Below are positions 1 through 64,000 of a stretch of 64,000 nucleotides of DNA, piece by piece (within the stretch, counting starts at the first letter, position 1; every line of letters starts with the position of its first letter). The DNA is from Arthrobacter sp. H16F315 (lineage in GTDB: Bacteria; Actinomycetota; Actinomycetes; Actinomycetales; Micrococcaceae): assembly GCF_024124825.1 (NCBI RefSeq), contig NZ_JAMXSS010000002.1:248001-312000 (forward strand), read 5' to 3'. The position numbers were made by a program, and so were the translations under genes. The notes beneath the pieces are model-generated. The model did not search any database. It was given only the letters and a program-made list of their open reading frames with translations, and was not told the DNA's origin.

Positions 1-1005
1 CGGCGATGGAGGTGCCGGCGTCATCCTGCGCCGCTGCGGCGGCGATGGCGGCGAGGTTCACGGCGTCGTACGCCTCCGCGGCAAACGCCATGTCCTTCAA
101 CCCGGGATCCACGGAGACCAGCTCGCCCTGGAATTTTGCTGAGGCGAAAGTTCCCGGCAGGATCCCGCGGGCACCGTCGAGGGCGCTGGAGCCGAGTCCT
201 GAACCGTACTGGTTGACCGCCCCGTCGGCGAGGATGAGCTTCTTTCCGGCAACTCCGGCGTTGTTCAGCTCGGCGATGGCGCCTTGGGCGGCTGCGCGGG
301 AAATCAGCACGACGGCATCTGGAGCCGCGGCCTTGACGGCAGCCGCCGCCTGCTGCGCCTGTCCCGGGGCGAACCCGACGACGGCGGCGGTCCCGAGGCC
401 GGACGCCTTGGCCGCGGCTGCCACAGCGTTGGATACATCCTTTCCGTAGCTGCCTTCTTCGTACACCACGCCGATGGTTGCGGCGCCACCGTCCTTGGCG
501 AGCTTAACGAGTACGGGCGCCTGTGCGATGTCGGCCGCCGAAGTCCGGAAATAGAAGCCCTTACTTGGATAACTGCTGAGGCCGCTGGCGGAATTTGCTG
601 GTGAAATCACGGCAATCCTGGCAGCGGACAGGACATCGATGGCGGCCGGCGCCCTGCTGGAATCCGTTGGACCGATAACCACGTCGGCTTTGGCGGCAAC
701 CAGCGCCTTGGCCTGCGCTGCCGTGTCAACACTGATTGTTGCCGGCAGCAGTTCCACCGGCTTGCCCTTGTGCCCGCCGGCGGCATTGATCTCCCTGACG
801 GCCAGTTGCGCCGCCGCCAGTTGGGGGGCGTTAAGGAAATTCTGCGCCCCGGTATTGTCCAGGATCAACCCGATGCGCAGGGTGCCGTCACCGCTCGCTT
901 CTGCCGGCTCAACGCGGGCGCCCCGGCCGGGCCCAGGCAGGCGGTGGTGGTCAACGCGGCCACAGCAGCCACCACGGCCGCTCGTCCCAGCCGCAGCGGG
1001 GCCAT
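1..1005 (-). CDS. Branched-chain amino-acid-type ABC transporter solute-binding lipoprotein (3' end outside window, frameshifted)
   Basis: Extracellular lipoprotein of the Leu/Ile/Val-binding (periplasmic-binding type I) family, expected to deliver a small solute to an ABC importer; the ligand cannot be read. From the ATG at 1005 a short basic n-region and hydrophobic core end in the lipobox LTTTAC. The mature part starts [18 protein letters not shown] and continues through the typical [15 protein letters not shown] and VIGPTDSS segments off the window edge. The signal peptide and the mature domain lie in different frames; restoring one C in the C4 run at 921-924 joins them. An in-frame GTG at 1047 is an alternative start. 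It follows the cold-shock gene on the same strand. Confidence 0.75.
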
Positions 1006-1088
1006 CCGGCGGGCGACAGTGCCGGCGTCGGTCCGTCGAGCGGACACATCGTGGCCTGGGCCGCTGGACGCCTGCGGTGCGGTGTCCG

Positions 1089-1294
1089 TCACGGGGCGGG
1101 CCTGACGCTTTCGGCCTGCGGGCCCTTCTCGCCCTCGCCGACTTCGAGCTCCACACGCTGGCCCTCCGCCAGGGAACGCTGGCCGTCCCCGCAAGGGCAG
1201 ACCAGTGCACAAAGACGTCTGCGCCGGAGCTGTCTACGGTGATAAAGCCGTAGCCCTTGTCGGCGTTAAACCACTTGACGGTTCCCAATGCCAT
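1089..1294 (-). CDS. cspA: Cold-shock protein (CspA family), frameshifted
   Basis: Small single-stranded nucleic-acid-binding protein acting as an RNA chaperone. The N-terminal half reads [19 protein letters not shown] with the RNP1 motif KGYGFIT, then RNP2 as VFVHWSAL. The end, [20 protein letters not shown], is in another frame. One missing base in the C4 run at 1187-1190 ([11 protein letters not shown] expected) restores a protein of about 68 residues, the family's usual length. Roughly 185 non-coding bases upstream could hold the long leader usual for csp mRNAs, but no structure was identified. Confidence 0.85.
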
Positions 1295-1479
1295 GGTGTC
1301 CACACTTTCAGTTGCCCAGCGGGCGCCCCAGCATCCGCCGGGCCGGGGAGTGCTAAAAACTAAGTCCGCAAGTACTGTACCCGCAGCTTTATGCTGCCGC
1401 GCAGCCCTGGGGCGCCACTGCCGGTCAATAGTTATTTAGGCGTAACCGGAACAGCTAGCTAAGGCGCAAGCGGACCGGG

Positions 1480-2100
1480 TTACGCGAATCCGGGCGCCAG
1501 GACAACAACGAGTGGCAGCTGGAATTCGGCGGAATCCACCACGCTTGGGATGCCCAGGAGTTGGCCAAGGGCCTCGGCATTGTCCTTCTGCCCGACCCCG
1601 TTGTAGAAGACCACCGAGCGCTGCTGCGGCAATCCGCCCCAGTTTCCGAGCGCGCCGACAGTCCAGCCGGCGGTGGTAACGGTTCCGCCCACCCGGTTCG
1701 CCAGCCCTGCCGTGGCGGTGCCGTTGAAGATGGCCACGGGCTGGGTCTTGTCGATGGCTGCGGCCGAGGTGGTGGCTGCGGGAGTCGCAGCCGGCGACTC
1801 GCTGGCCGGCGGGCTGGACGGGCTGGAAGGGGCTTCGCTGGAGGTCGCAGGGGCGGCAGATGCAGCGGCGCTGCTGCCGCTCTGCCCGGCCGCTGCCTGC
1901 GTGCTGTCGGCAGCGGAGGAGAAGCCGATCTTCGGCAGAAAAATGAACGCGACGAGGCCAATGGCCAAGGCCGCGGCACCGGCGCCCAGGATCGGGCCCA
2001 GGCGGCGGCGGTGGCGTGATTCGGCGACCGTCCGATGGACACCTTGGCGTGCGGAGGTCTCCGGGACCCGATCGAATTCATCCCGAGCGTATTTGGTCAT
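1480..2100 (-). CDS. Membrane-anchored LytR C-terminal-domain protein
   Basis: Protein of 206 residues with a cytoplasmic N-terminus of about 45 residues (MTKYARDEFDRVPE), one transmembrane helix (about 48-68), a low-complexity Ala/Ser/Pro linker and a C-terminal LytR_C domain (from about 118, VAIFNGTATAGLANRVG through VVFYNGVGQKDNAEAL). This domain occurs alone or fused to LytR-CpsA-Psr cell-wall ligases; its biochemical role is not established. The ATG at 2100 is chosen because upstream codons do not look protein-like. It lies 80 bases downstream of the DUF3263 gene on the same strand, an order common in Actinobacteria. Confidence 0.8.
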   Translation of the reverse strand: MTKYARDEFDRVPETSARQGVHRTVAESRHRRRLGPILGAGAAALAIGLVAFIFLPKIGFSSAADSTQAAAGQSGSSAAASAAPATSSEAPSSPSSPPASESPAATPAATTSAAAIDKTQPVAIFNGTATAGLANRVGGTVTTAGWTVGALGNWGGLPQQRSVVFYNGVGQKDNAEALGQLLGIPSVVDSAEFQLPLVVVLAPGFA

Positions 2101-2180
2101 GGTAAAACAATGTCCTTGCTGATTTCTGACGAACCGGCCGCGCTTGCTGGCGCGCAGCAATGTGCGCATCCGGCTGTGCT

Positions 2181-2498
2181 TTACGCGTCTGAGCCCAAGC
2201 GGCGGGCAGTGCGCGCACGTTGGCGTGACGTACGTAGTCTACGCAGTCTCTTTACCAACATCGGATCATGGGCCAGTGCATCCTCGGTGTCGATAAGGGC
2301 ATTGAGGATCTGGTAATAGTGCGTGGCGGACAGATCGAAGAGTTCGCGGATGGCTTGTTCTTTGGCGCCGGCGTATTTCCACCACTGCCGTTCCAACGCC
2401 AGCATTTGCTGGTCCCGGCTGCTCAGTGGCGACTCCGGGTTGATCCCGGCGACAGGAGATTCCGCCGTCGGAAGGTGCTCTTGTGCTTGTTCGGCCAC
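2181..2498 (-). CDS. DUF3263 domain protein
   Basis: Small cytoplasmic protein of 105 residues. The core LSSRDQQMLALERQWW, then AKEQAIRELF and YYQILNALID, matches the actinobacterial DUF3263 family, which looks like a helix-turn-helix protein; a DNA-binding role is inferred only. The GTG at 2498 is chosen because AGGGAG lies about six bases ahead. The tail is basic (many Arg). It is transcribed away from ung and probably with the LytR_C gene. Confidence 0.75.
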   Translation of the reverse strand: MAEQAQEHLPTAESPVAGINPESPLSSRDQQMLALERQWWKYAGAKEQAIRELFDLSATHYYQILNALIDTEDALAHDPMLVKRLRRLRTSRQRARTARRLGSDA

Positions 2499-2582
2499 GA
2501 CACGCTCCCTGGCTGGATCCGATGAAAAGTCTCCCCCATGGTACGGGCGAATAACACCCTTGTCATTTGCCGGCCTGCAAGA

Positions 2583-3388
2583 ATGGGCTCTGTGCATGAC
2601 TCCGACTTCCCTGCCTCCGATGCCCTTTTCGAGCTGGAGCCCCCAGCGGGCCAGGCCGCGGGTTTCAGTGAGTTGGCCCGCCTGCCCCTGGATGAGCTCG
2701 TCGCCGACGACTGGGCTGAGGCACTGGCCCCGGTCGAGGGGCAATTGCGGGACGTCCTGGCCTACCTGGGCCGGGAGTCTTCCGCTGGCCACAACGTCTT
2801 GCCGGCGCCGTCGAAGGTGCTGCGGGCCTTCCGGCAGCCTCTGGCGGACGTCCGGGTGTTGATTCTGGGCCAGGACCCGTATCCGACGCCGGGCCATGCC
2901 GTTGGACTGTCCTTCGCCGTCGACGGCGCCACTCGGCCCATCCCCCGCAGTCTGGCCAACATCTACAAGGAGCTTCACGCCGATCTGGGGCTGCCTGCGC
3001 GGATCCACGGTGACCTCGGCCCTTGGTCCGATCAGGGGTGCTGCTGCTCAACAGGGTCCTCAGCGTCCGGGCCGGGGCGGCTGGCTCGCACCGGAACAAG
3101 GGTTGGGAAGCCATTACAGCGGCGGCAATCACCGCCGTAGCCAAGCGCACAACAGCCGGCGGCGCACCCGCCCCGCTGGTGGCAATCCTCTGGGGCAGGC
3201 ACGCCGAGGCTGTCCGCCCGCTGCTGTCTTCCACGCCCGTGATCGCCAGCGCCCACCCGAGTCCGCTCTCCGCGTCACGGGGATTCTTCGGCTCCCGGCC
3301 CTTTAGCCGCGCCAACACGCTGCTCCGCGAACAAGGCGGCGCAACTGTGGAATGGGAACTGCCTCCGCTGCCCGAGCCGGCTACCTAG
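2583..3388 (+). CDS. ung: Uracil-DNA glycosylase, frameshifted
   Basis: Family 1 uracil-DNA glycosylase, which removes uracil from DNA in base excision repair. The water-activating motif [16 protein letters not shown] is in the first frame (about residues 97-112). The second motif [17 protein letters not shown] is near the C-terminus in another frame. The break is at [17 protein letters not shown], where one G is missing from the G4 run at 3035-3038. Repaired length is about 268 residues, slightly longer than the E. coli enzyme. It is divergent from the DUF3263 gene. Confidence 0.92.
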
Positions 3389-3426
3389 CCAGGGTTCCGC
3401 CAGCGGCTTTGGCTAGGCTTAGCCCC

Positions 3427-4265
3427 ATGACCTCAGTCCCCGCCGCCACCTCGGCCACCCGGAAATCCCGTCCGCAGACCAACCTCAGCGTCCTGCGCCG
3501 TGAAGAGCTCTCCCCCACATGGTGCGGATCATTGCCGGCGGGCCCGGATTTGCCGGCTACGAGAACAACTCCTATGCGGACCGCTACGTCAAGATCGTGT
3601 TTCCGCAGCCCGGCATCGATTACCCGCAACCGCTTGACCTGTGGGAGGTCCGGGCGACGATGCCGCGCGATCAGTGGCCGCACACCAGGACCTACACGGT
3701 CCGCTGGGTCGATGCGGCGGCCGGGGAACTCGCCATCGACTTCGTGATCCACGGTGACGAAGGCCTCGCCGGTCCGTGGGCGGCATCCGCCCGGCCCGGT
3801 GACGCCCTGATGTTCACCGGGCCGGGCGGCGGCTACAACCCGGACCCGGCCGCGGACTGGTTCCTGTTCGCCGGCGACGAATCCGCGTTGCCGGCCATCG
3901 GGTCCTCGATCGAATCGTTGCCGGCCGATGCCCGCGGCCTGGCCTTCCTGGAGGTGGACAGCGACGCCGACATTCAGGACATTAGGGCGCCCGCCGGTCT
4001 GGAGCTGCGCTGGCTGCTGCGCAGCAGCGTGCCGGCCGGGGCCAGCGAACTACTGCCTGCCGCGATCCGTGCTGCGAGCTGGCCAGCCGGCAGGGTCCAG
4101 GTCTTTGCGCATGGAGAACGCGGCGCCATGAAGAGCCTGCGGGACGTGTTCTACGCCGAGCGCGGGCTGGAGCGTTCCCAGGTTTCGCTGTCCGGCTACT
4201 GGGCGAAAGGCAGGGTGGAGGACGACTTCCAGGCCGAGAAGAAGCTCCCCATCGGTAAGATCTAG
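3427..4265 (+). CDS. Siderophore-interacting protein (FAD-dependent ferric-siderophore reductase), frameshifted
   Basis: Member of the SIP/ViuB family, cytoplasmic flavoproteins that reduce ferric siderophores to release iron. Visible are the FAD-binding barrel region with RYVKIVFPQPG, the GDALMFTGPGGGY segment, and a C-terminal nucleotide-binding half ending LSGYWAKGRVEDDF, a hallmark of the family. The first 30 residues (from ATG 3427) are in another frame; one C missing from the C5 run at 3512-3516 (ELSPHMVRI expected) joins them. Repaired length is about 279 residues. It starts 38 bases after ung. Confidence 0.88.
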
Positions 4266-4276
4266 CGGCGCAGGCT

Positions 4277-5773
4277 CTAACGGCGCCGCGCCCGGCGTCG
4301 TTCGTTGCTCGCCAGGCTGCGGGTCAGCGGACGGGCCAGCGTGTCGCCGAGTACGATGCCGGCCGCCACCCCAAAAACGATGGCCCCGGCATTAAGCATG
4401 CCCCCGGCACCCAGCAGGATCTCCGACGTCTCAATCGTTAATACATACATGGACCGGAATATGGTGAGGCCGGGCAGGAGAATCAGTGCGGCCGGCACCG
4501 CCACCACCAACTGCGGTGCGCCCATCCGCAGTGCCACCACCCGGGCCAGCAGTCCGATAACAACCGCCGCCAGTGCGGGCGAAAAGCGCGGTCCGATGCC
4601 TAATGCCTCTCCGCCGTTAAGGATCAGGTACCCCACAACGCCGACGGCCGCCGTCGGCAGCAGCAGGCTCGGGCTGGTCTGTTCGGTGATGCCGATCATC
4701 AGCACCGCGATGGCGATCAGAATGACCACTACCCACAGCTCATACGCCGGCGGGAATGTTTTGGTGACGTCGATGGATTCCATCCCCGTCCTGTCCCCCA
4801 CCACAAAGCCCACAGCGAGGCCCGCTACCAGCGCCCCGAAGGTCAGCACTGTGGAGAGGAAACGGCCGGCGGCCGTGACCGGGAAGCCATTGATCGCGTC
4901 CTGCACCGAGGAGACCAGCCGTCCGGTCGGCAAAAGCAGCAGGATGCCGCCCACCACCACAATCTCGGGGGCGATCTGGATTCCCGCCAAGCCGCCGAAG
5001 CGCCCCAGGAGCAGGGCCATAAAGGTGACCAGGAACGAACACGCCGCCGTGATAAAGAAATCCGGCGTCCGCCAGCGGCTCAGCTGCCGGGCCAGCAAAC
5101 TGACCATCAGGTTGGAGGCAAAGGCCACCACTGAGCCGCCGATTCCGCCGCCAAGGACCCCGACGAAAACGGCCGCGAAGACCCCGAACGCCACCGTGAC
5201 CATCCAGCGGGGGAAAGGTTTGGCGCTGCGGGTGATTTCTTCCAGCCGCCGCACGGCCTCGTCACGGCCCACACCGCCGGCCACGAGTTCGGTGACTAGC
5301 TGGTGCACCTGGGAGAGCCCGGCGTAGTTGTTCGTCCAGGACCGCACCACACGCAGCAACGTAATCGGAGTCTGTTCCTTGGGCGCATAGTTGATGGCCA
5401 CGGACTGGTTGGTGATGTCCACTTCGATGTTTTTGAGGCCCAGCGCAGCCGTGACGGCGATAATGCTGGTTTCAACTTCGAGGGCGCCGGCACCGTACCG
5501 GAACATCGATTCGGCCAGGTGCAGCGCGAAGTCGATGGTCTTGCGGGCCGACGCGTCCACCCCGCCCACCTGAATCATCGGGTTGGCGTAGGGGCTGCCG
5601 GCGAGGCGGTCCACGATGCTCATGGGAGCGGTCGGCGGGTTCTCCCCCTGGACAAGTCTGCGCAGCATCCGCTTGGCCGCGGCATTCTGGCGCACTTGCG
5701 TGGGCGAGAGCGGCTCGGTCCTGGGCAATCCGTCGGTGTGCGGCCGACGGCGGCCGGCGGGTTCCTGGGTCAT
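4277..5773 (-). CDS. Threonine/serine exporter family membrane protein (ThrE-like)
   Basis: Intact protein of 498 residues with the two-part architecture of ThrE exporters. The cytoplasmic N-terminal domain (about 75-215) carries ALHLAESMFRYGAGALEVETS. About ten transmembrane helices follow, beginning near WMVTVAFGVFAAVFVGVLGGG. Such proteins export threonine and serine by proton antiport in Corynebacterium; substrate here is inferred from family. The tail is strongly basic (ERRRARRR). It faces the SIP gene tail to tail (12 bases apart) and lies 33 bases after femX on the same strand. Confidence 0.85.
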   Translation of the reverse strand: MTQEPAGRRRPHTDGLPRTEPLSPTQVRQNAAAKRMLRRLVQGENPPTAPMSIVDRLAGSPYANPMIQVGGVDASARKTIDFALHLAESMFRYGAGALEVETSIIAVTAALGLKNIEVDITNQSVAINYAPKEQTPITLLRVVRSWTNNYAGLSQVHQLVTELVAGGVGRDEAVRRLEEITRSAKPFPRWMVTVAFGVFAAVFVGVLGGGIGGSVVAFASNLMVSLLARQLSRWRTPDFFITAACSFLVTFMALLLGRFGGLAGIQIAPEIVVVGGILLLLPTGRLVSSVQDAINGFPVTAAGRFLSTVLTFGALVAGLAVGFVVGDRTGMESIDVTKTFPPAYELWVVVILIAIAVLMIGITEQTSPSLLLPTAAVGVVGYLILNGGEALGIGPRFSPALAAVVIGLLARVVALRMGAPQLVVAVPAALILLPGLTIFRSMYVLTIETSEILLGAGGMLNAGAIVFGVAAGIVLGDTLARPLTRSLASNERRRARRR

Positions 5774-5806
5774 TCCGGCGTCCTCAAATTTTCCGTGACA
5801 GCCGTT

Positions 5807-6894
5807 TTAGTAGAACTGCTGGCCCGTGCGGCGGGTGTAGAGCTGGCGGGCGACGCGTTCCCCCGCGGTCATCCAGGCCTTGTATTTCAACGGACTGAGG
5901 ACCTGGTCGTAGCAGCCAACGAAGTCGGTCACCGTTTTGCTGAAGCTGGTTTTGAACAGGCCCAGGCCGTGGAACGGGTTGGACGTGTCCTTCAGCTGAT
6001 CGCTGGGGGTGTGCCGCAGAAATCGTATTCGGTGCAGCCGAGCTCCCTGAGCTGCTGGATGGCAGTCCACTGCACCAGATGGGAGTCACCGTACTGGTTT
6101 CGCTTCTGCAGCGAGCCGCCGTCTTTGTAGGTGCCCTTGCGCCCGTAGTTGACCACAAAGGCGCCGACCGACGGGACACCGTTCTCATAGACAAACATCA
6201 GCCGCCCCTGGCCACGGTTGATGAAGTTGGTCCAGAACTGGCGGTAATACCCGTATTCGCGGACCCGGACCTGGGACTTGGCTTCCACGGTGTTTGTCAT
6301 CAGCGCGTACATGGCGCGGAAGTTCTCCTCGGTGGGGTCCACTCTGAGGACTTCCACGTCCTCCCGGATGGCGCGCCGGACGGCGTTGCGGCCCCGGGAG
6401 TGCAGGTTCCGCAGCAGCTGGTTCTCCTCTGGGGAGATATCCAGCAGCGCCGTCGAGTCGTTGGGCTGCAGGTTGTGGCTCTTGCGGAGCCCGGCGCCTT
6501 CGATAATCCGACGGGCTTCGTCGGAGCGGACGATGTCCGGCTCGATTTTGATGGCAAAGACCCCCAGCCGGGCACGTTGTACGAAATCGGCGTTGGCTGC
6601 GGTGATGCCGGGGATGTCTTCGACAGAGGCGACATCTGGGCCCTTGATCAGGTACCAGAGCTTGCCGAGCAACGGGACGGACTTCTCCAGGATGAGGTTG
6701 TAGCTGGAGTAGTCAGCGCTCTCGTACACCAGGTGCCGGGGTTTCCAGCCGAAATTTTGCTTAACCTCAGCGAAGGCCTCCGATTGCAGGAGATTGCCGC
6801 CCTTGGGGTTCGCAGTGACGTGGGTATCCCAGTTGGCGATCTCTTCGGCAGAGGCAAAGCGGGCGGTGAATTCACGCAAGGGTGCAACATCCAA
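5807..6894 (-). CDS. FemX/FemAB-type peptidoglycan bridge aminoacyltransferase, frameshifted
   Basis: Transfers amino acids from aminoacyl-tRNA to the lipid II stem peptide to build the interpeptide bridge, as expected for A3-alpha peptidoglycan of Arthrobacter relatives. FemAB landmarks are NLLQSEAFAEVKQNFGWKP, WYLIKGPDV, SRGRNAVRRAIREDVEV and GGSLQKRNQYGDSHLVQW. The C-terminal 80 residues (SDQLKDTSNPFHGLGLFKTS onward) sit in another frame. One C lost from the run at 6005-6009 (CGTPPSDQL expected) explains it. Repaired length is about 362 residues. It is divergent from tspO. Confidence 0.88.
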
Positions 6895-6994
6895 TCATTG
6901 CGGTTCGAGCATCGGCGGCATGCGGGCATGCACGTTCAAGTCTATCCGTCCGGGTCAATGCTCCTGCCCGGAACCAAGCCGCTAGGCTGGATGT

Positions 6995-7549
6995 ATGGCG
7001 TCAGTTGAGCAACCACTAAGATCGGAATCCGAGCACCGGGAACTTGCCGCCGGTACGCGCCGGCCGGCAGTCCAGCTTCCCGGACTATTGGTCTTTTTGG
7101 CTGCCTCGGCTGTCGTTGCCGGCCTCGGCGGACTGGCCACCGCGAACAATGTTAACGGCTGGTACGCCGCCGCGGTCAAAGCGCCCTGGTCTCCGCCGAA
7201 CTGGGTGTTCGGACCGGTCTGGACAACCCTGTACATCGCGATGGCCGTGGCCGCCTGGCTGGTCTGGCGCCGCCGGGCGGAGGGCACCAGCGCAGCCCTC
7301 GCCGCCTACACCACGCAGCTAGTGTTGAACCTGTTGTGGACTCCGGTCTTCTTTGGCCTGTACCCGGCACTTGGCACACTGGCCCTGTGGATCGCTTTCG
7401 GCATCATCGTCGCGCTGTCGGCCGCCGTGGTGGTCACCGTACTCCACTTTGGGCCGATCAGCCGCACGGCAGGACTGCTGATGCTGCCCTACTTCGCCTG
7501 GATAATCTTCGCTTCGTCGTTGAATCTCTGGGCGGTGCTGAACAACTAG
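6995..7549 (+). CDS. tspO: TspO/MBR family tryptophan-rich sensory protein
   Basis: Five-helix membrane protein of the TspO/peripheral benzodiazepine receptor family, which binds tetrapyrroles and is linked to stress responses. The family core is visible: YAAAVKAPWSPPNWVFGPVW followed by TTLYIAMAVAAWLVW, then LNLLWTPVFFGLYP and a closing FAWIIFASSLNLWAVLNN. Length is 184 residues, with about 25 extra hydrophilic residues at the N-terminus. Convergent with sdaA (one base apart). Confidence 0.9.
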   Translation: MASVEQPLRSESEHRELAAGTRRPAVQLPGLLVFLAASAVVAGLGGLATANNVNGWYAAAVKAPWSPPNWVFGPVWTTLYIAMAVAAWLVWRRRAEGTSAALAAYTTQLVLNLLWTPVFFGLYPALGTLALWIAFGIIVALSAAVVVTVLHFGPISRTAGLLMLPYFAWIIFASSLNLWAVLNN

Positions 7550-7550
7550 C

Positions 7551-8972
7551 TCAGCACTCGACAACGTTCACGGCCAGGCCGCCCATGGCTGTCTCTTTGT
7601 ACTTGGAGCTCATGTCCTTGCCGGTCTCGCGCATGGTCACGATGACCTCGTCGAGGGACACCCGGTGCGTGCCGTCGCCCCAAAGCGCCATCTTGGCGGC
7701 GTTGATGGCCTTCGCCGCGGCGATCGCGTTGCGTTCGATGCACGGTATCTGCACAAGCCCGCCGATGGGGTCGCAGGTCAGGCCGAGGTTGTGTTCCATC
7801 GCGATTTCCGCGGCGTTTTCCACCTGTTGCGGCGTACCGCCCATCACTTCGGCCAGACCGGCCGCAGCCATCGAGGATGCCGATCCCACCTCGCCCTGAC
7901 AGCCGACCTCGGCGCCGGAGATCGAAGCCTGTTCTTTGTACAGGACACCGATCGCCGCTGCCGTCAGCAGGAACTTGACCACAACGTCGTCGCGGTCGGC
8001 CTCGGTGGCTTTGTCCATGCCCGGGGCAAAGTGCAACGCATAGTAGAGGACAGCAGGGATGATGCCGGCGGCGCCGTTGGTGGGGGCGGTGACCACGCGG
8101 CCGCCAGAGGCATTTTCCTCGTTCACCGCCAGGGCAATCAGGTTGACCCATTCCTGCCAGTACTTCGGGTCCCGGAAGTCGGGGTCCTGATCCCGGGTTT
8201 CTTTCATCAGCCGTTCGTGCCAGTCGGGCGCACGACGGCGGACCTTCAGGCCGCCGGGGAGCAGTCCTTCGCGCTTGAGGCTGACCTGAACGCAGCTGGT
8301 CATCACCGAGTAGATGTGCAGAAGGCCTTCCCGGATCTCCGCTTCGGTGCGGGAGGCACGCTCGTTGACGAACATAATCTCGCCGATCGAGAGGCCCTTG
8401 GACTGGCAGCGGCCCAGCAGCTCCGCTGCCGTTCGGAACGGCAGCGGAAGTTCCTTCTTGGACTCGGCGAGCTCGATCAGGGCCGCGTCCTCCTCGCCTT
8501 CGCGGACGATGAAACCGCCTCCTACGGAGAAGAACGTGGCGCTGTGCAGCACGGCGCCGTCGGCGTCCGAAACCGTGAAGGTCATGCCGTTGGTGTGCCG
8601 GGGCAGGATGGTGAGCGGGCGCAGGATCATGTCCTTCACCCCGTAGGGCAGGGCCACACCGGTTCCTTCGCCGGCCAGCTGCAGGGTGCCGGTCTCCGCG
8701 ATCGTGGCCAGCCGCCCCTCCACTTCCTCGGGGAGGATCAGTTCAGGGTGGTAGCCCTCCAGGCCGAGCAGGATCGCCGTCATGGTCCCGTGGCCGTGGC
8801 CTGTGGCCGCGAGGGAGCCGTAAAGGTCCACCCGCAGCGATGCCACGCGGCCCAGATCCCGCGAAGTCTTGAGCTCCTCGGCAAACACCGCAGCAGCCCG
8901 CATCGGCCCCACCGTGTGCGAACTGGACGGGCCTATTCCTATCGAGAAGAGGTCAAAGACGCCAACAGCCAT
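7551..8972 (-). CDS. sdaA: L-serine ammonia-lyase, iron-sulfur type, single chain
   Basis: Deaminates L-serine to pyruvate using a [4Fe-4S] cluster. The beta-type N-terminal domain opens with [22 protein letters not shown]. The catalytic alpha-type domain contains [21 protein letters not shown] and [20 protein letters not shown], which hold the expected cluster cysteines. The last residue is Cys473, matching the 'tail-in-mouth' cysteine of this family. Length 473 is standard. It lies downstream of glyA on the same strand, so glycine split by GCV can be converted via serine to pyruvate. Confidence 0.95.
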
Positions 8973-9176
8973 TACTGAATCCTAACTAGACACTGCGTTC
9001 GGGCGGGGGTCTGGGGTTGGTGGTTGGGCTGGGCTCCTCCGCGTGCTCGGTCGACGCCGCCCGCTGAGCGGACGTCGCACTCCCTTAGACGCACGCTTCC
9101 GGACCCCACCCAACCACCGTTCGCGACTCACCAAAGCGGCGGCGAGCAAGACCCCGAGAGGCCGGCCCCGGAGCCC
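8973..9176. other. Intergenic region with a long-range inverted repeat
   Basis: The 204 bases between glyA and sdaA hold no convincing gene. Two 10-base arms, GGTGGTTGGG at 9019-9028 and CCCAACCACC at 9109-9118, are perfect complements about 80 bases apart, with further partial matches outside the arms. This could be the glyA terminator or an sdaA leader; the sequence does not decide between them. Confidence 0.35.
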
Positions 9177-10505
9177 TTAACCGAGGTTAGCAACCGACGG
9201 GTAGAGCGGGTGGGCGGCGGCCAGGGCCTCCACCCGGGAGCGCAGTCCGGACAGGTCCGCGCCGGCGTCGGCGATCAGCGCCTCAGCGATGATATCCGCA
9301 ACCTCGGCAAAAGCAGCCTCGCCGAAGCCGCGGGTTGCCAGCGCCGGGGTGCCGATCCGCAGTCCGGAGGTGACCATCGGCGGCCGGGGGTCAAACGGGA
9401 CGGCGTTGCGGTTGACGGTGATGTCGATGTCCGCGAGCCGGTCCTCGGCTTCCTGCCCGTTAAGCTCACAGTCGCGCAGGTCCACGAGGACCAGGTGCAC
9501 GTCGGTGCCGCCGGAAACCACGTTGATTCCCTTGGCAGTGACGTCCGGCTGGACCAGGCGCTCGGCGAGGATCCGCGCGCCGGCCAGGACACGTTCCTGG
9601 CGCTCCTTGAATTCAGGCGAAGCTGCGATCTTGAAGGCCACGGCCTTGCCGGCGATCACGTGCTCCAGCGGGCCGCCCTGTTGTCCGGGGAACACGGCGG
9701 AGTTGATCTTCTTGGCGATGTCGGCATCGTTGGTCAGGATGATGCCGCCGCGCGGACCGGCCAGGGTCTTGTGCGTGGTGGACGTGGTCACGTGCGCGTG
9801 CGGCACCGGCGACGGGTGCAGCCCGGCGGCAACCAGCCCGGCGAAGTGGGCCATGTCCACCATGAGGTAGGCGCCCACGGAGTCGGCGATCCGGCGGAAC
9901 TCGGCAAAGTCGAGCTGGCGGGCGTACGCGGACCAGCCGGCGACGATGAGCTGCGGCTTGTGCTCCTGGGCCAGGCGTTCGACCTCGGCCATGTCGATCC
10001 GGTGGTCGTCCACGCGGACCTGGTAAGGGATCACGTTGTACAAACGACCGGAGAAGTTGATCTTCATGCCATGGGTCAGGTGGCCGCCGTGCGCCAGGTT
10101 CAGGCCCATGATCGTGTCACCCGGACGGATCAAGGCGTGCATAACCGATGCGTTGGCCTGCGCGCCGGAGTGCGGCTGGACGTTGGCGTACTCTGCGCCG
10201 AACAGGGCTTTGACCCGGTCGATCGCAAGCTGTTCGATCACGTCGACGTGCTCGCAGCCGCCGTAGTACCGCTTGCCGGGGTAGCCCTCTGCGTACTTGT
10301 TGGTCAGCACGGAACCCTGCGCCTGCATCACGGCCTTGGCAGTGTGGTTTTCCGAGGCGATCATCTCCAGGCCGTCCCGCTGGCGGGCCAGTTCCGCGTC
10401 GATCTTCTTGGCGATCTCCGGATCCAGCACCGACAGCTCCACGTCCAGGCTCGGCGAGACGACCTGCTCAAACACGGTCTCGATGCCGGTCGCTGCGCCG
10501 CTCAC
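9177..10505 (-). CDS. glyA: Serine hydroxymethyltransferase
   Basis: PLP enzyme interconverting serine plus tetrahydrofolate with glycine plus 5,10-methylene-tetrahydrofolate. The PLP lysine motif [17 protein letters not shown] is present, as are [20 protein letters not shown] and [17 protein letters not shown] near the N-terminus. Length 442 includes a short N-terminal extension. The start is GTG at 10505, which overlaps the gcvH stop by four bases (GTGA) and indicates translational coupling. Part of the gcvP-T-H operon, it uses the methylene-THF released by glycine cleavage. Confidence 0.96.
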
Positions 10506-10885
10506 AGTTCGCCGCCATTCTTGGACGCGTAGTCCTGTGCGGAGAGCAACGGGCCCTCTGATTCCGCGGCCACCTTGAAGAGCCAGCCTGCGCCGTAAGG
10601 ATCGTTGTTGATCAGCGCCGGGTCGTCGATAACGGCGGGGTTGATCTCGGTGACCTCGCCGGTGACGGGGGCGTAGAGGTCCGAGACCGATTTGGTGGAC
10701 TCAACCTCGCCGCAGGTCTCCCCTGCCGTCACCGCGGCACCAACTTCGGGCAGGTCCACGTAAACGATGTCGCCGAGGGCATCCGTGGCGACGGCGGAGA
10801 TGCCGATGGAGACAACGTTCCCGGCCTCCCGCGCAACCCACTCGTGCTCGTCGGAGTACTGCAGTTCAGGAGCTACTTTTGCCAT
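10502..10885 (-). CDS. gcvH: Glycine cleavage system H protein
   Basis: Lipoyl carrier of the glycine cleavage complex, shuttling the aminomethyl group from GcvP to GcvT. The lipoylation site is Lys65 in [18 protein letters not shown]. The lead-in SDEHEWV is typical, and length 127 is normal. About 98 bases separate it from gcvT, and its stop overlaps the glyA start. Confidence 0.97.
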
Positions 10886-10983
10886 GTGCTTTTCCTAAGT
10901 CTTGGAGTGGTCGTTGGTGCTAAATCGATTTGTTGCCCGGTTACGTACGTGCCGGAGCCGGTTCCCGCCAGGAACCAGCGGGA

Positions 10984-12132
10984 CTATTTTTGGCGCTTGT
11001 AGAAAGGCAGTGCCACAACTTCGAAAGCTTCGGTCTTGCCGCGCAGGTCGATGTCCAACGCCGTGCCGGGTTCGGTGCACTCGACGTCGACGTAGGCCAT
11101 CGCGACCGGGTAGCCCAAGGTGGGGCTGGGCTGGCCGGAGGTGACTACGCCCACCGTGGCACCGTCCTTCAGGACCGGGTAGTGTCCGCGGCCGGCCCGG
11201 CGGCCGAGGCCCTTGAGCCCAACCAGCCTGCGGCCCGTTGTGGCACCTGCGCCGGCTTCCTTTTTTGCCGCCAGGGCCGCCTTGCCAACGAAGTCCCCTT
11301 CTTTGGAGAGCGCCACAACCGGGCCCAGTCCGGCGGCGAACGGGTCGCCCTCAAGGGAGAGCTCATTGCCGTAAAGCGGCATCCCGGCCTCGAGCCGGAG
11401 CGAGTCGCGGGACGCAAGCCCGGCAGGCGTCAGTTCGCCCTCCTCGGCGATGGCGACGAGCGCCTGCCAAAGGGCTGCCGCGTCGCCGTTCCCGACGAAG
11501 ATCTCGAAGCCGTCCTCACCGGTGTAGCCGGTGCGGGCCAGCAGAAGTTCCTCGCCGGCGCCGCCAAACATCACGGGAACGTCGACGGCGGCGTAGTACT
11601 TCAGGCCGGTCACCAGTTCGTGCTGAGCGGCCGGAACCAGCCGCAGCAGGATCTCCTGCGCCTTCGGACCCTGTACCGCGATCAGTGCGGTCTCCGCTGA
11701 GGCGTCGCGCACCACAACGTCAAACCCGGATGCCCGTTCGGCCAGGGCCGCGGCGACGACCTTCGCGTTGCCGGCGTTGGGGACCACAAGGAACTTGTCG
11801 GTGCCGGCGCCCCCGGCCGGACGGCGATAAGTGATGAGGTCGTCGATGATGCCGCCGTCCTCGTTGCAGATCAGCGAGTACTTTGCCTTGCCCACCGCCA
11901 TCGCGGAGATCTTGCCGACCAGTGCGTAATCCAGGAAGGCGGCTGCGTCCGGACCGGTGACCCAGACTTCGCCCATGTGGGAGAGGTCGTACAGGCCCGC
12001 AGACGTGCGGACGGCGTGGTGCTCGGCGAGTTCGGAGCTGTACTTGAGGGGCATCTGCCAGCCGCCGAAGTCCGTGAAGGAAGCGCCGAGCTTTTTGTGC
12101 TCTTCGTACAGTGCCGTGTAGTTCTCAGTCAT
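10984..12132 (-). CDS. gcvT: Glycine cleavage system T protein (aminomethyltransferase)
   Basis: Transfers the methylene group from the aminomethyl-lipoyl H protein to tetrahydrofolate, releasing ammonia. The fold is recognisable from FTDFGGWQMPLKYSSELAEH, YDLSHMGEVWVTGPDA, RTGYTGEDGFEIFV and the substrate loop AGLASRDSLRLEAGMPLYGNE. Length 382 is standard. It starts 12 bases after gcvP ends. Confidence 0.97.
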   Translation of the reverse strand: MTENYTALYEEHKKLGASFTDFGGWQMPLKYSSELAEHHAVRTSAGLYDLSHMGEVWVTGPDAAAFLDYALVGKISAMAVGKAKYSLICNEDGGIIDDLITYRRPAGGAGTDKFLVVPNAGNAKVVAAALAERASGFDVVVRDASAETALIAVQGPKAQEILLRLVPAAQHELVTGLKYYAAVDVPVMFGGAGEELLLARTGYTGEDGFEIFVGNGDAAALWQALVAIAEEGELTPAGLASRDSLRLEAGMPLYGNELSLEGDPFAAGLGPVVALSKEGDFVGKAALAAKKEAGAGATTGRRLVGLKGLGRRAGRGHYPVLKDGATVGVVTSGQPSPTLGYPVAMAYVDVECTEPGTALDIDLRGKTEAFEVVALPFYKRQK

Positions 12133-12144
12133 CGTTGGCTGTCC

Positions 12145-15048
<2,904 letters not shown>

Positions 15049-15104
15049 AAGGAACTCCATCACTAAGGCGGCGCAGGGTACGCCGCATTGATTCGGGTTC
15101 CTCC

Positions 15105-15315
15105 CCGCTCTGTATTGGACCTGAGAGTTTCCGCGCAGCCCTGCTCTCGCAGGTCTCCGCTTGCACCGTCGGTGAGCACAGCATGTCAAAGGACAGCCTG
15201 CTACTTTCCAGAGTTGCCTTGCCGCGGCGGTACATGGGCCTGAGAGATTCCTGGGGAGGGTTTGCTCCTACGGCGCCTGCTTGTACCTACTTGCAGAACT
15301 CTCCCGCCGCAGATC
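15105..15315 (-). ncRNA. Tandem glycine riboswitch (gcvT RNA element)
   Basis: Two consecutive glycine aptamers lie in the gcvP leader, read on the minus strand. The first (about 15312 down to 15230) has the closing helix GGGAGAG / CTCTCAGG and the core GCCGTAGGAGCAA. The second (about 15215 down to 15110) has ACTCTGGAAAG, the core CCGACGGTGCAAGC and a closing AACTCTCAGG. Core and flanking helices match the known class. Glycine riboswitches usually switch gcv operons on when glycine is plentiful. The expression platform between 15105 and the gcvP start was not resolved. Confidence 0.93.
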
Positions 15316-15485
15316 AAAGGCATATTCAATTTCTCGTGACCGCAGTCACAGCTTCCATTGTCCTATGCCCGGCCCCGGTCCGCAAACTCCCGACGCCGCC
15401 GGCACGAAGTCGCGGGTGAGCTGCGAGATCGCCGCAAACTTCCGGCGACCTCGAGCGCTTCCGGCGATTTCGGCGCGGAGCCGCC

Positions 15486-16025
15486 TCAGCCGCGAAGCCG
15501 GTCGACGGCGGCGAGAAGGCTCTCGAGATCCGCAGCGACCTCCGGCATCGGACCGCCGGGGCCACGGGCAAGCATGGCATTGAAGTACAGGCCGTCCCCC
15601 ATGTACAGGACCGCCTTGGCCATCGCCGGCCCGACGTCGCCCGCGAGCAACTCCAGCCAGCTCGCCTGCGCGGCGGCAAATCGCTGGAGGGCCTCTTCGT
15701 GCGCCACTTCGGCCAGCCGGGTCGCCGCCACAAAGACCCGGTCCAGGGGAGTGCCCGCCCACAGGGAGGACTTGATGAAGTAGGCCGCGGCCCCTTCCGG
15801 CGCATCAGCCATCGCCCCAAGGTCTTGTGCCAGCAAGCCGTCCAAACGCTCCAGGAGCATCGAGACCATCGCTTCCTTGGTCGGGAAGTGATAGAGCAGC
15901 CCACCCTTGGAGACGCCGGCGAGTTTGGCCACGGCGTCCAGGGTGGCGGCACGCTCGCCTTCTTCGATAAGCAGGGTTTCGAAGGCGTCAAGGACGGCTT
16001 CGCGGGCAACTGGTTTTCTGGCCAT
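15486..16025 (-). CDS. TetR family transcriptional regulator
   Basis: Repressor-type protein of 179 residues. The N-terminal helix-turn-helix reads ATLDAVAKLAGVSKGGLLYHFPTKEAM (positions about 26-52; only the family pattern is cited here), followed by a C-terminal ligand domain of the TetR_C type. It is divergent from an MFS efflux gene with a palindrome between them, the classical arrangement for an efflux repressor. The inducing compound cannot be told from sequence. Confidence 0.9.
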   Translation of the reverse strand: MARKPVAREAVLDAFETLLIEEGERAATLDAVAKLAGVSKGGLLYHFPTKEAMVSMLLERLDGLLAQDLGAMADAPEGAAAYFIKSSLWAGTPLDRVFVAATRLAEVAHEEALQRFAAAQASWLELLAGDVGPAMAKAVLYMGDGLYFNAMLARGPGGPMPEVAADLESLLAAVDRLRG

Positions 16026-16074
16026 GGTTCCTATCTTGCCCGGTGCCCGGACCGGGTTCTGGTTGACACTTCTT

Positions 16075-16100
16075 AACTGTACCGTCTGGACGGTATAGTT
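16075..16100. promoter_or_regulatory. Palindromic operator between the TetR and MFS genes
   Basis: AACTGTACCGTCT followed by GGACGGTATAGTT forms a 26-base palindrome with a single mismatch pair. It lies 6 bases before the MFS start codon and about 50 bases before the TetR start. A TTGACA hexamer is at 16063-16068 and a TATAGT at 16094-16099, but they are 25 bases apart, so they may not form one promoter. Binding by the adjacent TetR protein is inferred from position. Confidence 0.7.
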
Positions 16101-16106
16101 ATCTCC

Positions 16107-17708
16107 ATGAGCAACACATCAATCAGCCACAACAGCACCAGAGCGCTCGGCACACAGCCCGGCGACACAGCAGCCATCGCGCCGCCGCGCGAGCCCTGGC
16201 GTGACTGGCTGGCGCTGGCGCTGCTGATGTTCCCGGTGCTGCTGGTGGCGGTGGACAACACGGCCCTGACCTTCGCGTTGTCGTCGATCGCCCGGAGCCT
16301 GGACGCCTCCGGGATCCAGCTGCTGTGGATTGTGGACACCTACCCCTTGGTGCTGGCCGGCCTGCTCGTGGCAATGGGCAGCCTGGGCGACAGAATCGGC
16401 CGCCGTCGGCTGCTGTTCATCGGCAGCACCGGATTCGCGGCTGTCTCCACGGTCACCGCCTTTGCTCCAAGCGCCGAGTGGCTCATCGCCGGCCGGGCGG
16501 GGCTCGGGTTCTTCGGCGCCATGCTGATGCCCTCCACCCTTTCGCTGATCCGCAACATCTTCCCTCAGCCCAACCGTCGACGGCTCGCGGTGGCCATCTG
16601 GGCTGCGGGTTTCTCCGGCGGCGCAGCGCTCGGCCCGATCTTCGGCGGCTGGCTCGTGGAGAACTTCTGGTGGGGCGCCATCCTGCTGGTCGCGGTGCCG
16701 ATCATCCTGCCGCTGTTGGCGCTCGGTCCGCTCCTCGTTCCGGAATCCCGCGATCCGCATCCGGGCCGTGTGGACGTGCCGAGCGTACTGCTGTCCCTGC
16801 TGGTGATGGTTCCGGTGGTCTACGGCATCAAGGAAGTCGCCACACACGGGCTTGCTCCCGCTCCGCTGGCCATCACCGCCGGCGGCCTGCTGATGGGCTA
16901 CGTCTTTGTCCGACGCCAGCGTGCCCTGATGCAGGGCGGCGGAAATGCACCCCTCCTGGACATCAGCCTGTTCAGCAACAGCGTCTTCAGCACCGCGATT
17001 ACGGCGAATGTGCTTGCGCTGTTCTCCTTCAACGGCTTCATCCTGTTCCTGGCCCAGCATCTGCAGCTGCTCGAGGGCCAGTCCCCCTCCGAATCCGGCG
17101 TCGCGCTTGTGCCGGCACTTATCGCCACGGTTGTCTCAGGCCTGCTGGTGGTCCCGCTCGTGCGGAAGGTGCGCCCCGGTTTTGTGGTGGCCGGGGGGCT
17201 GCTCCTGAGCGCCGCGGGGTATTGCCTGGTCGCGTTTGGCAATCACAACAACGGGCCTGCCCTTCTGCTGGCCGCACTGCTGGTCCTGTGCCTGGGCGTA
17301 GGCTCGGCGGAAACCATCTCCAACGACCTGATCCTCGGCGCCGTCCCGGCCGAGAAATCCGGCGCAGCCGCCGCGATCTCGGAGACCGGCTATGAGATCG
17401 GATCCTTGCTGGGAACAGCCGTGCTCGGCTCCATCCTGACAGCCTCCTACCAGCACAACCTCCGGCTTCCCGCCGGCGTCGCCGAGACGGCGCCGGCGGG
17501 CGCAACGGCCCAGGCCGCCGAAACACTCGCCGGCGCCATAGAACTAGCCAACACGCTGCCTGGACCCTTGGGCGCAGCAGTGACAGCGGCCGCCCGGACG
17601 GCGTTCGATTCCGGCGTCCACGTCACTGCGGCCATCACGATGGTGCTGATGGCAGGCACAGCTGTCCTGGCCGCCGTCGTCCTGCGCAAGGTGCCAAAGG
17701 CGAAATAG
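16107..17708 (+). CDS. MFS multidrug efflux transporter (DHA2, 14-helix, QacA/SmvA-like)
   Basis: Integral membrane proton antiporter of 533 residues with about 14 helices. Markers are LVAVDNTALTFALSSIARSL in helix 1, MGSLGDRIGRRRLL (MFS motif A) after helix 2, and AGFSGGAALGPIFGGWLVE (motif C, antiporters) in helix 5. The family exports cationic dyes, biocides or drugs; the real substrate is unknown. It is controlled, by inference, by the divergent TetR regulator. Confidence 0.9.
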   Translation: MSNTSISHNSTRALGTQPGDTAAIAPPREPWRDWLALALLMFPVLLVAVDNTALTFALSSIARSLDASGIQLLWIVDTYPLVLAGLLVAMGSLGDRIGRRRLLFIGSTGFAAVSTVTAFAPSAEWLIAGRAGLGFFGAMLMPSTLSLIRNIFPQPNRRRLAVAIWAAGFSGGAALGPIFGGWLVENFWWGAILLVAVPIILPLLALGPLLVPESRDPHPGRVDVPSVLLSLLVMVPVVYGIKEVATHGLAPAPLAITAGGLLMGYVFVRRQRALMQGGGNAPLLDISLFSNSVFSTAITANVLALFSFNGFILFLAQHLQLLEGQSPSESGVALVPALIATVVSGLLVVPLVRKVRPGFVVAGGLLLSAAGYCLVAFGNHNNGPALLLAALLVLCLGVGSAETISNDLILGAVPAEKSGAAAAISETGYEIGSLLGTAVLGSILTASYQHNLRLPAGVAETAPAGATAQAAETLAGAIELANTLPGPLGAAVTAAARTAFDSGVHVTAAITMVLMAGTAVLAAVVLRKVPKAK

Positions 17709-17722
17709 CCGGACCGGGAGCG

Positions 17723-18202
17723 CTACTTGCCTTCCGGGGTCGTAACGCTGGCGCTGGCCCGCATGGTCTCCGCGTTAACCATCCAGGCGTACTGCTCAAG
17801 CTTGGCGATGAATGCGTGCAGCAGGTCCGCCGTTGTGGGGTCTTCTTCATCGACTTCGTCGTGGACCTTGCGCATGGTGCCCACGGCAGCCTCCAAGGCC
17901 GCCACGATCCGCTCAATGGCGTCCTTGGTGTTGATCAGTCCGGTTGGGAATTCCGCGAGAGCCGTGGACTTTGACACCGTGGAGCTCCGGCCATCCGGCA
18001 GCGCATGGAGGGCACGCATACGCTCGGCCAGATCATCAGCGAATTCTCGGGCCGCGTCAATGATTTCGTCCAGCTGCAGGTGCAGGTCCCGGAAGTTTGT
18101 CCCGACGATATTCCAGTGCGCTTGCTTGCCCTGGACATGCAGTTCAATCAGGTCTACGAGCACTGCCTGAAGATTGGCGGTGAGGGTCGGTGAAGCTTTC
18201 AT
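17723..18202 (-). CDS. dps: Dps-family ferritin-like DNA-binding/stress protein
   Basis: Forms dodecamers that oxidise and store iron and protect DNA. The inter-subunit ferroxidase ligands are visible in GKQAHWNIVGTNFRDLHLQLDEI (His near residue 29 and the following Asp and Glu). Length 159 is normal for the family. It is tail to tail with the MFS gene (14 bases). Confidence 0.92.
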   Translation of the reverse strand: MKASPTLTANLQAVLVDLIELHVQGKQAHWNIVGTNFRDLHLQLDEIIDAAREFADDLAERMRALHALPDGRSSTVSKSTALAEFPTGLINTKDAIERIVAALEAAVGTMRKVHDEVDEEDPTTADLLHAFIAKLEQYAWMVNAETMRASASVTTPEGK

Positions 18203-18351
18203 ACGTCCTCCTGAGTAGGTCCGGTACCGTTGCGTCCGATGTTTCCGACGCTACCCCAGGGCGCAGTCCGGGAGCCACGGTCCCGCCGAAATTTCTCCGT
18301 TAGCTTACTAAGCTGGCTTACTAGCACTCGGGTGCAGGGTTGCGTGATGGC

Positions 18352-19170
18352 TCAGACAGCTTGGTTGAGCACCGGCCCGGTCGGATACAGGGTCCTGGTG
18401 ATGCCCCCCGCCGTGGCTTCAGCAAGCTGGGAGAGGTAGTCGTTACGGCGCCGCGGCGTGATCCTGGACTGGGGCTCGAAAGCCTCCCCGGGATGGTCCG
18501 TGTAGTGGGCGGTCAGTCCGTCCCGCATCAACCGGATGGCCTCGGAGCGCTGCTGGGAGACCGCCGCATGGGTGGATCCTAGTTCCGCGGCCAATTCCTT
18601 GACGGTCCGGTCCCCGAAGTAGATCTCTTCCACCACGTAGCGCATCCGCTCGGGGAGGGACTTGACCGCTGCACGGAGGTACTGGAGGCGCTCATCCGCT
18701 AGTACAGAGTGCTCCGGGGTCATGGTTTCGGCAGCCAGCGTGTCAACGACGGCTTCGTCCAGCGGCGTCAGCGTGCGGGAAGCATCGGACAGCGCCGCCT
18801 CCACAACACTCTGCTGGACACCCAGTGCCGCGGCGATCTCGTCAACGCTGGGCTTTCGGCCCAGGGCGGCGGCGAGGGTCTCCTGGACCGACATGGTTTC
18901 TTTCATCCGGCGGCGCGCTGAGCGGGTGGCCCAGTCGCTTGCACGCATCTCATCAGCAAATGCGCCGAGGATGCGCCGGCGCGCGAATGCGCCGAACGGC
19001 ACGCCGAGGTCCGGGTTGAAGGAGTCAGCAGAAGTGATCAGGGCGATGGCACCAGCAGACGCCAGGTCATCACGGGAGAGGTGTGAAGCCTTTGAGCACA
19101 AGTCAGAGACGAGGTAGCCCACCAGCGGAAGATGCTGTGTGACCATCTCGTTGCGTTCCACGCGATTCAA
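18352..19170 (-). CDS. fliA: Flagellar-type sigma factor (FliA/SigD/WhiG-like sigma-28)
   Basis: Alternative sigma factor of 272 residues. Region 2 is seen in DLASAGAIALITSADSFNP and VPFGAFARRRILGAFADEMR, region 3 in the following 60 residues, and region 4 in LPERMRYVVEEIYFGDRTVKE plus ELGSTHAAVSQQRSEAIRLM. Region 1.1 is absent, as in FliA. The start is TTG at 19170, with GGGGGGA about seven bases ahead; GTG at 19161 is possible. Five promoter-like sites in the flagellar genes fit the binding preference of this sigma class. No flgM anti-sigma gene was found in the window. Confidence 0.9.
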   Translation of the reverse strand: MNRVERNEMVTQHLPLVGYLVSDLCSKASHLSRDDLASAGAIALITSADSFNPDLGVPFGAFARRRILGAFADEMRASDWATRSARRRMKETMSVQETLAAALGRKPSVDEIAAALGVQQSVVEAALSDASRTLTPLDEAVVDTLAAETMTPEHSVLADERLQYLRAAVKSLPERMRYVVEEIYFGDRTVKELAAELGSTHAAVSQQRSEAIRLMRDGLTAHYTDHPGEAFEPQSRITPRRRNDYLSQLAEATAGGITRTLYPTGPVLNQAV

Positions 19171-19395
19171 TAGAGTGTCCCCCCATGAGACGGGTTACAA
19201 AAGGCTTAAAAGACCAAGAGCCGCACCCAAAAAATGGGCCCCGCGCTCCCCCATGGAAGTCGGTATTCACGGCCCGGGCGCAGCACCCAAGACGAAACTT
19301 ATCACCTCATCCAGATTCCGCGTGTAATCTCAGGACAATGCTTGGGTGAAATTGCGGTAACGCTTCACAGTCGGGGCGGCAAGGGAAGAGAGCCC
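19171..19395. other. Divergent intergenic region, sigma gene / flgN-like gene
   Basis: About 225 bases between the flagellar sigma gene (minus) and the second flgN-like gene (plus). It contains AGGGAAGAG before the plus-strand ATG. No clear match to the TAAC, 15 bases, GCCGATAR pattern was found, so the promoters here are unassigned. Confidence 0.4.
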
Positions 19396-19916
19396 ATGGG
19401 TGCAGGCGAACTTTCGGCAGCTCTCTGGCAGGAGTGCCGCCAGTTGGAACTGCTGATGTTCAGGCTTGAGACGCAGCGGCTTCATGTCCTGGCCGGCAAC
19501 ATCGAGTGGCTGAGGTTTACGGCCTCCGACGTGGAGAGCGCTCTGGACCGTTTGCGTTTTGAAGCTTTGGCCCGAAGTGTTGAATCGGCTGTTGTCGCTG
19601 CGGACTGGGGCCAGCCTGCTGAAGCGCTGCTGAGCGAGCTGATTGCTGCGGCGCCCCGGGGCCGTGGCCGGAAATCCTGGCCGGGCATTTGACCGCCCTG
19701 CGCGAACTGCTTCAGCTGCTGAAGGACGAGACGCGCACCGGGCAGGAGTTGCTTGCGGAACTCCGCCGCACCGCCGCACCCGGCGGAGCCGGGCCTGATA
19801 GCAGCGGGGAGCTTGCCGAGCTGACGCGGTCGGGAAATATTGAGCGCGCCCTCGCTGTGATGCACGGGACGGCGCAACCGTTCCTTTCCGACTACCTCCG
19901 TGACGTTCCCGGCTGA
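19396..19916 (+). CDS. FlgN-like flagellar chaperone, second copy (frameshifted)
   Basis: Helical protein of about 173 residues after repair, clearly paralogous to the flgN product at 46.5 kb. Both share ELSA.LW near the N-terminus, the EAAVVA or ESAVVA stretch followed by W-G, and APxGPWxEIL..HLTA. The break is at AAAP/GPWPEILAGHLTAL; one C missing in the C4 run at 19654-19657 restores a single frame. FlgN chaperones the hook-filament junction proteins FlgK and FlgL; what a second copy serves is unknown. It is tail to tail with csrA. Confidence 0.7.
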
Positions 19917-19943
19917 TGCCTGCTGCCACAGAACCGCCGCTGA

Positions 19944-20204
19944 CTACTCGCTGCCCCCGGCCGGTATTGCCGGCCGGGCTTTCGGAAGCAACCCGCGGAG
20001 GGCATCCTCAGCGTCCGGCCCGGCATTGGCTGCGGCCAGGTTGGCCAAGGCGATCGCCTCGACGACTTCTTTGCGCTGGATCGAAATTCCACGCGGGGCG
20101 TCAATCCCGATCCGGACACCATCACCGCGCCCTTCCAAGACCGTGATGACGATCCCGTCGCCAATCATGATCTGTTCGCCCGGCTTGCGTGTTAGTACCA
20201 GCAT
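19944..20204 (-). CDS. csrA: Carbon storage regulator CsrA (RNA-binding)
   Basis: Dimeric RNA-binding protein that represses translation at GGA motifs. The conserved body is MLVLTRKPGEQIMIGD, then RIGIDAPRGISIQRKEV with the RNA-contacting Arg/Ile/Arg residues. At 86 residues it is longer than the usual 61-75 because of an Ala-rich C-terminal tail. Last gene of the fliM-to-flhF operon. With fliW elsewhere in the cluster and GGA sites in the fliC leader, flagellin mRNA is its likely target. Confidence 0.95.
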   Translation of the reverse strand: MLVLTRKPGEQIMIGDGIVITVLEGRGDGVRIGIDAPRGISIQRKEVVEAIALANLAAANAGPDAEDALRGLLPKARPAIPAGGSE

Positions 20205-20263
20205 GCTCTCAATCTACCCTTCGTTGGGGGTGGCGGAGGACTAGTCCGGGATGCCCGCCCGTG

Positions 20264-21480
20264 TCAGAGGTGCGCAACCCGGGCCTGCCGTGCGTCGATC
20301 CAGCCCACGGGCAATTCGAGGGCATTAATGGTTTCCGGAGTGTCGGTCTCGGTTGCTCCGATGACAGCGACGGCGTCGATGTGCAGCTGGGCGGCGAGGA
20401 CGTTGACCCAGCGCTCGGTGTCTTCCGGCTTGCGCCCGGCATCAACGACGACCCAGACCTGGTCGGCGGCGAGCGCAGCGATCGGGTGGATCCGGGCCGC
20501 CGCATCGCCGGAACGGCCCACACCAAATGCTACGAGGACAGTCCGGTCCATCAGCACGGCCTGCGCGCGGGCTGCCGTTGCGCTCTGGCGCCCGTCCACG
20601 TGCAGGTGGCCATATGCGGACAGCTGCCCTCCGGTGCGCACATCGGCGCCGCCCGCTGCGGTGGACATGGCCAGCGCGGTGTCGAGGGCGTCCTCGCCGA
20701 GGCCGATAAGCACCACCAGGTCCCCGACGCCGGACAGCGGTTCGGGAGCCCGGTAGGCGCCGTGAAACCTTGGCGACGGCGACGGCGCAACGGTCCCGGG
20801 CAACACCAGGATGTCCTCGGTGACACCGCCTCCGAAGTTGTCCTCAGCAGCCGATCCGGGCGCCGGGATTACGGGTACTGCGGGCGGCGCCTGGCGCGGT
20901 GGCAGCCGGTCCGGGACGCGCAGCCCGGCGCCGAGCTGCGCAAGCACTTCGGCAAAGTCCGGCGATTCGGTGGATACCCCGGGGTTTCCCTGCCGATGCA
21001 GCGTCATTTCCGCTGCATCGGCTTCTTCCAGCAGTGCTGCTATCGCCGTGGATTCAAGCTGATGGGACCGGGCCGCGGGCACGTCCATAAACCCGGCCTC
21101 GGGACTTTCTGCCCGCGCCGCCGCTGGTGCCGGCGCGGCGGGTGTCGCCGGTGGTGCTGGCGCGGCGGGTGCTGGCGCGGCGGGTGCCGGCGCGGCAGCT
21201 GACCGGCCAAAAACAGCGCGGAGCGGTCCCCTGCCGCCTGACCGTCCCGGCGGGATCGCGTCCTGTACAAGCTCGGCCGTGAAGACATTCGTTCCGGTGA
21301 CCTCGGATTCCGCGGGCACCTCGATCACTGCTTCGTAGTGGTCGCCGGCAAACAATCCGGCGATGCCCGGGCTGATGACGCGGTCGGCGGAGATAATGCG
21401 GGCCTTGGGACCGTGCTGCAGCTGCGCCTTGAGCCGGATCTCGTCCAGCGATGCTCCCTTTGCCGATAGCGGTTCGGCAT
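20264..21480 (-). CDS. FlhF-like protein with degenerate GTPase domain
   Basis: The 5' part reads SLDEIRLKAQLQHGPKARII, then ISPGIAGLFAGDHYEAVIEV, matching the FlhF N-terminal domain. An Ala/Pro-rich linker follows, then a C-terminal domain shaped like the FlhF NG GTPase. Where FlhF has the P-loop GxxGxGKTT, this protein has LIGLGEDALDTA with no Lys-Thr. The C-terminus VIGATETDTPETINAL / LPVGWIDARQARV parallels the FlhF TKLDE and LPVSYLTTGQ region. Nucleotide binding is therefore doubtful. It reads in one frame from flhA without a stop. An internal ATG at 21480 with GGAG nine bases ahead is a likely true start if one base is missing near 21463. Confidence 0.6.
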
Positions 21481-23507
21481 GGCGAACGACTCCTACGGTT
21501 TCTATCTGGACATTGGCGCTGGTCACCTCACGGTAGGACAAGACTGGCAACGATCCCGGCTGCACACCAACAAGGCGGTGAATGGCGGGGCGGAGCGCCG
21601 GGGCGCACACCAGGACGGCTTGCCGGTTCGCGGCGACGGCGGCATCTGCAGCCGAGCGCACGGAGCGCAGCACCGCGTCGAGCCTGTCCTGGCCCATCAC
21701 GATCTGGCTGCCGCCTTCGGCAGGGCGCATGTCCTCCAGCATCGATTGTTCCAGGACAGGGTCGATCATAATGACGTTGAGCACCGGGCCGTCCATGAAC
21801 TTGGCCGTCAGCGCCGGCCCCAGCGCCTGCCGGGCCGATTCGACCAGCGACTCAGGGTCCGTGGATACCTTGGCCCGGAGGGTGAGGGCCTCATAAATGC
21901 GGGCCAGGTCATTGATGGGTACCTGTTCGTCGAGGAGGCCTTGCAGCACACGCTGGACTTCCGCGAGTGAGAGCAGTGCGGGGGTGAGTTCGTCGACGGC
22001 GGCGGGGCTGATTTTGCGGACACCCTCAGTCAGGACCCGGACGTCCTCGCGGGAGAGCAGGCGGGCCGCGTTCGCGCTGACGATGGATGACAGGTGGGTG
22101 ACCAGGACCGAGACACGGTCGATCACCGTGGCGCCGGCCATCTCCGCGTTGTGCCGCATCTCCGCGGGAATCCACTTCCCGGCGAGCCCAAAGACCGGCT
22201 CGATCATTGCCAGGCCGGGCAGCGAATCAAGGTTGTCACCCAGGGCCAGCATCTGGCCGCTCGGAGCGGTGCCGCGGCCGGCTTCGACCCCGGCGATCCG
22301 GATGGAGTAGGTGGCCGGCGGCAGGTCCACGCTGTCCCTGGTCCGCACCGGCGGAATGACAAGTCCGAGTTCCATGGCGATCTTGTGCCGCAGCGACCGG
22401 ACCCGCGCGAGCAGGTCATCGGAGGCGCCCGAGACCATGTCCACAAGGTCGGGGGCGAGCAGGATCTCCACCGGGTGGATGCGCATGTCCTCGAGCAGTT
22501 TCTCGTTTGGGTCCATCTCGGGGTAGTTCAGGGCCGTCGCCTCGTCCGCCTGGACCTTCCCTTCGGCCTGTAGCCGCGCAGCTACCCGCCTCGACGCGAA
22601 GATCATGCCGGCCCCGACGATCAGGAACGGCACCGGCGGCATCCCCGGGATCAGCGCCATGGCGACAGCCGCCAGCCCGCCGATCATCAGCGCATTCGGC
22701 GACTGCAGCAATTGGGTGGACGCCGTATGTCCCATGTCCGATTCGGCATTGGAGCGCGTGACGATCATGCCGGTGGACACTGCCATCAGCAGGGCCGGAA
22801 TCTGCGAGACGAGCCCGTCACCCATGGTCAGCAGACCGTAGGTGTTCAGGGCCTCACCAATCCCGAGGCCGTCCTGCAACATGCCAATCGCGATGCCGCC
22901 GACGAAGTTGATGACGATGATGATGATGCCAGCGATCGCATCACCCTTGACGAACTTGGAGGCTCCATCCATGGCGCCGTAGAAGTCAGCCTCTGCGGAC
23001 ACCTCGGCGCGGCGCTCACGCGCCTGGGTGTCCGTGATGAGGCCGGCGTTGAGGTCCGCATCGATCGCCATCTGCTTGCCGGGCATGGCATCGAGGGTGA
23101 ACCGGGCACCGACTTCGGCCACCCGCTCGGCGCCTTTGGTGACCACCACAAACTGGATGACAACAAGGATCAGGAAGACAACGGCCCCGATGACAATGGA
23201 GCCGCCCACTGTGACTTTGCCGAAGGCCCTCAATGACCTGGCCGGCGTAGGCCTCGCCGAGGACCAGCCGGGTCGACGCGACATTGAGCCCCAGCCGGAA
23301 CAGCGTCGCGACCAGCAGCAGCGAGGGAAAGACGGAAAAATCAAGCGGCTTTTTCACAAACATGCTGGTGAGCAGCACCAGCAGCGCCAGCAGGATGTTG
23401 GTGACGATGAGGAAGTCCATCAGCGGTGCCGGAACGGGCACCACCAGCAACAGCACGATGCCGACAATGCCGATTGGCACCGTGAGCCGCGCGAGCCTGT
23501 TGTTCAT
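21470..23507 (-). CDS. flhA: Flagellar type III export gate protein FlhA, frameshifted
   Basis: Large membrane protein of the flagellar export gate that couples proton flow to secretion and docks chaperone-substrate complexes. The N-terminal helices (about residues 1-300) include FLIVTNILLALLVLLTSMFV and SVFPSLLLVATLFRLGLNVA, and the FHIPEP-type loop GARFTLDAMPGKQMAIDADL is intact. The C-terminal cytoplasmic domain runs to QIETVGVVRHAEP. The frame changes near 23227-23229 (VIE/AFGKVTVGG), where one extra base is present. The ATG at 23507 has AAGGA ahead. No stop separates it from the FlhF-like part, so the 3' end is set by homology. Confidence 0.92.
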
Positions 23508-23568
23508 GATTGGGTCCTTTCCCACATGCTGTTTCCTCTGCTGTTACTGCCACACCCGGGTTGGGTCC

Positions 23569-24651
23569 TCATACCGAAGCTCCGGCCATGTAGTGCATCC
23601 CGGCAGCGGAACCGCGCGCTTTGAGCGCCATCACGAAGGCGAGAACCCCGGCCACAGCCCGATAGAAGTCCGCTGGGATCTCCTGGCCGAGTTCGCAGGC
23701 CCCGTGCAGGGCCCGTGCCAGCGGAATGTCCTGGACCATCGGGACGTTTTTGGCCTCCGCCTCGGCCCTGATCCTGGCGGCGACGTGGCCGGACCCTTTG
23801 GCCACCACCCGCGGGGCGGATTTACCGGGTTCATACTTGAGCACCACCGCCACGTGCGTGGGGTTAACAAGCACAACGTCGGCGTCGCCGATTGCGGAGA
23901 TCATCCGGTTACGGCTCATCTGCATTTGGCGGGCCCGCCGCTGCGATCGGATCAGCGGGTCGCCTTCGCTGTTTTTGTTTTCGTCCTTGATTTCCTTCTT
24001 CGTCATCCGGGTCTTTTTCCGGTTGCGACGCATCACAACAAAGAAGTCCGCTGCCGCCAGCGCAATGCCGGCAGCCACTGCGAACTGGATCAGCGAGGCG
24101 ACGCCGCCGGTCGCCGCGGTGACCACACCGGATACCGGAAGGCCTCCGGCGGTCAGCAGTACAGGGACCAGGCCCTGCACAACGCCGTACAGCACCACAC
24201 CGACCACGCTCGCTTTGAGCAGTGCCTTCAGGCCACCCCAAAGCGCCTGCGTTCCGAACATCCGTTTGAGTCCCGGAAGGGGTTTGAAGTGCTCGAAATC
24301 GAGTTTGAACTTCTTGAAGTGCACACCGCCCTGCAGTGCGGCGCCGGCCAGGACCACCACAAAAACAACCACCAGCATGGGAGTGATAATGCCCGCGATG
24401 GCGCCCAGACCGTGCTCGAGGGTGAGCAGCGCCGTGCCGGGATCCGGCGCGGCCACGATACCGCGGACACTGAAGAGCTGGTCCGCAACGGCGTTGGCGG
24501 CGCGCTCCACGGTGGAGGGAATCATGATTGCCGCAGCACCCACACCAACCCAGGCCGTGAGGTCCTGCGAGCGGGACAACTGCCCTTTGGAGCGGACCTC
24601 CTTCATCCGTTTATCGGTGGCTTGCTCTGTCTTTTCACCGGAATCCGACAC
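23569..24651 (-). CDS. flhB: Flagellar export apparatus protein FlhB
   Basis: Substrate-specificity switch of the flagellar export gate. The N-terminus EKTEQATDKRMKEVRSKGQL, four transmembrane helices and a cytoplasmic domain with the autocleavage motif NPTH (near residue 265, in DVVLVNPTHVAVVLKY) are all present. Length 360 is standard. The GTG start at 24651 shares one base with the fliR stop. Confidence 0.96.
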   Translation of the reverse strand: MSDSGEKTEQATDKRMKEVRSKGQLSRSQDLTAWVGVGAAAIMIPSTVERAANAVADQLFSVRGIVAAPDPGTALLTLEHGLGAIAGIITPMLVVVFVVVLAGAALQGGVHFKKFKLDFEHFKPLPGLKRMFGTQALWGGLKALLKASVVGVVLYGVVQGLVPVLLTAGGLPVSGVVTAATGGVASLIQFAVAAGIALAAADFFVVMRRNRKKTRMTKKEIKDENKNSEGDPLIRSQRRARQMQMSRNRMISAIGDADVVLVNPTHVAVVLKYEPGKSAPRVVAKGSGHVAARIRAEAEAKNVPMVQDIPLARALHGACELGQEIPADFYRAVAGVLAFVMALKARGSAAGMHYMAGASV

Positions 24652-25409
24652 TAGCCCACCCCCAGGACGGCCTTGGCGGCCTGCCCGGCGAGGCTCGACA
24701 CGATCCGCGGCAAGGCCACGAACATAAAGCCGGCCAGAAGCAGCGTGAGCAAAATTTTGAGCGGGAAGCCAAGCGCGAAGGCGTTCAGCGCCGGCGCCAC
24801 CCGGGTCAGGAGACCGAGGCCAACGTCGGCCAGGAACAAAACGACCATCAGCGGTCCGGCTATCTGGACCGCTGCGAGGAACAGGCCGGTTACCGCCGAT
24901 GTCATGGCTTGGACGGGCTGGGCCATGTTAATGCCGCCGGCCAGCGGCAGCGCCGTGAAGCTTCCGGTGAGCCCGGTGATGATCAACTGATAGCCGTCGG
25001 AGGCGAAGAGGAGCGCAAGGGCTGCCATCTGGAGCAGCCTGGTGAACTGCGCGCCGTTGACGTTCATTTGCGGATCAAAGCCCTGGGCCAGCTGGAAACC
25101 GCCCGCGAGGTCGATCAGGCTGCCGGCCGACTGGATCGCGGCGAAAATCACCATCACGATGAACCCCAGGACAAGACCGGTGGCGAGTTCGAACACCACA
25201 CCGGTCACAAAGCCGGCAGTGTCACGTGCAGCGTAGCCGCTGGAGACTCGCTGGGAGACGGCAAGTCCGAGCCCCAGGCCAAGCGTGGCCTTAACCCGTG
25301 CCGGGAAGGCACGGTAAGCGAACGGCGGAGCCACAATCAGGAAGGCCGTCATACGGACGCTGGCCAGCAGGAACGCCTCCAGCCACCGCGGGTCGATCGG
25401 GATGCCCAC
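24651..25409 (-). CDS. fliR: Flagellar export apparatus protein FliR
   Basis: Six-helix gate component of 252 residues that assembles with FliP and FliQ. Family signatures include LGLGLGLAVSQRV, FELATGLVLGFIVMVIFAAI, QSAGSLIDLAGGFQLAQGFDP and the closing GFPLKILLTLLLAGFMFVAL. The start is GTG at 25409, one base after the fliQ stop. Confidence 0.95.
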   Translation of the reverse strand: MGIPIDPRWLEAFLLASVRMTAFLIVAPPFAYRAFPARVKATLGLGLGLAVSQRVSSGYAARDTAGFVTGVVFELATGLVLGFIVMVIFAAIQSAGSLIDLAGGFQLAQGFDPQMNVNGAQFTRLLQMAALALLFASDGYQLIITGLTGSFTALPLAGGINMAQPVQAMTSAVTGLFLAAVQIAGPLMVVLFLADVGLGLLTRVAPALNAFALGFPLKILLTLLLAGFMFVALPRIVSSLAGQAAKAVLGVG

Positions 25410-25410
25410 G

Positions 25411-25686
25411 TCACACTCCGCCTAAGAGCCCGGGGATCCTGGCGAAAAGATCGTTGGTGAAGGACACCATTTCCGAGATCATCCAGTGACCGCAGACCAC
25501 CAAGGCGATGGCGACGGCGGCGGCCTTAGGCACGAACGAGAGGGTCGCCTCCTGCAGTTGGGTGATCGACTGCACGAGGGAAACAGCCAGGCCGACCACC
25601 AAAGCCGTGACGAGCACCGGCGCGGAAAGCTTGGCACCCACAAGCATGGCCTGAAGGCAAATATCGAGGACGGCGTTGGCGTTCAT
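25411..25686 (-). CDS. fliQ: Flagellar export apparatus protein FliQ
   Basis: Two-helix protein of 91 residues of the export gate. VLVTALVVGLAVSLVQSITQ followed by LQEATLSFVPKAAAV is the FliQ hallmark. Overlaps fliP by four bases (ATGA) and precedes fliR. Confidence 0.95.
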   Translation of the reverse strand: MNANAVLDICLQAMLVGAKLSAPVLVTALVVGLAVSLVQSITQLQEATLSFVPKAAAVAIALVVCGHWMISEMVSFTNDLFARIPGLLGGV

Positions 25687-26531
25687 CCGGTGCCCGCATA
25701 ACTCTGGATCAGGGCAGTGATAATCAGGCCCCAGCCGTCCACCAGGACAAACAGCAGGATCTTGAAGGGCAGGGAGATCATAACCGGCGGAAGCATCATC
25801 ATGCCCATGGACATCAGCGCCGCGGAGACGACGAGGTCGATAACCAGGAAAGGGATAAAGATGACAAAACCAATAATAAAGGCGGCCCGCAGTTCCGAGA
25901 CCATAAAGGCCGGGATCAGGGTCTGCAGCGGCACCGCGGCGGGGCTGTCCGGGTTTTCCATTCCGGCCGCCCTAGTCATAAGGGCGATGTCCTCCTGCCG
26001 GGTGTGTGCGAGCATAAATTGCTGCAACGGGCCCTTGCCGACGTCGACGGCGGCGTTGAAGTCCAGGGTCCCGTTCAGGTAAGGCTGGACCCCGAGGTTG
26101 TTCATCTCGGTGATGACGGGAAACATCACAAAGATCGACAGGAACAGTGCCAGCCCGGCGAGCACCTGGTTCGGCGGGATGGACGGCAGGGACAGCGCGT
26201 TTCGCGTCATGGCCAGGACCACAAAAATCTTGGTGAAGGACGTCATCATCAGCAGCAACGCCGGAGCCACCGAGAGCAGCGTGATCCCGATCAGGGTCAG
26301 GACGGCCGTTGAGGGCTTACCGTCGACGCCGTTGATCTGGATATTGATGCCGTCACCGGGCGCCGAGGGGTCCGTGGGCGGCACCGGGGGTGCGGGGACT
26401 ATGGGTGCCGCGTGGCCGGCGGAGGCGTTTAACCAGAGCAGAAGGACGGCAAGCAGCACCGCTGCCAGTCCCAGCACCAGTGCCCTGCCGGCAGAGCTCC
26501 GGCCGGCCCGGACGAATGGATCGCTGTTCAA
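25683..26531 (-). CDS. fliP: Flagellar export apparatus protein FliP
   Basis: Export gate component with an N-terminal signal-like helix (LGLAAVLLAVLLLWLNASAG), a periplasmic-type segment and the conserved core LLMMTSFTKIFVVLAMTRNA, PPNQVLAGLALFLSIFVMFP and ALMSMGMMMLPPVMISLPFK. The TTG at 26531 is chosen because it overlaps the fliO stop (TTGA) and has a G-rich site upstream; a GTG at 26573 would overlap fliO by 46 bases. Length is about 282 residues. Confidence 0.94.
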   Translation of the reverse strand: MNSDPFVRAGRSSAGRALVLGLAAVLLAVLLLWLNASAGHAAPIVPAPPVPPTDPSAPGDGINIQINGVDGKPSTAVLTLIGITLLSVAPALLLMMTSFTKIFVVLAMTRNALSLPSIPPNQVLAGLALFLSIFVMFPVITEMNNLGVQPYLNGTLDFNAAVDVGKGPLQQFMLAHTRQEDIALMTRAAGMENPDSPAAVPLQTLIPAFMVSELRAAFIIGFVIFIPFLVIDLVVSAALMSMGMMMLPPVMISLPFKILLFVLVDGWGLIITALIQSYAGTG

Positions 26532-27082
26532 CGCCGGCGTCCGCCCCTGAGAGCTGCGGCGGCCTGCTTCCACGTGGAGCCGGCCAGGATCGAGCCGTGC
26601 AGCGGCGGATGGCCTGCCGGACCGCGGGCGTGGGAATTCCGGTGGATGGAGCTGCGCCTGGGCATCGGGGCGCCGGGGGTGCCGTCGCCGGCACCATCGG
26701 CGGAAAGCCCGTCACCGGTGCGCTCGTCGTCCTTGCGCGCGACGGCGGCGCGGGGGCTGGCGGCGGCGAGCAGCCGGGCGAATTCGCCGAATCCGGCGCT
26801 GGCTGCAGGCACGGACTCCTCTTCGGCTTCGGCCGGGATGTCGCCGCTGTGCAGGACGTTCACGGCATGCTCGGTAACACCGAGCATAAATCGCCGGCCG
26901 GCGGCGTCGACGACGACCACTGAGGCCTTCTGTCCCAGGCTCTGCCGGCTGACAACCGTCAGGGCGCTGTCAGCCCGGCGTCGCCCGTTGCCTTTGCCGA
27001 GCCGGCGCTGCAACAACCACATAAGGCCAAGCACCGCGCCCAGGGCCACGACTACCCGCAGCCCGAGGATCAGCGAGTCCAT
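26528..27082 (-). CDS. fliO: Flagellar biosynthesis protein FliO
   Basis: Single-pass membrane protein of 184 residues that helps assemble the FliP ring. One helix (about 4-25) is followed by the FliO core SALTVVSRQSLGQKASVVVV and RRFMLGVTEHAVNVLHSG. The C-terminal 90 residues are low complexity, rich in Arg, Ala and Gly. Its start abuts the fliN stop and its stop overlaps fliP. Confidence 0.85.
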   Translation of the reverse strand: MDSLILGLRVVVALGAVLGLMWLLQRRLGKGNGRRRADSALTVVSRQSLGQKASVVVVDAAGRRFMLGVTEHAVNVLHSGDIPAEAEEESVPAASAGFGEFARLLAAASPRAAVARKDDERTGDGLSADGAGDGTPGAPMPRRSSIHRNSHARGPAGHPPLHGSILAGSTWKQAAAALRGGRRR

Positions 27083-27808
27083 TCAGCTGAGCCCCTCGGC
27101 GACGTCAAGGATGCGGGTGATGCGGACCGCATAGTCCTGGTCGAGGACCACAACCTCTCCGTGCGCAATCAGGCGGCCGTTGAGCAGCACATCCGCGGGC
27201 GCGCCGGCGGAGCGGTCCAGTTCAATGACTTTTCCCGGTTCCAGCGAGAGCACGTCCCGGACGGACATCCGGGTCCGGCCGATCTCCACCGTGAGCGCCA
27301 TTTCGATGTTGTTGATCCGGCCCAGTCGGCCCGCAACGGCGCCGCCGCCGGTGCCTTCTGCGCCGCGGCCGAAACCGTTGGTGTTTTCGCGCAGCCGGAC
27401 CGCGAACCAGGCGGCGGCGTGGTTGCCGTCGGACAGTTCGAAAACGGCAGTGTCCGGATCGGTCAGGAGGCCGGAGGCGTCGGATTCACGCAGATCGGAC
27501 AGCACGCCGGCGCCAAAGACCGAACTCGCAGCTTCCATGGCAGGGCGCAGCACGTCGGTGACTGCTACGACGCCGGGCTGGGGGCCGGCCATACCACCGG
27601 CAGCCTCGTCCAGGAACGTCCGGTCGATCAGCAGCAGGGCAAGGTCAGCGGTCACCGAGCCGACGAATGTCGCCGTCACGGCCTGCCGGGCGTAGGGCGC
27701 CGCGGCCCGGGACGGCACCAGGGCGACGACCTTTAGTGCCACCGGGCTCGGCAGCTCTTCGACAAGCCGCTCCGCCGACGACTCGTGCTTGGTCAGGGTG
27801 ATGCTCAT
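27083..27808 (-). CDS. fliN: Flagellar motor switch protein FliN (long form)
   Basis: C-ring protein of 241 residues. The SpoA domain (about 165-241) has IEMALTVEIGRTRMSVRDVL, LEPGKVIELDRSAGAPADVL and GEVVVLDQDYAVRITRI. The N-terminal 150 residues exceed the short E. coli FliN and resemble the extra domain of FliY. Its segment LRPAMEAASSVFG could be a decayed CheC-like helix, which is inferred weakly. It starts on the base that ends fliM (TGATG). Confidence 0.93.
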   Translation of the reverse strand: MSITLTKHESSAERLVEELPSPVALKVVALVPSRAAAPYARQAVTATFVGSVTADLALLLIDRTFLDEAAGGMAGPQPGVVAVTDVLRPAMEAASSVFGAGVLSDLRESDASGLLTDPDTAVFELSDGNHAAAWFAVRLRENTNGFGRGAEGTGGGAVAGRLGRINNIEMALTVEIGRTRMSVRDVLSLEPGKVIELDRSAGAPADVLLNGRLIAHGEVVVLDQDYAVRITRILDVAEGLS

Positions 27809-28701
27809 CAGGGGTTCTCCTCGATTGTGACAATAACAGCGGCGGCGCGGGAGCCGTTACGGGCCGGCGCGGCGGTGGCCAGCCTCGTCCCGTCGAGTGT
27901 GACGTCGAACGGCCGGTTCTCCAGGTGCGGCAGCGGCAGGACATCGCCGACGGCAAGACCCAGGACCCGGCTGGGGGTGATAAACGACGTCGAGAGCCGC
28001 ACCGACAATTCCACCGGCACCTGCTCCAGTTGGGCGCCGATCCTGACCGGCGCGTCCTCCCGGCTGTCGGTGGGGTTGACCTTCTTCAGCCGGCCCAGCA
28101 AAACGTCGGCCGGGATGGCCAGGGTTGCCGGCGCGCTGATGTCCCCAACAATCATCGTGAACGAAGCCACGATCATCAGTTCACTTGGCGCGGCGGCCTG
28201 GGCGAATTGGGAGTTGTATTGGATGGTATCGACGCGGACCGCTTCGTTGAGCAGCGGGCCCAGGGAGTAACTCAGATCCTCCAGCGCTTCGTTCATCAGC
28301 CCCTGGACCAAGGCCTGCTCGATCTGGGTGAACTTACGGTCCGGCATGGGCGAGTCTGCGGAGGCGCCCAGCATCCGGTTGACCCAGCCCAGGGCCGAGG
28401 GGCTGGGGAACTGCACCACAAGTTTGGAATCGTTGCCCTCGACGGCGCACAGGACCATGGCCGTGACCGCCGGAATGGACGCTGCGTATTCGTCGTAGCT
28501 CAGCATGGAAACGTCTTCCAGCCGCACCACCGACTTGACCCTGACCTTGGCGGTCAGCTGCGTTCCCCACTGGCGGGCAAATGTCTCGAAGGCCAGCTCC
28601 AGCACCCGGCTGTGCTCACGGGCCAGCGTCGCCGGACGACGGAAGTCGTAGACGCTTAAGGTGCGCTCGCGCACTACTTCCCGTTCATCGATAACACTCA
28701 C
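27808..28701 (-). CDS. fliM: Flagellar motor switch protein FliM
   Basis: C-ring protein of about 297 residues, with a middle CheC-like domain (LSYDEYAASIPAVTAMVLCA, GWVNRMLGA, LTQIEQ-like FTQIEQALVQGLMNEAL) and a C-terminal SpoA domain (LSTSFITPSRVLGLAVGDVL). The N-terminus enters directly at VYDFRRPATLAREHSR and lacks the LSQxEIDALL peptide that binds CheY-P in E. coli. A TTG at 28719 is an alternative start, but a sigma-28-type promoter overlaps it. The GTG at 28701 then lies about two bases from the predicted transcript start, giving a nearly leaderless mRNA. Confidence 0.9.
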   Translation of the reverse strand: MSVIDEREVVRERTLSVYDFRRPATLAREHSRVLELAFETFARQWGTQLTAKVRVKSVVRLEDVSMLSYDEYAASIPAVTAMVLCAVEGNDSKLVVQFPSPSALGWVNRMLGASADSPMPDRKFTQIEQALVQGLMNEALEDLSYSLGPLLNEAVRVDTIQYNSQFAQAAAPSELMIVASFTMIVGDISAPATLAIPADVLLGRLKKVNPTDSREDAPVRIGAQLEQVPVELSVRLSTSFITPSRVLGLAVGDVLPLPHLENRPFDVTLDGTRLATAAPARNGSRAAAVIVTIEENP

Positions 28702-28709
28702 GTCTCGGA

Positions 28710-28736
28710 CTATCGGCAAGGCACCCCCGCGGGTAA
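28710..28736 (-). promoter_or_regulatory. Sigma-28-type promoter before fliM
   Basis: On the minus strand TTAC (28736-28733), 15 bases, GCCGATAG (28717-28710). It sits in the 47-base gap between motB and fliM and fits the four other sites of this window exactly in spacing. It would start the fliM-to-csrA operon separately from motAB. Confidence 0.75.
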
Positions 28737-28748
28737 GCCAATACGCAG

Positions 28749-29618
28749 CTATTTCTGCAGCATCTTCATCGCTTCCGGTATCAGGGACCGGACGACGTCG
28801 GGCTGGTCGGACAGGACCACAATGTCCACCCTGCGGTTCAGCTCCATCAGCTCAGGTGTGGAGTCGTCGTTGACCTGCCGTGCGGAGCCGAAGGCAACCG
28901 CCCCGATGGCGGACTGGGGGACGCCGCCGCGCTCCACCATAAAGCGCAGGACGTTCACCGCCCGGGTGGAAGACAGTTCCCAGGTGGAGGGGAAGGACGT
29001 CACGCCGTTGGCTGCGTGTCCTTCCACCATGACCTCCAGTCCGGCCGGCGCAAGGACCGGAGCAACAACATTAAGGACCCGGGTGGCCCGCCCGGTCAGT
29101 TCCGGCCTGTCGGGTTCGAAGAATGTTTGGGATCCAACGAGTTTGACGGTCAATCCGCGCGGATCGATTTGGAACTCCACGTTTTCGCTGAGGTTTTCCG
29201 CTGCCAGCCCCGCTTTCATTTTGTCCTCCAGGGCCTGGAGCCGGTTGACTTCCTTCATGGCCTGTTCCAAGGCTGCCGGGTCGACATTGGGCTGCGCATT
29301 CGCCGCCTGGCCTGCCGCCGGCTGCGCCTGGGCCTGCGCCTGTACGGCAGCGAACGCTTCAAGGTCCTTATTGGCCTGGTCCGGCGGGACCACGGTTCCG
29401 GTGGCAGTGTCGACGGTTTCGGACGCGACGGCGCCAAAGCCGGTGGCGAGGGAATTACGGAGTTTCTCGAATTTGTTCGCGTCGACGGTGGACATCGCGT
29501 ACAGGACGATGAACAGGCACATCAGGACGGTGACCATATCCGCGTAGGAAACGAGCCAGCGTTCGTCAACGTGGTGCTCTTCGGGGGCGGCCCTTTTGGA
29601 CCGTCGCCGGGGGCTCAT
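28749..29618 (-). CDS. motB: Flagellar stator protein MotB
   Basis: Stator subunit anchored to peptidoglycan. The single N-terminal helix carries the proton-accepting Asp27 in WLVSYADMVTVLMCLFIVLY. The C-terminal OmpA/MotB domain is seen in LEVMVEGHAANGVTSFPSTW, ELSSTRAVNVLRFMVE and GSARQVNDDSTPELMELNRR. An Ala/Gln-rich linker lies between. Length is 289 residues. Overlaps motA by four bases. Confidence 0.95.
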   Translation of the reverse strand: MSPRRRSKRAAPEEHHVDERWLVSYADMVTVLMCLFIVLYAMSTVDANKFEKLRNSLATGFGAVASETVDTATGTVVPPDQANKDLEAFAAVQAQAQAQPAAGQAANAQPNVDPAALEQAMKEVNRLQALEDKMKAGLAAENLSENVEFQIDPRGLTVKLVGSQTFFEPDRPELTGRATRVLNVVAPVLAPAGLEVMVEGHAANGVTSFPSTWELSSTRAVNVLRFMVERGGVPQSAIGAVAFGSARQVNDDSTPELMELNRRVDIVVLSDQPDVVRSLIPEAMKMLQK

Positions 29619-30446
29619 GCCGCGTCCTCCAGCGGCTCTCCGCCCTTGGATGCTTTTTTGGGCCCGGACTTTGGCGCCTTCCCGGCGCTGGCCTTGAGTT
29701 TGTAGTCGGGAACCATTGCGTTGAGCTTCTCCCGCAGCAGGATTGGCTGGATGCCTGCCTGCAGGGCCAAAACGCCTTCCATGATCAGGGTCATTCGGTC
29801 GACCTCAAGTTCGGAGATCTTTGCCATCCGGTCCCCGATAGGAAGCCAAATGAAGTTGGCGGAAAGGACCCCCCAGAGCGTAGCGACGAAGGCTGCGGCG
29901 ATCATGTGTCCGAGCTCGTCCGGTTTCGACAGGTTTTCCAGGACGTGGGTCAGCGAAACGACTGTGCCGATAATGCCGATGGTGGGTGCGTAGCCTCCCA
30001 GCATCTTGAAGAACTTTGACGCTGTGTTGTCGGACTTCATCTTGGAGCTGATGCCGTCGTCGAGCATTTCCCGGAGGTCTTCACCATCGGTTCCGTCGGC
30101 GATGTTCTGCAGCGCGATCTTCAGGAACGGATCCTTGGTGGCGGCAGCGTCGCTTTCCAACGACAGCAGGCCTTCTGCGCGGGCCCTCTCAGCGAAGACA
30201 ATGATCTCGTCGATGCTGACCTGCGGCGGGACGGTCTTGCCCTTTAAACGCGTTCGGCAGCGCTTTGAAGGCGTGCACCACGTCCTTGAGGGTTGATCCT
30301 GCAAGCCCGACGGCGAGCGTCGCACCAAAAACCAGGATCATCGGTGCAGGCAGCAAAAGGCTGGTAATACTTGCGCCTTCAAGGGCCACCATGGCATAGA
30401 TGGCGCCAAACGCCATCAGCAGCCCGATAATTGTTGCCGGATCCAT
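29615..30446 (-). CDS. motA: Flagellar stator protein MotA, frameshifted
   Basis: Four-helix ion-channel subunit of the stator. N-terminal MDPATIIGLLMAFGAIYAMV and the third and fourth helices GGYAPTIGIIGTVVSLTHVL and AAAFVATLWGVLSANFIWLP are typical, as is the charged loop RARAEGLLSLESDAAATKDP. Frames switch at ALPNAFKGKTVPPQ near 30243-30245, where one extra A/T is present. Repaired length is about 276 residues. It starts three bases after flbD. Confidence 0.93.
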
Positions 30447-30449
30447 GGC

Positions 30450-30728
30450 CTACTCCCCCGGCCGGTCGGTACGACCAACGTCGGCGGCGTCCTCGGACGG
30501 AACCAGGCTGAGGTGGTAGCCGGTAACAGCCGGGAAGTCCCGGGCCTTGCTCAGGACATAAGCGCGGTACTCGGCGATCAGTTCAACCACTTCGGCGAGG
30601 CTTTCGAGCACAACGTACGTAGCTCCGTCGAGGGTGACAAGGTGGGTGTCCGGGCTCTCATGGATCCGTTCGATGAGGTCGGGGTTGACCGCGAAGCGCG
30701 TTCCGTTGAGTCGAGTTACGACGATCAT
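30450..30728 (-). CDS. flbD: FlbD family flagellar protein
   Basis: Small cytoplasmic protein of 92 residues. MIVVTRLNGTRFAVNPDLIE followed by the IxESPDTxVTLxxGxxYVVxES pattern is the FlbD/SwrD family, which sits before motA in many Gram-positive bacteria and raises motor torque in Bacillus (SwrD). First gene of the flbD-motA-motB unit. Confidence 0.9.
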   Translation of the reverse strand: MIVVTRLNGTRFAVNPDLIERIHESPDTHLVTLDGATYVVLESLAEVVELIAEYRAYVLSKARDFPAVTGYHLSLVPSEDAADVGRTDRPGE

Positions 30729-30771
30729 GGGCCGATTCTGCTCTGTATAGGGGATGGTGGTCTACGATCTA

Positions 30772-30798
30772 CTGTCGGCCAACCGGGCTCATTGGTTA
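30772..30798 (-). promoter_or_regulatory. Sigma-28-type promoter before flbD-motA-motB
   Basis: Minus strand TAAC (30798-30795), 15 bases, GCCGACAG (30779-30772), about 44 bases before the flbD start. The -10 matches GCCGATAA at six of eight positions. Confidence 0.65.
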
Positions 30799-30840
30799 GC
30801 TTCGTAGGCTTGGTAATGTGCGGCCTGGCGGCGGACACCG

Positions 30841-30877
30841 TGTTCGTTACAGTGAGTGATGTTCGTTACAGTGAGTG
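30841..30877. repeat. Direct repeat upstream of the GGDEF gene
   Basis: Two perfect copies of TGTTCGTTACAGTGAGTG at 30841-30858 and 30860-30877, with a period of 19 bases. They lie 60-100 bases before the chosen start of the diguanylate cyclase gene and could be a regulator-binding site. Confidence 0.6.
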
Positions 30878-30937
30878 TTGTCAACGATCTGCCGGCTGGG
30901 TAGGCGTGGATCTGCCGAACAATGGGGAGCGTGCGCA

Positions 30938-32368
30938 GTGGTACCGCAGTGGCTTGTCACAGCAGGTGATCGTCTTCCCCGCGGGTCGCGGTCGCCACAC
31001 CCGGCACTGTGGCGCCGCGCCCTGGGTTGCCTGTCCGGTGCGGCCCTGGTCCTGGCGGCGGCCATAACCGTCCGGTTGTCCGGGTCCGTGGAGGCCTACT
31101 TTCTGTTTTTCCTCGCAGTACCCGTGATTGCTTTGTTCGAGGACTGGCTGGCCATGGCCGTGGCCACAGTCGTGGTCGCCGGGAGCCCGGCCTTCCTGCA
31201 ACTGGCTCTTGCGGGTGCGTCCGGATCGTTGCCGCCGGCGAATTCCGCGCTCCTGGGTACAGCGTTCCTGCTTGAAGGCGTCCTGTGCCTCATTCCGGCA
31301 TTCGTCCTCGCCGGGACACGAACAGCGGAACTCGAGAAGCTGGGGGCATTGGAGAGCCAGGCACTGCACGATCCGCTGACCGGGCTGGCCAACCGATCGC
31401 TCCTGGCTGCACGCCTCAGAGAAGCGACGGCCGCGAGCCGGATCACCGGGGTGCCCATGCTGGTCCTGTCGGTGGACATTGACGGCTTTAAGCCAATCAA
31501 CGATTCGTATGGACATGGAGCCGGGGACGCGCTGCTGGTGGAAATCGCCCGGCGGCTCCAGTTCTGCCTCCGGACCGGGGACACCGCGGCCCGGACCGGC
31601 GGAGACGAATTCACCCTGCTGCTGCCGGGCTCCGGCTTGGACCAGGGCCCGGCGACGGCGCTGCGCGTGATGGATGCCGTCGCCGCCCCGGTTCAGGTGG
31701 CCGGGACGGAGCTGCGGATGAGCGCGAGCGTCGGCATAACGGCCGGATCAGGAATGGATGGCCCGGAACAACTGCTGGCGGAAGCCGACACGGCAATGTA
31801 CGCAGCGAAACACTCCGGCCGCAGCCGCTTCGTCATTTACGACGCGACCCAGCGCCAGGATACCCGCGGTGCCCTTGAGATTAGCCCCAGCGATGCCCGG
31901 TGCTGGGCCGCCTACACGGTCCAGCTGCGCCTCCAGATCGCCTCAGCCAAGGACCTAGGCCTGCTGCCGGAACAAACCCGGGGCCCGGAAACGGCCCGGC
32001 GGACCCTCGAAACCCTGCTGGCCGCCATCGGTCAGCTTCCTGACCCGGAGCAACCTGACGGTGAGCAGCGGACAAAACTGCCCCTGCCGCAGTCCCGGGC
32101 CCTGGCGGAGTTCGTTTTCCACCATCAGCTGGTCCAGCAATGGGCCGACTCGCTTGTGAGCCAGGGCATCCTCACCGCCAGCCGGCCGGCCGAGGCGGAA
32201 CGCTTCTGGAGCGATCTGCGCGACGCTGTAACCGTCGCCGAAAACCCGGGGCCGCGTGCCGGCAGTGGTTCACGGAACGCTCTTGACACCAGCTTCGCCG
32301 CCGGCGGGGCACTCCAAGCAGGGACCGGAAAGGGACCGGTGGCGCTCCCGCCCCGATCCCGCAGATGA
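30938..32368 (+). CDS. Membrane GGDEF-domain diguanylate cyclase
   Basis: Predicted to make cyclic di-GMP from two GTP. An N-terminal membrane region of about 115 residues carries several helices. Then comes the GGDEF domain, with LHDPLTGLANRSLLAARL at its start and an intact catalytic GGDEF near residue 220. RTGD lies exactly five residues before it, the product-inhibition (I-site) motif RxxD. After the domain, which ends near residue 305, about 170 residues of unknown type follow. The GTG at 30938 is chosen because GGGGAG lies eight bases ahead. It is the only plus-strand gene inside the flagellar core and probably tunes motility. Confidence 0.88.
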   Translation: MVPQWLVTAGDRLPRGSRSPHPALWRRALGCLSGAALVLAAAITVRLSGSVEAYFLFFLAVPVIALFEDWLAMAVATVVVAGSPAFLQLALAGASGSLPPANSALLGTAFLLEGVLCLIPAFVLAGTRTAELEKLGALESQALHDPLTGLANRSLLAARLREATAASRITGVPMLVLSVDIDGFKPINDSYGHGAGDALLVEIARRLQFCLRTGDTAARTGGDEFTLLLPGSGLDQGPATALRVMDAVAAPVQVAGTELRMSASVGITAGSGMDGPEQLLAEADTAMYAAKHSGRSRFVIYDATQRQDTRGALEISPSDARCWAAYTVQLRLQIASAKDLGLLPEQTRGPETARRTLETLLAAIGQLPDPEQPDGEQRTKLPLPQSRALAEFVFHHQLVQQWADSLVSQGILTASRPAEAERFWSDLRDAVTVAENPGPRAGSGSRNALDTSFAAGGALQAGTGKGPVALPPRSRR

Positions 32369-32658
32369 GGGCGTAGCCGACTTCTGCCTATAGATGCCAT
32401 AACGTCCCCGACCGGACCAACGCCGCGTGCGCCACCGCAGGCAGTTGGTGCCGGGCGGTCGCGTCGGAATGTACCTCCACTTCAGGGCGGGCTCTCAGAA
32501 AAGACGTGATACTCGGTCGAAACGTGAGGCATATCTGGTTGCAGGCTAATGTCTGAGCCGAAGCCGCGGGTCTCCAAAGAGAAAGCCCTGGCTCCGAAGA
32601 TCTCCGTAGCCAGGGCTGTCTCTCCGATATCTAGGAGCTAGTCACGTTTTCCGGGTGA
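32369..32658. other. Intergenic region between convergent GGDEF gene and flgE
   Basis: 290 bases without a gene. It contains the hairpin terminator at 32584-32617; nothing else recognisable was seen. Confidence 0.6.
32584..32617 (-). terminator. Hairpin terminator after flgE
   Basis: AGCCCTGGCT and AGCCAGGGCT form a perfect 10-base stem with a 14-base loop. On the minus strand the hairpin is followed by TTTCTCTTT, a weak U tract. It ends the flgB-to-flgE operon and may also stop the convergent GGDEF transcript. Confidence 0.75.
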
Positions 32659-33831
32659 TTAGCGCTTGAGCTGGGTCAGTTCCTGCAGGACCTCGTCGGA
32701 GGTGGTGATGATGCGGGCGTTGGCCTGGAACCCGCGCTGGGCCACGATGAGGTTGGTGAACTCCTGGGAAAGGTCCACGTTGGACATTTCCAGGGTACCG
32801 CCGGAGAGTGTGCCGAGGCCTGGTGCACCGGCACTGCCGAACTGCACCACGCCAGAGTTGCCGGTGGCCGTGTAGGACGAAGATCCTGCCTTTTCCAGAC
32901 CGGCCGGATTGGTGAACTTGGCCAGGGCGATCTTGGCCATCACCTGCTTGGTGCCGTTGCTGAAGGAGCCGATCAGGGATCCGTCACTACCCAGCGTGTA
33001 AGACTCAAGGGAGCCGGCCGCAGAGCCGTTCTGGCCGGCGACCGTGAGGGTTTCGACTTTCGCGTAGCCGGAGAGTTTATTCAACGCGACCGTAATGCCG
33101 CCGACGGTCAATGCGCCGCTGGCCGTCAGTGTGCCGTTGGCTCCCTGTGCGAGGCCCACAGTGACGGGTCCGCTGCCGTCGTTACCCGTAACATCCCAGC
33201 CGGTGGCGGTCTTGTCGAAGGTCAGATTGAGGTCACGCGCAGCACCGGCGCCGTCGTAAACCTTGACCACGCGGTTCAGCGACGTGGGAACGGTCGCGTC
33301 GCCGGGCAGGTTCCCGTCAAGTGAAACCGCGTTGGTTGCAGTGGCGACCATGTTGTTCGGGTTCAGCGTGATGGTGCCGACGGCGCCGGTCGTGTTGACC
33401 GCGCCGTTGGCGTCGGCCTTCCACCCCTGCAGGATGCCGCCGTCGGGGCTGACCAGCTGGCCGGCAGCATCGAGGTTAAAAGCACCGGCACGGGTGAACA
33501 GCTGCTGGCCGCCCTTGCTGGTGACGAAAAAGCCGTCGCCGGAGATCATCATGTCCGTGGCCTTGCCGGTGGCCTGCGAGGACCCCTGGCTGAAGTTGTT
33601 AGTAACCCCGGCAACGCGGACGCCCAGTCCGATCTGGGCAGGGTTGCTTCCGCCGGTGCCGCCCTGCGGAGCCGTGGCGCCCTGGGTCAGTTGGGACAGG
33701 GTGTCCTGGAACTGCGTGGTTCCGGACTTGTACCCGGCGGTGTTGACGTTGGCGATGTTGGCGCCGGTAACATCCAGCATGGTCTGGTGGGCGCGAAGGC
33801 CGGAAATTCCGGAGTAGAGCGAGCGGAGCAT
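32659..33831 (-). CDS. flgE: Flagellar hook protein FlgE
   Basis: Structural subunit of the hook, 390 residues. N-terminal rod-class signature YSGISGLRAHQTMLDVTGAN and IANVNTAGYKSGTTQFQDTL; C-terminal LSQEFTNLIVAQRGFQANAR followed by IITTSDEVLQEL. The middle Thr/Gly-rich part forms the hook surface domains. Last gene of the operon. No flgF or flgG was found in the window, so the rod composition is incomplete here. Confidence 0.93.
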   Translation of the reverse strand: MLRSLYSGISGLRAHQTMLDVTGANIANVNTAGYKSGTTQFQDTLSQLTQGATAPQGGTGGSNPAQIGLGVRVAGVTNNFSQGSSQATGKATDMMISGDGFFVTSKGGQQLFTRAGAFNLDAAGQLVSPDGGILQGWKADANGAVNTTGAVGTITLNPNNMVATATNAVSLDGNLPGDATVPTSLNRVVKVYDGAGAARDLNLTFDKTATGWDVTGNDGSGPVTVGLAQGANGTLTASGALTVGGITVALNKLSGYAKVETLTVAGQNGSAAGSLESYTLGSDGSLIGSFSNGTKQVMAKIALAKFTNPAGLEKAGSSSYTATGNSGVVQFGSAGAPGLGTLSGGTLEMSNVDLSQEFTNLIVAQRGFQANARIITTSDEVLQELTQLKR

Positions 33832-33877
33832 GGCGACTGCCTTTCTACAAGGTGGGAAAACTGGTCAAAATCTAGGG

Positions 33878-34324
33878 TCAGGGAGCGGATGGAGCGACGA
33901 TTCCGGTGATGGAATCGAGGGGGATGGATAGTTCGCCGATAGTCACCGCCGGCTTGTCGCCGGCGAACGAAACGGCAGTAGCAATGCCGCTGCCCGCGGT
34001 GCCGTCCGGCAGTGTGTAGCCGACGGAATGGCCGATCAGCTGGGCTGCCGCCGAGCGCATCTGCAGCGAAAGCCCATCCTTGCTGCTTGCTGTCAGCTCG
34101 GTCATTTTTTCCATCATGGACAGCTGAATGGTTTGGGCCATCATCTCGTTGGTGTCCATCGGGGCACTCGGGTTCTGGTTCTTCAGCTGGGTCACGAGGA
34201 GCGTCATAAAAACGTTGGAGTCCATCGTCTGCACCGGGGCGCGGACAGCGGGAGTCTGGTCCCCCGCGGCACCGGTTGTCGGCTTGATCGGGATGGACGG
34301 TGTAGCGATCGGCTGAATCGTCAT
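33878..34324 (-). CDS. flgD: Flagellar hook-assembly scaffold FlgD
   Basis: Hook-capping scaffold needed for FlgE polymerisation. The conserved N-terminal block MDSNVFMTLLVTQLKNQNPS followed by APMDTNEMMAQTIQLSMMEK is clear. At 148 residues it is shorter than enteric FlgD (about 230) and has only a small C-terminal part, as in several Gram-positive versions. Overlaps fliK by four bases. Confidence 0.92.
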   Translation of the reverse strand: MTIQPIATPSIPIKPTTGAAGDQTPAVRAPVQTMDSNVFMTLLVTQLKNQNPSAPMDTNEMMAQTIQLSMMEKMTELTASSKDGLSLQMRSAAAQLIGHSVGYTLPDGTAGSGIATAVSFAGDKPAVTIGELSIPLDSITGIVAPSAP

Positions 34325-35801
34325 CTGTGGCGTTCCTTCGTGTCAGACAAGAATGTCGATGTTGGTTTGGGGGAATCCAGCCGACCGGGGATGCGCGGCG
34401 CAGGCTCGTGGAATCCTTCGTTGCGGCGCGCGGCTGCGCGCTGCGCTGCGGCGTCGTTCTGGTGCCCCGGGCGGCCGTTCTGGCCCCCGTCCCCCGGCCC
34501 GCTGCGATCCGAGAGGTTCAGCGATGCCCCGAAGCCGGCGTCGGCGAGCTCCTTCCGGAGCTCGGGAAGGACGCCGCGGAGAGCTTCCCGGCCGGCTTCA
34601 CCGGGAGAGAACATCTCAATCCGGACGCCGCCGGCGTCGATGTGGGCTCTGATGGTCAGCGGGCCCAGGTCTTCGGGGTTCACTTTGAGGGTCATCACGT
34701 GTTCACCGGCGGCCGCCGTGGCAAGGGTGAAGAGAGGCCTGCTCAACTGGGGTTGGAGTGCGGGCCCCTGCTGCGGGGAAGCAGCGGCGGGAGCCTGCGG
34801 TGCGGACGTCGACGTGGCGGCAGTAGGAGTAGCCGGACCCCCGGTCAGGGCGGCGGCTCCGGCGGTGGACGCCGATTCCAACGACACCGTGGCCGCCAGC
34901 GCGGACTTCCGATCCGGACGCACGTCGCCGACGCTCGCGCCGGCATTGGGAACAAGACCGGCGAAGATCGTTCCTGCGGCAGCGGAAGAAAGTCCGGGTG
35001 TTGTGCTGGCCGCCGGAGGGTGCGGCTGGAGGCTGGCGGTTGCGGGCGTCGAGGCGGCCACAGTAAGTCCTGCTGCCGGAGCTGCGTCTTGGACCGGACT
35101 GGATGATGCAACGGTGGCTGCCGGCGGGACGACGGCGGCCGGAGCTCCGGTGGCCACGGCGTTGTTGTCTGCTGCCACGGCCGGCGCGCCCGCAGCAGCA
35201 GTTACCGCGGCGGCAGGAGCCGACACCGGCACCCCACCGCCGGCCCGGAGCTGCGGTTCCGTGGCCGCCTGTTCCGGGGTCATCCGCCCCGGTATGGCCG
35301 GCCCCGCGGCGGCGGCTGTCGACTGCGCCGCAGGGACAGCCAACGCAGTTCCGAACCAGGCCGGCACCGGCAGAACATCCCCTGCGGCGTCATCCTTCGA
35401 TGGCGACGCGTCGTGGAGGTGGCGTCGCTGACCTTGGTGTCGTCCGGCTGCCCGCCGGACAGCTGTGCGGTGACGGACGCGGATGCGGACACGGCTGCGG
35501 TCACGGACGCGGGCACAGCCTGCGGGGCCCCGACGCCCGGCGAGCCGGCGGAGTTCGAATCCGCGGACACTGTGGTCTCGGACGTCCGACGTTCGGGCCG
35601 GGCGTTTGAGGGCTGGGCGTTTGAGGGCTGGGCGTTTGAGGGCTGGGCGATTGAGGGCTGGGCGTTTGAGGAAACGGCGCTGTCCAACAGCACACCGAAA
35701 GCTCCGGCGCCGGACGTTGTTGTACCGGCCCGGCCCCCGGCGCCATGCTGGGTGGCCCGGCTGATCCCCGGAGCAGGGCCCAGACCCATCGATGCGGTCA
35801 T
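34321..35801 (-). CDS. fliK: Flagellar hook-length control protein FliK, frameshifted
   Basis: Secreted ruler that sets hook length and triggers the FlhB switch. The C-terminal Flg_hook domain (about the last 130 residues) reads LKVNPEDLGPLTIRAHIDAG, VRIEMFSPGEAGREALRGVL and LPELRKELADAGF. The N-terminal 350 residues are Ala/Pro/Thr-rich with a five-fold five-residue repeat. The N-terminal part (from ATG 35801) and the rest are in different frames; the switch is around 35400-35425 and is not at an obvious homopolymer. Repaired length is about 493 residues. Position between the hydrolase and flgD is typical for fliK. Confidence 0.82.
35596..35670. repeat. 15-base tandem repeat inside fliK
   Basis: Five consecutive 15-base units of the type GGCTGGGCGTTTGAG (plus strand), with two single-base variants. 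On the coding strand they encode SNAQP-type pentapeptides, one changed to SIAQP. Copy-number change would alter the FliK ruler length. Confidence 0.85.
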
Positions 35802-36457
35802 GATGTGCCCCCGGCCGGGACAATCCGGCGGATGGACGTGAGGTTGGACTGCTGCTCCCAGGCATCGCGGATCTGGATGGTTTGCCCGGGCACGGGGGCG
35901 TCGATTGCCTTACCGTTGCCGAGGTAGATGGAGATGTGGTTGCCGCCGAAGCTCACCAGCAGGTCGCCGGGCTTGGCCTCGGCAAGGGACGCTACGGGCG
36001 TGCCTTGGCGCATCTGGTCGCTGACCACCCGCGGGATCTCGACGCCGAGGTCTTTGAAGACGCGCTGGGTGAAGCCGGAGCAGTCCATCCCGGTGGCCGG
36101 GTTGGTTCCGCCCCAGACGTACGGCACTCCGATGTACTTTTTCGCTGCGGCAACCACGTCGTTTCCGGTCGCCGCCCCTCCGGTGGCAACCGGCGCGGAG
36201 ACACCCTTGAGTGTTGTCCCGCTGATACCTGTCAGGGAATTGAGGCTCTCCTGCAGGGACGCTGTTCCGGTTCCGCTGGTGCCCAGTGCCGAGGCGAGGG
36301 CTTGGGTAAAGGAACCGTCCCCTCCGCCGTCGACGAGCGAGCCCGTGGCGGCAGCCGAGATCGCCGTGGACTTCGCCGAGTCCACCGGCCGGGTGGTGAG
36401 TTCGGAGATCATGGACTGGATGCTCTGCATCCGGCCGATCGCCTCGGTCATGCTCAT
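35798..36457 (-). CDS. Flagellar-cluster NlpC/P60 peptidoglycan endopeptidase
   Basis: 219 residues; the C-terminal NlpC/P60 domain (about 97-219) carries the catalytic Cys126 in GMDCSGFTQRVFKDLG and His174 in GGNHISIYLG, after VVAAAKKYIGVPYVWGGTNP. The third polar residue appears to be the Asp in KAIDAPVPG. Such enzymes cut gamma-D-Glu-diaminoacid links. It has no signal peptide; its first 30 residues look like a flagellar-type helix, so export through the flagellar apparatus is inferred. It lies between fliJ and fliK, taking the place of the FlgJ muramidase. Overlaps fliK by four bases. Confidence 0.85.
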   Translation of the reverse strand: MSMTEAIGRMQSIQSMISELTTRPVDSAKSTAISAAATGSLVDGGGDGSFTQALASALGTSGTGTASLQESLNSLTGISGTTLKGVSAPVATGGAATGNDVVAAAKKYIGVPYVWGGTNPATGMDCSGFTQRVFKDLGVEIPRVVSDQMRQGTPVASLAEAKPGDLLVSFGGNHISIYLGNGKAIDAPVPGQTIQIRDAWEQQSNLTSIRRIVPAGGTS

Positions 36458-36888
36458 GTGGTCACCTGGGTGTCGTCCCGGTGAAAGACAGTGGACGCAA
36501 TCTCATCCAGCGCTGACTGTTCGGCCTGCAGGTCTGCGCTCAGCACTTCGGCTTGATGCCGGGCCTGGAGCTTCTCCAAGCCAACGGAGCGGACCCTCGC
36601 AGCGGTAAATGCCTCCCGAGCCGCGGACTCGTCTGCCTGGGCGATCGTGGTCAGGCCCCGCAGCTCCGCCAGCATACTGTGCGAGGAGGACCGGGCGGCC
36701 GCGACGGCCCGCAGCGAGGCGGAGCTGACAACGTCCGCGTCGTCGATCGACAAGTCACGGCGGGCCGCAGCTTCCCGGGCGCGCACGGAACTGGAACGAG
36801 ACCTGGCCCGGGCCAGGCCAGTGGCGGCTTGATCCTGCTGGATCCGGCGGAGCCGCAAGAGCCCAGCCAGCGAAAATTGACGGTTCAT
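36454..36888 (-). CDS. fliJ: Flagellar export protein FliJ
   Basis: Coiled-coil protein of 144 residues that links the FliI ATPase to the export gate. It begins MNRQFSLAGLLRLRRIQQDQ, followed by long Ala/Arg/Glu helices without Pro. Its ATG overlaps the fliI stop (ATGA), which decides the start. Sequence conservation is low; the call leans on position and coiled-coil composition. Confidence 0.82.
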   Translation of the reverse strand: MNRQFSLAGLLRLRRIQQDQAATGLARARSRSSSVRAREAAARRDLSIDDADVVSSASLRAVAAARSSSHSMLAELRGLTTIAQADESAAREAFTAARVRSVGLEKLQARHQAEVLSADLQAEQSALDEIASTVFHRDDTQVTT

Positions 36889-38215
36889 GCCGCTGCTCCC
36901 AGAGTCGAGGTGAGGTACGCGAGCCGTTGCCACGACTCGGGGTGTCCGGTGGAATCTTCCATTGATTGCTGCAGGAAGGCGTTCACGTCCTGCTCGTGGT
37001 TCAGTGCCGCATCAACGAGTGGGTTGGTGCCGGCCTGGTAGGCCCCGACATCGATCAGGTCCTGGGCGGCTTTCCGGGCCGCGAGGACACGGCGGAGCCC
37101 CGCGGCAGCGGCGAGGTGATCCCGGGTGTTGACCTTCGAGGCCACACGCGAGATGGATCCGAGGACGTCCACGGAGGGAAAGTGGCCCGTGACGGCCAGT
37201 TTCCGGTCGAGGACAACGTGCCCGTCCAGGATGGAACGGGCGGCGTCGGCGATCGGCTCGTTGTGGTCATCGCCGTCAACCAGGACGGTGTAGATGCCGG
37301 TGATTGAGCCGGTTTCGGCGGTGCCGGCCCGTTCCAGCAGCCGGGCAAGGACGGAAAAAGTCGACGGCGGATAACCGCGGGTGGCTGGGGGTTCGCCGGC
37401 TGACAGGCCGATCTCGCGCTGGGCCATGGCGACGCGGGTCAACGAATCCATCATCAGGACCACGTTTTGGCCCTCGTCCCGGAACGACTCCGCGATCCGG
37501 GTAGCGGTGAAAGCGGCGCGCATGCGCATCAGCGCCGGCTCGTCCGAGGTGGCCACCACAACGATGGAGCGCGCCAGTCCCTCGGCGCCAAGGTCGTCCT
37601 CGAGAAACTCGCGGACTTCGCGGCCGCGTTCGCCGACCAGGGCGATGACCGAGATTTCGGCGTCGGTCCCCGGGCGATCATCGAGAGCAGGGAGGATTTC
37701 CCGACGCCGGAACCGGCGAAGAGCCCCATCCGCTGGCCCTTGCCGAGGGTGGTCATGGTGTCCAGGACACGGACACCGGTCTGCAGCGGCGTGTCGATGC
37801 GGGCCCGTTTCATGGCCAGCGGCGCCTCGTTGTCGATGGGCACGCGCGGCCCGCTCGTGAGCGGGCCCTTGCCATCGATGGGCCGTCCGAGGCCATCGAT
37901 GACGCGGCCAAACAGCCCCCGCCCGGTGGGGACCAGCATTGTGGTGCCCGCTTTGGCCCGGACCGGATCACCGGCGGCGACTCCGGCAAGCCGGCCCAGC
38001 GGCATGCAGCGGAGGGTGCTGCCCATCGCGGCGACTACTTCGGCGTCCAGACCGGGATTTTCCCCAACGGTCACGAGCTCACCCAGTGCACCGTCGAGGC
38101 CGGAAACTTCCAGGCTCAGGCCCACCACGGACGTCACTACGCCCACCCGTTGGGGAGCGGCGGCCCGCAGTGCGGCGGTGAAAGAGTCCCCTTTTGGGCG
38201 CCATTGGGTCATCAT
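36885..38215 (-). CDS. fliI: Flagellum-specific ATPase FliI, frameshifted
   Basis: F1-beta-like ATPase energising flagellar export. Walker A is AGSGVGKSS with Lys173; the next motifs ISVIALVGERGREVREFLED, VVLMMDSLTRVAMAQREIGL and GEPPATRGYPPSTFSVLARL follow. Frames break right after Walker A at SMIARG/TDAEIS, where one base is missing in the C4 run at 37668-37671. Repaired length is about 443 residues. Overlaps fliH and fliJ. Confidence 0.95.
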
Positions 38216-38850
38216 GGCTGTCCGTCCATGGTCCGGTCGCCCCAGTCGCCGTCGCTGAGCAGGGCAGTACGGACCCTGGCCAGGGCGGTGCCGAGGCTCG
38301 CGTCAAGCCAGCCATGCTCGTAGTCAACTTTCGCGTCGCCGCGGTTCAGGCTTGCGTCCGGGAGCAGCGGAAGCCCGGCGGGCAGGTCCAGGCCTTCCTT
38401 GTCCAAGACGTCAATGTCGGCGGGGTTGAGCCGCACCGCAACCAAGGTGCCGGGGTCGCTGGCGGAAAGGGCGCGTTCGATGGCGGCCCGGGCCGTCCGG
38501 GTGCCGTCCGCGAGTTCGTAGCCCAGGATGGCCTCGGCCAGTTCCAGGGCCGTTCGGGCGAGGACTTCATTGGCATCCCGGAGGGCCTGGACGTTGCGGT
38601 GTGCGAAGTCCGTCCTGGCCACGGCCAACGCGCGCACTGCCCGGTCCAGGTCCTGCTGGCCCGCCGCCAGGGCAGCAGCCTGCTCCGCCGCCATTCGGTC
38701 CCGCCAGCGCCGCTGTTCCTTTGCTGCGGCGCGGACCCCGGCAGCGTAGCCCGCGGCGTGGCCTTCGGTGAATCCGGCCTGCTCGTTGGCGGGACCGGTG
38801 GTCCGCAGCGACGGGTAGACAATCCGCGCGGGACTGGTGTCAGTAGACAA
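38212..38850 (-). CDS. fliH: Flagellar assembly protein FliH
   Basis: Negative regulator/stator of FliI, about 212 residues, with Ala/Arg/Gln-rich helices including GHAAGYAAGVRAAAKEQRRW and a C-terminal V1-ATPase-E-like part (LVAVRLNPADIDVL, KVDYEHGWLDASLGTALARV). The TTG at 38850 has GAGGAAG just ahead and overlaps the end of fliG by 11 bases; a GTG at 38868 is possible. Confidence 0.87.
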   Translation of the reverse strand: MSTDTSPARIVYPSLRTTGPANEQAGFTEGHAAGYAAGVRAAAKEQRRWRDRMAAEQAAALAAGQQDLDRAVRALAVARTDFAHRNVQALRDANEVLARTALELAEAILGYELADGTRTARAAIERALSASDPGTLVAVRLNPADIDVLDKEGLDLPAGLPLLPDASLNRGDAKVDYEHGWLDASLGTALARVRTALLSDGDWGDRTMDGQP

Positions 38851-39853
38851 TGTCTTCCTCGTCCCCACGCTGAATCGTGATGGAACCGTCGGCCTCTAGT
38901 TCCCGGATGGAGCGCACGACGGCGGCACGGGCTTCTTCGATCTGCGAGGCCCGCAGCGGCCCCAGGGCCGCGATTTCCGACTCGAGGATCTCCAGGTTGC
39001 GGCCGGAAACGTTGGTAGTAATGGTTTCCAGCACCACTTCCGGGGCGCCCTTCATGGCGATGGCCAGCAACGACGAGTCGATGCCGCGCAACACCTGCTG
39101 GACGTCCTTGCGGTCCAGTTTGACGATGTCCTCGAAGGTCACCATTTGTGCCCGGATTTCGGTGGCGAGGTCCGGGTTCAACAGGTCCAGGCCATCGAGT
39201 ACGGAACGTTCGGTGCCGGCGTCGGTGCGGTTGATGATCTCCAGCAGCGGCTGGATGCCGCCCGTGACCTTGGAGGCCTGCTGGGACACAGCGGCACCGC
39301 CGCGCAGTTTGAGCGTCTCGGCGACGATCCCGATTGCCTCCGGCGCGCCGGAACCCATCGTTGCGATGCTGAGGGCGACGTCTGCGCGGAGCGAACCAGG
39401 CAACCCGGACATCACCGCCGAGGCCTTTTTGGGGCTCAGGTGTGCCAGGACCAGCGCGATGGTTTGCGGCAGTTCACCGTCGATCAGGGCCAGGATCTGG
39501 ACCGGTTCAATGTCTTCGAGGAACTCAAAGGATTTCCCCGCCATGTTGACGCTCAGCCGGTTGATCAGCCCGGCGGCTTTCTCGGACCCAAAGGACGCTT
39601 CGAGCAGTCCCTCTGCCAACTCGCGGCCGCCCCGGGCCGAACGCGGCCCGCTTAGCGCCGAAGAATGGAAGTCCTTCATGATCTGCTCGGTGACATCGGG
39701 ATCCACCTTGCGCAGCCGGACGATTTCCGCCGCAATCTCCTCGGCTTCCGAATCCGTCAGCTTGGCCATGACCAGGGCCGCGTTGGCCGGGTTCATCTGC
39801 ATCAGCACAACGGCCGCGCGCTGGGCGCCCGTCAGGGTCACTGTAGTTTTCAT
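38840..39853 (-). CDS. fliG: Flagellar motor switch protein FliG
   Basis: Torque-generating C-ring protein of 337 residues. The N-terminal part TGAQRAAVVLMQMNPANAAL binds FliF. The middle motif (EHPQ in enterics) appears as GELPQTIALVLAHLSP. The C-terminal charged helix of the torque domain is EDIVKLDRKDVQQVLRGIDS. Its start overlaps the fliF stop by four bases. Confidence 0.96.
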   Translation of the reverse strand: MKTTVTLTGAQRAAVVLMQMNPANAALVMAKLTDSEAEEIAAEIVRLRKVDPDVTEQIMKDFHSSALSGPRSARGGRELAEGLLEASFGSEKAAGLINRLSVNMAGKSFEFLEDIEPVQILALIDGELPQTIALVLAHLSPKKASAVMSGLPGSLRADVALSIATMGSGAPEAIGIVAETLKLRGGAAVSQQASKVTGGIQPLLEIINRTDAGTERSVLDGLDLLNPDLATEIRAQMVTFEDIVKLDRKDVQQVLRGIDSSLLAIAMKGAPEVVLETITTNVSGRNLEILESEIAALGPLRASQIEEARAAVVRSIRELEADGSITIQRGDEEDIVY

Positions 39854-41460
39854 ACCGGTTGCCGGTCATCCAGGAGCTCGCGCAGGTAGTCGGCTGCCTT
39901 CTCCGGGTTGGAGGAGACCATGCTGTCGATTTCCATCCGACGCCGTTCGGCTTCCACCTGCTCCGGCAAGGGCGGCAGCGGCGGGAGGGCGGTGAGCTCG
40001 ATCGCCGAGGTTGCCGGGGCCGCCGGCAACGCTGACACGACCGGCATCGCAGGCAGGACCGGCAGCGGCTCAAGCCGCTCGCCCAAGTCCACGGGTTCGC
40101 GCTTCTGCCGGCGGCGCAGGACGATCATCAGGATCAGGCCCAGGACCAGGAGTCCGAGGAGGATCGAACCGGCGCTGATGAGCGTGCCGAAGAATTCGGC
40201 CTGCTTGGTGGCCTCAGCGTCGGCCTTGGACTCGGCCAGGGACCGTGCAGCGTCGTCCGCAGCCGCGGTGCTGAACGGCACCACCTCAACGGTGACGACG
40301 TCGCCGCGTTGCTGATCGATCCCGGCGGCGGAGTTGACCAGGGATGTCAGTGAGGCGAGATTGAGCCCGCCGGCCGCTGCCTGGTTGACGGCCACGGAGA
40401 TCGTCTGGCGTTTGACGGCTCCGGGCGGGATAACACGGTCCTCGGTCACCTTGTTGACGGCGTTGTTTTTGGTACCGCTGGTGGAATCGAAGCTTCCGTT
40501 GCCGCTGGTGCCGCCGGGGACCGCGATGTTGTCCGGTCCCAGAACCCCGGCCGCGCCGCCGCCGGTGCCGGTGTATTTTTCAGTCTTGGAAGTCTCGCTC
40601 AGCGGCAGGGCACCTTCGGCGTTGGAGAAGGTCTCGGACTTCTGCTGCGCCGACTCCCCGGTGACGTCGGCGGCGACCGCGACGGTGGAATTGCCCGGCC
40701 CGACGACGCGGTCCAGGACCGCACGCACGGCGTCGCCGGTGCGCTGCTGGTAGTCGGTGGCCTGTTTGGAGGATGAGCCGACGGCGCCGCCGCCGACAGC
40801 GGAGAGGACATTGCCTTGCGAGTCCACCACTGCGACGTTGATCGGCTTGAGGTTTTCGATGGCCGCGGAGGTCAGGTGCACTATCGCCTGGACCTTGTCG
40901 CCGGAAAGGCTGACCCCCGGCTTGGTTTCGATGAAGACCGAGGCGGTGGTGTCCGGGGCACTGGAGACAAAAACGGTCTTCTCCGGAATGGCGAGACGGA
41001 CGGCGGCGGTCTTTACGCCGTCCATGGCGGAAATGGTGCTGGCGAGTTCCCCTTCGAGGGCCCGCTTGTAGGTGACGGACTGTTGGAACTCGGAGGACGT
41101 AACGCCCATCTTGTCCAGCAGCGAGTACCCGGTGGCGGCGGCCGTGGGCAGGCCAGCGGCGGCGGCTTTGAGGCGTTCGTCGTAGACCTTGTCCTGCGGG
41201 ACCAGGATGGTCGCGCCGCCGTCGCTGAGTTCGTAGGGAACGTTGTCCTTACGGAGCTGATCGACGATGCCGCTGGCATCGGTGTTCCTGAGGCCGGAGA
41301 ACAGCGGTGTCAGCGCGGGTTTGGACAGCCACGCGGAAACGGCCACAACGGCGACGACGAGGAGGGCCGCTCCGATGACTGCGATGGTGCGCTGTCCGGC
41401 GGTGAATCCCTTGAGTCCGGCGCCGAAGCGGGCGAACATTCCAGATATTTGCGGGGGCAT
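39850..41460 (-). CDS. fliF: Flagellar MS-ring protein FliF
   Basis: Forms the MS ring in the cytoplasmic membrane. Two transmembrane helices (about 25-45, AVIGAALLVVAVVAVSAWLS; and near 430-450, LISAGSILLGLLVLGLILMI) flank a ring-building domain with SGLRNTDASGIVDQLRKDNV and YKRALEGELASTISAMDGVK. The C-terminal tail PEKAADYLRELLDD binds FliG. Length 536 is normal. Overlaps fliE by one base. Confidence 0.96.
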   Translation of the reverse strand: MPPQISGMFARFGAGLKGFTAGQRTIAVIGAALLVVAVVAVSAWLSKPALTPLFSGLRNTDASGIVDQLRKDNVPYELSDGGATILVPQDKVYDERLKAAAAGLPTAAATGYSLLDKMGVTSSEFQQSVTYKRALEGELASTISAMDGVKTAAVRLAIPEKTVFVSSAPDTTASVFIETKPGVSLSGDKVQAIVHLTSAAIENLKPINVAVVDSQGNVLSAVGGGAVGSSSKQATDYQQRTGDAVRAVLDRVVGPGNSTVAVAADVTGESAQQKSETFSNAEGALPLSETSKTEKYTGTGGGAAGVLGPDNIAVPGGTSGNGSFDSTSGTKNNAVNKVTEDRVIPPGAVKRQTISVAVNQAAAGGLNLASLTSLVNSAAGIDQQRGDVVTVEVVPFSTAAADDAARSLAESKADAEATKQAEFFGTLISAGSILLGLLVLGLILMIVLRRRQKREPVDLGERLEPLPVLPAMPVVSALPAAPATSAIELTALPPLPPLPEQVEAERRRMEIDSMVSSNPEKAADYLRELLDDRQPV

Positions 41461-41765
41461 CAGGCTTGCATTCTCATGATCTCGTTGAACGCGTCAACAC
41501 CCTTGTTTCGCACAGCGGCGACGAGTTCAAGGGTGACCTGCGCGCGGGTGGCGGCGATGGTCGCGTTGTGGATGTCATCCAGGTTGCCCGTCACGGCTGA
41601 GACGGCCAGCTGGTTCGACGTCGACTGCAGCTGCTGGAGGTTGTCCACGGCGCCGGTGAGGGACGCCGCGAAGCCGGAGCCGTCGGTACCGGCAGCGGCA
41701 CCGGCGCCGTCCACGAAGTTCGTCGGAAGGACGCCCTGAACGGGGGCGATCGGGGAAATGGTCAT
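41460..41765 (-). CDS. fliE: Flagellar hook-basal body adaptor FliE
   Basis: Rod-MS-ring junction protein of 101 residues. The C-terminal half, DIHNATIAATRAQVTLELVA followed by AVRNKGVDAFNEIMRMQA, is the FliE signature. One-base overlaps with both flgC and fliF. Confidence 0.93.
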   Translation of the reverse strand: MTISPIAPVQGVLPTNFVDGAGAAAGTDGSGFAASLTGAVDNLQQLQSTSNQLAVSAVTGNLDDIHNATIAATRAQVTLELVAAVRNKGVDAFNEIMRMQA

Positions 41766-42157
41766 CAGGATCTTCCAATCTCAAGGGCGGCCATGTAGCT
41801 TTCACGGGCGCGGTCCACAACCTGGGCATTCGCCTGGTAGCCGCGCTGGGCGATAATCAGCGCGCCCATCTGTTCGGCCATGTCAATATCCGGATATTTC
41901 ACGTTCCCGTTGGCGTCCGCGAGCGGGTGGTCCGGCTGGTACACGATCCGGCCCTCGCCGTTGCCCAGCTGCGTGCTTTTCACGTACACCCCGGTGAGGT
42001 CGGCGCCTTCTCCGGCTTCCACGTATTTAGCCTGGAACGCCGGGCCCGAGGTGCGCGAGACATTGTTCATGTTGGCCAGGTTGTCCGAGACGGCGTCGAG
42101 CCATTTCCGGTGCACGGTGAGGGCGGAACCGGCAATTCCGATCGCGTCGAAAGTCAT
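41765..42157 (-). CDS. flgC: Flagellar basal-body rod protein FlgC
   Basis: Proximal rod subunit of 130 residues. N-terminal GIAGSALTVHRKWLDAVSDN followed by LANMNNVSRTSGPAFQAKYV, and C-terminal MAEQMGALIIAQRGYQANAQ with VVDRARESYMAALEIGRS. Overlaps flgB by one base. Confidence 0.95.
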   Translation of the reverse strand: MTFDAIGIAGSALTVHRKWLDAVSDNLANMNNVSRTSGPAFQAKYVEAGEGADLTGVYVKSTQLGNGEGRIVYQPDHPLADANGNVKYPDIDMAEQMGALIIAQRGYQANAQVVDRARESYMAALEIGRS

Positions 42158-42498
42158 CAGTTCGTCCTCATGGCCGAGCGGACGGCGGTGAACTCGTAGC
42201 CGAGGGCACGGGTGGCGAACTGGAAGCGAAGTACCGTGTCGATGTTGGACAGGGTTTCGGTGTCCAGGTTGACGTTGTTGCCGTTCAGCTGGGTGGGTTC
42301 CAGGGATGCTGCCGTGGTGGCCTGGGCATGACCGTCGCCGGAACGCACCGAGGCCGCGAGGGCGTCCTCGAAGGCCACGCGCTTGGCCTGGTAATTGGGC
42401 GTATTGACGTTCGCGATGTTGTTCGCGATGCTGCGCTGGCGCAGCGCCAATCCGTCCAAGGCGCTGGACAGGGCTGCGGAGGTCACGGATTCGAGCAC
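42157..42498 (-). CDS. flgB: Flagellar basal-body rod protein FlgB
   Basis: Proximal rod subunit of 113 residues. LALRQRSIANNIANVNTPNY followed by QAKRVAFEDAL is the family signature. The GTG at 42498 follows AGGATCCCC. First gene of the large basal-body operon, with a near-consensus sigma-28-type promoter 72-98 bases upstream. Confidence 0.94.
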   Translation of the reverse strand: MLESVTSAALSSALDGLALRQRSIANNIANVNTPNYQAKRVAFEDALAASVRSGDGHAQATTAASLEPTQLNGNNVNLDTETLSNIDTVLRFQFATRALGYEFTAVRSAMRTN

Positions 42499-42569
42499 GG
42501 GGATCCTGCCTGGGTGGTGGGATGGCCGATCCGTGGCCGTTAAACGAGCGATCCGTGCTCTATCAGTGG

Positions 42570-42596
42570 TTATCGGCACACTCCCGTGGCGCGTTA
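42570..42596 (-). promoter_or_regulatory. Sigma-28-type promoter before flgB
   Basis: Minus strand TAAC (42596-42593), exactly 15 bases, then GCCGATAA (42577-42570), identical to the classical FliA -10 element. The best site of the five found in the window. Confidence 0.85.
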
Positions 42597-42647
42597 GCCG
42601 TTATAAAAAGATTCTTTGGCTTTGTTTTCGCTGGCTGTTTCCGGCGC

Positions 42648-43034
42648 TTAGCCGTGCACGTCGAGGTAGACGGCGCCCGGCCGGGAACCGATCCCGGGGA
42701 CGGACGCAAGGGCACCGAGTTGCCGGGCAATATCATGGCGGGCGGCTTCAAGCCGGTGCGCGACGCGTTCCTGTGCCGCGGCGAGCGCGAGGGCCCTGCG
42801 CCGGGCCTCCGCCGGCAACGGTCCGGGCACGGCGGGCGGTGTCCAGCGTTGCGCCGGGCCGGCTGCAACGACGTCCTGCGGGGAAGCCAGCGGGCCGAGG
42901 GGGTCATGGAGTGTGCGCTCGGCCGATTGGACCGCCATTTCAAGGACATCGAGCAGCGCAGTCCAGGCAACGAGCGAGGAATCGGGAGCTTGGATGTCCA
43001 CGGCAGTTGCCGTGGCGGGCTCAGCCGAAGCCAA
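42648..43034 (-). CDS. Hypothetical protein in the fliT position
   Basis: About 128 residues if the TTG at 43034 is used (GGTGGAAG just ahead); GTG at 43043 would give 131. Both overlap the 3' end of fliS. Helices such as AWTALLDVLEMAVQSAERTL and ALAAAQERVAHRLEAARHDI are Ala/Arg-rich with no membrane segment or known motif. Operon position after fliD-fliS is that of fliT in many bacteria, so a FliD or FliS chaperone is possible, but sequence similarity was not recognised. Confidence 0.6.
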   Translation of the reverse strand: MASAEPATATAVDIQAPDSSLVAWTALLDVLEMAVQSAERTLHDPLGPLASPQDVVAAGPAQRWTPPAVPGPLPAEARRRALALAAAQERVAHRLEAARHDIARQLGALASVPGIGSRPGAVYLDVHG

Positions 43035-43542
43035 GGCTTCCACCGCCGTTGCCGGTGTGGGGGTTCCAGGCTCCAGCTGCCGCGAAGGACCGGGCCGGGG
43101 CGGCAGCAAAGGCCGGAGCCGTCGGGCCCGCGGCCGTCGGTGCCGGAGCGGTATTGGCTGCCGGAAGTGCACCGGAAGCCTCGTGCCATGCCTGGCGGAG
43201 CGGCTCCAGCAAATCAATGGCCTCGCGGGTCAGCATGGGGTCGCGCTGGATGTTGGCGTTGACCAGGGCCGTCGAGACGTAGTTGTACAGTCCCAGCAGG
43301 CCGTCTGCTCCGGACCAGGCATCCGTCTTCAGCGACGATCCCAGTTCGGAGATGATCGCCTGGGCGTGCAGCAGGTTCTCTGAGGCGACCGACCAGTTCG
43401 AGTCCCGTTGCGCGGATTCGGCGCGCCCAAGATCCAGCAGGAGCCGGTCGTAGAGCAGCGTCAGCAGTCGGGCCGGTGACGCGGAGAGGACGGAATCGTT
43501 GAGGTACTGGGCGCGCTGGGCGGCGCCGAAAGTGGTAGTCAT
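43021..43542 (-). CDS. fliS: Flagellin export chaperone FliS
   Basis: Binds the C-terminus of flagellin and prevents premature assembly. QYLNDSVLSASPARLLTLLY followed by DRLLLDLGRAESA is the FliS signature. About 173 residues, 45 more than usual because of an Ala/Pro-rich C-terminal tail that overlaps the next gene. Separated from fliD by one base. Confidence 0.93.
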   Translation of the reverse strand: MTTTFGAAQRAQYLNDSVLSASPARLLTLLYDRLLLDLGRAESAQRDSNWSVASENLLHAQAIISELGSSLKTDAWSGADGLLGLYNYVSTALVNANIQRDPMLTREAIDLLEPLRQAWHEASGALPAANTAPAPTAAGPTAPAFAAAPARSFAAAGAWNPHTGNGGGSLGFG

Positions 43543-43543
43543 C

Positions 43544-44869
43544 CTAGTTACTGCTTCCTGAGGAGAGACCGGAGAGCTGCGCGGACAGCCACGCGGACTG
43601 GGCTTTCATTCCGCTGAGGGCAACCTCGAGGCCGGAATAGGTGCGCTGAAGGGTGGTGCGCCGGAGGGCCAGGCGATCATCCCAGTTGTCAATCTGGGCG
43701 GTGAAGTCCTTGGCGGTGCTTTGCTGGCCGATGATTTGGGTGCTGATCAGGCCGGTGGCCGGATCGGAAGCTTGCTTCGCGGCGTCTGCCACGCGGCCGG
43801 CGATAGTAGCGACGGCGGCCAGGGTGGCGGTCGGGTCCTTGGCAAGGGCCTCACCGAACTTGGCTGCGTCGAACTCCAGGGTTCCGGTCTTGGTCAGCTT
43901 GATGCCGTACTCGGCGGGGGACTTTCCGTCAATGGGCTGGGATGCGGCGGAGATGACGTTGGTGTTCACTGCACGGACGGTGCTGTCGCCGGTGAAAATC
44001 CCACCGGAGGCAATGGCAGCGCCGGAGGAATCCGTGCTCGCCACGACTGTGCTCTTGATGGAAATCTGCGCTAGGACACCGCTGACAGAGCTGATCAGGT
44101 CCGAGGCGGCCTTTGTGATCTGCGCGTTATCCTTCGCCACGCCGACCCGAACCGGGGTAGCGGAGACTTCGGAGACAGTGAACGAGACGCCGGTGAGCAG
44201 TCCCTCAAATTTGTTGGTGGACGAGGTGATGTTTTGCTCGGCGGCAGTGCCGGCCCAGAGCTGGACTTCGGCGTCCTGTGCGGCCGTGATCTGCGCGGGC
44301 GCTACCGTGCCGCTGGGGTCATCGATGGTGAAGGCAGCAGCTGCACCTGTGGCGGTGGATGTGAACTGCAGGCGGAATTCGCCGCCGCCCACTGCTACCT
44401 TGCTGGCCGTGACCCCGGCACCGGCGGAGTTCAGCGCCGTCACAACGTCGTCCATGGAGTTTGTCACGGGGGTGACTGTCACGGGCTGCCCGCCTCCGCT
44501 CGTCACGGTCACCGTGGTGTAGGGCCAGGTGAGCATTTTCTGCGTGACGGAAACCTGAGGGGTAGCGAGTTTCGAAACCGTGAAATCCAGCGACCCGGCA
44601 CTGGCGCCGGTACCGACGCTTGTGCTTACTTTGGCCGAGCTGCTGGTGGCGGAGTAGAGATCCAGTGCCTTGGGCTGCGTGAGCTTCGTAGCCTTGCTCG
44701 CAAGGTCGGCGAGGGCTGAATTCAGCCCTTGCAGGGCTGAGATGCGCGTCTGTACGGCCGCGGCCCGGCTCTTGAGCAGGTTTTGCGGCGCCGCTTCAAT
44801 GGTCATCAGCGAATTGATGAGGGACGTGGTGTCCAAACCGCTGGAGAGGCCGTCGATGGAAAGTCCCAC
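43544..44869 (-). CDS. fliD: Filament cap protein FliD
   Basis: Caps the filament tip and folds flagellin there. N-terminal FliD_N block SIDGLSSGLDTTSLINSLMT; C-terminal block with KSPAEYGIKLTKTGTLEFDA and a terminal coiled coil TLQRTYSGLEVALSGMKAQS. Length 441 is typical. Heads the fliD-fliS-hypothetical unit. Confidence 0.94.
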   Translation of the reverse strand: MGLSIDGLSSGLDTTSLINSLMTIEAAPQNLLKSRAAAVQTRISALQGLNSALADLASKATKLTQPKALDLYSATSSSAKVSTSVGTGASAGSLDFTVSKLATPQVSVTQKMLTWPYTTVTVTSGGGQPVTVTPVTNSMDDVVTALNSAGAGVTASKVAVGGGEFRLQFTSTATGAAAAFTIDDPSGTVAPAQITAAQDAEVQLWAGTAAEQNITSSTNKFEGLLTGVSFTVSEVSATPVRVGVAKDNAQITKAASDLISSVSGVLAQISIKSTVVASTDSSGAAIASGGIFTGDSTVRAVNTNVISAASQPIDGKSPAEYGIKLTKTGTLEFDAAKFGEALAKDPTATLAAVATIAGRVADAAKQASDPATGLISTQIIGQQSTAKDFTAQIDNWDDRLALRRTTLQRTYSGLEVALSGMKAQSAWLSAQLSGLSSGSSN

Positions 44870-44922
44870 GGTTACAGCTCCTTAGAACGATGTTCCGCTA
44901 GTGAGGCGAAGGTTTGAGGTGG

Positions 44923-44964
44923 GCGTGGCGCCCGGAGGGATTAATTTCCCGCCAGGCGCCACGC
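44923..44964 (-). terminator. Hairpin between fliC and fliD
   Basis: GCGTGGCGCC (44923-44932) pairs perfectly with GGCGCCACGC (44955-44964) around a 22-base loop. It is followed by no U tract on the minus strand. It probably ends or attenuates the highly expressed fliC message. A second small stem, GGCTAG/CTAGCC, lies just before it near 44990-45005. Confidence 0.6.
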
Positions 44965-45019
44965 ACATTCCCTAGCTACTAGGGCAGGCTAGCTGAGCCT
45001 AGCCCGCCCCGCTTCTGAT

Positions 45020-46207
45020 TTAGCGCAGGAGCTGCAGGACACCCTGGTTGGACTGGTTCGCCTGCGCGAGCATGGCGGTACCGGCCTGGGACAGGATGTT
45101 GTTGCGGGTGAACTTGACCATTTCCTCGGCCATATCCGTGTCGCGGATACGGGAGTTGGAAGCCGTCAGGTTTTCCTTGGCAACGTTGATGGTCTGCACA
45201 GCCGACTCGAGCCGGTTCTGGGAAGCACCCAGTTCGGCGCGGGCGGTGGACACCTTCGTGATCTGGGTGTCCAGCATCTTGATGGATGCCTGGGCGTTGG
45301 CGGCCGTGTCAAACTTCAAACCCCCGGTGACGGCGGTGCCGGTGGAACCACCGGTAGCCAGACCGGTGGCCGGGGCGGCAGTCGTGGAAACCGTACCGCC
45401 GTTGAGGGCGGTCACCACGAGGCCCGTTCCGGCACCGTTGGCATCCTTTGTCACGCTGACCGTGAAGTTGGAGGAGAAGTTGGAGTCGGACCGCAGTGCG
45501 GTAGCGTATTCTTCCACGCTCTGGAAGCCCGTAGCCGATGCGTCAGCGGTGTCCGCGAGGACCCCGGTGGTCACAGTCGACTTGACGCCGCCTGCAGTGC
45601 TCTCAAAAGTAGCAGCACCCGTCGTCAGGGTCGTCACGTCTGCGATAGCGAATGACGAGCCCGTCGTGGTCAGGTCGCCGCCGGCGAGGGTGTTGGCGAT
45701 CGTCTTGACGTTGGCACCGCTGAGGTTGACGTCGATCTGGCTCGCCGTGTCAGCGTTGGCGCCAACCTGGAAGGACAGGGTCTTGGAGCTGTTCAGCAGC
45801 TGGGTGCCGTTGAAGTTCGTCGAACCTGCAATGCGATCCAGTTCCTTGACCAGGCTGTTTGCCTCGGTCTTGATGGCGCCACGTGATTCGGCGTTGTTCG
45901 TGTCGTTAGCTGCCTGGACACCCAGGTCACGCAGGCGCTGCAGGATGGACTGGGTCTGGTTCAGGCCGCCTTCAGCGGTCTGAACGGCGCCAATGCCGTC
46001 CTGGGCGTTACGGGCGGCAACCGAAAGGCCACCGATCTGGGACTTCAGGCCTTCGGACAGTGCCAGGCCGGCCGCGTCGTCGCCGGCGCGGTTGATCCGC
46101 AGGCCGCTGGAAAGCTTCTCCAGCGACTTGGACAGGTCCATCTGCGTGTTGCTCAGGCTGCGGTAAGCGTTGTTAGCAGCCAGGTTGGTGTTGATCTGCA
46201 TTCCCAT
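45020..46207 (-). CDS. fliC: Flagellin
   Basis: Filament subunit of 395 residues. D0/D1 N-terminal helices start INTNLAANNAYRSLSNTQMD and continue with SSGLRINRAGDDAAGLALSE. The C-terminal D1/D0 part is LGASQNRLESAVQTINVAKE, then RDTDMAEEMVKFTRNNILSQ and ANQSNQGVLQLL. The centre is a Thr/Ala/Gly-rich variable domain of about 200 residues. Monocistronic, with its own sigma-28-type promoter, a GGAGGA ribosome-binding site and a probable CsrA-binding leader. Confidence 0.97.
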   Translation of the reverse strand: MGMQINTNLAANNAYRSLSNTQMDLSKSLEKLSSGLRINRAGDDAAGLALSEGLKSQIGGLSVAARNAQDGIGAVQTAEGGLNQTQSILQRLRDLGVQAANDTNNAESRGAIKTEANSLVKELDRIAGSTNFNGTQLLNSSKTLSFQVGANADTASQIDVNLSGANVKTIANTLAGGDLTTTGSSFAIADVTTLTTGAATFESTAGGVKSTVTTGVLADTADASATGFQSVEEYATALRSDSNFSSNFTVSVTKDANGAGTGLVVTALNGGTVSTTAAPATGLATGGSTGTAVTGGLKFDTAANAQASIKMLDTQITKVSTARAELGASQNRLESAVQTINVAKENLTASNSRIRDTDMAEEMVKFTRNNILSQAGTAMLAQANQSNQGVLQLLR

Positions 46208-46212
46208 GATGT

Positions 46213-46256
46213 TTCCTCCGTGAGTGGGACGATGTGCGATGGCCCATCCGTGGGCC
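46213..46256 (-). promoter_or_regulatory. Predicted CsrA-binding leader of fliC
   Basis: On the minus strand GGCCCA-CGGA-TGGGCC (46256-46241) is a perfect six-base stem with a CGGA tetraloop that exposes a GGA. Downstream, CACGGAGGAAAC places a second GGA motif in the ribosome-binding site (GGAGGA at 46219-46214, six bases before the ATG). CsrA dimers bind two such GGA sites in Bacillus hag mRNA; here the pairing is inferred from sequence and from csrA and fliW in the same cluster. Confidence 0.65.
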
Positions 46257-46267
46257 TTCAGGAGTAG

Positions 46268-46294
46268 TTATCGCCATTTCCCTCCCGTCCGTAA
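46268..46294 (-). promoter_or_regulatory. Sigma-28-type promoter before fliC
   Basis: Minus strand TTAC (46294-46291), 15 bases, GGCGATAA (46275-46268), matching seven of eight -10 positions. The leader would be about 55 bases long. Confidence 0.7.
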
Positions 46295-46408
46295 GCAGCC
46301 ACGGAAGAATCTTTTAATTTCTTTCCTTTCGAACGTTGCGCCTGATTAGCTGCGGGGGCAGGCAAGCCAATCCACCCTCACGAGTTATCAAGGCCGTCTG
46401 GTTTCTAC

Positions 46409-46435
46409 TAACGGCACCAACACTCCGGCCGATAG
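46409..46435 (+). promoter_or_regulatory. Sigma-28-type promoter before flgN-flgK-flgL-fliW
   Basis: TAAC (46409-46412), 15 bases, GCCGATAG (46428-46435), about 80 bases before the flgN ATG. Confidence 0.75.
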
Positions 46436-46516
46436 TTTCCGATGAACCCAGCTGTTGGCTGCACTAGGTGCATGCCCGGCCCCGCCGCACAAGTTACATA
46501 GGGAGCCCCCAAGACT

Positions 46517-47002
46517 ATGGCCATCCACGAACTCTCAGCCCTGTTGTGGCGGGAGCGCGAACTGCTGGACGTACTGACTTTCAAACTGGAAGAGGAACAG
46601 CTTCTCCTCACGTCCGGAAAGTCCCGGTGGCTGCCGCACGGAACCCGCGAAGTGGAACAGGTCCTGGAGCATCTCTCCAAGGCAAGCCTCGCGCGCACCA
46701 TCGAAGCCGCAGTCGTTGCTGAAACCTGGGGCTTGCCCACCGATGCGGCCCTTGGCGAACTCGCTGCCGCCGCGCCTGAGGGTCCGTGGGCCGAGATCTT
46801 GACCTCGCACCTGACGGCCATGACGCGCCAGACCGCCCTGATCAAGGAGTTGCGCGATTCGAACGAGCAGTACCTGCGCCTCGCGGTCCGCTCCACCCAG
46901 GAATCCCTAGCCGACCTGCGGCCTGCGGCAGCCGGCACCTATGACGCCCGCGGCAAGACCGGCGAGACTGCCGGTTCGCGCATCTTCGACCAGCAGTTCT
47001 AA
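46517..47002 (+). CDS. flgN: FlgN family flagellar chaperone
   Basis: Helical protein of 161 residues directly before flgK, the usual place of the FlgK/FlgL chaperone FlgN. The FlgN-type helices are seen in LWRERELLDVLTFKLEEEQL and HLTAMTRQTALIKELRDSNE. A paralog lies at 19.4 kb. It starts the flgN-K-L-fliW unit. Confidence 0.85.
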   Translation: MAIHELSALLWRERELLDVLTFKLEEEQLLLTSGKSRWLPHGTREVEQVLEHLSKASLARTIEAAVVAETWGLPTDAALGELAAAAPEGPWAEILTSHLTAMTRQTALIKELRDSNEQYLRLAVRSTQESLADLRPAAAGTYDARGKTGETAGSRIFDQQF

Positions 47003-47013
47003 GGAAGTACCCA

Positions 47014-48434
47014 ATGAGCACCTTCGGAGCCCTTAATACCGCCTACCGCGGGCTCACCGCTGCCCAGCAGGGCATGAATGTCGCGGGCCAGAACATCGCC
47101 AACGCCGCCACCAACGGCTACACCCGGCAGCGTGTGGACCAGTCCTCGATTGCCGCCCCGGCCCAAGGCCTGTGGGGAACCGGCCAGCCCATCGCCGGGC
47201 AAGGTGTCTCCGTCGACGGCATCAACCGGCTCGGCAGCAGCATGCTGGATTCAAAGGTGCGCTCCGCCGGTGCCCAGGCAGGCTTCGCCAGCACGCGGTC
47301 CACTGCACTGCAGGGAATTGAAGGTGTCCTGAACGAGCCGGGTGAGAACGGAATTTCCGCGGCCCTCCAGGATTTCTGGTCCGGCTGGCAGGGCGTGGCC
47401 AACCATCCCGGCGAATCCGCCCCTGCCGGCCAGTTGCTCTCCGCGGCCAACACGCTCACGGGAAAGATCACTTCCGCGTACCAGGCCCTCGACGGCCAGT
47501 GGACCGATGTCCGTCAGCAAGCCGTCGACGCCGTCGCGACCGTCAATGACGCAGCCACCCAGGTAGCCGGCTATAACGTGGCCATCCGGTCCACTATCGC
47601 CGCGGGCGGTTCCGCCAACGAACTCATCGATGCCCGGGCGAAACTTACCGAGACCATCGCCCGCCTCGCCGGCGGGACCGTCCGTGAGCAGGCTGACGGC
47701 ACTGTTGACGTCCATGTCGGCGGCAATGCCCTGGTGATGGGCGGCACGGTCCGCACCTTGAAACTGGAAGGAGCAGCGTCGATGGCCCAGGCGGCCGGCT
47801 CTCCCGTCCAGCTTGAATGGGCCGATCGCCCTGGGGCAGCGGTCGGACTCGACGGCGGCCAGATCGCCGGCGGCCTGTCGATGCTGGCCCCCGCAAAAAA
47901 CGGCTCCGGCGGCCCGATCGCCGAGGCTGCAGCGTCCTACAACAGCCTGGCCGAAAAGCTCCGGGACGATGTCAATACCCTGCACAACGGCGGGACGACT
48001 TCCAGCGGCGGCACCGCCGGAGATTTCTTTGCGACGAGCGCGGGCCGGCCGGCAGCTTTGGGCATCTCCGTGCTGCCCAACAACACCGCCGCGATCGCCG
48101 TCGCGCCCCCTTGGCAGGTACCCGTAACGGCAGCCTGGCGGACCGGATTTCGCAGCTCGGCACCGGTCCGGGCTCCCCCGATGCGGCCTGGCAGGAAATA
48201 GTTACCGGGATCGGCGTGCAATCGCGCGGGGCTCAGCAGCAAGAAAGCATCGCCTCGGTGGCGGAAACCTCCGCCCGCACAGGGCGGGATTCTTCCGCTT
48301 CCGTCAGCCTTGATGAAGAAAACATCAGCCTGCTCACCAATCAACACGCATACCAGGCAGCGGCCCGCGTGATGACCGCCGTGGACGAGGCACTTGATGT
48401 CCTGATCAACCGCACCGGACTCGTAGGAAGATAA
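47014..48434 (+). CDS. flgK: Hook-filament junction protein FlgK (HAP1), frameshifted
   Basis: First junction protein between hook and filament. N-terminal LNTAYRGLTAAQQGMNVAGQ and NIANAATNGYTRQRV; C-terminal SVSLDEENISLLTNQHAYQA followed by AARVMTAVDEALDVLINRTG, in another frame. One C missing from the run at 48106-48110 (VAPPLAGTRNG expected) explains the break. Repaired length is about 473 residues. RBS AAGGAAG precedes the ATG. Confidence 0.95.
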
Positions 48435-48436
48435 TC

Positions 48437-49360
48437 ATGATCAACCGGGTTACGAACCTGACCATGACCACGGCCGCCCAACGCACCCTGCAGACCCAGC
48501 AGACGCGGCTGGCGCGGCTGCAGGAAACCGCGACGTCACTGAACAAGATCACCCGTCCCTCCGACGACCCTTCCGGCACCGGACAGGCCCTGCAGACCCG
48601 GTCGCGGCTGGCAGCGAACGCCCAGTACGGCCGGAACATCCAGGACGGCGCGGGCTGGCTCAACGCAGCGGACTCCGCCCTGGGTCAGGCCACCAACGTG
48701 CTCGACCGAATCCGTGACCTGACGGTGCAGGCAGGCAACGGCACCCTGAACCAGACGGCCAAGGACGCGATCGCGATCGAATTCGACGCCCTGAACAAGG
48801 ACCTGCTGTCCATTGCGAATACCAAACATCTCGGCCGCAACCTCTTCGCCGGCAGCTCCGACGACGCCACCGCCTTTACGGCGCCCGTTCCGCCCAACCC
48901 CCTGATCCCGGGCGACACCGGGACCCCGGCGAAGTTCAACGGTATGTCGGGTAGCAGCGTCGAGCGCCGGATCAATGACAACCAGACCGTCCGGGTCGAC
49001 GCAGATGGCGGCAAGGTCTTTGGCGACGGCGCCGCAAGCGTCTTTTCCTTGGTCAGTGGCATGGCGGCGGCTCTGCGTAACGGCTCCGACATCACACCGC
49101 GATTGGCGGACTTGGACGGCGTGTTGGCATCTGTCGTCGGAGGACGTGCTGAAATAGGTACACAGCAAGTTCGGCTGGAACGTGCCGGCACCGTCAACTC
49201 TGAACTGGAGAATTCCTTGGAAGCGCAGCGTAGCGGCATCGAAAAGATGGACCTCGGCAGTGTCATCCTGGACCTGAAACTGCAGGAAACCAACTACCAG
49301 GTTGCGCTGGCAGCCACCGCCAAAGTCCTCCAGCCGTCGCTGATGGACTTTCTCCGGTGA
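48437..49360 (+). CDS. flgL: Hook-filament junction protein FlgL (HAP3)
   Basis: Second junction protein, 307 residues. Flagellin-like N-terminus MINRVTNLTMTTAAQRTLQT with KITRPSDDPSGTGQALQTRS and C-terminus LDLKLQETNYQVALAATAKV. It begins two bases after flgK and its stop overlaps the fliW start (GTGA). Confidence 0.94.
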   Translation: MINRVTNLTMTTAAQRTLQTQQTRLARLQETATSLNKITRPSDDPSGTGQALQTRSRLAANAQYGRNIQDGAGWLNAADSALGQATNVLDRIRDLTVQAGNGTLNQTAKDAIAIEFDALNKDLLSIANTKHLGRNLFAGSSDDATAFTAPVPPNPLIPGDTGTPAKFNGMSGSSVERRINDNQTVRVDADGGKVFGDGAASVFSLVSGMAAALRNGSDITPRLADLDGVLASVVGGRAEIGTQQVRLERAGTVNSELENSLEAQRSGIEKMDLGSVILDLKLQETNYQVALAATAKVLQPSLMDFLR

Positions 49361-49749
49361 GCACGGCCGTGATGAATACCCCAGTGATGTTCACCGCTCC
49401 GCTGCCTGGGCTGGAGGGCGCCAATGACTTCACGCTCCGCAGCATCGAAGGTGCGCCGGGACTTTATGCGCTGGAGAGTTTAGTGCCCACCCCGCTCCGG
49501 CTGTTCCTGGCCGACGCGGCGATCTTCGTGCCCGAATATTCTCCGCGGGTACCCGCAGCCGTGCTCGCAGACCTTGAACTCGATCAGGACCAGGACCCGC
49601 AGGTTCTGGTGGTTGTCACCCCTTCAGCCGACTCCACGACGGTGAATCTGATGGCCCCGATCGTGCTGAATCCGGGAAACCGCCGCTGCGTGCAGCTTGT
49701 GCTCGAAGGCCGCGATTACCCGCTCCGCGCCGAACTGAAATCAGCCTAG
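49357..49749 (+). CDS. fliW: Flagellar assembly factor FliW
   Basis: Protein of 130 residues that binds flagellin and, when free, CsrA, relieving repression of flagellin translation (known for Bacillus and Campylobacter). The family pattern is visible in FTAPLPGLEGANDFTLRSIE, the VVVTPSADSTTVNLMAPIVL stretch and the closing QLVLEGRDYPLRAEL. GTG start at 49357 overlaps flgL. Last gene of the unit. Confidence 0.92.
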   Translation: MSTAVMNTPVMFTAPLPGLEGANDFTLRSIEGAPGLYALESLVPTPLRLFLADAAIFVPEYSPRVPAAVLADLELDQDQDPQVLVVVTPSADSTTVNLMAPIVLNPGNRRCVQLVLEGRDYPLRAELKSA

Positions 49750-49784
49750 GGCGCCACTGCGGCACACCCTGGCTAGAAGTGCCC

Positions 49785-50330
49785 TCACCAGAAATGGGCG
49801 ACGTCGATCACCAGCCGTGAGCCGGCGTCGGGTCCGGCCAGGGCGAAGACGCGGAACGGCAACCGGGCCCGGACCCCGAGGCCAAGGCTCGAATACCCTT
49901 CGAAGCTGCCGGCCCACGCGATCTGTTTGAACGTCTGGTAGCCGCTGACGTTGCTGAGCTCGGCCGGATCTGCCGGGGTGTAGGTTGAATTGCCGCTGTC
50001 GTCGTACGCCGGAGCGTTCACCGTGACCTGAAGGAACGCCTGACCCCGCAGCGGGACGGGGAGGCCGGAGCCGTCGCGGACCACTTGCGGAACGTAGTGC
50101 ACGGTATACCCGCCGACTCGCCCGTTGAGGTCGATGACCAGCCGGTCGAAGCAGTAGTGCTGCCCGGTGCGGACGTTGTTCACCTTCGCCTGGCTCATCG
50201 CCGGATCCGCTTTTATCAGCGATCCCCACACCAGTCCGCAGTATGGATCTGCCGAGGCCGGACCGGGCGCTACCAGCCCCGATCCAAGCGCCACCACAAT
50301 AGCCAACAACAACACCCGGAATGTTTTCAC
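49785..50330 (-). CDS. Secreted AMIN-like domain protein
   Basis: Exported protein of 181 residues with a clear signal peptide (KTFRVLLLAIVVALGSGLVA, cleavage after PASA) and one Cys pair in the mature part. The segment HYCFDRLVIDLNGRVGGYTV followed by a long beta-rich region and LVIDVAHFW resembles actinobacterial AMIN-like domains. Function unknown, perhaps cell-wall association. Tail to tail with fliW. Confidence 0.65.
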   Translation of the reverse strand: MKTFRVLLLAIVVALGSGLVAPGPASADPYCGLVWGSLIKADPAMSQAKVNNVRTGQHYCFDRLVIDLNGRVGGYTVHYVPQVVRDGSGLPVPLRGQAFLQVTVNAPAYDDSGNSTYTPADPAELSNVSGYQTFKQIAWAGSFEGYSSLGLGVRARLPFRVFALAGPDAGSRLVIDVAHFW

Positions 50331-50574
50331 TCGGCCGCCCCCTCAGGAGATGAGATAACTCCAGAATAGGAGCGTTTGGCGGCCAAAACGAGGGTCCAGC
50401 CGTTTCGGCGCCCAACCGTTAGCTTGCCTCGGTCCCGGTCACAGGAGCGTTGCACCGCAGTGGACCCTCTGCCGCCGGCGATACCCGCCGGGAACAGCGA
50501 AGCGCCGGGCCCCTGTCGGGATCCGGCGCTTGGCGGTGACTGGTATGAAGTGGTGATGCGTGGCGGAAGGTCCC
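50331..50574. other. Intergenic region
   Basis: About 244 bases between two minus-strand genes; no gene, RNA or clear repeat was recognised. Confidence 0.5.
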
Positions 50575-50877
50575 CTATCCTTCGCAATCGCGGCAGAACT
50601 TCAGACCGTTCTTTTCCTTGGCCACCTGGGACCGGTGACGCACCAGGAAACAGGACGAGCAGGTAAATTCGTCCGACTGCTCGGGGACAACGGTAACTGT
50701 CAACTCTTCGCCGGACAGGTCAGCGCCGGGAAGATCGATGCCTTCGGCCGTGTCGTTCTCGTCGAGATCGATGACAGCCGTCTGGGCGCCGCCGCTGCGG
50801 GACGCCTGAAGGGCCTCCAGCGATTCAGCGGGAGTTTCTTCTTCTGTCTTGCGGGGTGCGTCGTAATCGGTAGCCAT
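50575..50877 (-). CDS. DUF4193 family zinc-ribbon-like protein
   Basis: Small acidic protein of 100 residues. The C-terminal FTCSSCFLVRHRSQVA and KFCRDCEG give four cysteines in two CxxC pairs, a probable metal site. The rest is Asp/Glu-rich. It matches the actinobacterial DUF4193 family. The ATG at 50877 (MATDYDAPRK) is chosen over upstream in-frame codons. Function unknown. Confidence 0.82.
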   Translation of the reverse strand: MATDYDAPRKTEEETPAESLEALQASRSGGAQTAVIDLDENDTAEGIDLPGADLSGEELTVTVVPEQSDEFTCSSCFLVRHRSQVAKEKNGLKFCRDCEG

Positions 50878-51077
50878 TTGGGGGTTCACTTTCGTTGCTG
50901 CGCAGCGCCATCTCAGGCACCTCAGTGAAGCAGTTTAGGACATTATGCACGCAGTGGAACAATAGTGTGGCGAATCCGACATTTTGCGTCGCGTCGCTCC
51001 GCGGAGGGGAGACCACGGGCCCGCCGGAAGCGCTGGCAGGCCGACGGCGCCGGCCGCCGCCCGCGGTCGGCTGTCCC

Positions 51078-51566
51078 TCAGGCGACCGGCCAGACGACGA
51101 GCGTCTTCCACTTGGACGAGTCGGGTTCCGCGGCCGGGTCGGTGAGATAGGACTCCCACATGGCTCCTCCCGGGGCGAGGCCCTCGGCCTGCATCTTTGA
51201 CATGATCGCCCCATACGTGTCCGGGAGAGTGTCGTAGGGGCCCACGTGGGTCGCCTCGAGGGCCTGGCCCGCGGGCAGTGTCCCCGCCGTCACTTCGCCG
51301 CCCGCAACACCGGGAAAAGGTTCCGCGACGGGAAATCCGGCCTCGACGTCGACGACGTCGGTCGGCGTCCCCCGGTACATCGCGAACGGCGGTCCGGCCA
51401 GCTGGACGTTTTGCTGCTGGATGGCACTCAGTACAGCGCTGAAGGCGCGGTCGAAGAATGCCGTTAACTCTTTCATGGGAACGGTTTCGCGCAGCACGGC
51501 GGTCGGCAGTGCCTCCAGTTGGGTGGACCTGATGTCCGGCGTCAATTCCGGATTCGTTTCTGTCAT
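51078..51566 (-). CDS. GyrI-like / AraC effector-binding domain protein
   Basis: Stand-alone small-molecule-binding domain of 162 residues: AVLRETVPMKELTAFFDRAF, then GPPFAMYRGTP, HVGPYDTLPDTYGAIMSKMQ and MWESYLTDPAAEPDSSKW are the GyrI-like landmarks. No DNA-binding domain is attached. Ligand and role unknown. Confidence 0.8.
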   Translation of the reverse strand: MTETNPELTPDIRSTQLEALPTAVLRETVPMKELTAFFDRAFSAVLSAIQQQNVQLAGPPFAMYRGTPTDVVDVEAGFPVAEPFPGVAGGEVTAGTLPAGQALEATHVGPYDTLPDTYGAIMSKMQAEGLAPGGAMWESYLTDPAAEPDSSKWKTLVVWPVA

Positions 51567-51755
51567 ACGCAAAGATTCCGCCAGGCGGTTTCCGGGGTCT
51601 AGGGCCTTATGTCCCCCTAGAGCGCGTCAGCGAACCGCGTGATGGGCCCGACGCCGGCTGCCTGGCTGTGGCGGGTTTAGCGGGTTGCGGGCAGGGTTAA
51701 AACAGAAACCGCACCGCCGACGGGGTGAGACCCGGCAGCGGCGCGGTTATTCGCG
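51567..51755. other. Intergenic region between GyrI-like gene and tRNA-Thr
   Basis: About 190 bases with no recognisable gene or structured element. Confidence 0.5.
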
Positions 51756-51828
51756 GGCCCCTGTCGGATTCGAACCGACGACCCCCGCTTTACAAGAGCG
51801 GTGCTCTGGCCAACTGAGCTAAGGAGGC
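51756..51828 (-). tRNA. tRNA-Thr (anticodon UGU)
   Basis: Cloverleaf on the minus strand: acceptor GCCTCCT, TAGCTCAGTTGGCCAGAGCA D-arm, anticodon stem CCGCT / AGCGG with loop CTTGTAA (anticodon TGT), and T-arm GTCGGTTCGAATCCGAC. The 3' acceptor strand reads AGGGGCC, which leaves a C-C mismatch; one more G (AGGGGGC) would pair perfectly, so a base is probably missing at 51758-51761. Confidence 0.93.
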
Positions 51829-51915
51829 ATTCCTTCGCGCCGGCCGGCACCGGGCCACGAAGCGGGGCCAGGCGCCACGGCGCTAGATAAGGTTAGCCCA
51901 CGTAGGCCCGGTGAT

Positions 51916-51956
51916 AAAAACAGGCCCGGTTCCGGACGAATCCGGAACCGGGCCTG
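51916..51956 (-). terminator. Intrinsic terminator of the DsbA-like gene
   Basis: A 16-base perfect stem (51921-51936 with 51941-51956, four-base loop) is followed on the minus strand by TTTTT (51920-51916). It lies 26 bases after the DsbA-like stop codon. Confidence 0.92.
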
Positions 51957-51982
51957 GCAATTTGTGCCGGCGTTGCTGCCGC

Positions 51983-52873
51983 CTACTTTTTGGCGTCGAC
52001 GGCGGCCTGGACGAACTGATCGAACGGGGTCTTGGCGCTGTCGCCCTGGCCCCACTGCTTGCCGTCCACAAAGACCGTCGGCGTGCCGGTCACGCCGACT
52101 GCTGCTGCCTGCTGGGTGGTGTATTTGACCCAGGGCCGGTAGGTCTTCGCATCGACGCACGCGTCGATGCTCTTGGCCCCGGCCTCGGTCGCCATTTTCT
52201 TCAAATCAGCGTCGGAGATCCCGGCGCTGCCTTCAGCGGGCTGCTTCGCAAAGAGCGCATCAACGAATTCCGCATACTTCTCCGGCGACTCGTTCACAAC
52301 GCAGGCTGCGGCATTGGCTGCGCGGGAGGAGTAATTCGTGGTGGACCGGCTGTCGAGGAAGCCCAGCGGGCGGTACTCGACGGTAATCTTGCCCTCATTG
52401 CGAAGGCTCGTGAGTGTTTCGTTGTACTTCGCCTCAAAGTCCTTGCACACCGGGCAGATGAAGTCGATGTAGAGGACCACCTTGACCGGTTTACCTGCCT
52501 CTGCTTCGGCACCGGGAGCGGTCACCTGGGCAGGCGGAGTTGCGGGGGCGGAAGGGAGATCGGCCAGCCGGACGGTCGCGGGGTCGGATTTGACCACCTC
52601 GGAGTTTGCCAGCAGGGTGACACCGCCGTACACGTTGCCGTTGGCGGGAGTGGGCCCCTCGTCCGCGACCGGCGCATTCTTCTGAATGTTCGAGGTAACC
52701 ACCAGGGCCACCACCACAATGATCGCCACGACGGCGGCAACGATGCCCCAGCCGATCAGCAACTTGTTGCGCTTTTCTTTTTTCAGCTGTGCCTCGCGGA
52801 TTTCACGGGCCTTTTCGCGGGCCGCAGCAGTTCGCTCTGATTTGGACTGGCGGGGTTCGTTGGCGGGGCTCAT
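51983..52873 (-). CDS. Membrane-anchored DsbA-family thiol-disulfide oxidoreductase
   Basis: 296 residues: a charged cytoplasmic N-terminus of about 37 residues, one transmembrane helix (IGWGIVAAVVAIIVVVALVV) and an extracytoplasmic thioredoxin fold of the DsbA/DSBA-like type. The active site is CPVC in DFICPVCKDFEAKYNETL, with the cis-Pro loop GVTGTPTVFVDGKQW. A second Cys pair (AACVVNES and IDACVDAK) may form a structural disulfide. It probably forms or reshuffles disulfides in exported proteins. Confidence 0.88.
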   Translation of the reverse strand: MSPANEPRQSKSERTAAAREKAREIREAQLKKEKRNKLLIGWGIVAAVVAIIVVVALVVTSNIQKNAPVADEGPTPANGNVYGGVTLLANSEVVKSDPATVRLADLPSAPATPPAQVTAPGAEAEAGKPVKVVLYIDFICPVCKDFEAKYNETLTSLRNEGKITVEYRPLGFLDSRSTTNYSSRAANAAACVVNESPEKYAEFVDALFAKQPAEGSAGISDADLKKMATEAGAKSIDACVDAKTYRPWVKYTTQQAAAVGVTGTPTVFVDGKQWGQGDSAKTPFDQFVQAAVDAKK

Positions 52874-53051
52874 CAGTTCCTCGGGTCGTTCGGCCGGTGT
52901 TATCCGCTGGGTGGCAATTCATCATTTTAGGGGAGAAGTCTGAGAAGTTGCGCTTTCAACTTTCTTCCGGGTTTTCCAACGGGCGAATAGCACAGAAGAT
53001 TCCGCCCGGCTAGGCTGGACAGGAGCCGCGAGCGAATCCCAGGGGGCACCA

Positions 53052-54556
53052 ATGCAGGCCAGCAAACACGGCGAATCGGATCCGAAGTCCGCCGGCGCAG
53101 CAGCGCACGGCACCAACGACACCGATCCGAAGGCGCAATACGACTTTATGGTGGTCTCCAACCGCCTGCCGGTCGACCGCTGCTCCCCGGAGGAGGCGGG
53201 CTGCGAGGACGGCTGGCGCCGCTCCCCGGCGGCCTGGTCACAGCCCTGGCCCCGATGATGACCAAGACCGACGGCGCGTGGGTCGGCTGGCATGGTGCCC
53301 CGGATGAGTCCGTTCCGCCCTTCAGCCACGGCGGCATCGACCTGGTTCCGGTCCAGCTGAGCACGCAGGACATCGAGTACTTCTACGAGGGCTTCTCTAA
53401 TTCCACGCTCTGGCCGCTCTACCACGACGTGATCGCCCCGCCGGAGTTTCACCGGACCTGGTGGGACTCCTACCGCAAGGTCAACCGCCGGTTCGCCGAC
53501 GCCGTCATCCACCACGCCAACCCCGGAGCCACAGTCTGGGTCCAGGACTATCAGCTGCAGCTCGTCCCGAAGATGCTGCGCGAGGCACGTCCGGACCTGA
53601 AGATCGGATTTTTCAACCACATTCCCTTCCCTCCGCCGGAGATCTTCGCCCAGTTGCCGTGGCGCCGTGCCATCATCGACGGGCTGCTCGGCGCCGACCT
53701 GGTCGGTTTCCAGCGCAGCAGCGACGCCGGCAACTTTATGCGCTCCGCCCGCCGCTTCCTCGGCGCCAGCGTCAAACAGCAGCAGGTCCACGTCAAGGGC
53801 ACCGACGGCGAGACCACCCACATCGCCCGCGCCCAGGCCTTCCCCATCTCGATTGACGTAAAACAAATCAGCGAGCTCGCCCGGAAGCCCGAAATCATCG
53901 AGCGCGCGCGGCAAATCCGCCAAGACCTCGGCAACCCCACAACGATCCTGCTCGGCGTCGACCGCCTCGATTACACCAAGGGCATCAGGCACCGGCTCAA
54001 GGCCTACGAGGAACTCCTGGCGGACGGTGAGGTCTCGGTGGAGGACGCCGCCCTGATCCAGGTCGCCAGCCCCAGCCGGGAACGGGTGGAGCAGTACCGC
54101 CTGCTGCGCGAAGAAGTCGAAGGCACCGTCGGGCACATCAACGGTACCTATGACACGCTGCAAAACACCGCCGTCCGGTACCTGCACCACAACTACCCCA
54201 TCGAGGAGATGGTGGCGCTGTACCTGGCCGCAGACGTTATGCTCGTCACCGCCCTGCGGGACGGAATGAACCTCGTCGCCAAGGAATACGTCACCGCCCG
54301 GACCAACAATGACGGCGCCCTGGTGCTCAGCGAGTTTGCCGGCGCCGCGGACCAGCTCAAACAAGCACTGCTGATGAATCCGCACGACATTGATGGTCTT
54401 AAGGAGACCATCATGAAGGCGGTCCGTATGCAGCCCACGGAAGCCGCGCGCCGGATGCGCTCGATGCGCAAACAGATCCTTGACCACGACGTTGACCTCT
54501 GGTCCTCAGATTTCCTAAGCGCCCTCGAAGAAAAGGTCATCCGAGATGACAGCTGA
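53052..54556 (+). CDS. otsA: Trehalose-6-phosphate synthase, frameshifted
   Basis: GT20 glycosyltransferase making trehalose-6-phosphate from UDP/ADP-glucose and glucose-6-phosphate. Conserved parts: FMVVSNRLPVD at the N-terminus, then in the next frame DGAWVGWHG, VWVQDYQLQLVPKMLREARP, LLGVDRLDYTKGIRHRLKAY and ALRDGMNLVAKEYV. The break lies at GWRRSP/GGLVTALAPMM near 53224-53229, one G short. Repaired length is about 501 residues. Its stop overlaps the otsB start by 11 bases. Confidence 0.95.
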
Positions 54557-55355
54557 GCACTCCCCGGGCCAGCCCCGCTGACGCTCTCCCCGGACCTGCT
54601 TGCGGCACTGCGCCGCGTGGCGGGCACCGAACACCTGCTCGTCGCAATGGATTTTGACGGCACCATGGCACCCCTCGTCGACAGAGCGGGGGACGCCCGT
54701 GCCCTCCCCGCTCGGCGGCGGCGTTTGCCGCGCTCGCCGAACTGCCGCGGACGACGACTGCCCTCGTCTCCGGGCGCGCCCTGGGCAGCCTCCGCGCGGT
54801 CGCCTTTCCCCGGCGAAGACCCTGCTGATCGGCAGCCACGGGGCCGAAGCCTGGCTGGGACCGGGGTCTGCGCCGCTGGAACTCGATGACGCCCGCCGCA
54901 GGCTTCTCGCCGATATCAGGCAGGAACTCGAAGGCATCGTCGAGGCTGCCCCCGGCACCCTGCTCGAGGACAAACCGGCCGGCGTTGTGCTGCACACCCG
55001 GCTTGCCGCCGACGACGTCGCCGAGGACGCCATCGCGGCGGCCCGCGCCGTCCTGCAGGACAAGCCTGGGGTATTCCTGAAGACCGGCAACCGCGTGCTG
55101 GAAACTTCCGTGGTCCATGCCTCGAAGGGAGAGGGAGTCGCCTTCCTGCGCCAGGCGACGGATGCTACCGCCACGATTTTCGCCGGCGACGACACCACCG
55201 ACGAGGACGCCCTGGCCAGCCTGCTGCCGGGGGATCTCGGCGTGAAGGTGGGCCTGGACTTCACCCAAGCCGAGTTCCGGGTCGAGGCTTGCGCTTATGT
55301 CTCCGAGCTGCTGGAAGCCTTGCTGCGGGAACGCAAGCTGGCCCTCGGGCTGTGA
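54546..55355 (+). CDS. otsB: Trehalose-6-phosphate phosphatase, multiply frameshifted
   Basis: HAD phosphatase removing phosphate from trehalose-6-phosphate. Motif I is VAMDFDGTMAPLVD and the late motif GDDTTDEDALASLLPG is present. Three single-base losses are needed to read it through, at C4 runs 54573-54576 (QPPLTLSPD), 54706-54709 (ALPRSAAAFAAL) and 54808-54811 (AFPPAKTLLIGSHG). Repaired length is about 270 residues. The ATG at 54546 lies inside otsA, so translation is coupled. Confidence 0.9.
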
Positions 55356-55412
55356 ATACTAGCCCATCACGGGAACCATGTAGGCCGAATCACGTGTGAC
55401 ATCTACGACATT

Positions 55413-55442
55413 TTGACCTATTTACCACTTATCTGACATACT
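55413..55442 (+). promoter_or_regulatory. Housekeeping-type promoter upstream of the sugar ABC ATPase
   Basis: TTGACC (55413-55418), 18 bases, CATACT (55437-55442). It lies about 170 bases before the GTG start in an unusually AT-rich stretch for this window. Match to the -10 is moderate. Confidence 0.5.
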
Positions 55443-55484
55443 CTGGTTGTGATGTGGCGCACAAGTAACGTGCGGCGTCATTGG

Positions 55485-55512
55485 ATACTCCTCGGCTTCG
55501 GCCGGGGAGTAT
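55485..55512 (+). other. UUCG-tetraloop hairpin in the ABC ATPase leader
   Basis: ATACTCCTCGGC, TTCG, GCCGGGGAGTAT: a 12-base stem with one G-U pair closed by the very stable C(UUCG)G loop. No U tract follows. It lies between the predicted promoter and the GTG start, so it may stabilise the mRNA or attenuate it. Confidence 0.6.
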
Positions 55513-55612
55513 GCGCACGATCATGTGCCAATAACTGAATACACAACTGAAAAATAAGACCATTCACTACGGATCGTCCGGCACGTACCTGCCGGTGAAG
55601 GGATTGATAACT

Positions 55613-56694
<1,082 letters not shown>

Positions 56695-56775
56695 TCCCCA
56701 CCGGCACCCTAGCCTCGCTTCGCTTCGGCCAGGGAACCCTGCCGGCGTGGGCCCACCCACCGGCCCACCGCATGA

Positions 56776-56812
56776 CCGACGGCGGTCCTCCCTACTGGAG
56801 GGCCGCCGTCGG
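56776..56812 (+). terminator. Hairpin terminator after the ABC ATPase gene
   Basis: A 16-base stem (56776-56791 with 56797-56812, one G-U pair) around the loop CTACT. The downstream bases GCGTTAAC give only a weak U tract. Confidence 0.7.
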
Positions 56813-56876
56813 GCGTTAACCTGGCAGCAACGCCCCTTCGTTAGGGCAGGCGCCCTTAGTACGGAAGAATTGGGTT

Positions 56877-58292
56877 ATGACCGAGGAATACCGCAGCACC
56901 GAGGAAAACGGTGCCCAGTGGCACAACGAACCTACCGATTACGGCCAGGTGGGCAAGCTGCCCCGGTTTGAAGCCGCCAGCGCCAATGACAGCAAGGGCG
57001 CCGTGGCCTCAAGTTCGCTGAGCATCACAGCCGCGGCCACCGAACCGGAGCTACTGGACCTGCCATGGCACATCGCGCTGGAGGATTGGCCGGCCGAATA
57101 CCTCGCCGCGCTCCCCCGCGGCATTTCCCGCCATATTGTCCGCTTCGCGCACCTTGGCGGGTCTGTGATCGCCATCAAGGAAACGTCGGAGCACGTGGCG
57201 CGCCACGAGTACCACATGCTCCGCAAGCTCGCCCGGCTGGACGTCCCCTGTGTGGAACCAGTCGCCGTTATCACCGGCCGCACCACTCCCGAGGGCCGGC
57301 CGCTGAACCCGGTGCTGGTCACCCGGCACCTGAAGTTCTCCATGCCGTACCGCGCCCTCTTCTCCCAGATGCTCCGCAAGGACACACTCACCCGCCTCAT
57401 CGACGCCCAGGCGTTGCTGCTGGTCCGGCTGCACCTGATCGGGTTTTATTGGGGCGATGTCTCGCTCTCAAACACACTCTTCCGCCGCGATGCCGGTGCG
57501 TTCGCCGCCTACCTCGTGGACGCCGAGACCGGCGAGCTGTATCCGGATCTGTCCACTGGCCAGCGCGAATACGATCTGGAGATTGCCCGGGTCAACATCG
57601 CCGGTGAGCTGATGGATCTGCTCGACGGCGGCCTCATCGAGGAGAAGGTGGACCCGGTGGCCACGAGCGAGCTCATTATGGACAGCTACCGGCGCCTTTG
57701 GACCGAACTGACCGAGAAGGAATCGTTCGAAATCGGCGAACGCTGGCGGGTAGCTGCCCGCATCCGTAAGCTCAACGAGCTGGGGTTCGACGTGGAGGAA
57801 TATGCGATCAAAACGACGCAGAACGGTTCCACCATCCAGCTCCAGCCCAAGGTGGTCGACGCCGGACACCACCAGCGCCGGCTGCTGCGCTTGACCGGCC
57901 TGGACGCCCAGGAAAACCAGGCCCGGCGGCTCCTGAACGACATGGATTCCTTCCGCGCCGACAACAATCCCGGAATGGACGAGGAATACAGCGCGCACCT
58001 GTGGGTCAGCCAGATCTTCGAACCTATTGTCCGCTCCATCCCCCGGGACCTGTCCGGGAAGCTGGAGCCGGCCGAGGCAGTGCACGAGATCTTGGAGCAC
58101 CGCTGGTACATGTCGGAGAAGGAGAACCGGTACATCCCGCTGGCTGAAGCCGTGCAGTCCTACATTGAGTCCGAGCTCCGGCACCGCCGGGACGAAGCGG
58201 CCATTATGCTAAACCCGGACACGGAGCTGCTCAAGATACTGGAGATCGAAACTGAGGAATCCCGCTACGGCGCCGACGATTCCGAGGACTAA
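56877..58292 (+). CDS. DUF4032 domain protein, kinase-like
   Basis: 471 residues. The N-terminal half has a protein/lipopolysaccharide-kinase-like pattern: VIAIKETSEHVARHEYHMLR resembles the ATP-lysine and helix C region, and LHLIGFYWGDVSLSNTLFRR followed by AYLVDAETGEL resembles the catalytic loop and metal Asp. The C-terminal half contains the DUF4032 part (EENQARRLLNDMDSFRADNN, HRWYMSEKENRYIPLAEAV). Substrate unknown. Confidence 0.78.
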   Translation: MTEEYRSTEENGAQWHNEPTDYGQVGKLPRFEAASANDSKGAVASSSLSITAAATEPELLDLPWHIALEDWPAEYLAALPRGISRHIVRFAHLGGSVIAIKETSEHVARHEYHMLRKLARLDVPCVEPVAVITGRTTPEGRPLNPVLVTRHLKFSMPYRALFSQMLRKDTLTRLIDAQALLLVRLHLIGFYWGDVSLSNTLFRRDAGAFAAYLVDAETGELYPDLSTGQREYDLEIARVNIAGELMDLLDGGLIEEKVDPVATSELIMDSYRRLWTELTEKESFEIGERWRVAARIRKLNELGFDVEEYAIKTTQNGSTIQLQPKVVDAGHHQRRLLRLTGLDAQENQARRLLNDMDSFRADNNPGMDEEYSAHLWVSQIFEPIVRSIPRDLSGKLEPAEAVHEILEHRWYMSEKENRYIPLAEAVQSYIESELRHRRDEAAIMLNPDTELLKILEIETEESRYGADDSED

Positions 58293-58308
58293 CACCCGCC
58301 GCCCCACA

Positions 58309-58374
58309 CCCAACTAGCTCGCAGTTAACGTCGTTTTCAGCGCTCAAAACGGCCTTAGCTGCGAGTCAGTTGGG
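58309..58374. repeat. 66-base imperfect palindrome between convergent genes
   Basis: Two arms of about 29 bases centred on AGCGCT: the left begins CCCAACTAGCTCGCAG and the right ends CTGCGAGTCAGTTGGG, with only a few mismatches. It sits between the stops of two convergent genes. It could be a bidirectional terminator or a dispersed intergenic palindromic (REP-like) element. Confidence 0.75.
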
Positions 58375-58399
58375 CGGTACACGTTGTGGCACGTCTGTG

Positions 58400-59764
58400 C
58401 TAAATTGCCTTGCCCGGGTTCAGGATGCCGGCCGGGTCGAACAGCTCCTTGATCCTGCGTTGCAGTTCACGGACGGGCTCCTTCTGTTCCAGGCCCAGCC
58501 AACGCTGCTTGTACTGGCCGATCCCGTGTTCACCGGTAATGGTGCCGCCGATGGCAAGTGCCACCGTGATGGATTCATCCAGGGCCGCTCCGAGCCGCTT
58601 CATGGCGTCGGCGTTCACGGGCCCCTCCGCCCGCTCCACCCAGAAGGTGGGGTGCAGGTTGCCGTCGCCGGCGTGCGCCACCACCTTCAGCTTGACCCGG
58701 TGTGCCACCGCCATGGATTCCAGGGCTTCCACGTAGTCAACCAGCCGTGAGCGCGGGACGGCGACATCCTCACCCACGCGGTATTCGTCGTCGACCTCCA
58801 CTCCGCGGCTGTTGCGCCGCAGCTCCACCAGCTGCTCCGCCTCGGCGCTGGCTTCCATCGTCACGACGGCACCTCCGGAAACGAGAACCGGCCGGATGGC
58901 GGCAGCTTCCGCCGCTGCGCCGAAACCGTCGGTCTGGATCAGCAGCAGGGACCGGCCCCGGGAGGAAAGGTCCGAGCCGTGGACCTCATCGAGCTGGGCC
59001 AGGGTTCCGCTGTCCAGCAGCTCCATAATGGCCGGCTGGATGCGTGCCTTACCCACGGCGAGGACACCCGCAGCGGCGCTGCGGAAGTCCGGATAGAAGG
59101 CGGCGATCGTGTGCACGTCCAGCGGGAGGTACTTGAGCCGGACGGTGATGCCAACAACGATCCCCAGCGTCCCCTCGGAGCCGACAAACAGCCCGGTCAG
59201 GTCGTAGCCGGCGACGCCCTTGAACGTCTGATGGCCGGTGTGGATGAGCGAGCCGTCCGCCAGCACAACGTCGAGCGCGAGCACGGAGTCACGCGTGACC
59301 CCGTATTTGGCGCAGCGCAGCCCGCCGGCGTTGGTGGCGACGTTGCCGCCGATGGTCGACATTTTGAAGCTGGCAGGGTCCGGCGCGTACATCAGCCCGT
59401 GGACTGCTGCCGCGGTGTTCAGGTCTGCGTTGATGACCCCGGGTTCGACGACGGCCGTCTCGTCGTCGGGATTAAGGTCCAGGATACGGTTCATTTTTTC
59501 CAGGCTGAGCACGATGCAGCCCTTGGTGGCGTGCGCACCGCCGGAAACACCGGTCCCTGCGCCGCGGGCCACGAGCGGGATGCCGAGGGCGGCGCAAGCC
59601 CGGACGGCGTCCTGAACGTCTTCGATGGATTCGGCTCGAACCACGGCCAGCGGGAGCTGATATTCCAGCACGGGTCCCTGATCCACTGCATAGCTGGCCA
59701 ACGTGGTGTCATCCAGGGCGACTTTGGCGCCCAGGGCAGAAGTGAGCTCCTCAATGATGCTCAT
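58400..59764 (-). CDS. FAD-linked oxidase, glycolate oxidase/D-lactate dehydrogenase type (GlcD-like)
   Basis: Flavoprotein of 454 residues oxidising a 2-hydroxy acid such as glycolate or D-lactate. The PCMH-type FAD-binding domain shows PLVARGAGTGVSGGAHATKG, DPASFKMSTIGGNVATNAGG and FVGSEGTLGIVVGITVRL. The C-terminal FAD-oxidase domain has VVAHAGDGNLHPTFWV and TGEHGIGQYKQRWL. No GlcE or GlcF subunit gene is adjacent, so the electron acceptor and exact substrate are open. Confidence 0.9.
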   Translation of the reverse strand: MSIIEELTSALGAKVALDDTTLASYAVDQGPVLEYQLPLAVVRAESIEDVQDAVRACAALGIPLVARGAGTGVSGGAHATKGCIVLSLEKMNRILDLNPDDETAVVEPGVINADLNTAAAVHGLMYAPDPASFKMSTIGGNVATNAGGLRCAKYGVTRDSVLALDVVLADGSLIHTGHQTFKGVAGYDLTGLFVGSEGTLGIVVGITVRLKYLPLDVHTIAAFYPDFRSAAAGVLAVGKARIQPAIMELLDSGTLAQLDEVHGSDLSSRGRSLLLIQTDGFGAAAEAAAIRPVLVSGGAVVTMEASAEAEQLVELRRNSRGVEVDDEYRVGEDVAVPRSRLVDYVEALESMAVAHRVKLKVVAHAGDGNLHPTFWVERAEGPVNADAMKRLGAALDESITVALAIGGTITGEHGIGQYKQRWLGLEQKEPVRELQRRIKELFDPAGILNPGKAI

Positions 59765-59882
59765 GCGGTCTCCAGTTCGTCGATTCCAGCTTTCAGTCTA
59801 AGCCGCGGGTTCAGGCGACCCCGGGGCGGGAGCGCACTGGTCAAGGTTCCGCCGCCGGGTCGTCTCCACCCACCATTGGATC

Positions 59883-59896
59883 TGCAAGCGCTTCCA
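59883..59896. promoter_or_regulatory. LacI/GalR-type operator 1
   Basis: TGCAAGCGCTTCCA fits the family consensus TGNAANCGNTTNCA at every fixed position. It lies about 220 bases before the GH13 start and 119 bases before the flavoprotein start. Confidence 0.75.
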
Positions 59897-60069
59897 CACT
59901 TCGTCGTTCTGTGACTTGGGAACGTCACAATACCGGCGGGTACCGGGCTGGAGCCGACCGGGTCGGAAAAATCCCGCCCAGAGCGCAAAAGCGCAGTTCA
60001 GCGCACTGAGGGGTATATCGATCTAGTGCGCCCTCCCGCAACCGCAGCAGAGATCGCCCGGCTTCCGGC

Positions 60070-60083
60070 TGGAAGCGTTTTCA
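60070..60083. promoter_or_regulatory. LacI/GalR-type operator 2
   Basis: TGGAAGCGTTTTCA fits TGNAANCGNTTNCA at every fixed position and lies 31 bases before the GH13 start codon, where bound repressor would block transcription. Confidence 0.82.
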
Positions 60084-60114
60084 TTTCGACCCTGCCGCCC
60101 CTACTATTACCGGC

Positions 60115-61895
60115 ATGTCCGTTGATTCAGCACTTGCAGCCCCCGCCGAACTGGCCGGGACCCTGACCGGCCCTTTGACGCCGGTACACCCCGAAGATCT
60201 TGTCCCCGGCTGGTGGCGCTCGGCCGTCATCTACCAGGTGTACCCGCGATCCTTCCGGGACCTGAACGGCGATGGCATCGGCGACCTCGCCGGGATTACC
60301 GCGGAACTTCCCAAGTTGGCTGATCTGGACATCGACGCCGTTTGGCTTTCGCCGTTTTACCGCTCCCCGCAGCGTGATGCCGGTTACGACGTCAGTGACT
60401 ACTGCGACGTCGACCCCCTTTCGGCACGCTGGCAGACTTCGATGCCATGATGGCAGAGGCGACGCGGCTTGGCCTGCGAATGATCGTCGATCTGGTGCCC
60501 AACCACTGCTCAGACCAGCACGTTGCCTTCCAGGCCGCCCTGGCAGCCTCCGCCGGCAGCCCGGAACGGGACCATTTCATCTTCCGTGACGGCCTCGGAA
60601 CCTTCGGCGAAGAACCGCCGAACAACTGGCAGTCCCACTTCGGCGGGCCCGCCTGGAGCCGGATCACGGAACCGGACGGCACCCCGGGGCAGTGGTACCT
60701 GCACTTGTTCGATACCTCCCAGCCGGACTTCAACTGGGACAATGACGCCGTGCACGAGGAATTCGAACGTGTGCTGCGCTTCTGGCTGGACCGCGGCGTG
60801 GCCGGCTTCCGGGTTGACGTTGCCCATGCCCTGGTCAAGGCACCGGGCCTGCCGGAATGGGGTGGCCGCGCCGACGGGAACAGCTGCGACGGCTATCCCG
60901 GCCACGATGCCCCGATGTTCGGCCAGCCAGCCCTCCACAACATCTACCGCAGATGGCGGCAGATCCTGTCCGAATACGGACCGGATCGCATCCTCTGCGC
61001 CGAAGCGAACGTGGACCCGCTGCCGCGGCTGGCAGACTGGGTCCGGCCGGACGAGATGCACCAGGCGTTCAATTTCCCGTATCTGCACGCCGGCCTGGAC
61101 GTCCACCGCATGCGCGGCATCATTACCGAGTCCCTGACCGCGCTGGACTCTGTCGGCGCTCCCAGCACCTGGGTACTCTCCAACCACGATGTGGTCCGGC
61201 ACGCCACCCGCTTCGGCTACGACGGCCATGCGCCCCGCGACGGCGACGGGATCGGCAGCTTTGATCCGCAGCCGGACGAGGTCCTGGGCCGTTCACGGGC
61301 CGCGGCAGCCTCTATGTTTATGCTCGGGCTGCCCGGCGGCGCCTACCTCTACCAAGGCGAAGAACTCGGCCTGCCGGACGGGATCAACATCCCGGACAAC
61401 CAGCGGCAGGACCCTACGTTTGCCCGCACCGGCGGCGAAAGGCTGGGACGGGATGGCTGCCGGGTGCCGCTGCCGTGGCGGACCGCAGAGCCTCACGCCG
61501 GCTTCGGCGACGGAGCGGCCCCCTGGCTACCGCAGCCCGAGAGCTTCGCGGGACTGGCGCGAGATGCGCAAGCCGCCTCCCCGGCCTCGCACCTGAACCT
61601 CTATCGGCGTTTGCTGGCCGAACGCCGCGCACTGGGGCTCGGACGGGGCTCGCTCGCCTGGGCAGAGGCCTGGTGTACCGACACCTGCCTGGCCTACCTG
61701 AATGGCACCACCTTGGTACTGCTCAACGCCGGGCGGGAATCGGTTGAGCTGCCTGCCGGCCGGGTACTGCTCCGCAGCGGCCAGCGCGCCGAGGGGGACG
61801 GCTGGGAGCCAGCTGGACTGCCTGCCTCCGGGCATCGGTTAAGCCCAGGGGAAGCCGTTTGGCTGGAAATCAACCTCGAGGACGCGGAGAGCTAA
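60115..61895 (+). CDS. GH13 alpha-glucosidase/oligo-glucosidase, frameshifted
   Basis: Cytoplasmic alpha-amylase-family enzyme, about 593 residues after repair. Conserved regions: WWRSAVIYQVYPRSFRDLNG, DLVPNHCSDQH, GFRVDVAHALVK with the nucleophile Asp, ILCAEANV with the acid/base Glu, and VLSNHDVVRHATRFGYDG. This pattern fits alpha-1,4 or alpha-1,6 glucosidases acting on short maltooligosaccharides, isomaltose or sucrose. The break is at DVDPL/FGTLADFDAMM, where one T is missing at 60419-60421. It is directly followed by its LacI-type regulator. Confidence 0.9.
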
Positions 61896-61897
61896 GA

Positions 61898-62929
61898 ATG
61901 CCCGGTATCAAGGCCGTCGCGGAGCGCGCTGGCCTCTCCATCGCCACCGTTTCGCGGGCCTTGAACGGCAAGGGCAATGTCTCGGCCCGCAGCCGGGAGC
62001 TCGCCCGGACTGCCGCGGCCGAGCTCGGTTTCGTTCCCTCGTACCACGCCTCCAGCCTCGCCTCCGGGCGGAACCACAACGTCGGCGTTGTGGTTCCGTT
62101 TGTGCACCGCTGGTACTTTTCCGCGGTGCTGGAAGGCGTCTCTGCGGCCCTACTCGACGCCGGGTACGATCTCACGCTGTACAACGTCAGTGTGGGGCGG
62201 GAGCGCCGGCACAGTGTGCTGAACGACTTTTTGCTCCGCAAGCGGGTGGATGCGGTGATCGCGGTCTCCCTGGAACTCAGCGCGGCCGAAATCCAGCAGC
62301 TCCTCGCGATCCACCGGCCCATCGTCGGGATCGGTGGACCGCTGCCCGGTACCTCGACCATCCGTATCGACGACGCCGGGATAGCCCAGGCCGCAACGCG
62401 CCACCTGATCCAGCTCGGCCACACCAAGATCGCCCATCTGACCGGCGGCTCCGCCTACGAGCGGGACTTCCGCTTGCCGGGCACCCGCCAAGCCGGCTTC
62501 CAGAAGGCCATGATGGACGCGGGCCTGGCGATCCGGCCGGAGTGGCAGGTCTCCGCCGACTTCACGATTCAGGGAGGCTACGCCGCCGCCCGGCAGTTGC
62601 TTGGGGGATCGGCGGACCGGCCGACAGCAGTGTTCGCGGCGTCCGACGAAATGGCGATCGGCACGATTCTTGCCGCCCGCGACTTCGGCCTGAGTGTGCC
62701 GAACGACCTCTCGGTGATCGGCATTGACGGCCACGAACTCGGTGAGGTCTTTGGGCTCACGACGATCGACCAGGATGCGCGCGGCCAAGGTGCACTGGCG
62801 GTCGGGCTCCTGCTGGCCGGGCTCGACGGCGCCGGGGGCGCCGGGGCGGCCGATACCGAGTATCCGACGAGACTCCTGATCCGTTCAAGCACCGCCGTCC
62901 CGGCCGGCAACACGGCGCCACAGCGTTAG
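61898..62929 (+). CDS. LacI family transcriptional regulator
   Basis: 343 residues. N-terminal DNA-binding domain IKAVAERAGLSIATVSRALN with the hinge following, then a periplasmic-binding-type sugar domain (VGVVVPFVHRWYFSAVLEGV; ATRHLIQLGHTKIAHLTGG; AVFAASDEMAIGTILAARDF). The ATG at 61898 is two bases after the GH13 stop, with GGAGAGC ahead; an in-frame start at 61859 would overlap the glucosidase. Likely binds the two operators upstream of GH13, in response to an alpha-glucoside. Confidence 0.92.
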   Translation: MPGIKAVAERAGLSIATVSRALNGKGNVSARSRELARTAAAELGFVPSYHASSLASGRNHNVGVVVPFVHRWYFSAVLEGVSAALLDAGYDLTLYNVSVGRERRHSVLNDFLLRKRVDAVIAVSLELSAAEIQQLLAIHRPIVGIGGPLPGTSTIRIDDAGIAQAATRHLIQLGHTKIAHLTGGSAYERDFRLPGTRQAGFQKAMMDAGLAIRPEWQVSADFTIQGGYAAARQLLGGSADRPTAVFAASDEMAIGTILAARDFGLSVPNDLSVIGIDGHELGEVFGLTTIDQDARGQGALAVGLLLAGLDGAGGAGAADTEYPTRLLIRSSTAVPAGNTAPQR

Positions 62930-63011
62930 CCCACGGTCGTCGGCCCGGCTGCCGCGTTCCGCCCGGTTACTTCGGCCATGACCCAGCGGTTGGGCCAGGC
63001 AACCCGGCACC

Positions 63012-63512
63012 TCAGGCGTCGGCTCCACCCATAAAGCGCACAAACCGGTCCAGGACTTCAGGCCAACCAGCTGCATAATCCGAGCGTGTTGCGGCCGGGT
63101 CCTCGGCCCCTTCCCAGCCGCCGTGCACGAGCCGAACCTCCGTTCCGTCTTCCACTGCCCGGAACGCGACCCGCAGTTCCGTTGACCAAACCGCCGATGA
63201 TCCGGGGTGCCAGCTGGCATGGAAGGACATGGGTGGCTGCCAGTCATCGATGGAACCCCAGACGGCCGTCCTGCCGTCGTCAGCGGTCTCCAGGATGAGG
63301 TTCTCCTCAAACTCCACGTAGGAGCCAGCGCCGAAGACGCCGTGGTTTTCCAGCGGCCACCAAAGGTGCGTGTGCTCGGTGAACCCAACAAAGGCTCGGG
63401 CGACTGCGCCGGGGACAATAACGGTGTAGACGACGGGATCGAACCCGCCTGACGTTTCCTGCTCCGCGGTCCCTGTGGCGTCCGCGGCGGCGTGGCTGAA
63501 GAGGTTATCCAT
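63012..63512 (-). CDS. SRPBCC/AHSA1-like domain protein
   Basis: About 166 residues from ATG 63512 (MDNLFSHAAAD). The START-like fold pattern is FVGFTEHTHLWWPLENHGVF, VEFEENLILETADDGRTAVW and a closing VRLVHGGWEGAEDPAA with WPEVLDRFVRFMG. Such domains bind hydrophobic ligands; function unknown. An in-frame TTG at 63521 is possible. Confidence 0.8.
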   Translation of the reverse strand: MDNLFSHAAADATGTAEQETSGGFDPVVYTVIVPGAVARAFVGFTEHTHLWWPLENHGVFGAGSYVEFEENLILETADDGRTAVWGSIDDWQPPMSFHASWHPGSSAVWSTELRVAFRAVEDGTEVRLVHGGWEGAEDPAATRSDYAAGWPEVLDRFVRFMGGADA

Positions 63513-63610
63513 GGGCACCAACTCTACCCTCGGACCCCTGCCGGCCGGCCTGCGGGCGCCAATGTTCCCGTGGTGTCCGGTGTGTGTGGGTGGGGGGTGT
63601 TAAATGCGGG

Positions 63611-63637
63611 AGGACCCCCAACGTTGTTGGGGGTCCT
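63611..63637 (-). terminator. rRNA operon terminator
   Basis: AGGACCCCCAAC pairs with GTTGGGGGTCCT around a three-base loop, 18 bases after the 5S end on the minus strand. Confidence 0.85.
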
Positions 63638-63654
63638 CGACCGTTTAATGATGT

Positions 63655-63772
63655 TCCGGCGGTGACCTACTCTCCCACACCCTCCCGGGTGCAGTACCAT
63701 CGGCGCTGTGGGTCTTAGCTTCCGGGTTCGGAATGGGACCGGGCGTTTCCCCCACGCTATGACCGCCGTAAC
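63655..63772 (-). rRNA. rrf: 5S ribosomal RNA
   Basis: On the minus strand the gene starts GTTACGGCGGTCATAGCG, contains CGGTCCCATTCCGAACCCGG and ends GAGTAGGTCACCGCCGG, the standard bacterial 5S sequence with pairing 5' and 3' ends. About 118 bases; ends are approximate. Confidence 0.96.
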
Positions 63773-63982
63773 TTTGTGTCCGCACCGGTCCTCGCCTGGG
63801 CGTGGTGGTGGGAAATCTGTGGTTACAACTGTGGTGTTGTGATGTTGTTGTGTTTTTGTTCCTCACGCAACGGGTTTGTTGGTTGGGAACCACATAGTGG
63901 ACGCAAGCAGTCTTGTTATCTTTGTTCTCTCTTCCGGGTGTGAACGTCTTTTGAATCCGTTCACGGAAGAGGGAGTGTGGTG
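63773..63982 (-). other. 23S-5S internal transcribed spacer
   Basis: About 210 bases between the 23S end and 5S, with no tRNA. GTTCACACCCGGAAGAG- and CTCTTCCGTGAAC-type complementary stretches near 63930-63975 likely form the processing stem. Confidence 0.8.
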
Positions 63983-64000
63983 TAAGTTATCGGCCTATTA
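63983..64000 (-). rRNA. rrl: 23S ribosomal RNA, extreme 3' end (partial)
   Basis: Minus-strand TAATAGGCCGATAACTT at the window edge matches the usual actinobacterial 23S terminus (ACTAATAGGCCGA...). The rest lies outside the window. Confidence 0.75.

Follow-up and report, generated by a model that had tools for sequence, protein, structure and literature searches.

Flagellar genes and leader sequences in the window

The window is the whole stretch of 64,000 nucleotides of Arthrobacter sp. H16F315 DNA analyzed here. It carries a complete flagellin gene, fliC, which is read on the minus strand from an ATG at 46207-46205, the flgB operon, and genes for CsrA, FliW and a FliA/WhiG-like sigma factor (Table 1). 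An earlier note on this DNA, made from the sequence alone, had placed csrA and fliW in the cluster, and Pfam matches confirm that both genes are present and intact at those positions. The fliW gene overlaps flgL (48437-49360) by 4 bases.

Table 1. Coordinates of the genes and predicted leader elements discussed in the text.
Feature	Position in window	Strand	Basis
fliC, flagellin	45020..46207	minus	Pfam PF00669 (Flagellin_N) E 5.4e-43, PF00700 (Flagellin_C) E 1.2e-26
fliC leader hairpin GGCCCA-CGGA-TGGGCC, candidate CsrA-type site 1	46241..46256	minus	sequence and covariation
Shine-Dalgarno region CACGGAGGA, candidate CsrA-type site 2	46214..46222	minus	sequence
sigma-28-like promoter of fliC, TTAC-N15-GGCGATAA	46268..46294	minus	sequence
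csrA, 86 aa, extended C terminus	19944..20204	minus	Pfam PF02599 (CsrA) E 1.8e-24
fliW, 130 aa; GTG start codon overlaps the 3' end of flgL	49357..49749	plus	Pfam PF02623 (FliW) E 1e-25
FliA/WhiG-like sigma factor	18352..19170	minus	TIGR02479 E 2.1e-38, 132.3 bits, under the cut-off of 189.6
sigma-28-like promoter of the flgB operon, TAAC-N15-GCCGATAA	42570..42596	minus	sequence
flgB leader hairpin 1, GAGC-ACGGATC-GCTC	42546..42560	minus	sequence; tandem count in relatives
flgB leader hairpin 2, GGCC-ACGGATC-GGCC	42524..42538	minus	sequence; tandem count; model R2
flgB from its likely GTG start	42157..42498	minus	NCBIfam TIGR01396

The earlier note had also described a perfect stem exposing GGA in its loop in the fliC leader and a second GGA in a GGAGGA ribosome-binding site. 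The sequence bears out both, at 46256-46241 and 46219-46214 of the minus strand, respectively. The stem has 6 pairs and closes the loop CGGA, whose GGA (46249-46247) lies in the core CACGGATG at 46252-46245. Downstream of the hairpin is CACGGAGGAAACATCATG, which contains the GGAGGA. The loop GGA and the Shine-Dalgarno GGA are each found within CANGGANG, which is described as the high-affinity CsrA/RsmE core (PMC4894983).

Both fliC and the flgB operon are preceded by a sigma-28-like promoter; the flagellar promoter consensus is given as TAAA / GCCGATAA (PMC8325347). A pattern for such promoters, drawn up after the leaders had been inspected, occurs in 95 of the 132 flagellin leaders (1-3 in each of five shuffles) and in 45 of 87 flgB leaders (0-2 in five shuffles). 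The FliA/WhiG-like sigma factor is the candidate user of the fliC and flgB promoters. Given the position of the predicted fliC promoter, the fliC mRNA would begin with the hairpin.

The fliC hairpin alone has a folding energy of -12.6 kcal/mol, equalled by 1 of 200 dinucleotide shuffles. The stability of the whole 81-nt leader is ordinary relative to shuffles (z -0.09, single-sequence folding), and folding of this single leader would therefore have missed the hairpin. Over 2.6 Mb (both strands of the named loci described below and the window), the frequency of a CANGGANG core flanked by 4 or more of the 5 outer pairs is 0.006 per 85 nt; since the leaders themselves contribute to the count, this is an upper bound for chance occurrence. 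A covariance model of the fliC hairpin, R1, was built from 109 rows that include the hairpin of the window, and its top match in the whole genome of the organism is the fliC leader at 28.4 bits, followed by one at 23.3 bits. The 17 matches below the fliC leader were set aside; all eight of those inspected (L140-L146, L148) fall within an open frame longer than 150 codons on either strand, a weak test in a G+C-rich genome. One R1 match of 18.3 bits lies across the start of fliI (38215-38238).

Rfam 15 gave no match at the gathering score at the fliC and flgB leader sites, where the best scores (13.3 and 9.4 bits) belong to unrelated families and are far under the cut-offs. Elsewhere in the window, Rfam matches identify two glycine riboswitch aptamers in tandem (15100-15316, minus strand) and an msiK leader RNA (55552-55610, plus strand).

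Conservation and covariation of the fliC hairpin

Relatives were sampled from 77 named loci encoding homologues of the window flagellin and from 394 genomes of the class, 59 of which have a flagellin-domain match; the 55 above the family cut-off were used further. The leaders were read without requiring a hairpin. The two sets overlap slightly (G195/L027 and G336/L032), and the covariation counts are of distinct hairpins only.

The CANGGANG core is present between -85 and -27 in 126 of 132 flagellin leaders that were unselected for pairing. In the outer stem around the core, 5.19 of 6 positions are paired on average in flagellin leaders, compared with 2.35 of 6 around 952 background cores from the named loci and the window. 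Eleven of 143 rows, all of them without a core as read, had been dropped before this count: L033, which has a misplaced start (inspection shows the hairpin at both true flagellin starts); L073, from Comamonadaceae; L122 of G079; L125 (G378) and L127 (G269), flagellin-like genes of genomes that lack csrA as well as fliW; and six places that resemble hook protein (L128-L132 and one in L133). When L073, L122, L125 and L127 are scored as misses, the count becomes 126 of 136. The core is absent from six of the 132 leaders: one of the five leaders of G093, one of the four of G046 and one of the two of G220, the single leader of G022, where a GGA hairpin of the looser type is present, and the two leaders of G370.

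The arms of the hairpin vary and remain complementary. Across 109 distinct hairpins, which were required to have the core plus 3 or more of 5 pairs (selection by the core alone also yields 109 distinct members), 86.7% of cells are paired and 178 cells are changed on both sides. The covariation score is 0.549, compared with 0.153 for shuffled alignments (0 of 500 shuffles reach it) and at most 0.134 when the partners are slid. Changes on both sides affect 7 of the 8 pairs, which is uninformative as a single count because 159 of 500 shuffles also reach 7. RNAalifold recovers the same hairpin from the alignment. Two of the 109 hairpins (L056 and L066) are from Clostridiales MAGs. At one stem position (columns 7/18 of alignment A1), the two bases are mismatched in 26 of the 109 hairpins; 24 of these mismatches are purine-purine (GA, AA, AG, GG), and an internal mismatch is perhaps tolerated or even preferred there.

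For the second site, a GGA lies no more than 22 nt from the start codon in 132 of 132 flagellin leaders, and in 105 of 143 leaders a CANGGANG core begins no farther than 25 nt from it. The distance from the loop GGA to the Shine-Dalgarno GGA is 25-31 nt in 98 of 126 leaders and 30 nt in the window. Two leaders have an additional element: that of G030 (L083) has two GGA hairpins in tandem before flagellin, and that of L060 has a second GGA stem-loop downstream of the first. Outside the class, a GGA hairpin is found in 38 of 48 flagellin leaders under a loose rule that lacks a chance control, and we make no count-based claim there for this reason.

CsrA, FliW and their co-occurrence with the hairpin

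The NCBIfam models for CsrA and FliW both match below their curated cut-offs, CsrA narrowly. The window CsrA has L4, R6, R44, I51 and N55, of which R44 is a residue for RNA binding and I51 and N55 are residues for FliW binding. Among the CsrA sequences of 21 loci, two of them from Clostridiales MAGs, R44 is present in 21 of 21, I or V at position 51 in 20 of 20 aligned and N55 in 18 of 18 aligned. V51 and N55 are reported as FliW contacts of Campylobacter jejuni CsrA, and N55 also of the Bacillus subtilis protein (PMC7829508). The top PDB sequence match of the window CsrA is the CsrA of 5dmb, an entry that also contains FliW. The window FliW matches 2aj7 (E 2.7e-11) and then 5dmb_A (E 3.8e-8).

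The csrA and fliW genes are kept or absent together: both are present in the same 50 of 55 flagellin-positive genomes, and neither is present in the other 5. A fliW match is near fliC in 67 of the 77 named loci. According to the earlier note, its proposal would fail if relatives with both csrA and fliW had lost the GGA from the loop; for the most part, the relatives bear the proposal out. Among the 42 such genomes with a readable flagellin leader, the strict core is kept in at least one copy in 40 and a looser hairpin in 41; the remaining 8 genomes with both genes offer no flagellin place to read. The exception is G079, which has csrA and fliW and one clear flagellin place (L122) with no CANGGANG core in the 500 nt upstream. 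Two of the five genomes without csrA and fliW keep the hairpin by the strict or the loose rule (G023 and G370, both incomplete assemblies), one (G032) has a hook-protein-like match only, and two (G269 and G378), known here from flagellin-like genes alone, are without it. No flagellated clade cleanly without csrA was found among the genomes surveyed.

Tandem GGA hairpins in the flgB leader

R1 matches before flgB in three named loci led to the reading of flgB leaders, which revealed a pair of tandem hairpins that the earlier note had not described. In the window, the GGA-to-GGA distance between hairpins 1 and 2 is 22 nt, and TIGR01396 matches the open frame 42157-42579 at 73.3 bits, above its cut-off. 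Two GGA-loop hairpins with at least 4 pairs each and 18-28 nt apart are present in 69 of 87 flgB leaders, compared with 54 of 4680 random stretches from the named loci and the window. This is a stricter recount, made because a looser test (81 of 87 compared with 205 of 4680) had picked some pairs that are not the element, such as those of L041, L042, L061, L167 and L169. Under the looser test, 75 of the 81 leaders have a GGA-to-GGA distance of 20-26 nt, with a mode of 22 nt. This spacing is near 18 nt, the optimal spacing of sites for a CsrA dimer (PMC4894983).

In the genome of the organism, the tandem model R2, which includes the flgB leader of the window, scores this leader at 48.4 bits and the next match at 21.5 bits; 23 weaker matches were set aside. 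Across the 394 class genomes, R2 has 40 matches at E 1.4e-4 or better in 37 genomes, all of which belong to the 59 with a flagellin match and none to the other 335. R2 was built from many of these leaders, and hence only the absence elsewhere is informative. Weaker matches (E to 0.01; 91 genomes in all) occur in both the flagellin and the non-flagellin groups. On 54 FliW-positive genomes of other classes, R2 has no strong match and weak ones in 8 (best 28.4 bits), and the element therefore looks restricted to Actinomycetia.

Three extra strong R2 matches are all in flagellated genomes. In G382, a cassette of promoter and tandem hairpins is also found before fliP (L260, C3:118679-118720; Pfam E 1.2e-74), and one of the same type before fliH (L261, C3:128433-128475; E 8.6e-9), as if copied onto new operon heads. 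In G237, the tandem element precedes a gene with an M23 peptidase domain (L262, C12:56251-56292; E 1.1e-29) on a contig other than that of flgB, and the leader of this gene is a candidate further CsrA target.

Alternatively, hairpin 1 (TGAGC-N7-GCTCA) could mainly be a DNA dyad for a transcription factor, in which case only hairpin 2, or neither, would bind CsrA. Across the class, the GAGC/GCTC arms scarcely vary, as would be expected of a DNA site, and leaders read without selection show the same; in alignment A2 (63 distinct of the 87 leaders, with 18 of 87 skipped), the rows were chosen by pattern and the fixed GGA and part of the arms are such by construction. Formal covariation gives the flgB stems no clear support (77.5% paired compared with 76.8% in shuffles; score 0.085 compared with 0.070, reached by 23 of 500), and since the stems are nearly invariant, covariation speaks neither for nor against the hairpins. 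The predicted minimum-energy fold of the 72-nt leader, for which single-sequence folding is uninformative (z -0.65), contains neither hairpin and pairs the arms otherwise. The trinucleotide preference speaks against a DNA dyad. When all 64 loop trinucleotides are counted as tandem hairpins in the 87 leaders, GGA reaches 69, the overlapping GAT and CGG reach 41 and 32, and the others at most 3. The regular GGA spacing under the looser test, and a loop that is common to both hairpins despite their different arms, also speak against it. We regard the dyad as unlikely, though it is the most serious of the alternatives. The GGA preference, the spacing and the common loop in two different stems favor CsrA, which probably binds at the flgB leader in some form.

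The 5' arm and loop of hairpin 1 (GAGCACGG) are also complementary, over 8 nt without a mismatch, to the flgB start region (CCGTGCTC; both within 42496-42560, minus strand). This pairing is only weakly apparent across 70 leaders, in which the longest match averages 5.0 nt compared with 3.9 nt for shuffled arms.

Function of the fliC hairpin

The fliC hairpin could also be explained as an mRNA-stabilizing 5' hairpin, or as part of an attenuator, with an incidental GGA in the loop. Stabilizing hairpins are usual at mRNA 5' ends, the predicted location of this hairpin, and its stem is rich in G+C. A stabilizer needs no fixed loop, yet CANGGANG is at the same place in nearly all of the unselected leaders, and GGA is the most frequent of the 64 hairpin-loop trinucleotides in flagellin leaders (105 of 132, followed by the overlapping GAT at 77 and CGG at 69). 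In the window, moreover, the stem is not followed by a T run. Overall, a stabilizing or attenuating role is very unlikely.

A degenerate system, in which csrA and fliW would act on other targets and the sites in the leader would be remnants, appears to be slightly less probable still. The gene for the flagellar export ATPase, fliI, is present in the window as two open frames (36885-38215, minus strand), with the N-terminal part of FliI at 37529-38215 and the C-terminal part at 36885-37559. The split appears to be a frameshift or a sequencing error, and if it is real, the strain may not build flagella. Against decay, the leader sites are kept in many genera, and csrA and fliW are retained or missing as a pair.

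The least credible reading is that of an interrupted palindrome serving as a DNA operator near the transcription start: the hairpin does lie just downstream of the -10 box (the core begins 22-24 nt after a CCGAT-like element in 76 of 100 leaders with such an element), but a dimeric DNA site should fix its arms, and arms that are free yet complementary around a conserved asymmetric core fit a protein site on RNA better.

Comparison with known systems

The best reading of the fliC leader is that of a two-site CsrA target, with an anatomy closest to that of Campylobacter flaA. The switch is established in Bacillus and Campylobacter (PMC7652899, PMC4894983). As described in PMC4894983, the C. jejuni flaA leader also has a short 5' UTR, a GGA site 1 in a stem-loop and a site 2 over the ribosome-binding site, and its structure is likewise kept by compensatory changes. 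The same source reports a FliA promoter, FliW as the CsrA antagonist and the binding of many other flagellar mRNAs, for which the counterparts here are predicted. In flaA, both sites are in hairpins with a spacing of 21 nt, whereas the spacing here is 30 nt and site 2 showed no conserved hairpin on inspection. In the C. jejuni pull-down, flgB was at 0.7 to 1.6 x, compared with more than 300-fold for flaA (PMC4894983); in contrast, the tandem hairpins here precede flgB. The hag leader of Bacillus subtilis also has two CsrA sites, one of them over the Shine-Dalgarno sequence, and FliW relieves the repression (PMC7652899). This system is from a different phylum, and the sections of PMC7652899 consulted do not mention a flgB site. 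The earlier note had recognized the parts of the FliW-CsrA-Hag switch of Bacillus. All of the parts that can be checked by sequence are indeed present, including a stem with compensatory changes, but Campylobacter flaA is at least as close a parallel as hag.

The proposal that such a switch exists in an actinobacterium is also supported by the sequence, but the idea is older. In Kineococcus radiotolerans, an actinobacterium with csrA in a motility island, CsrA control of flagellin was proposed in 2008, and 9 of 12 bases in the Shine-Dalgarno region of the flagellin gene are the same as in the hag site (PMC2587704). Unlike the present analysis, that proposal, in the sections of the paper seen, says nothing of a hairpin further upstream, of FliW, of whether the site is conserved or of flgB. 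FliW control of CsrA in actinobacteria was suggested from gene presence (PMC4682653), and in the main text of a 2023 study on the flagella of actinobacteria, csrA and fliW each appear a single time, in the list of queries (PMC10746217). A literature search of limited depth found no report of a flagellin-leader hairpin in actinobacteria, for which the Kineococcus Shine-Dalgarno site is the nearest precedent, and none of a class-wide covarying hairpin or of CsrA sites before actinobacterial flgB. CsrA control of actinobacterial flagellin is thus an idea known since 2008, of which the fliC leader is a well supported further case.

A possible model for flgB is another early flagellar operon, flhDC of Escherichia coli, where CsrA binds the leader and stabilizes the mRNA (PMC2587704). 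In contrast to flgB, this is the activation of a master regulator through an unrelated leader. Gammaproteobacteria are described as being without FliW (PMC7652899).

Proposed mechanism and implications

The comparative sequence evidence makes it very likely that a FliW-CsrA-flagellin translational switch acts at fliC, with the flgB leader most likely a second CsrA target. In the mechanism that we infer, a CsrA dimer would dock at the GGA in the loop of the 5' hairpin and span the 30 nt to the Shine-Dalgarno GGA downstream, so that ribosomes could not load. As long as export is blocked, cytoplasmic flagellin would hold FliW. When flagellin leaves the cell, FliW would be freed to bind CsrA beside its RNA site, at I51 and N55, and the block would be lifted.

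The flgB leader hairpins, which are less certain than the fliC site, would place the same brake on the basal-body operon. CsrA may act there by repression, by protection of the mRNA or through its own titration. These two leaders suggest that a single translational brake acts at the beginning as well as at the end of flagellum construction. A broader and more doubtful extension, which we offer tentatively, is that in flagellated Actinomycetia the early flgB and the last fliC mRNAs share a sigma-28-type promoter and 5' CsrA hairpins, and that a single CsrA-FliW pool orders assembly at translation with no transcriptional cascade. The tandem flgB leader would then be a high-affinity site and may titrate CsrA off fliC as an mRNA sponge.

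In summary, there is strong comparative evidence that the switch operates across a class of Gram-positive bacteria in which, according to the literature searched, it was previously only suggested. A class-wide tandem leader of CsrA type before the basal-body operon, which we did not find reported, is added to it. In the actinobacterium Actinoplanes missouriensis, all flagellar genes are described as being transcribed together without a transcriptional checkpoint (PMC8306008). Similar promoters and CsrA-type leaders on early and late mRNAs could supply the order of assembly at the level of translation.
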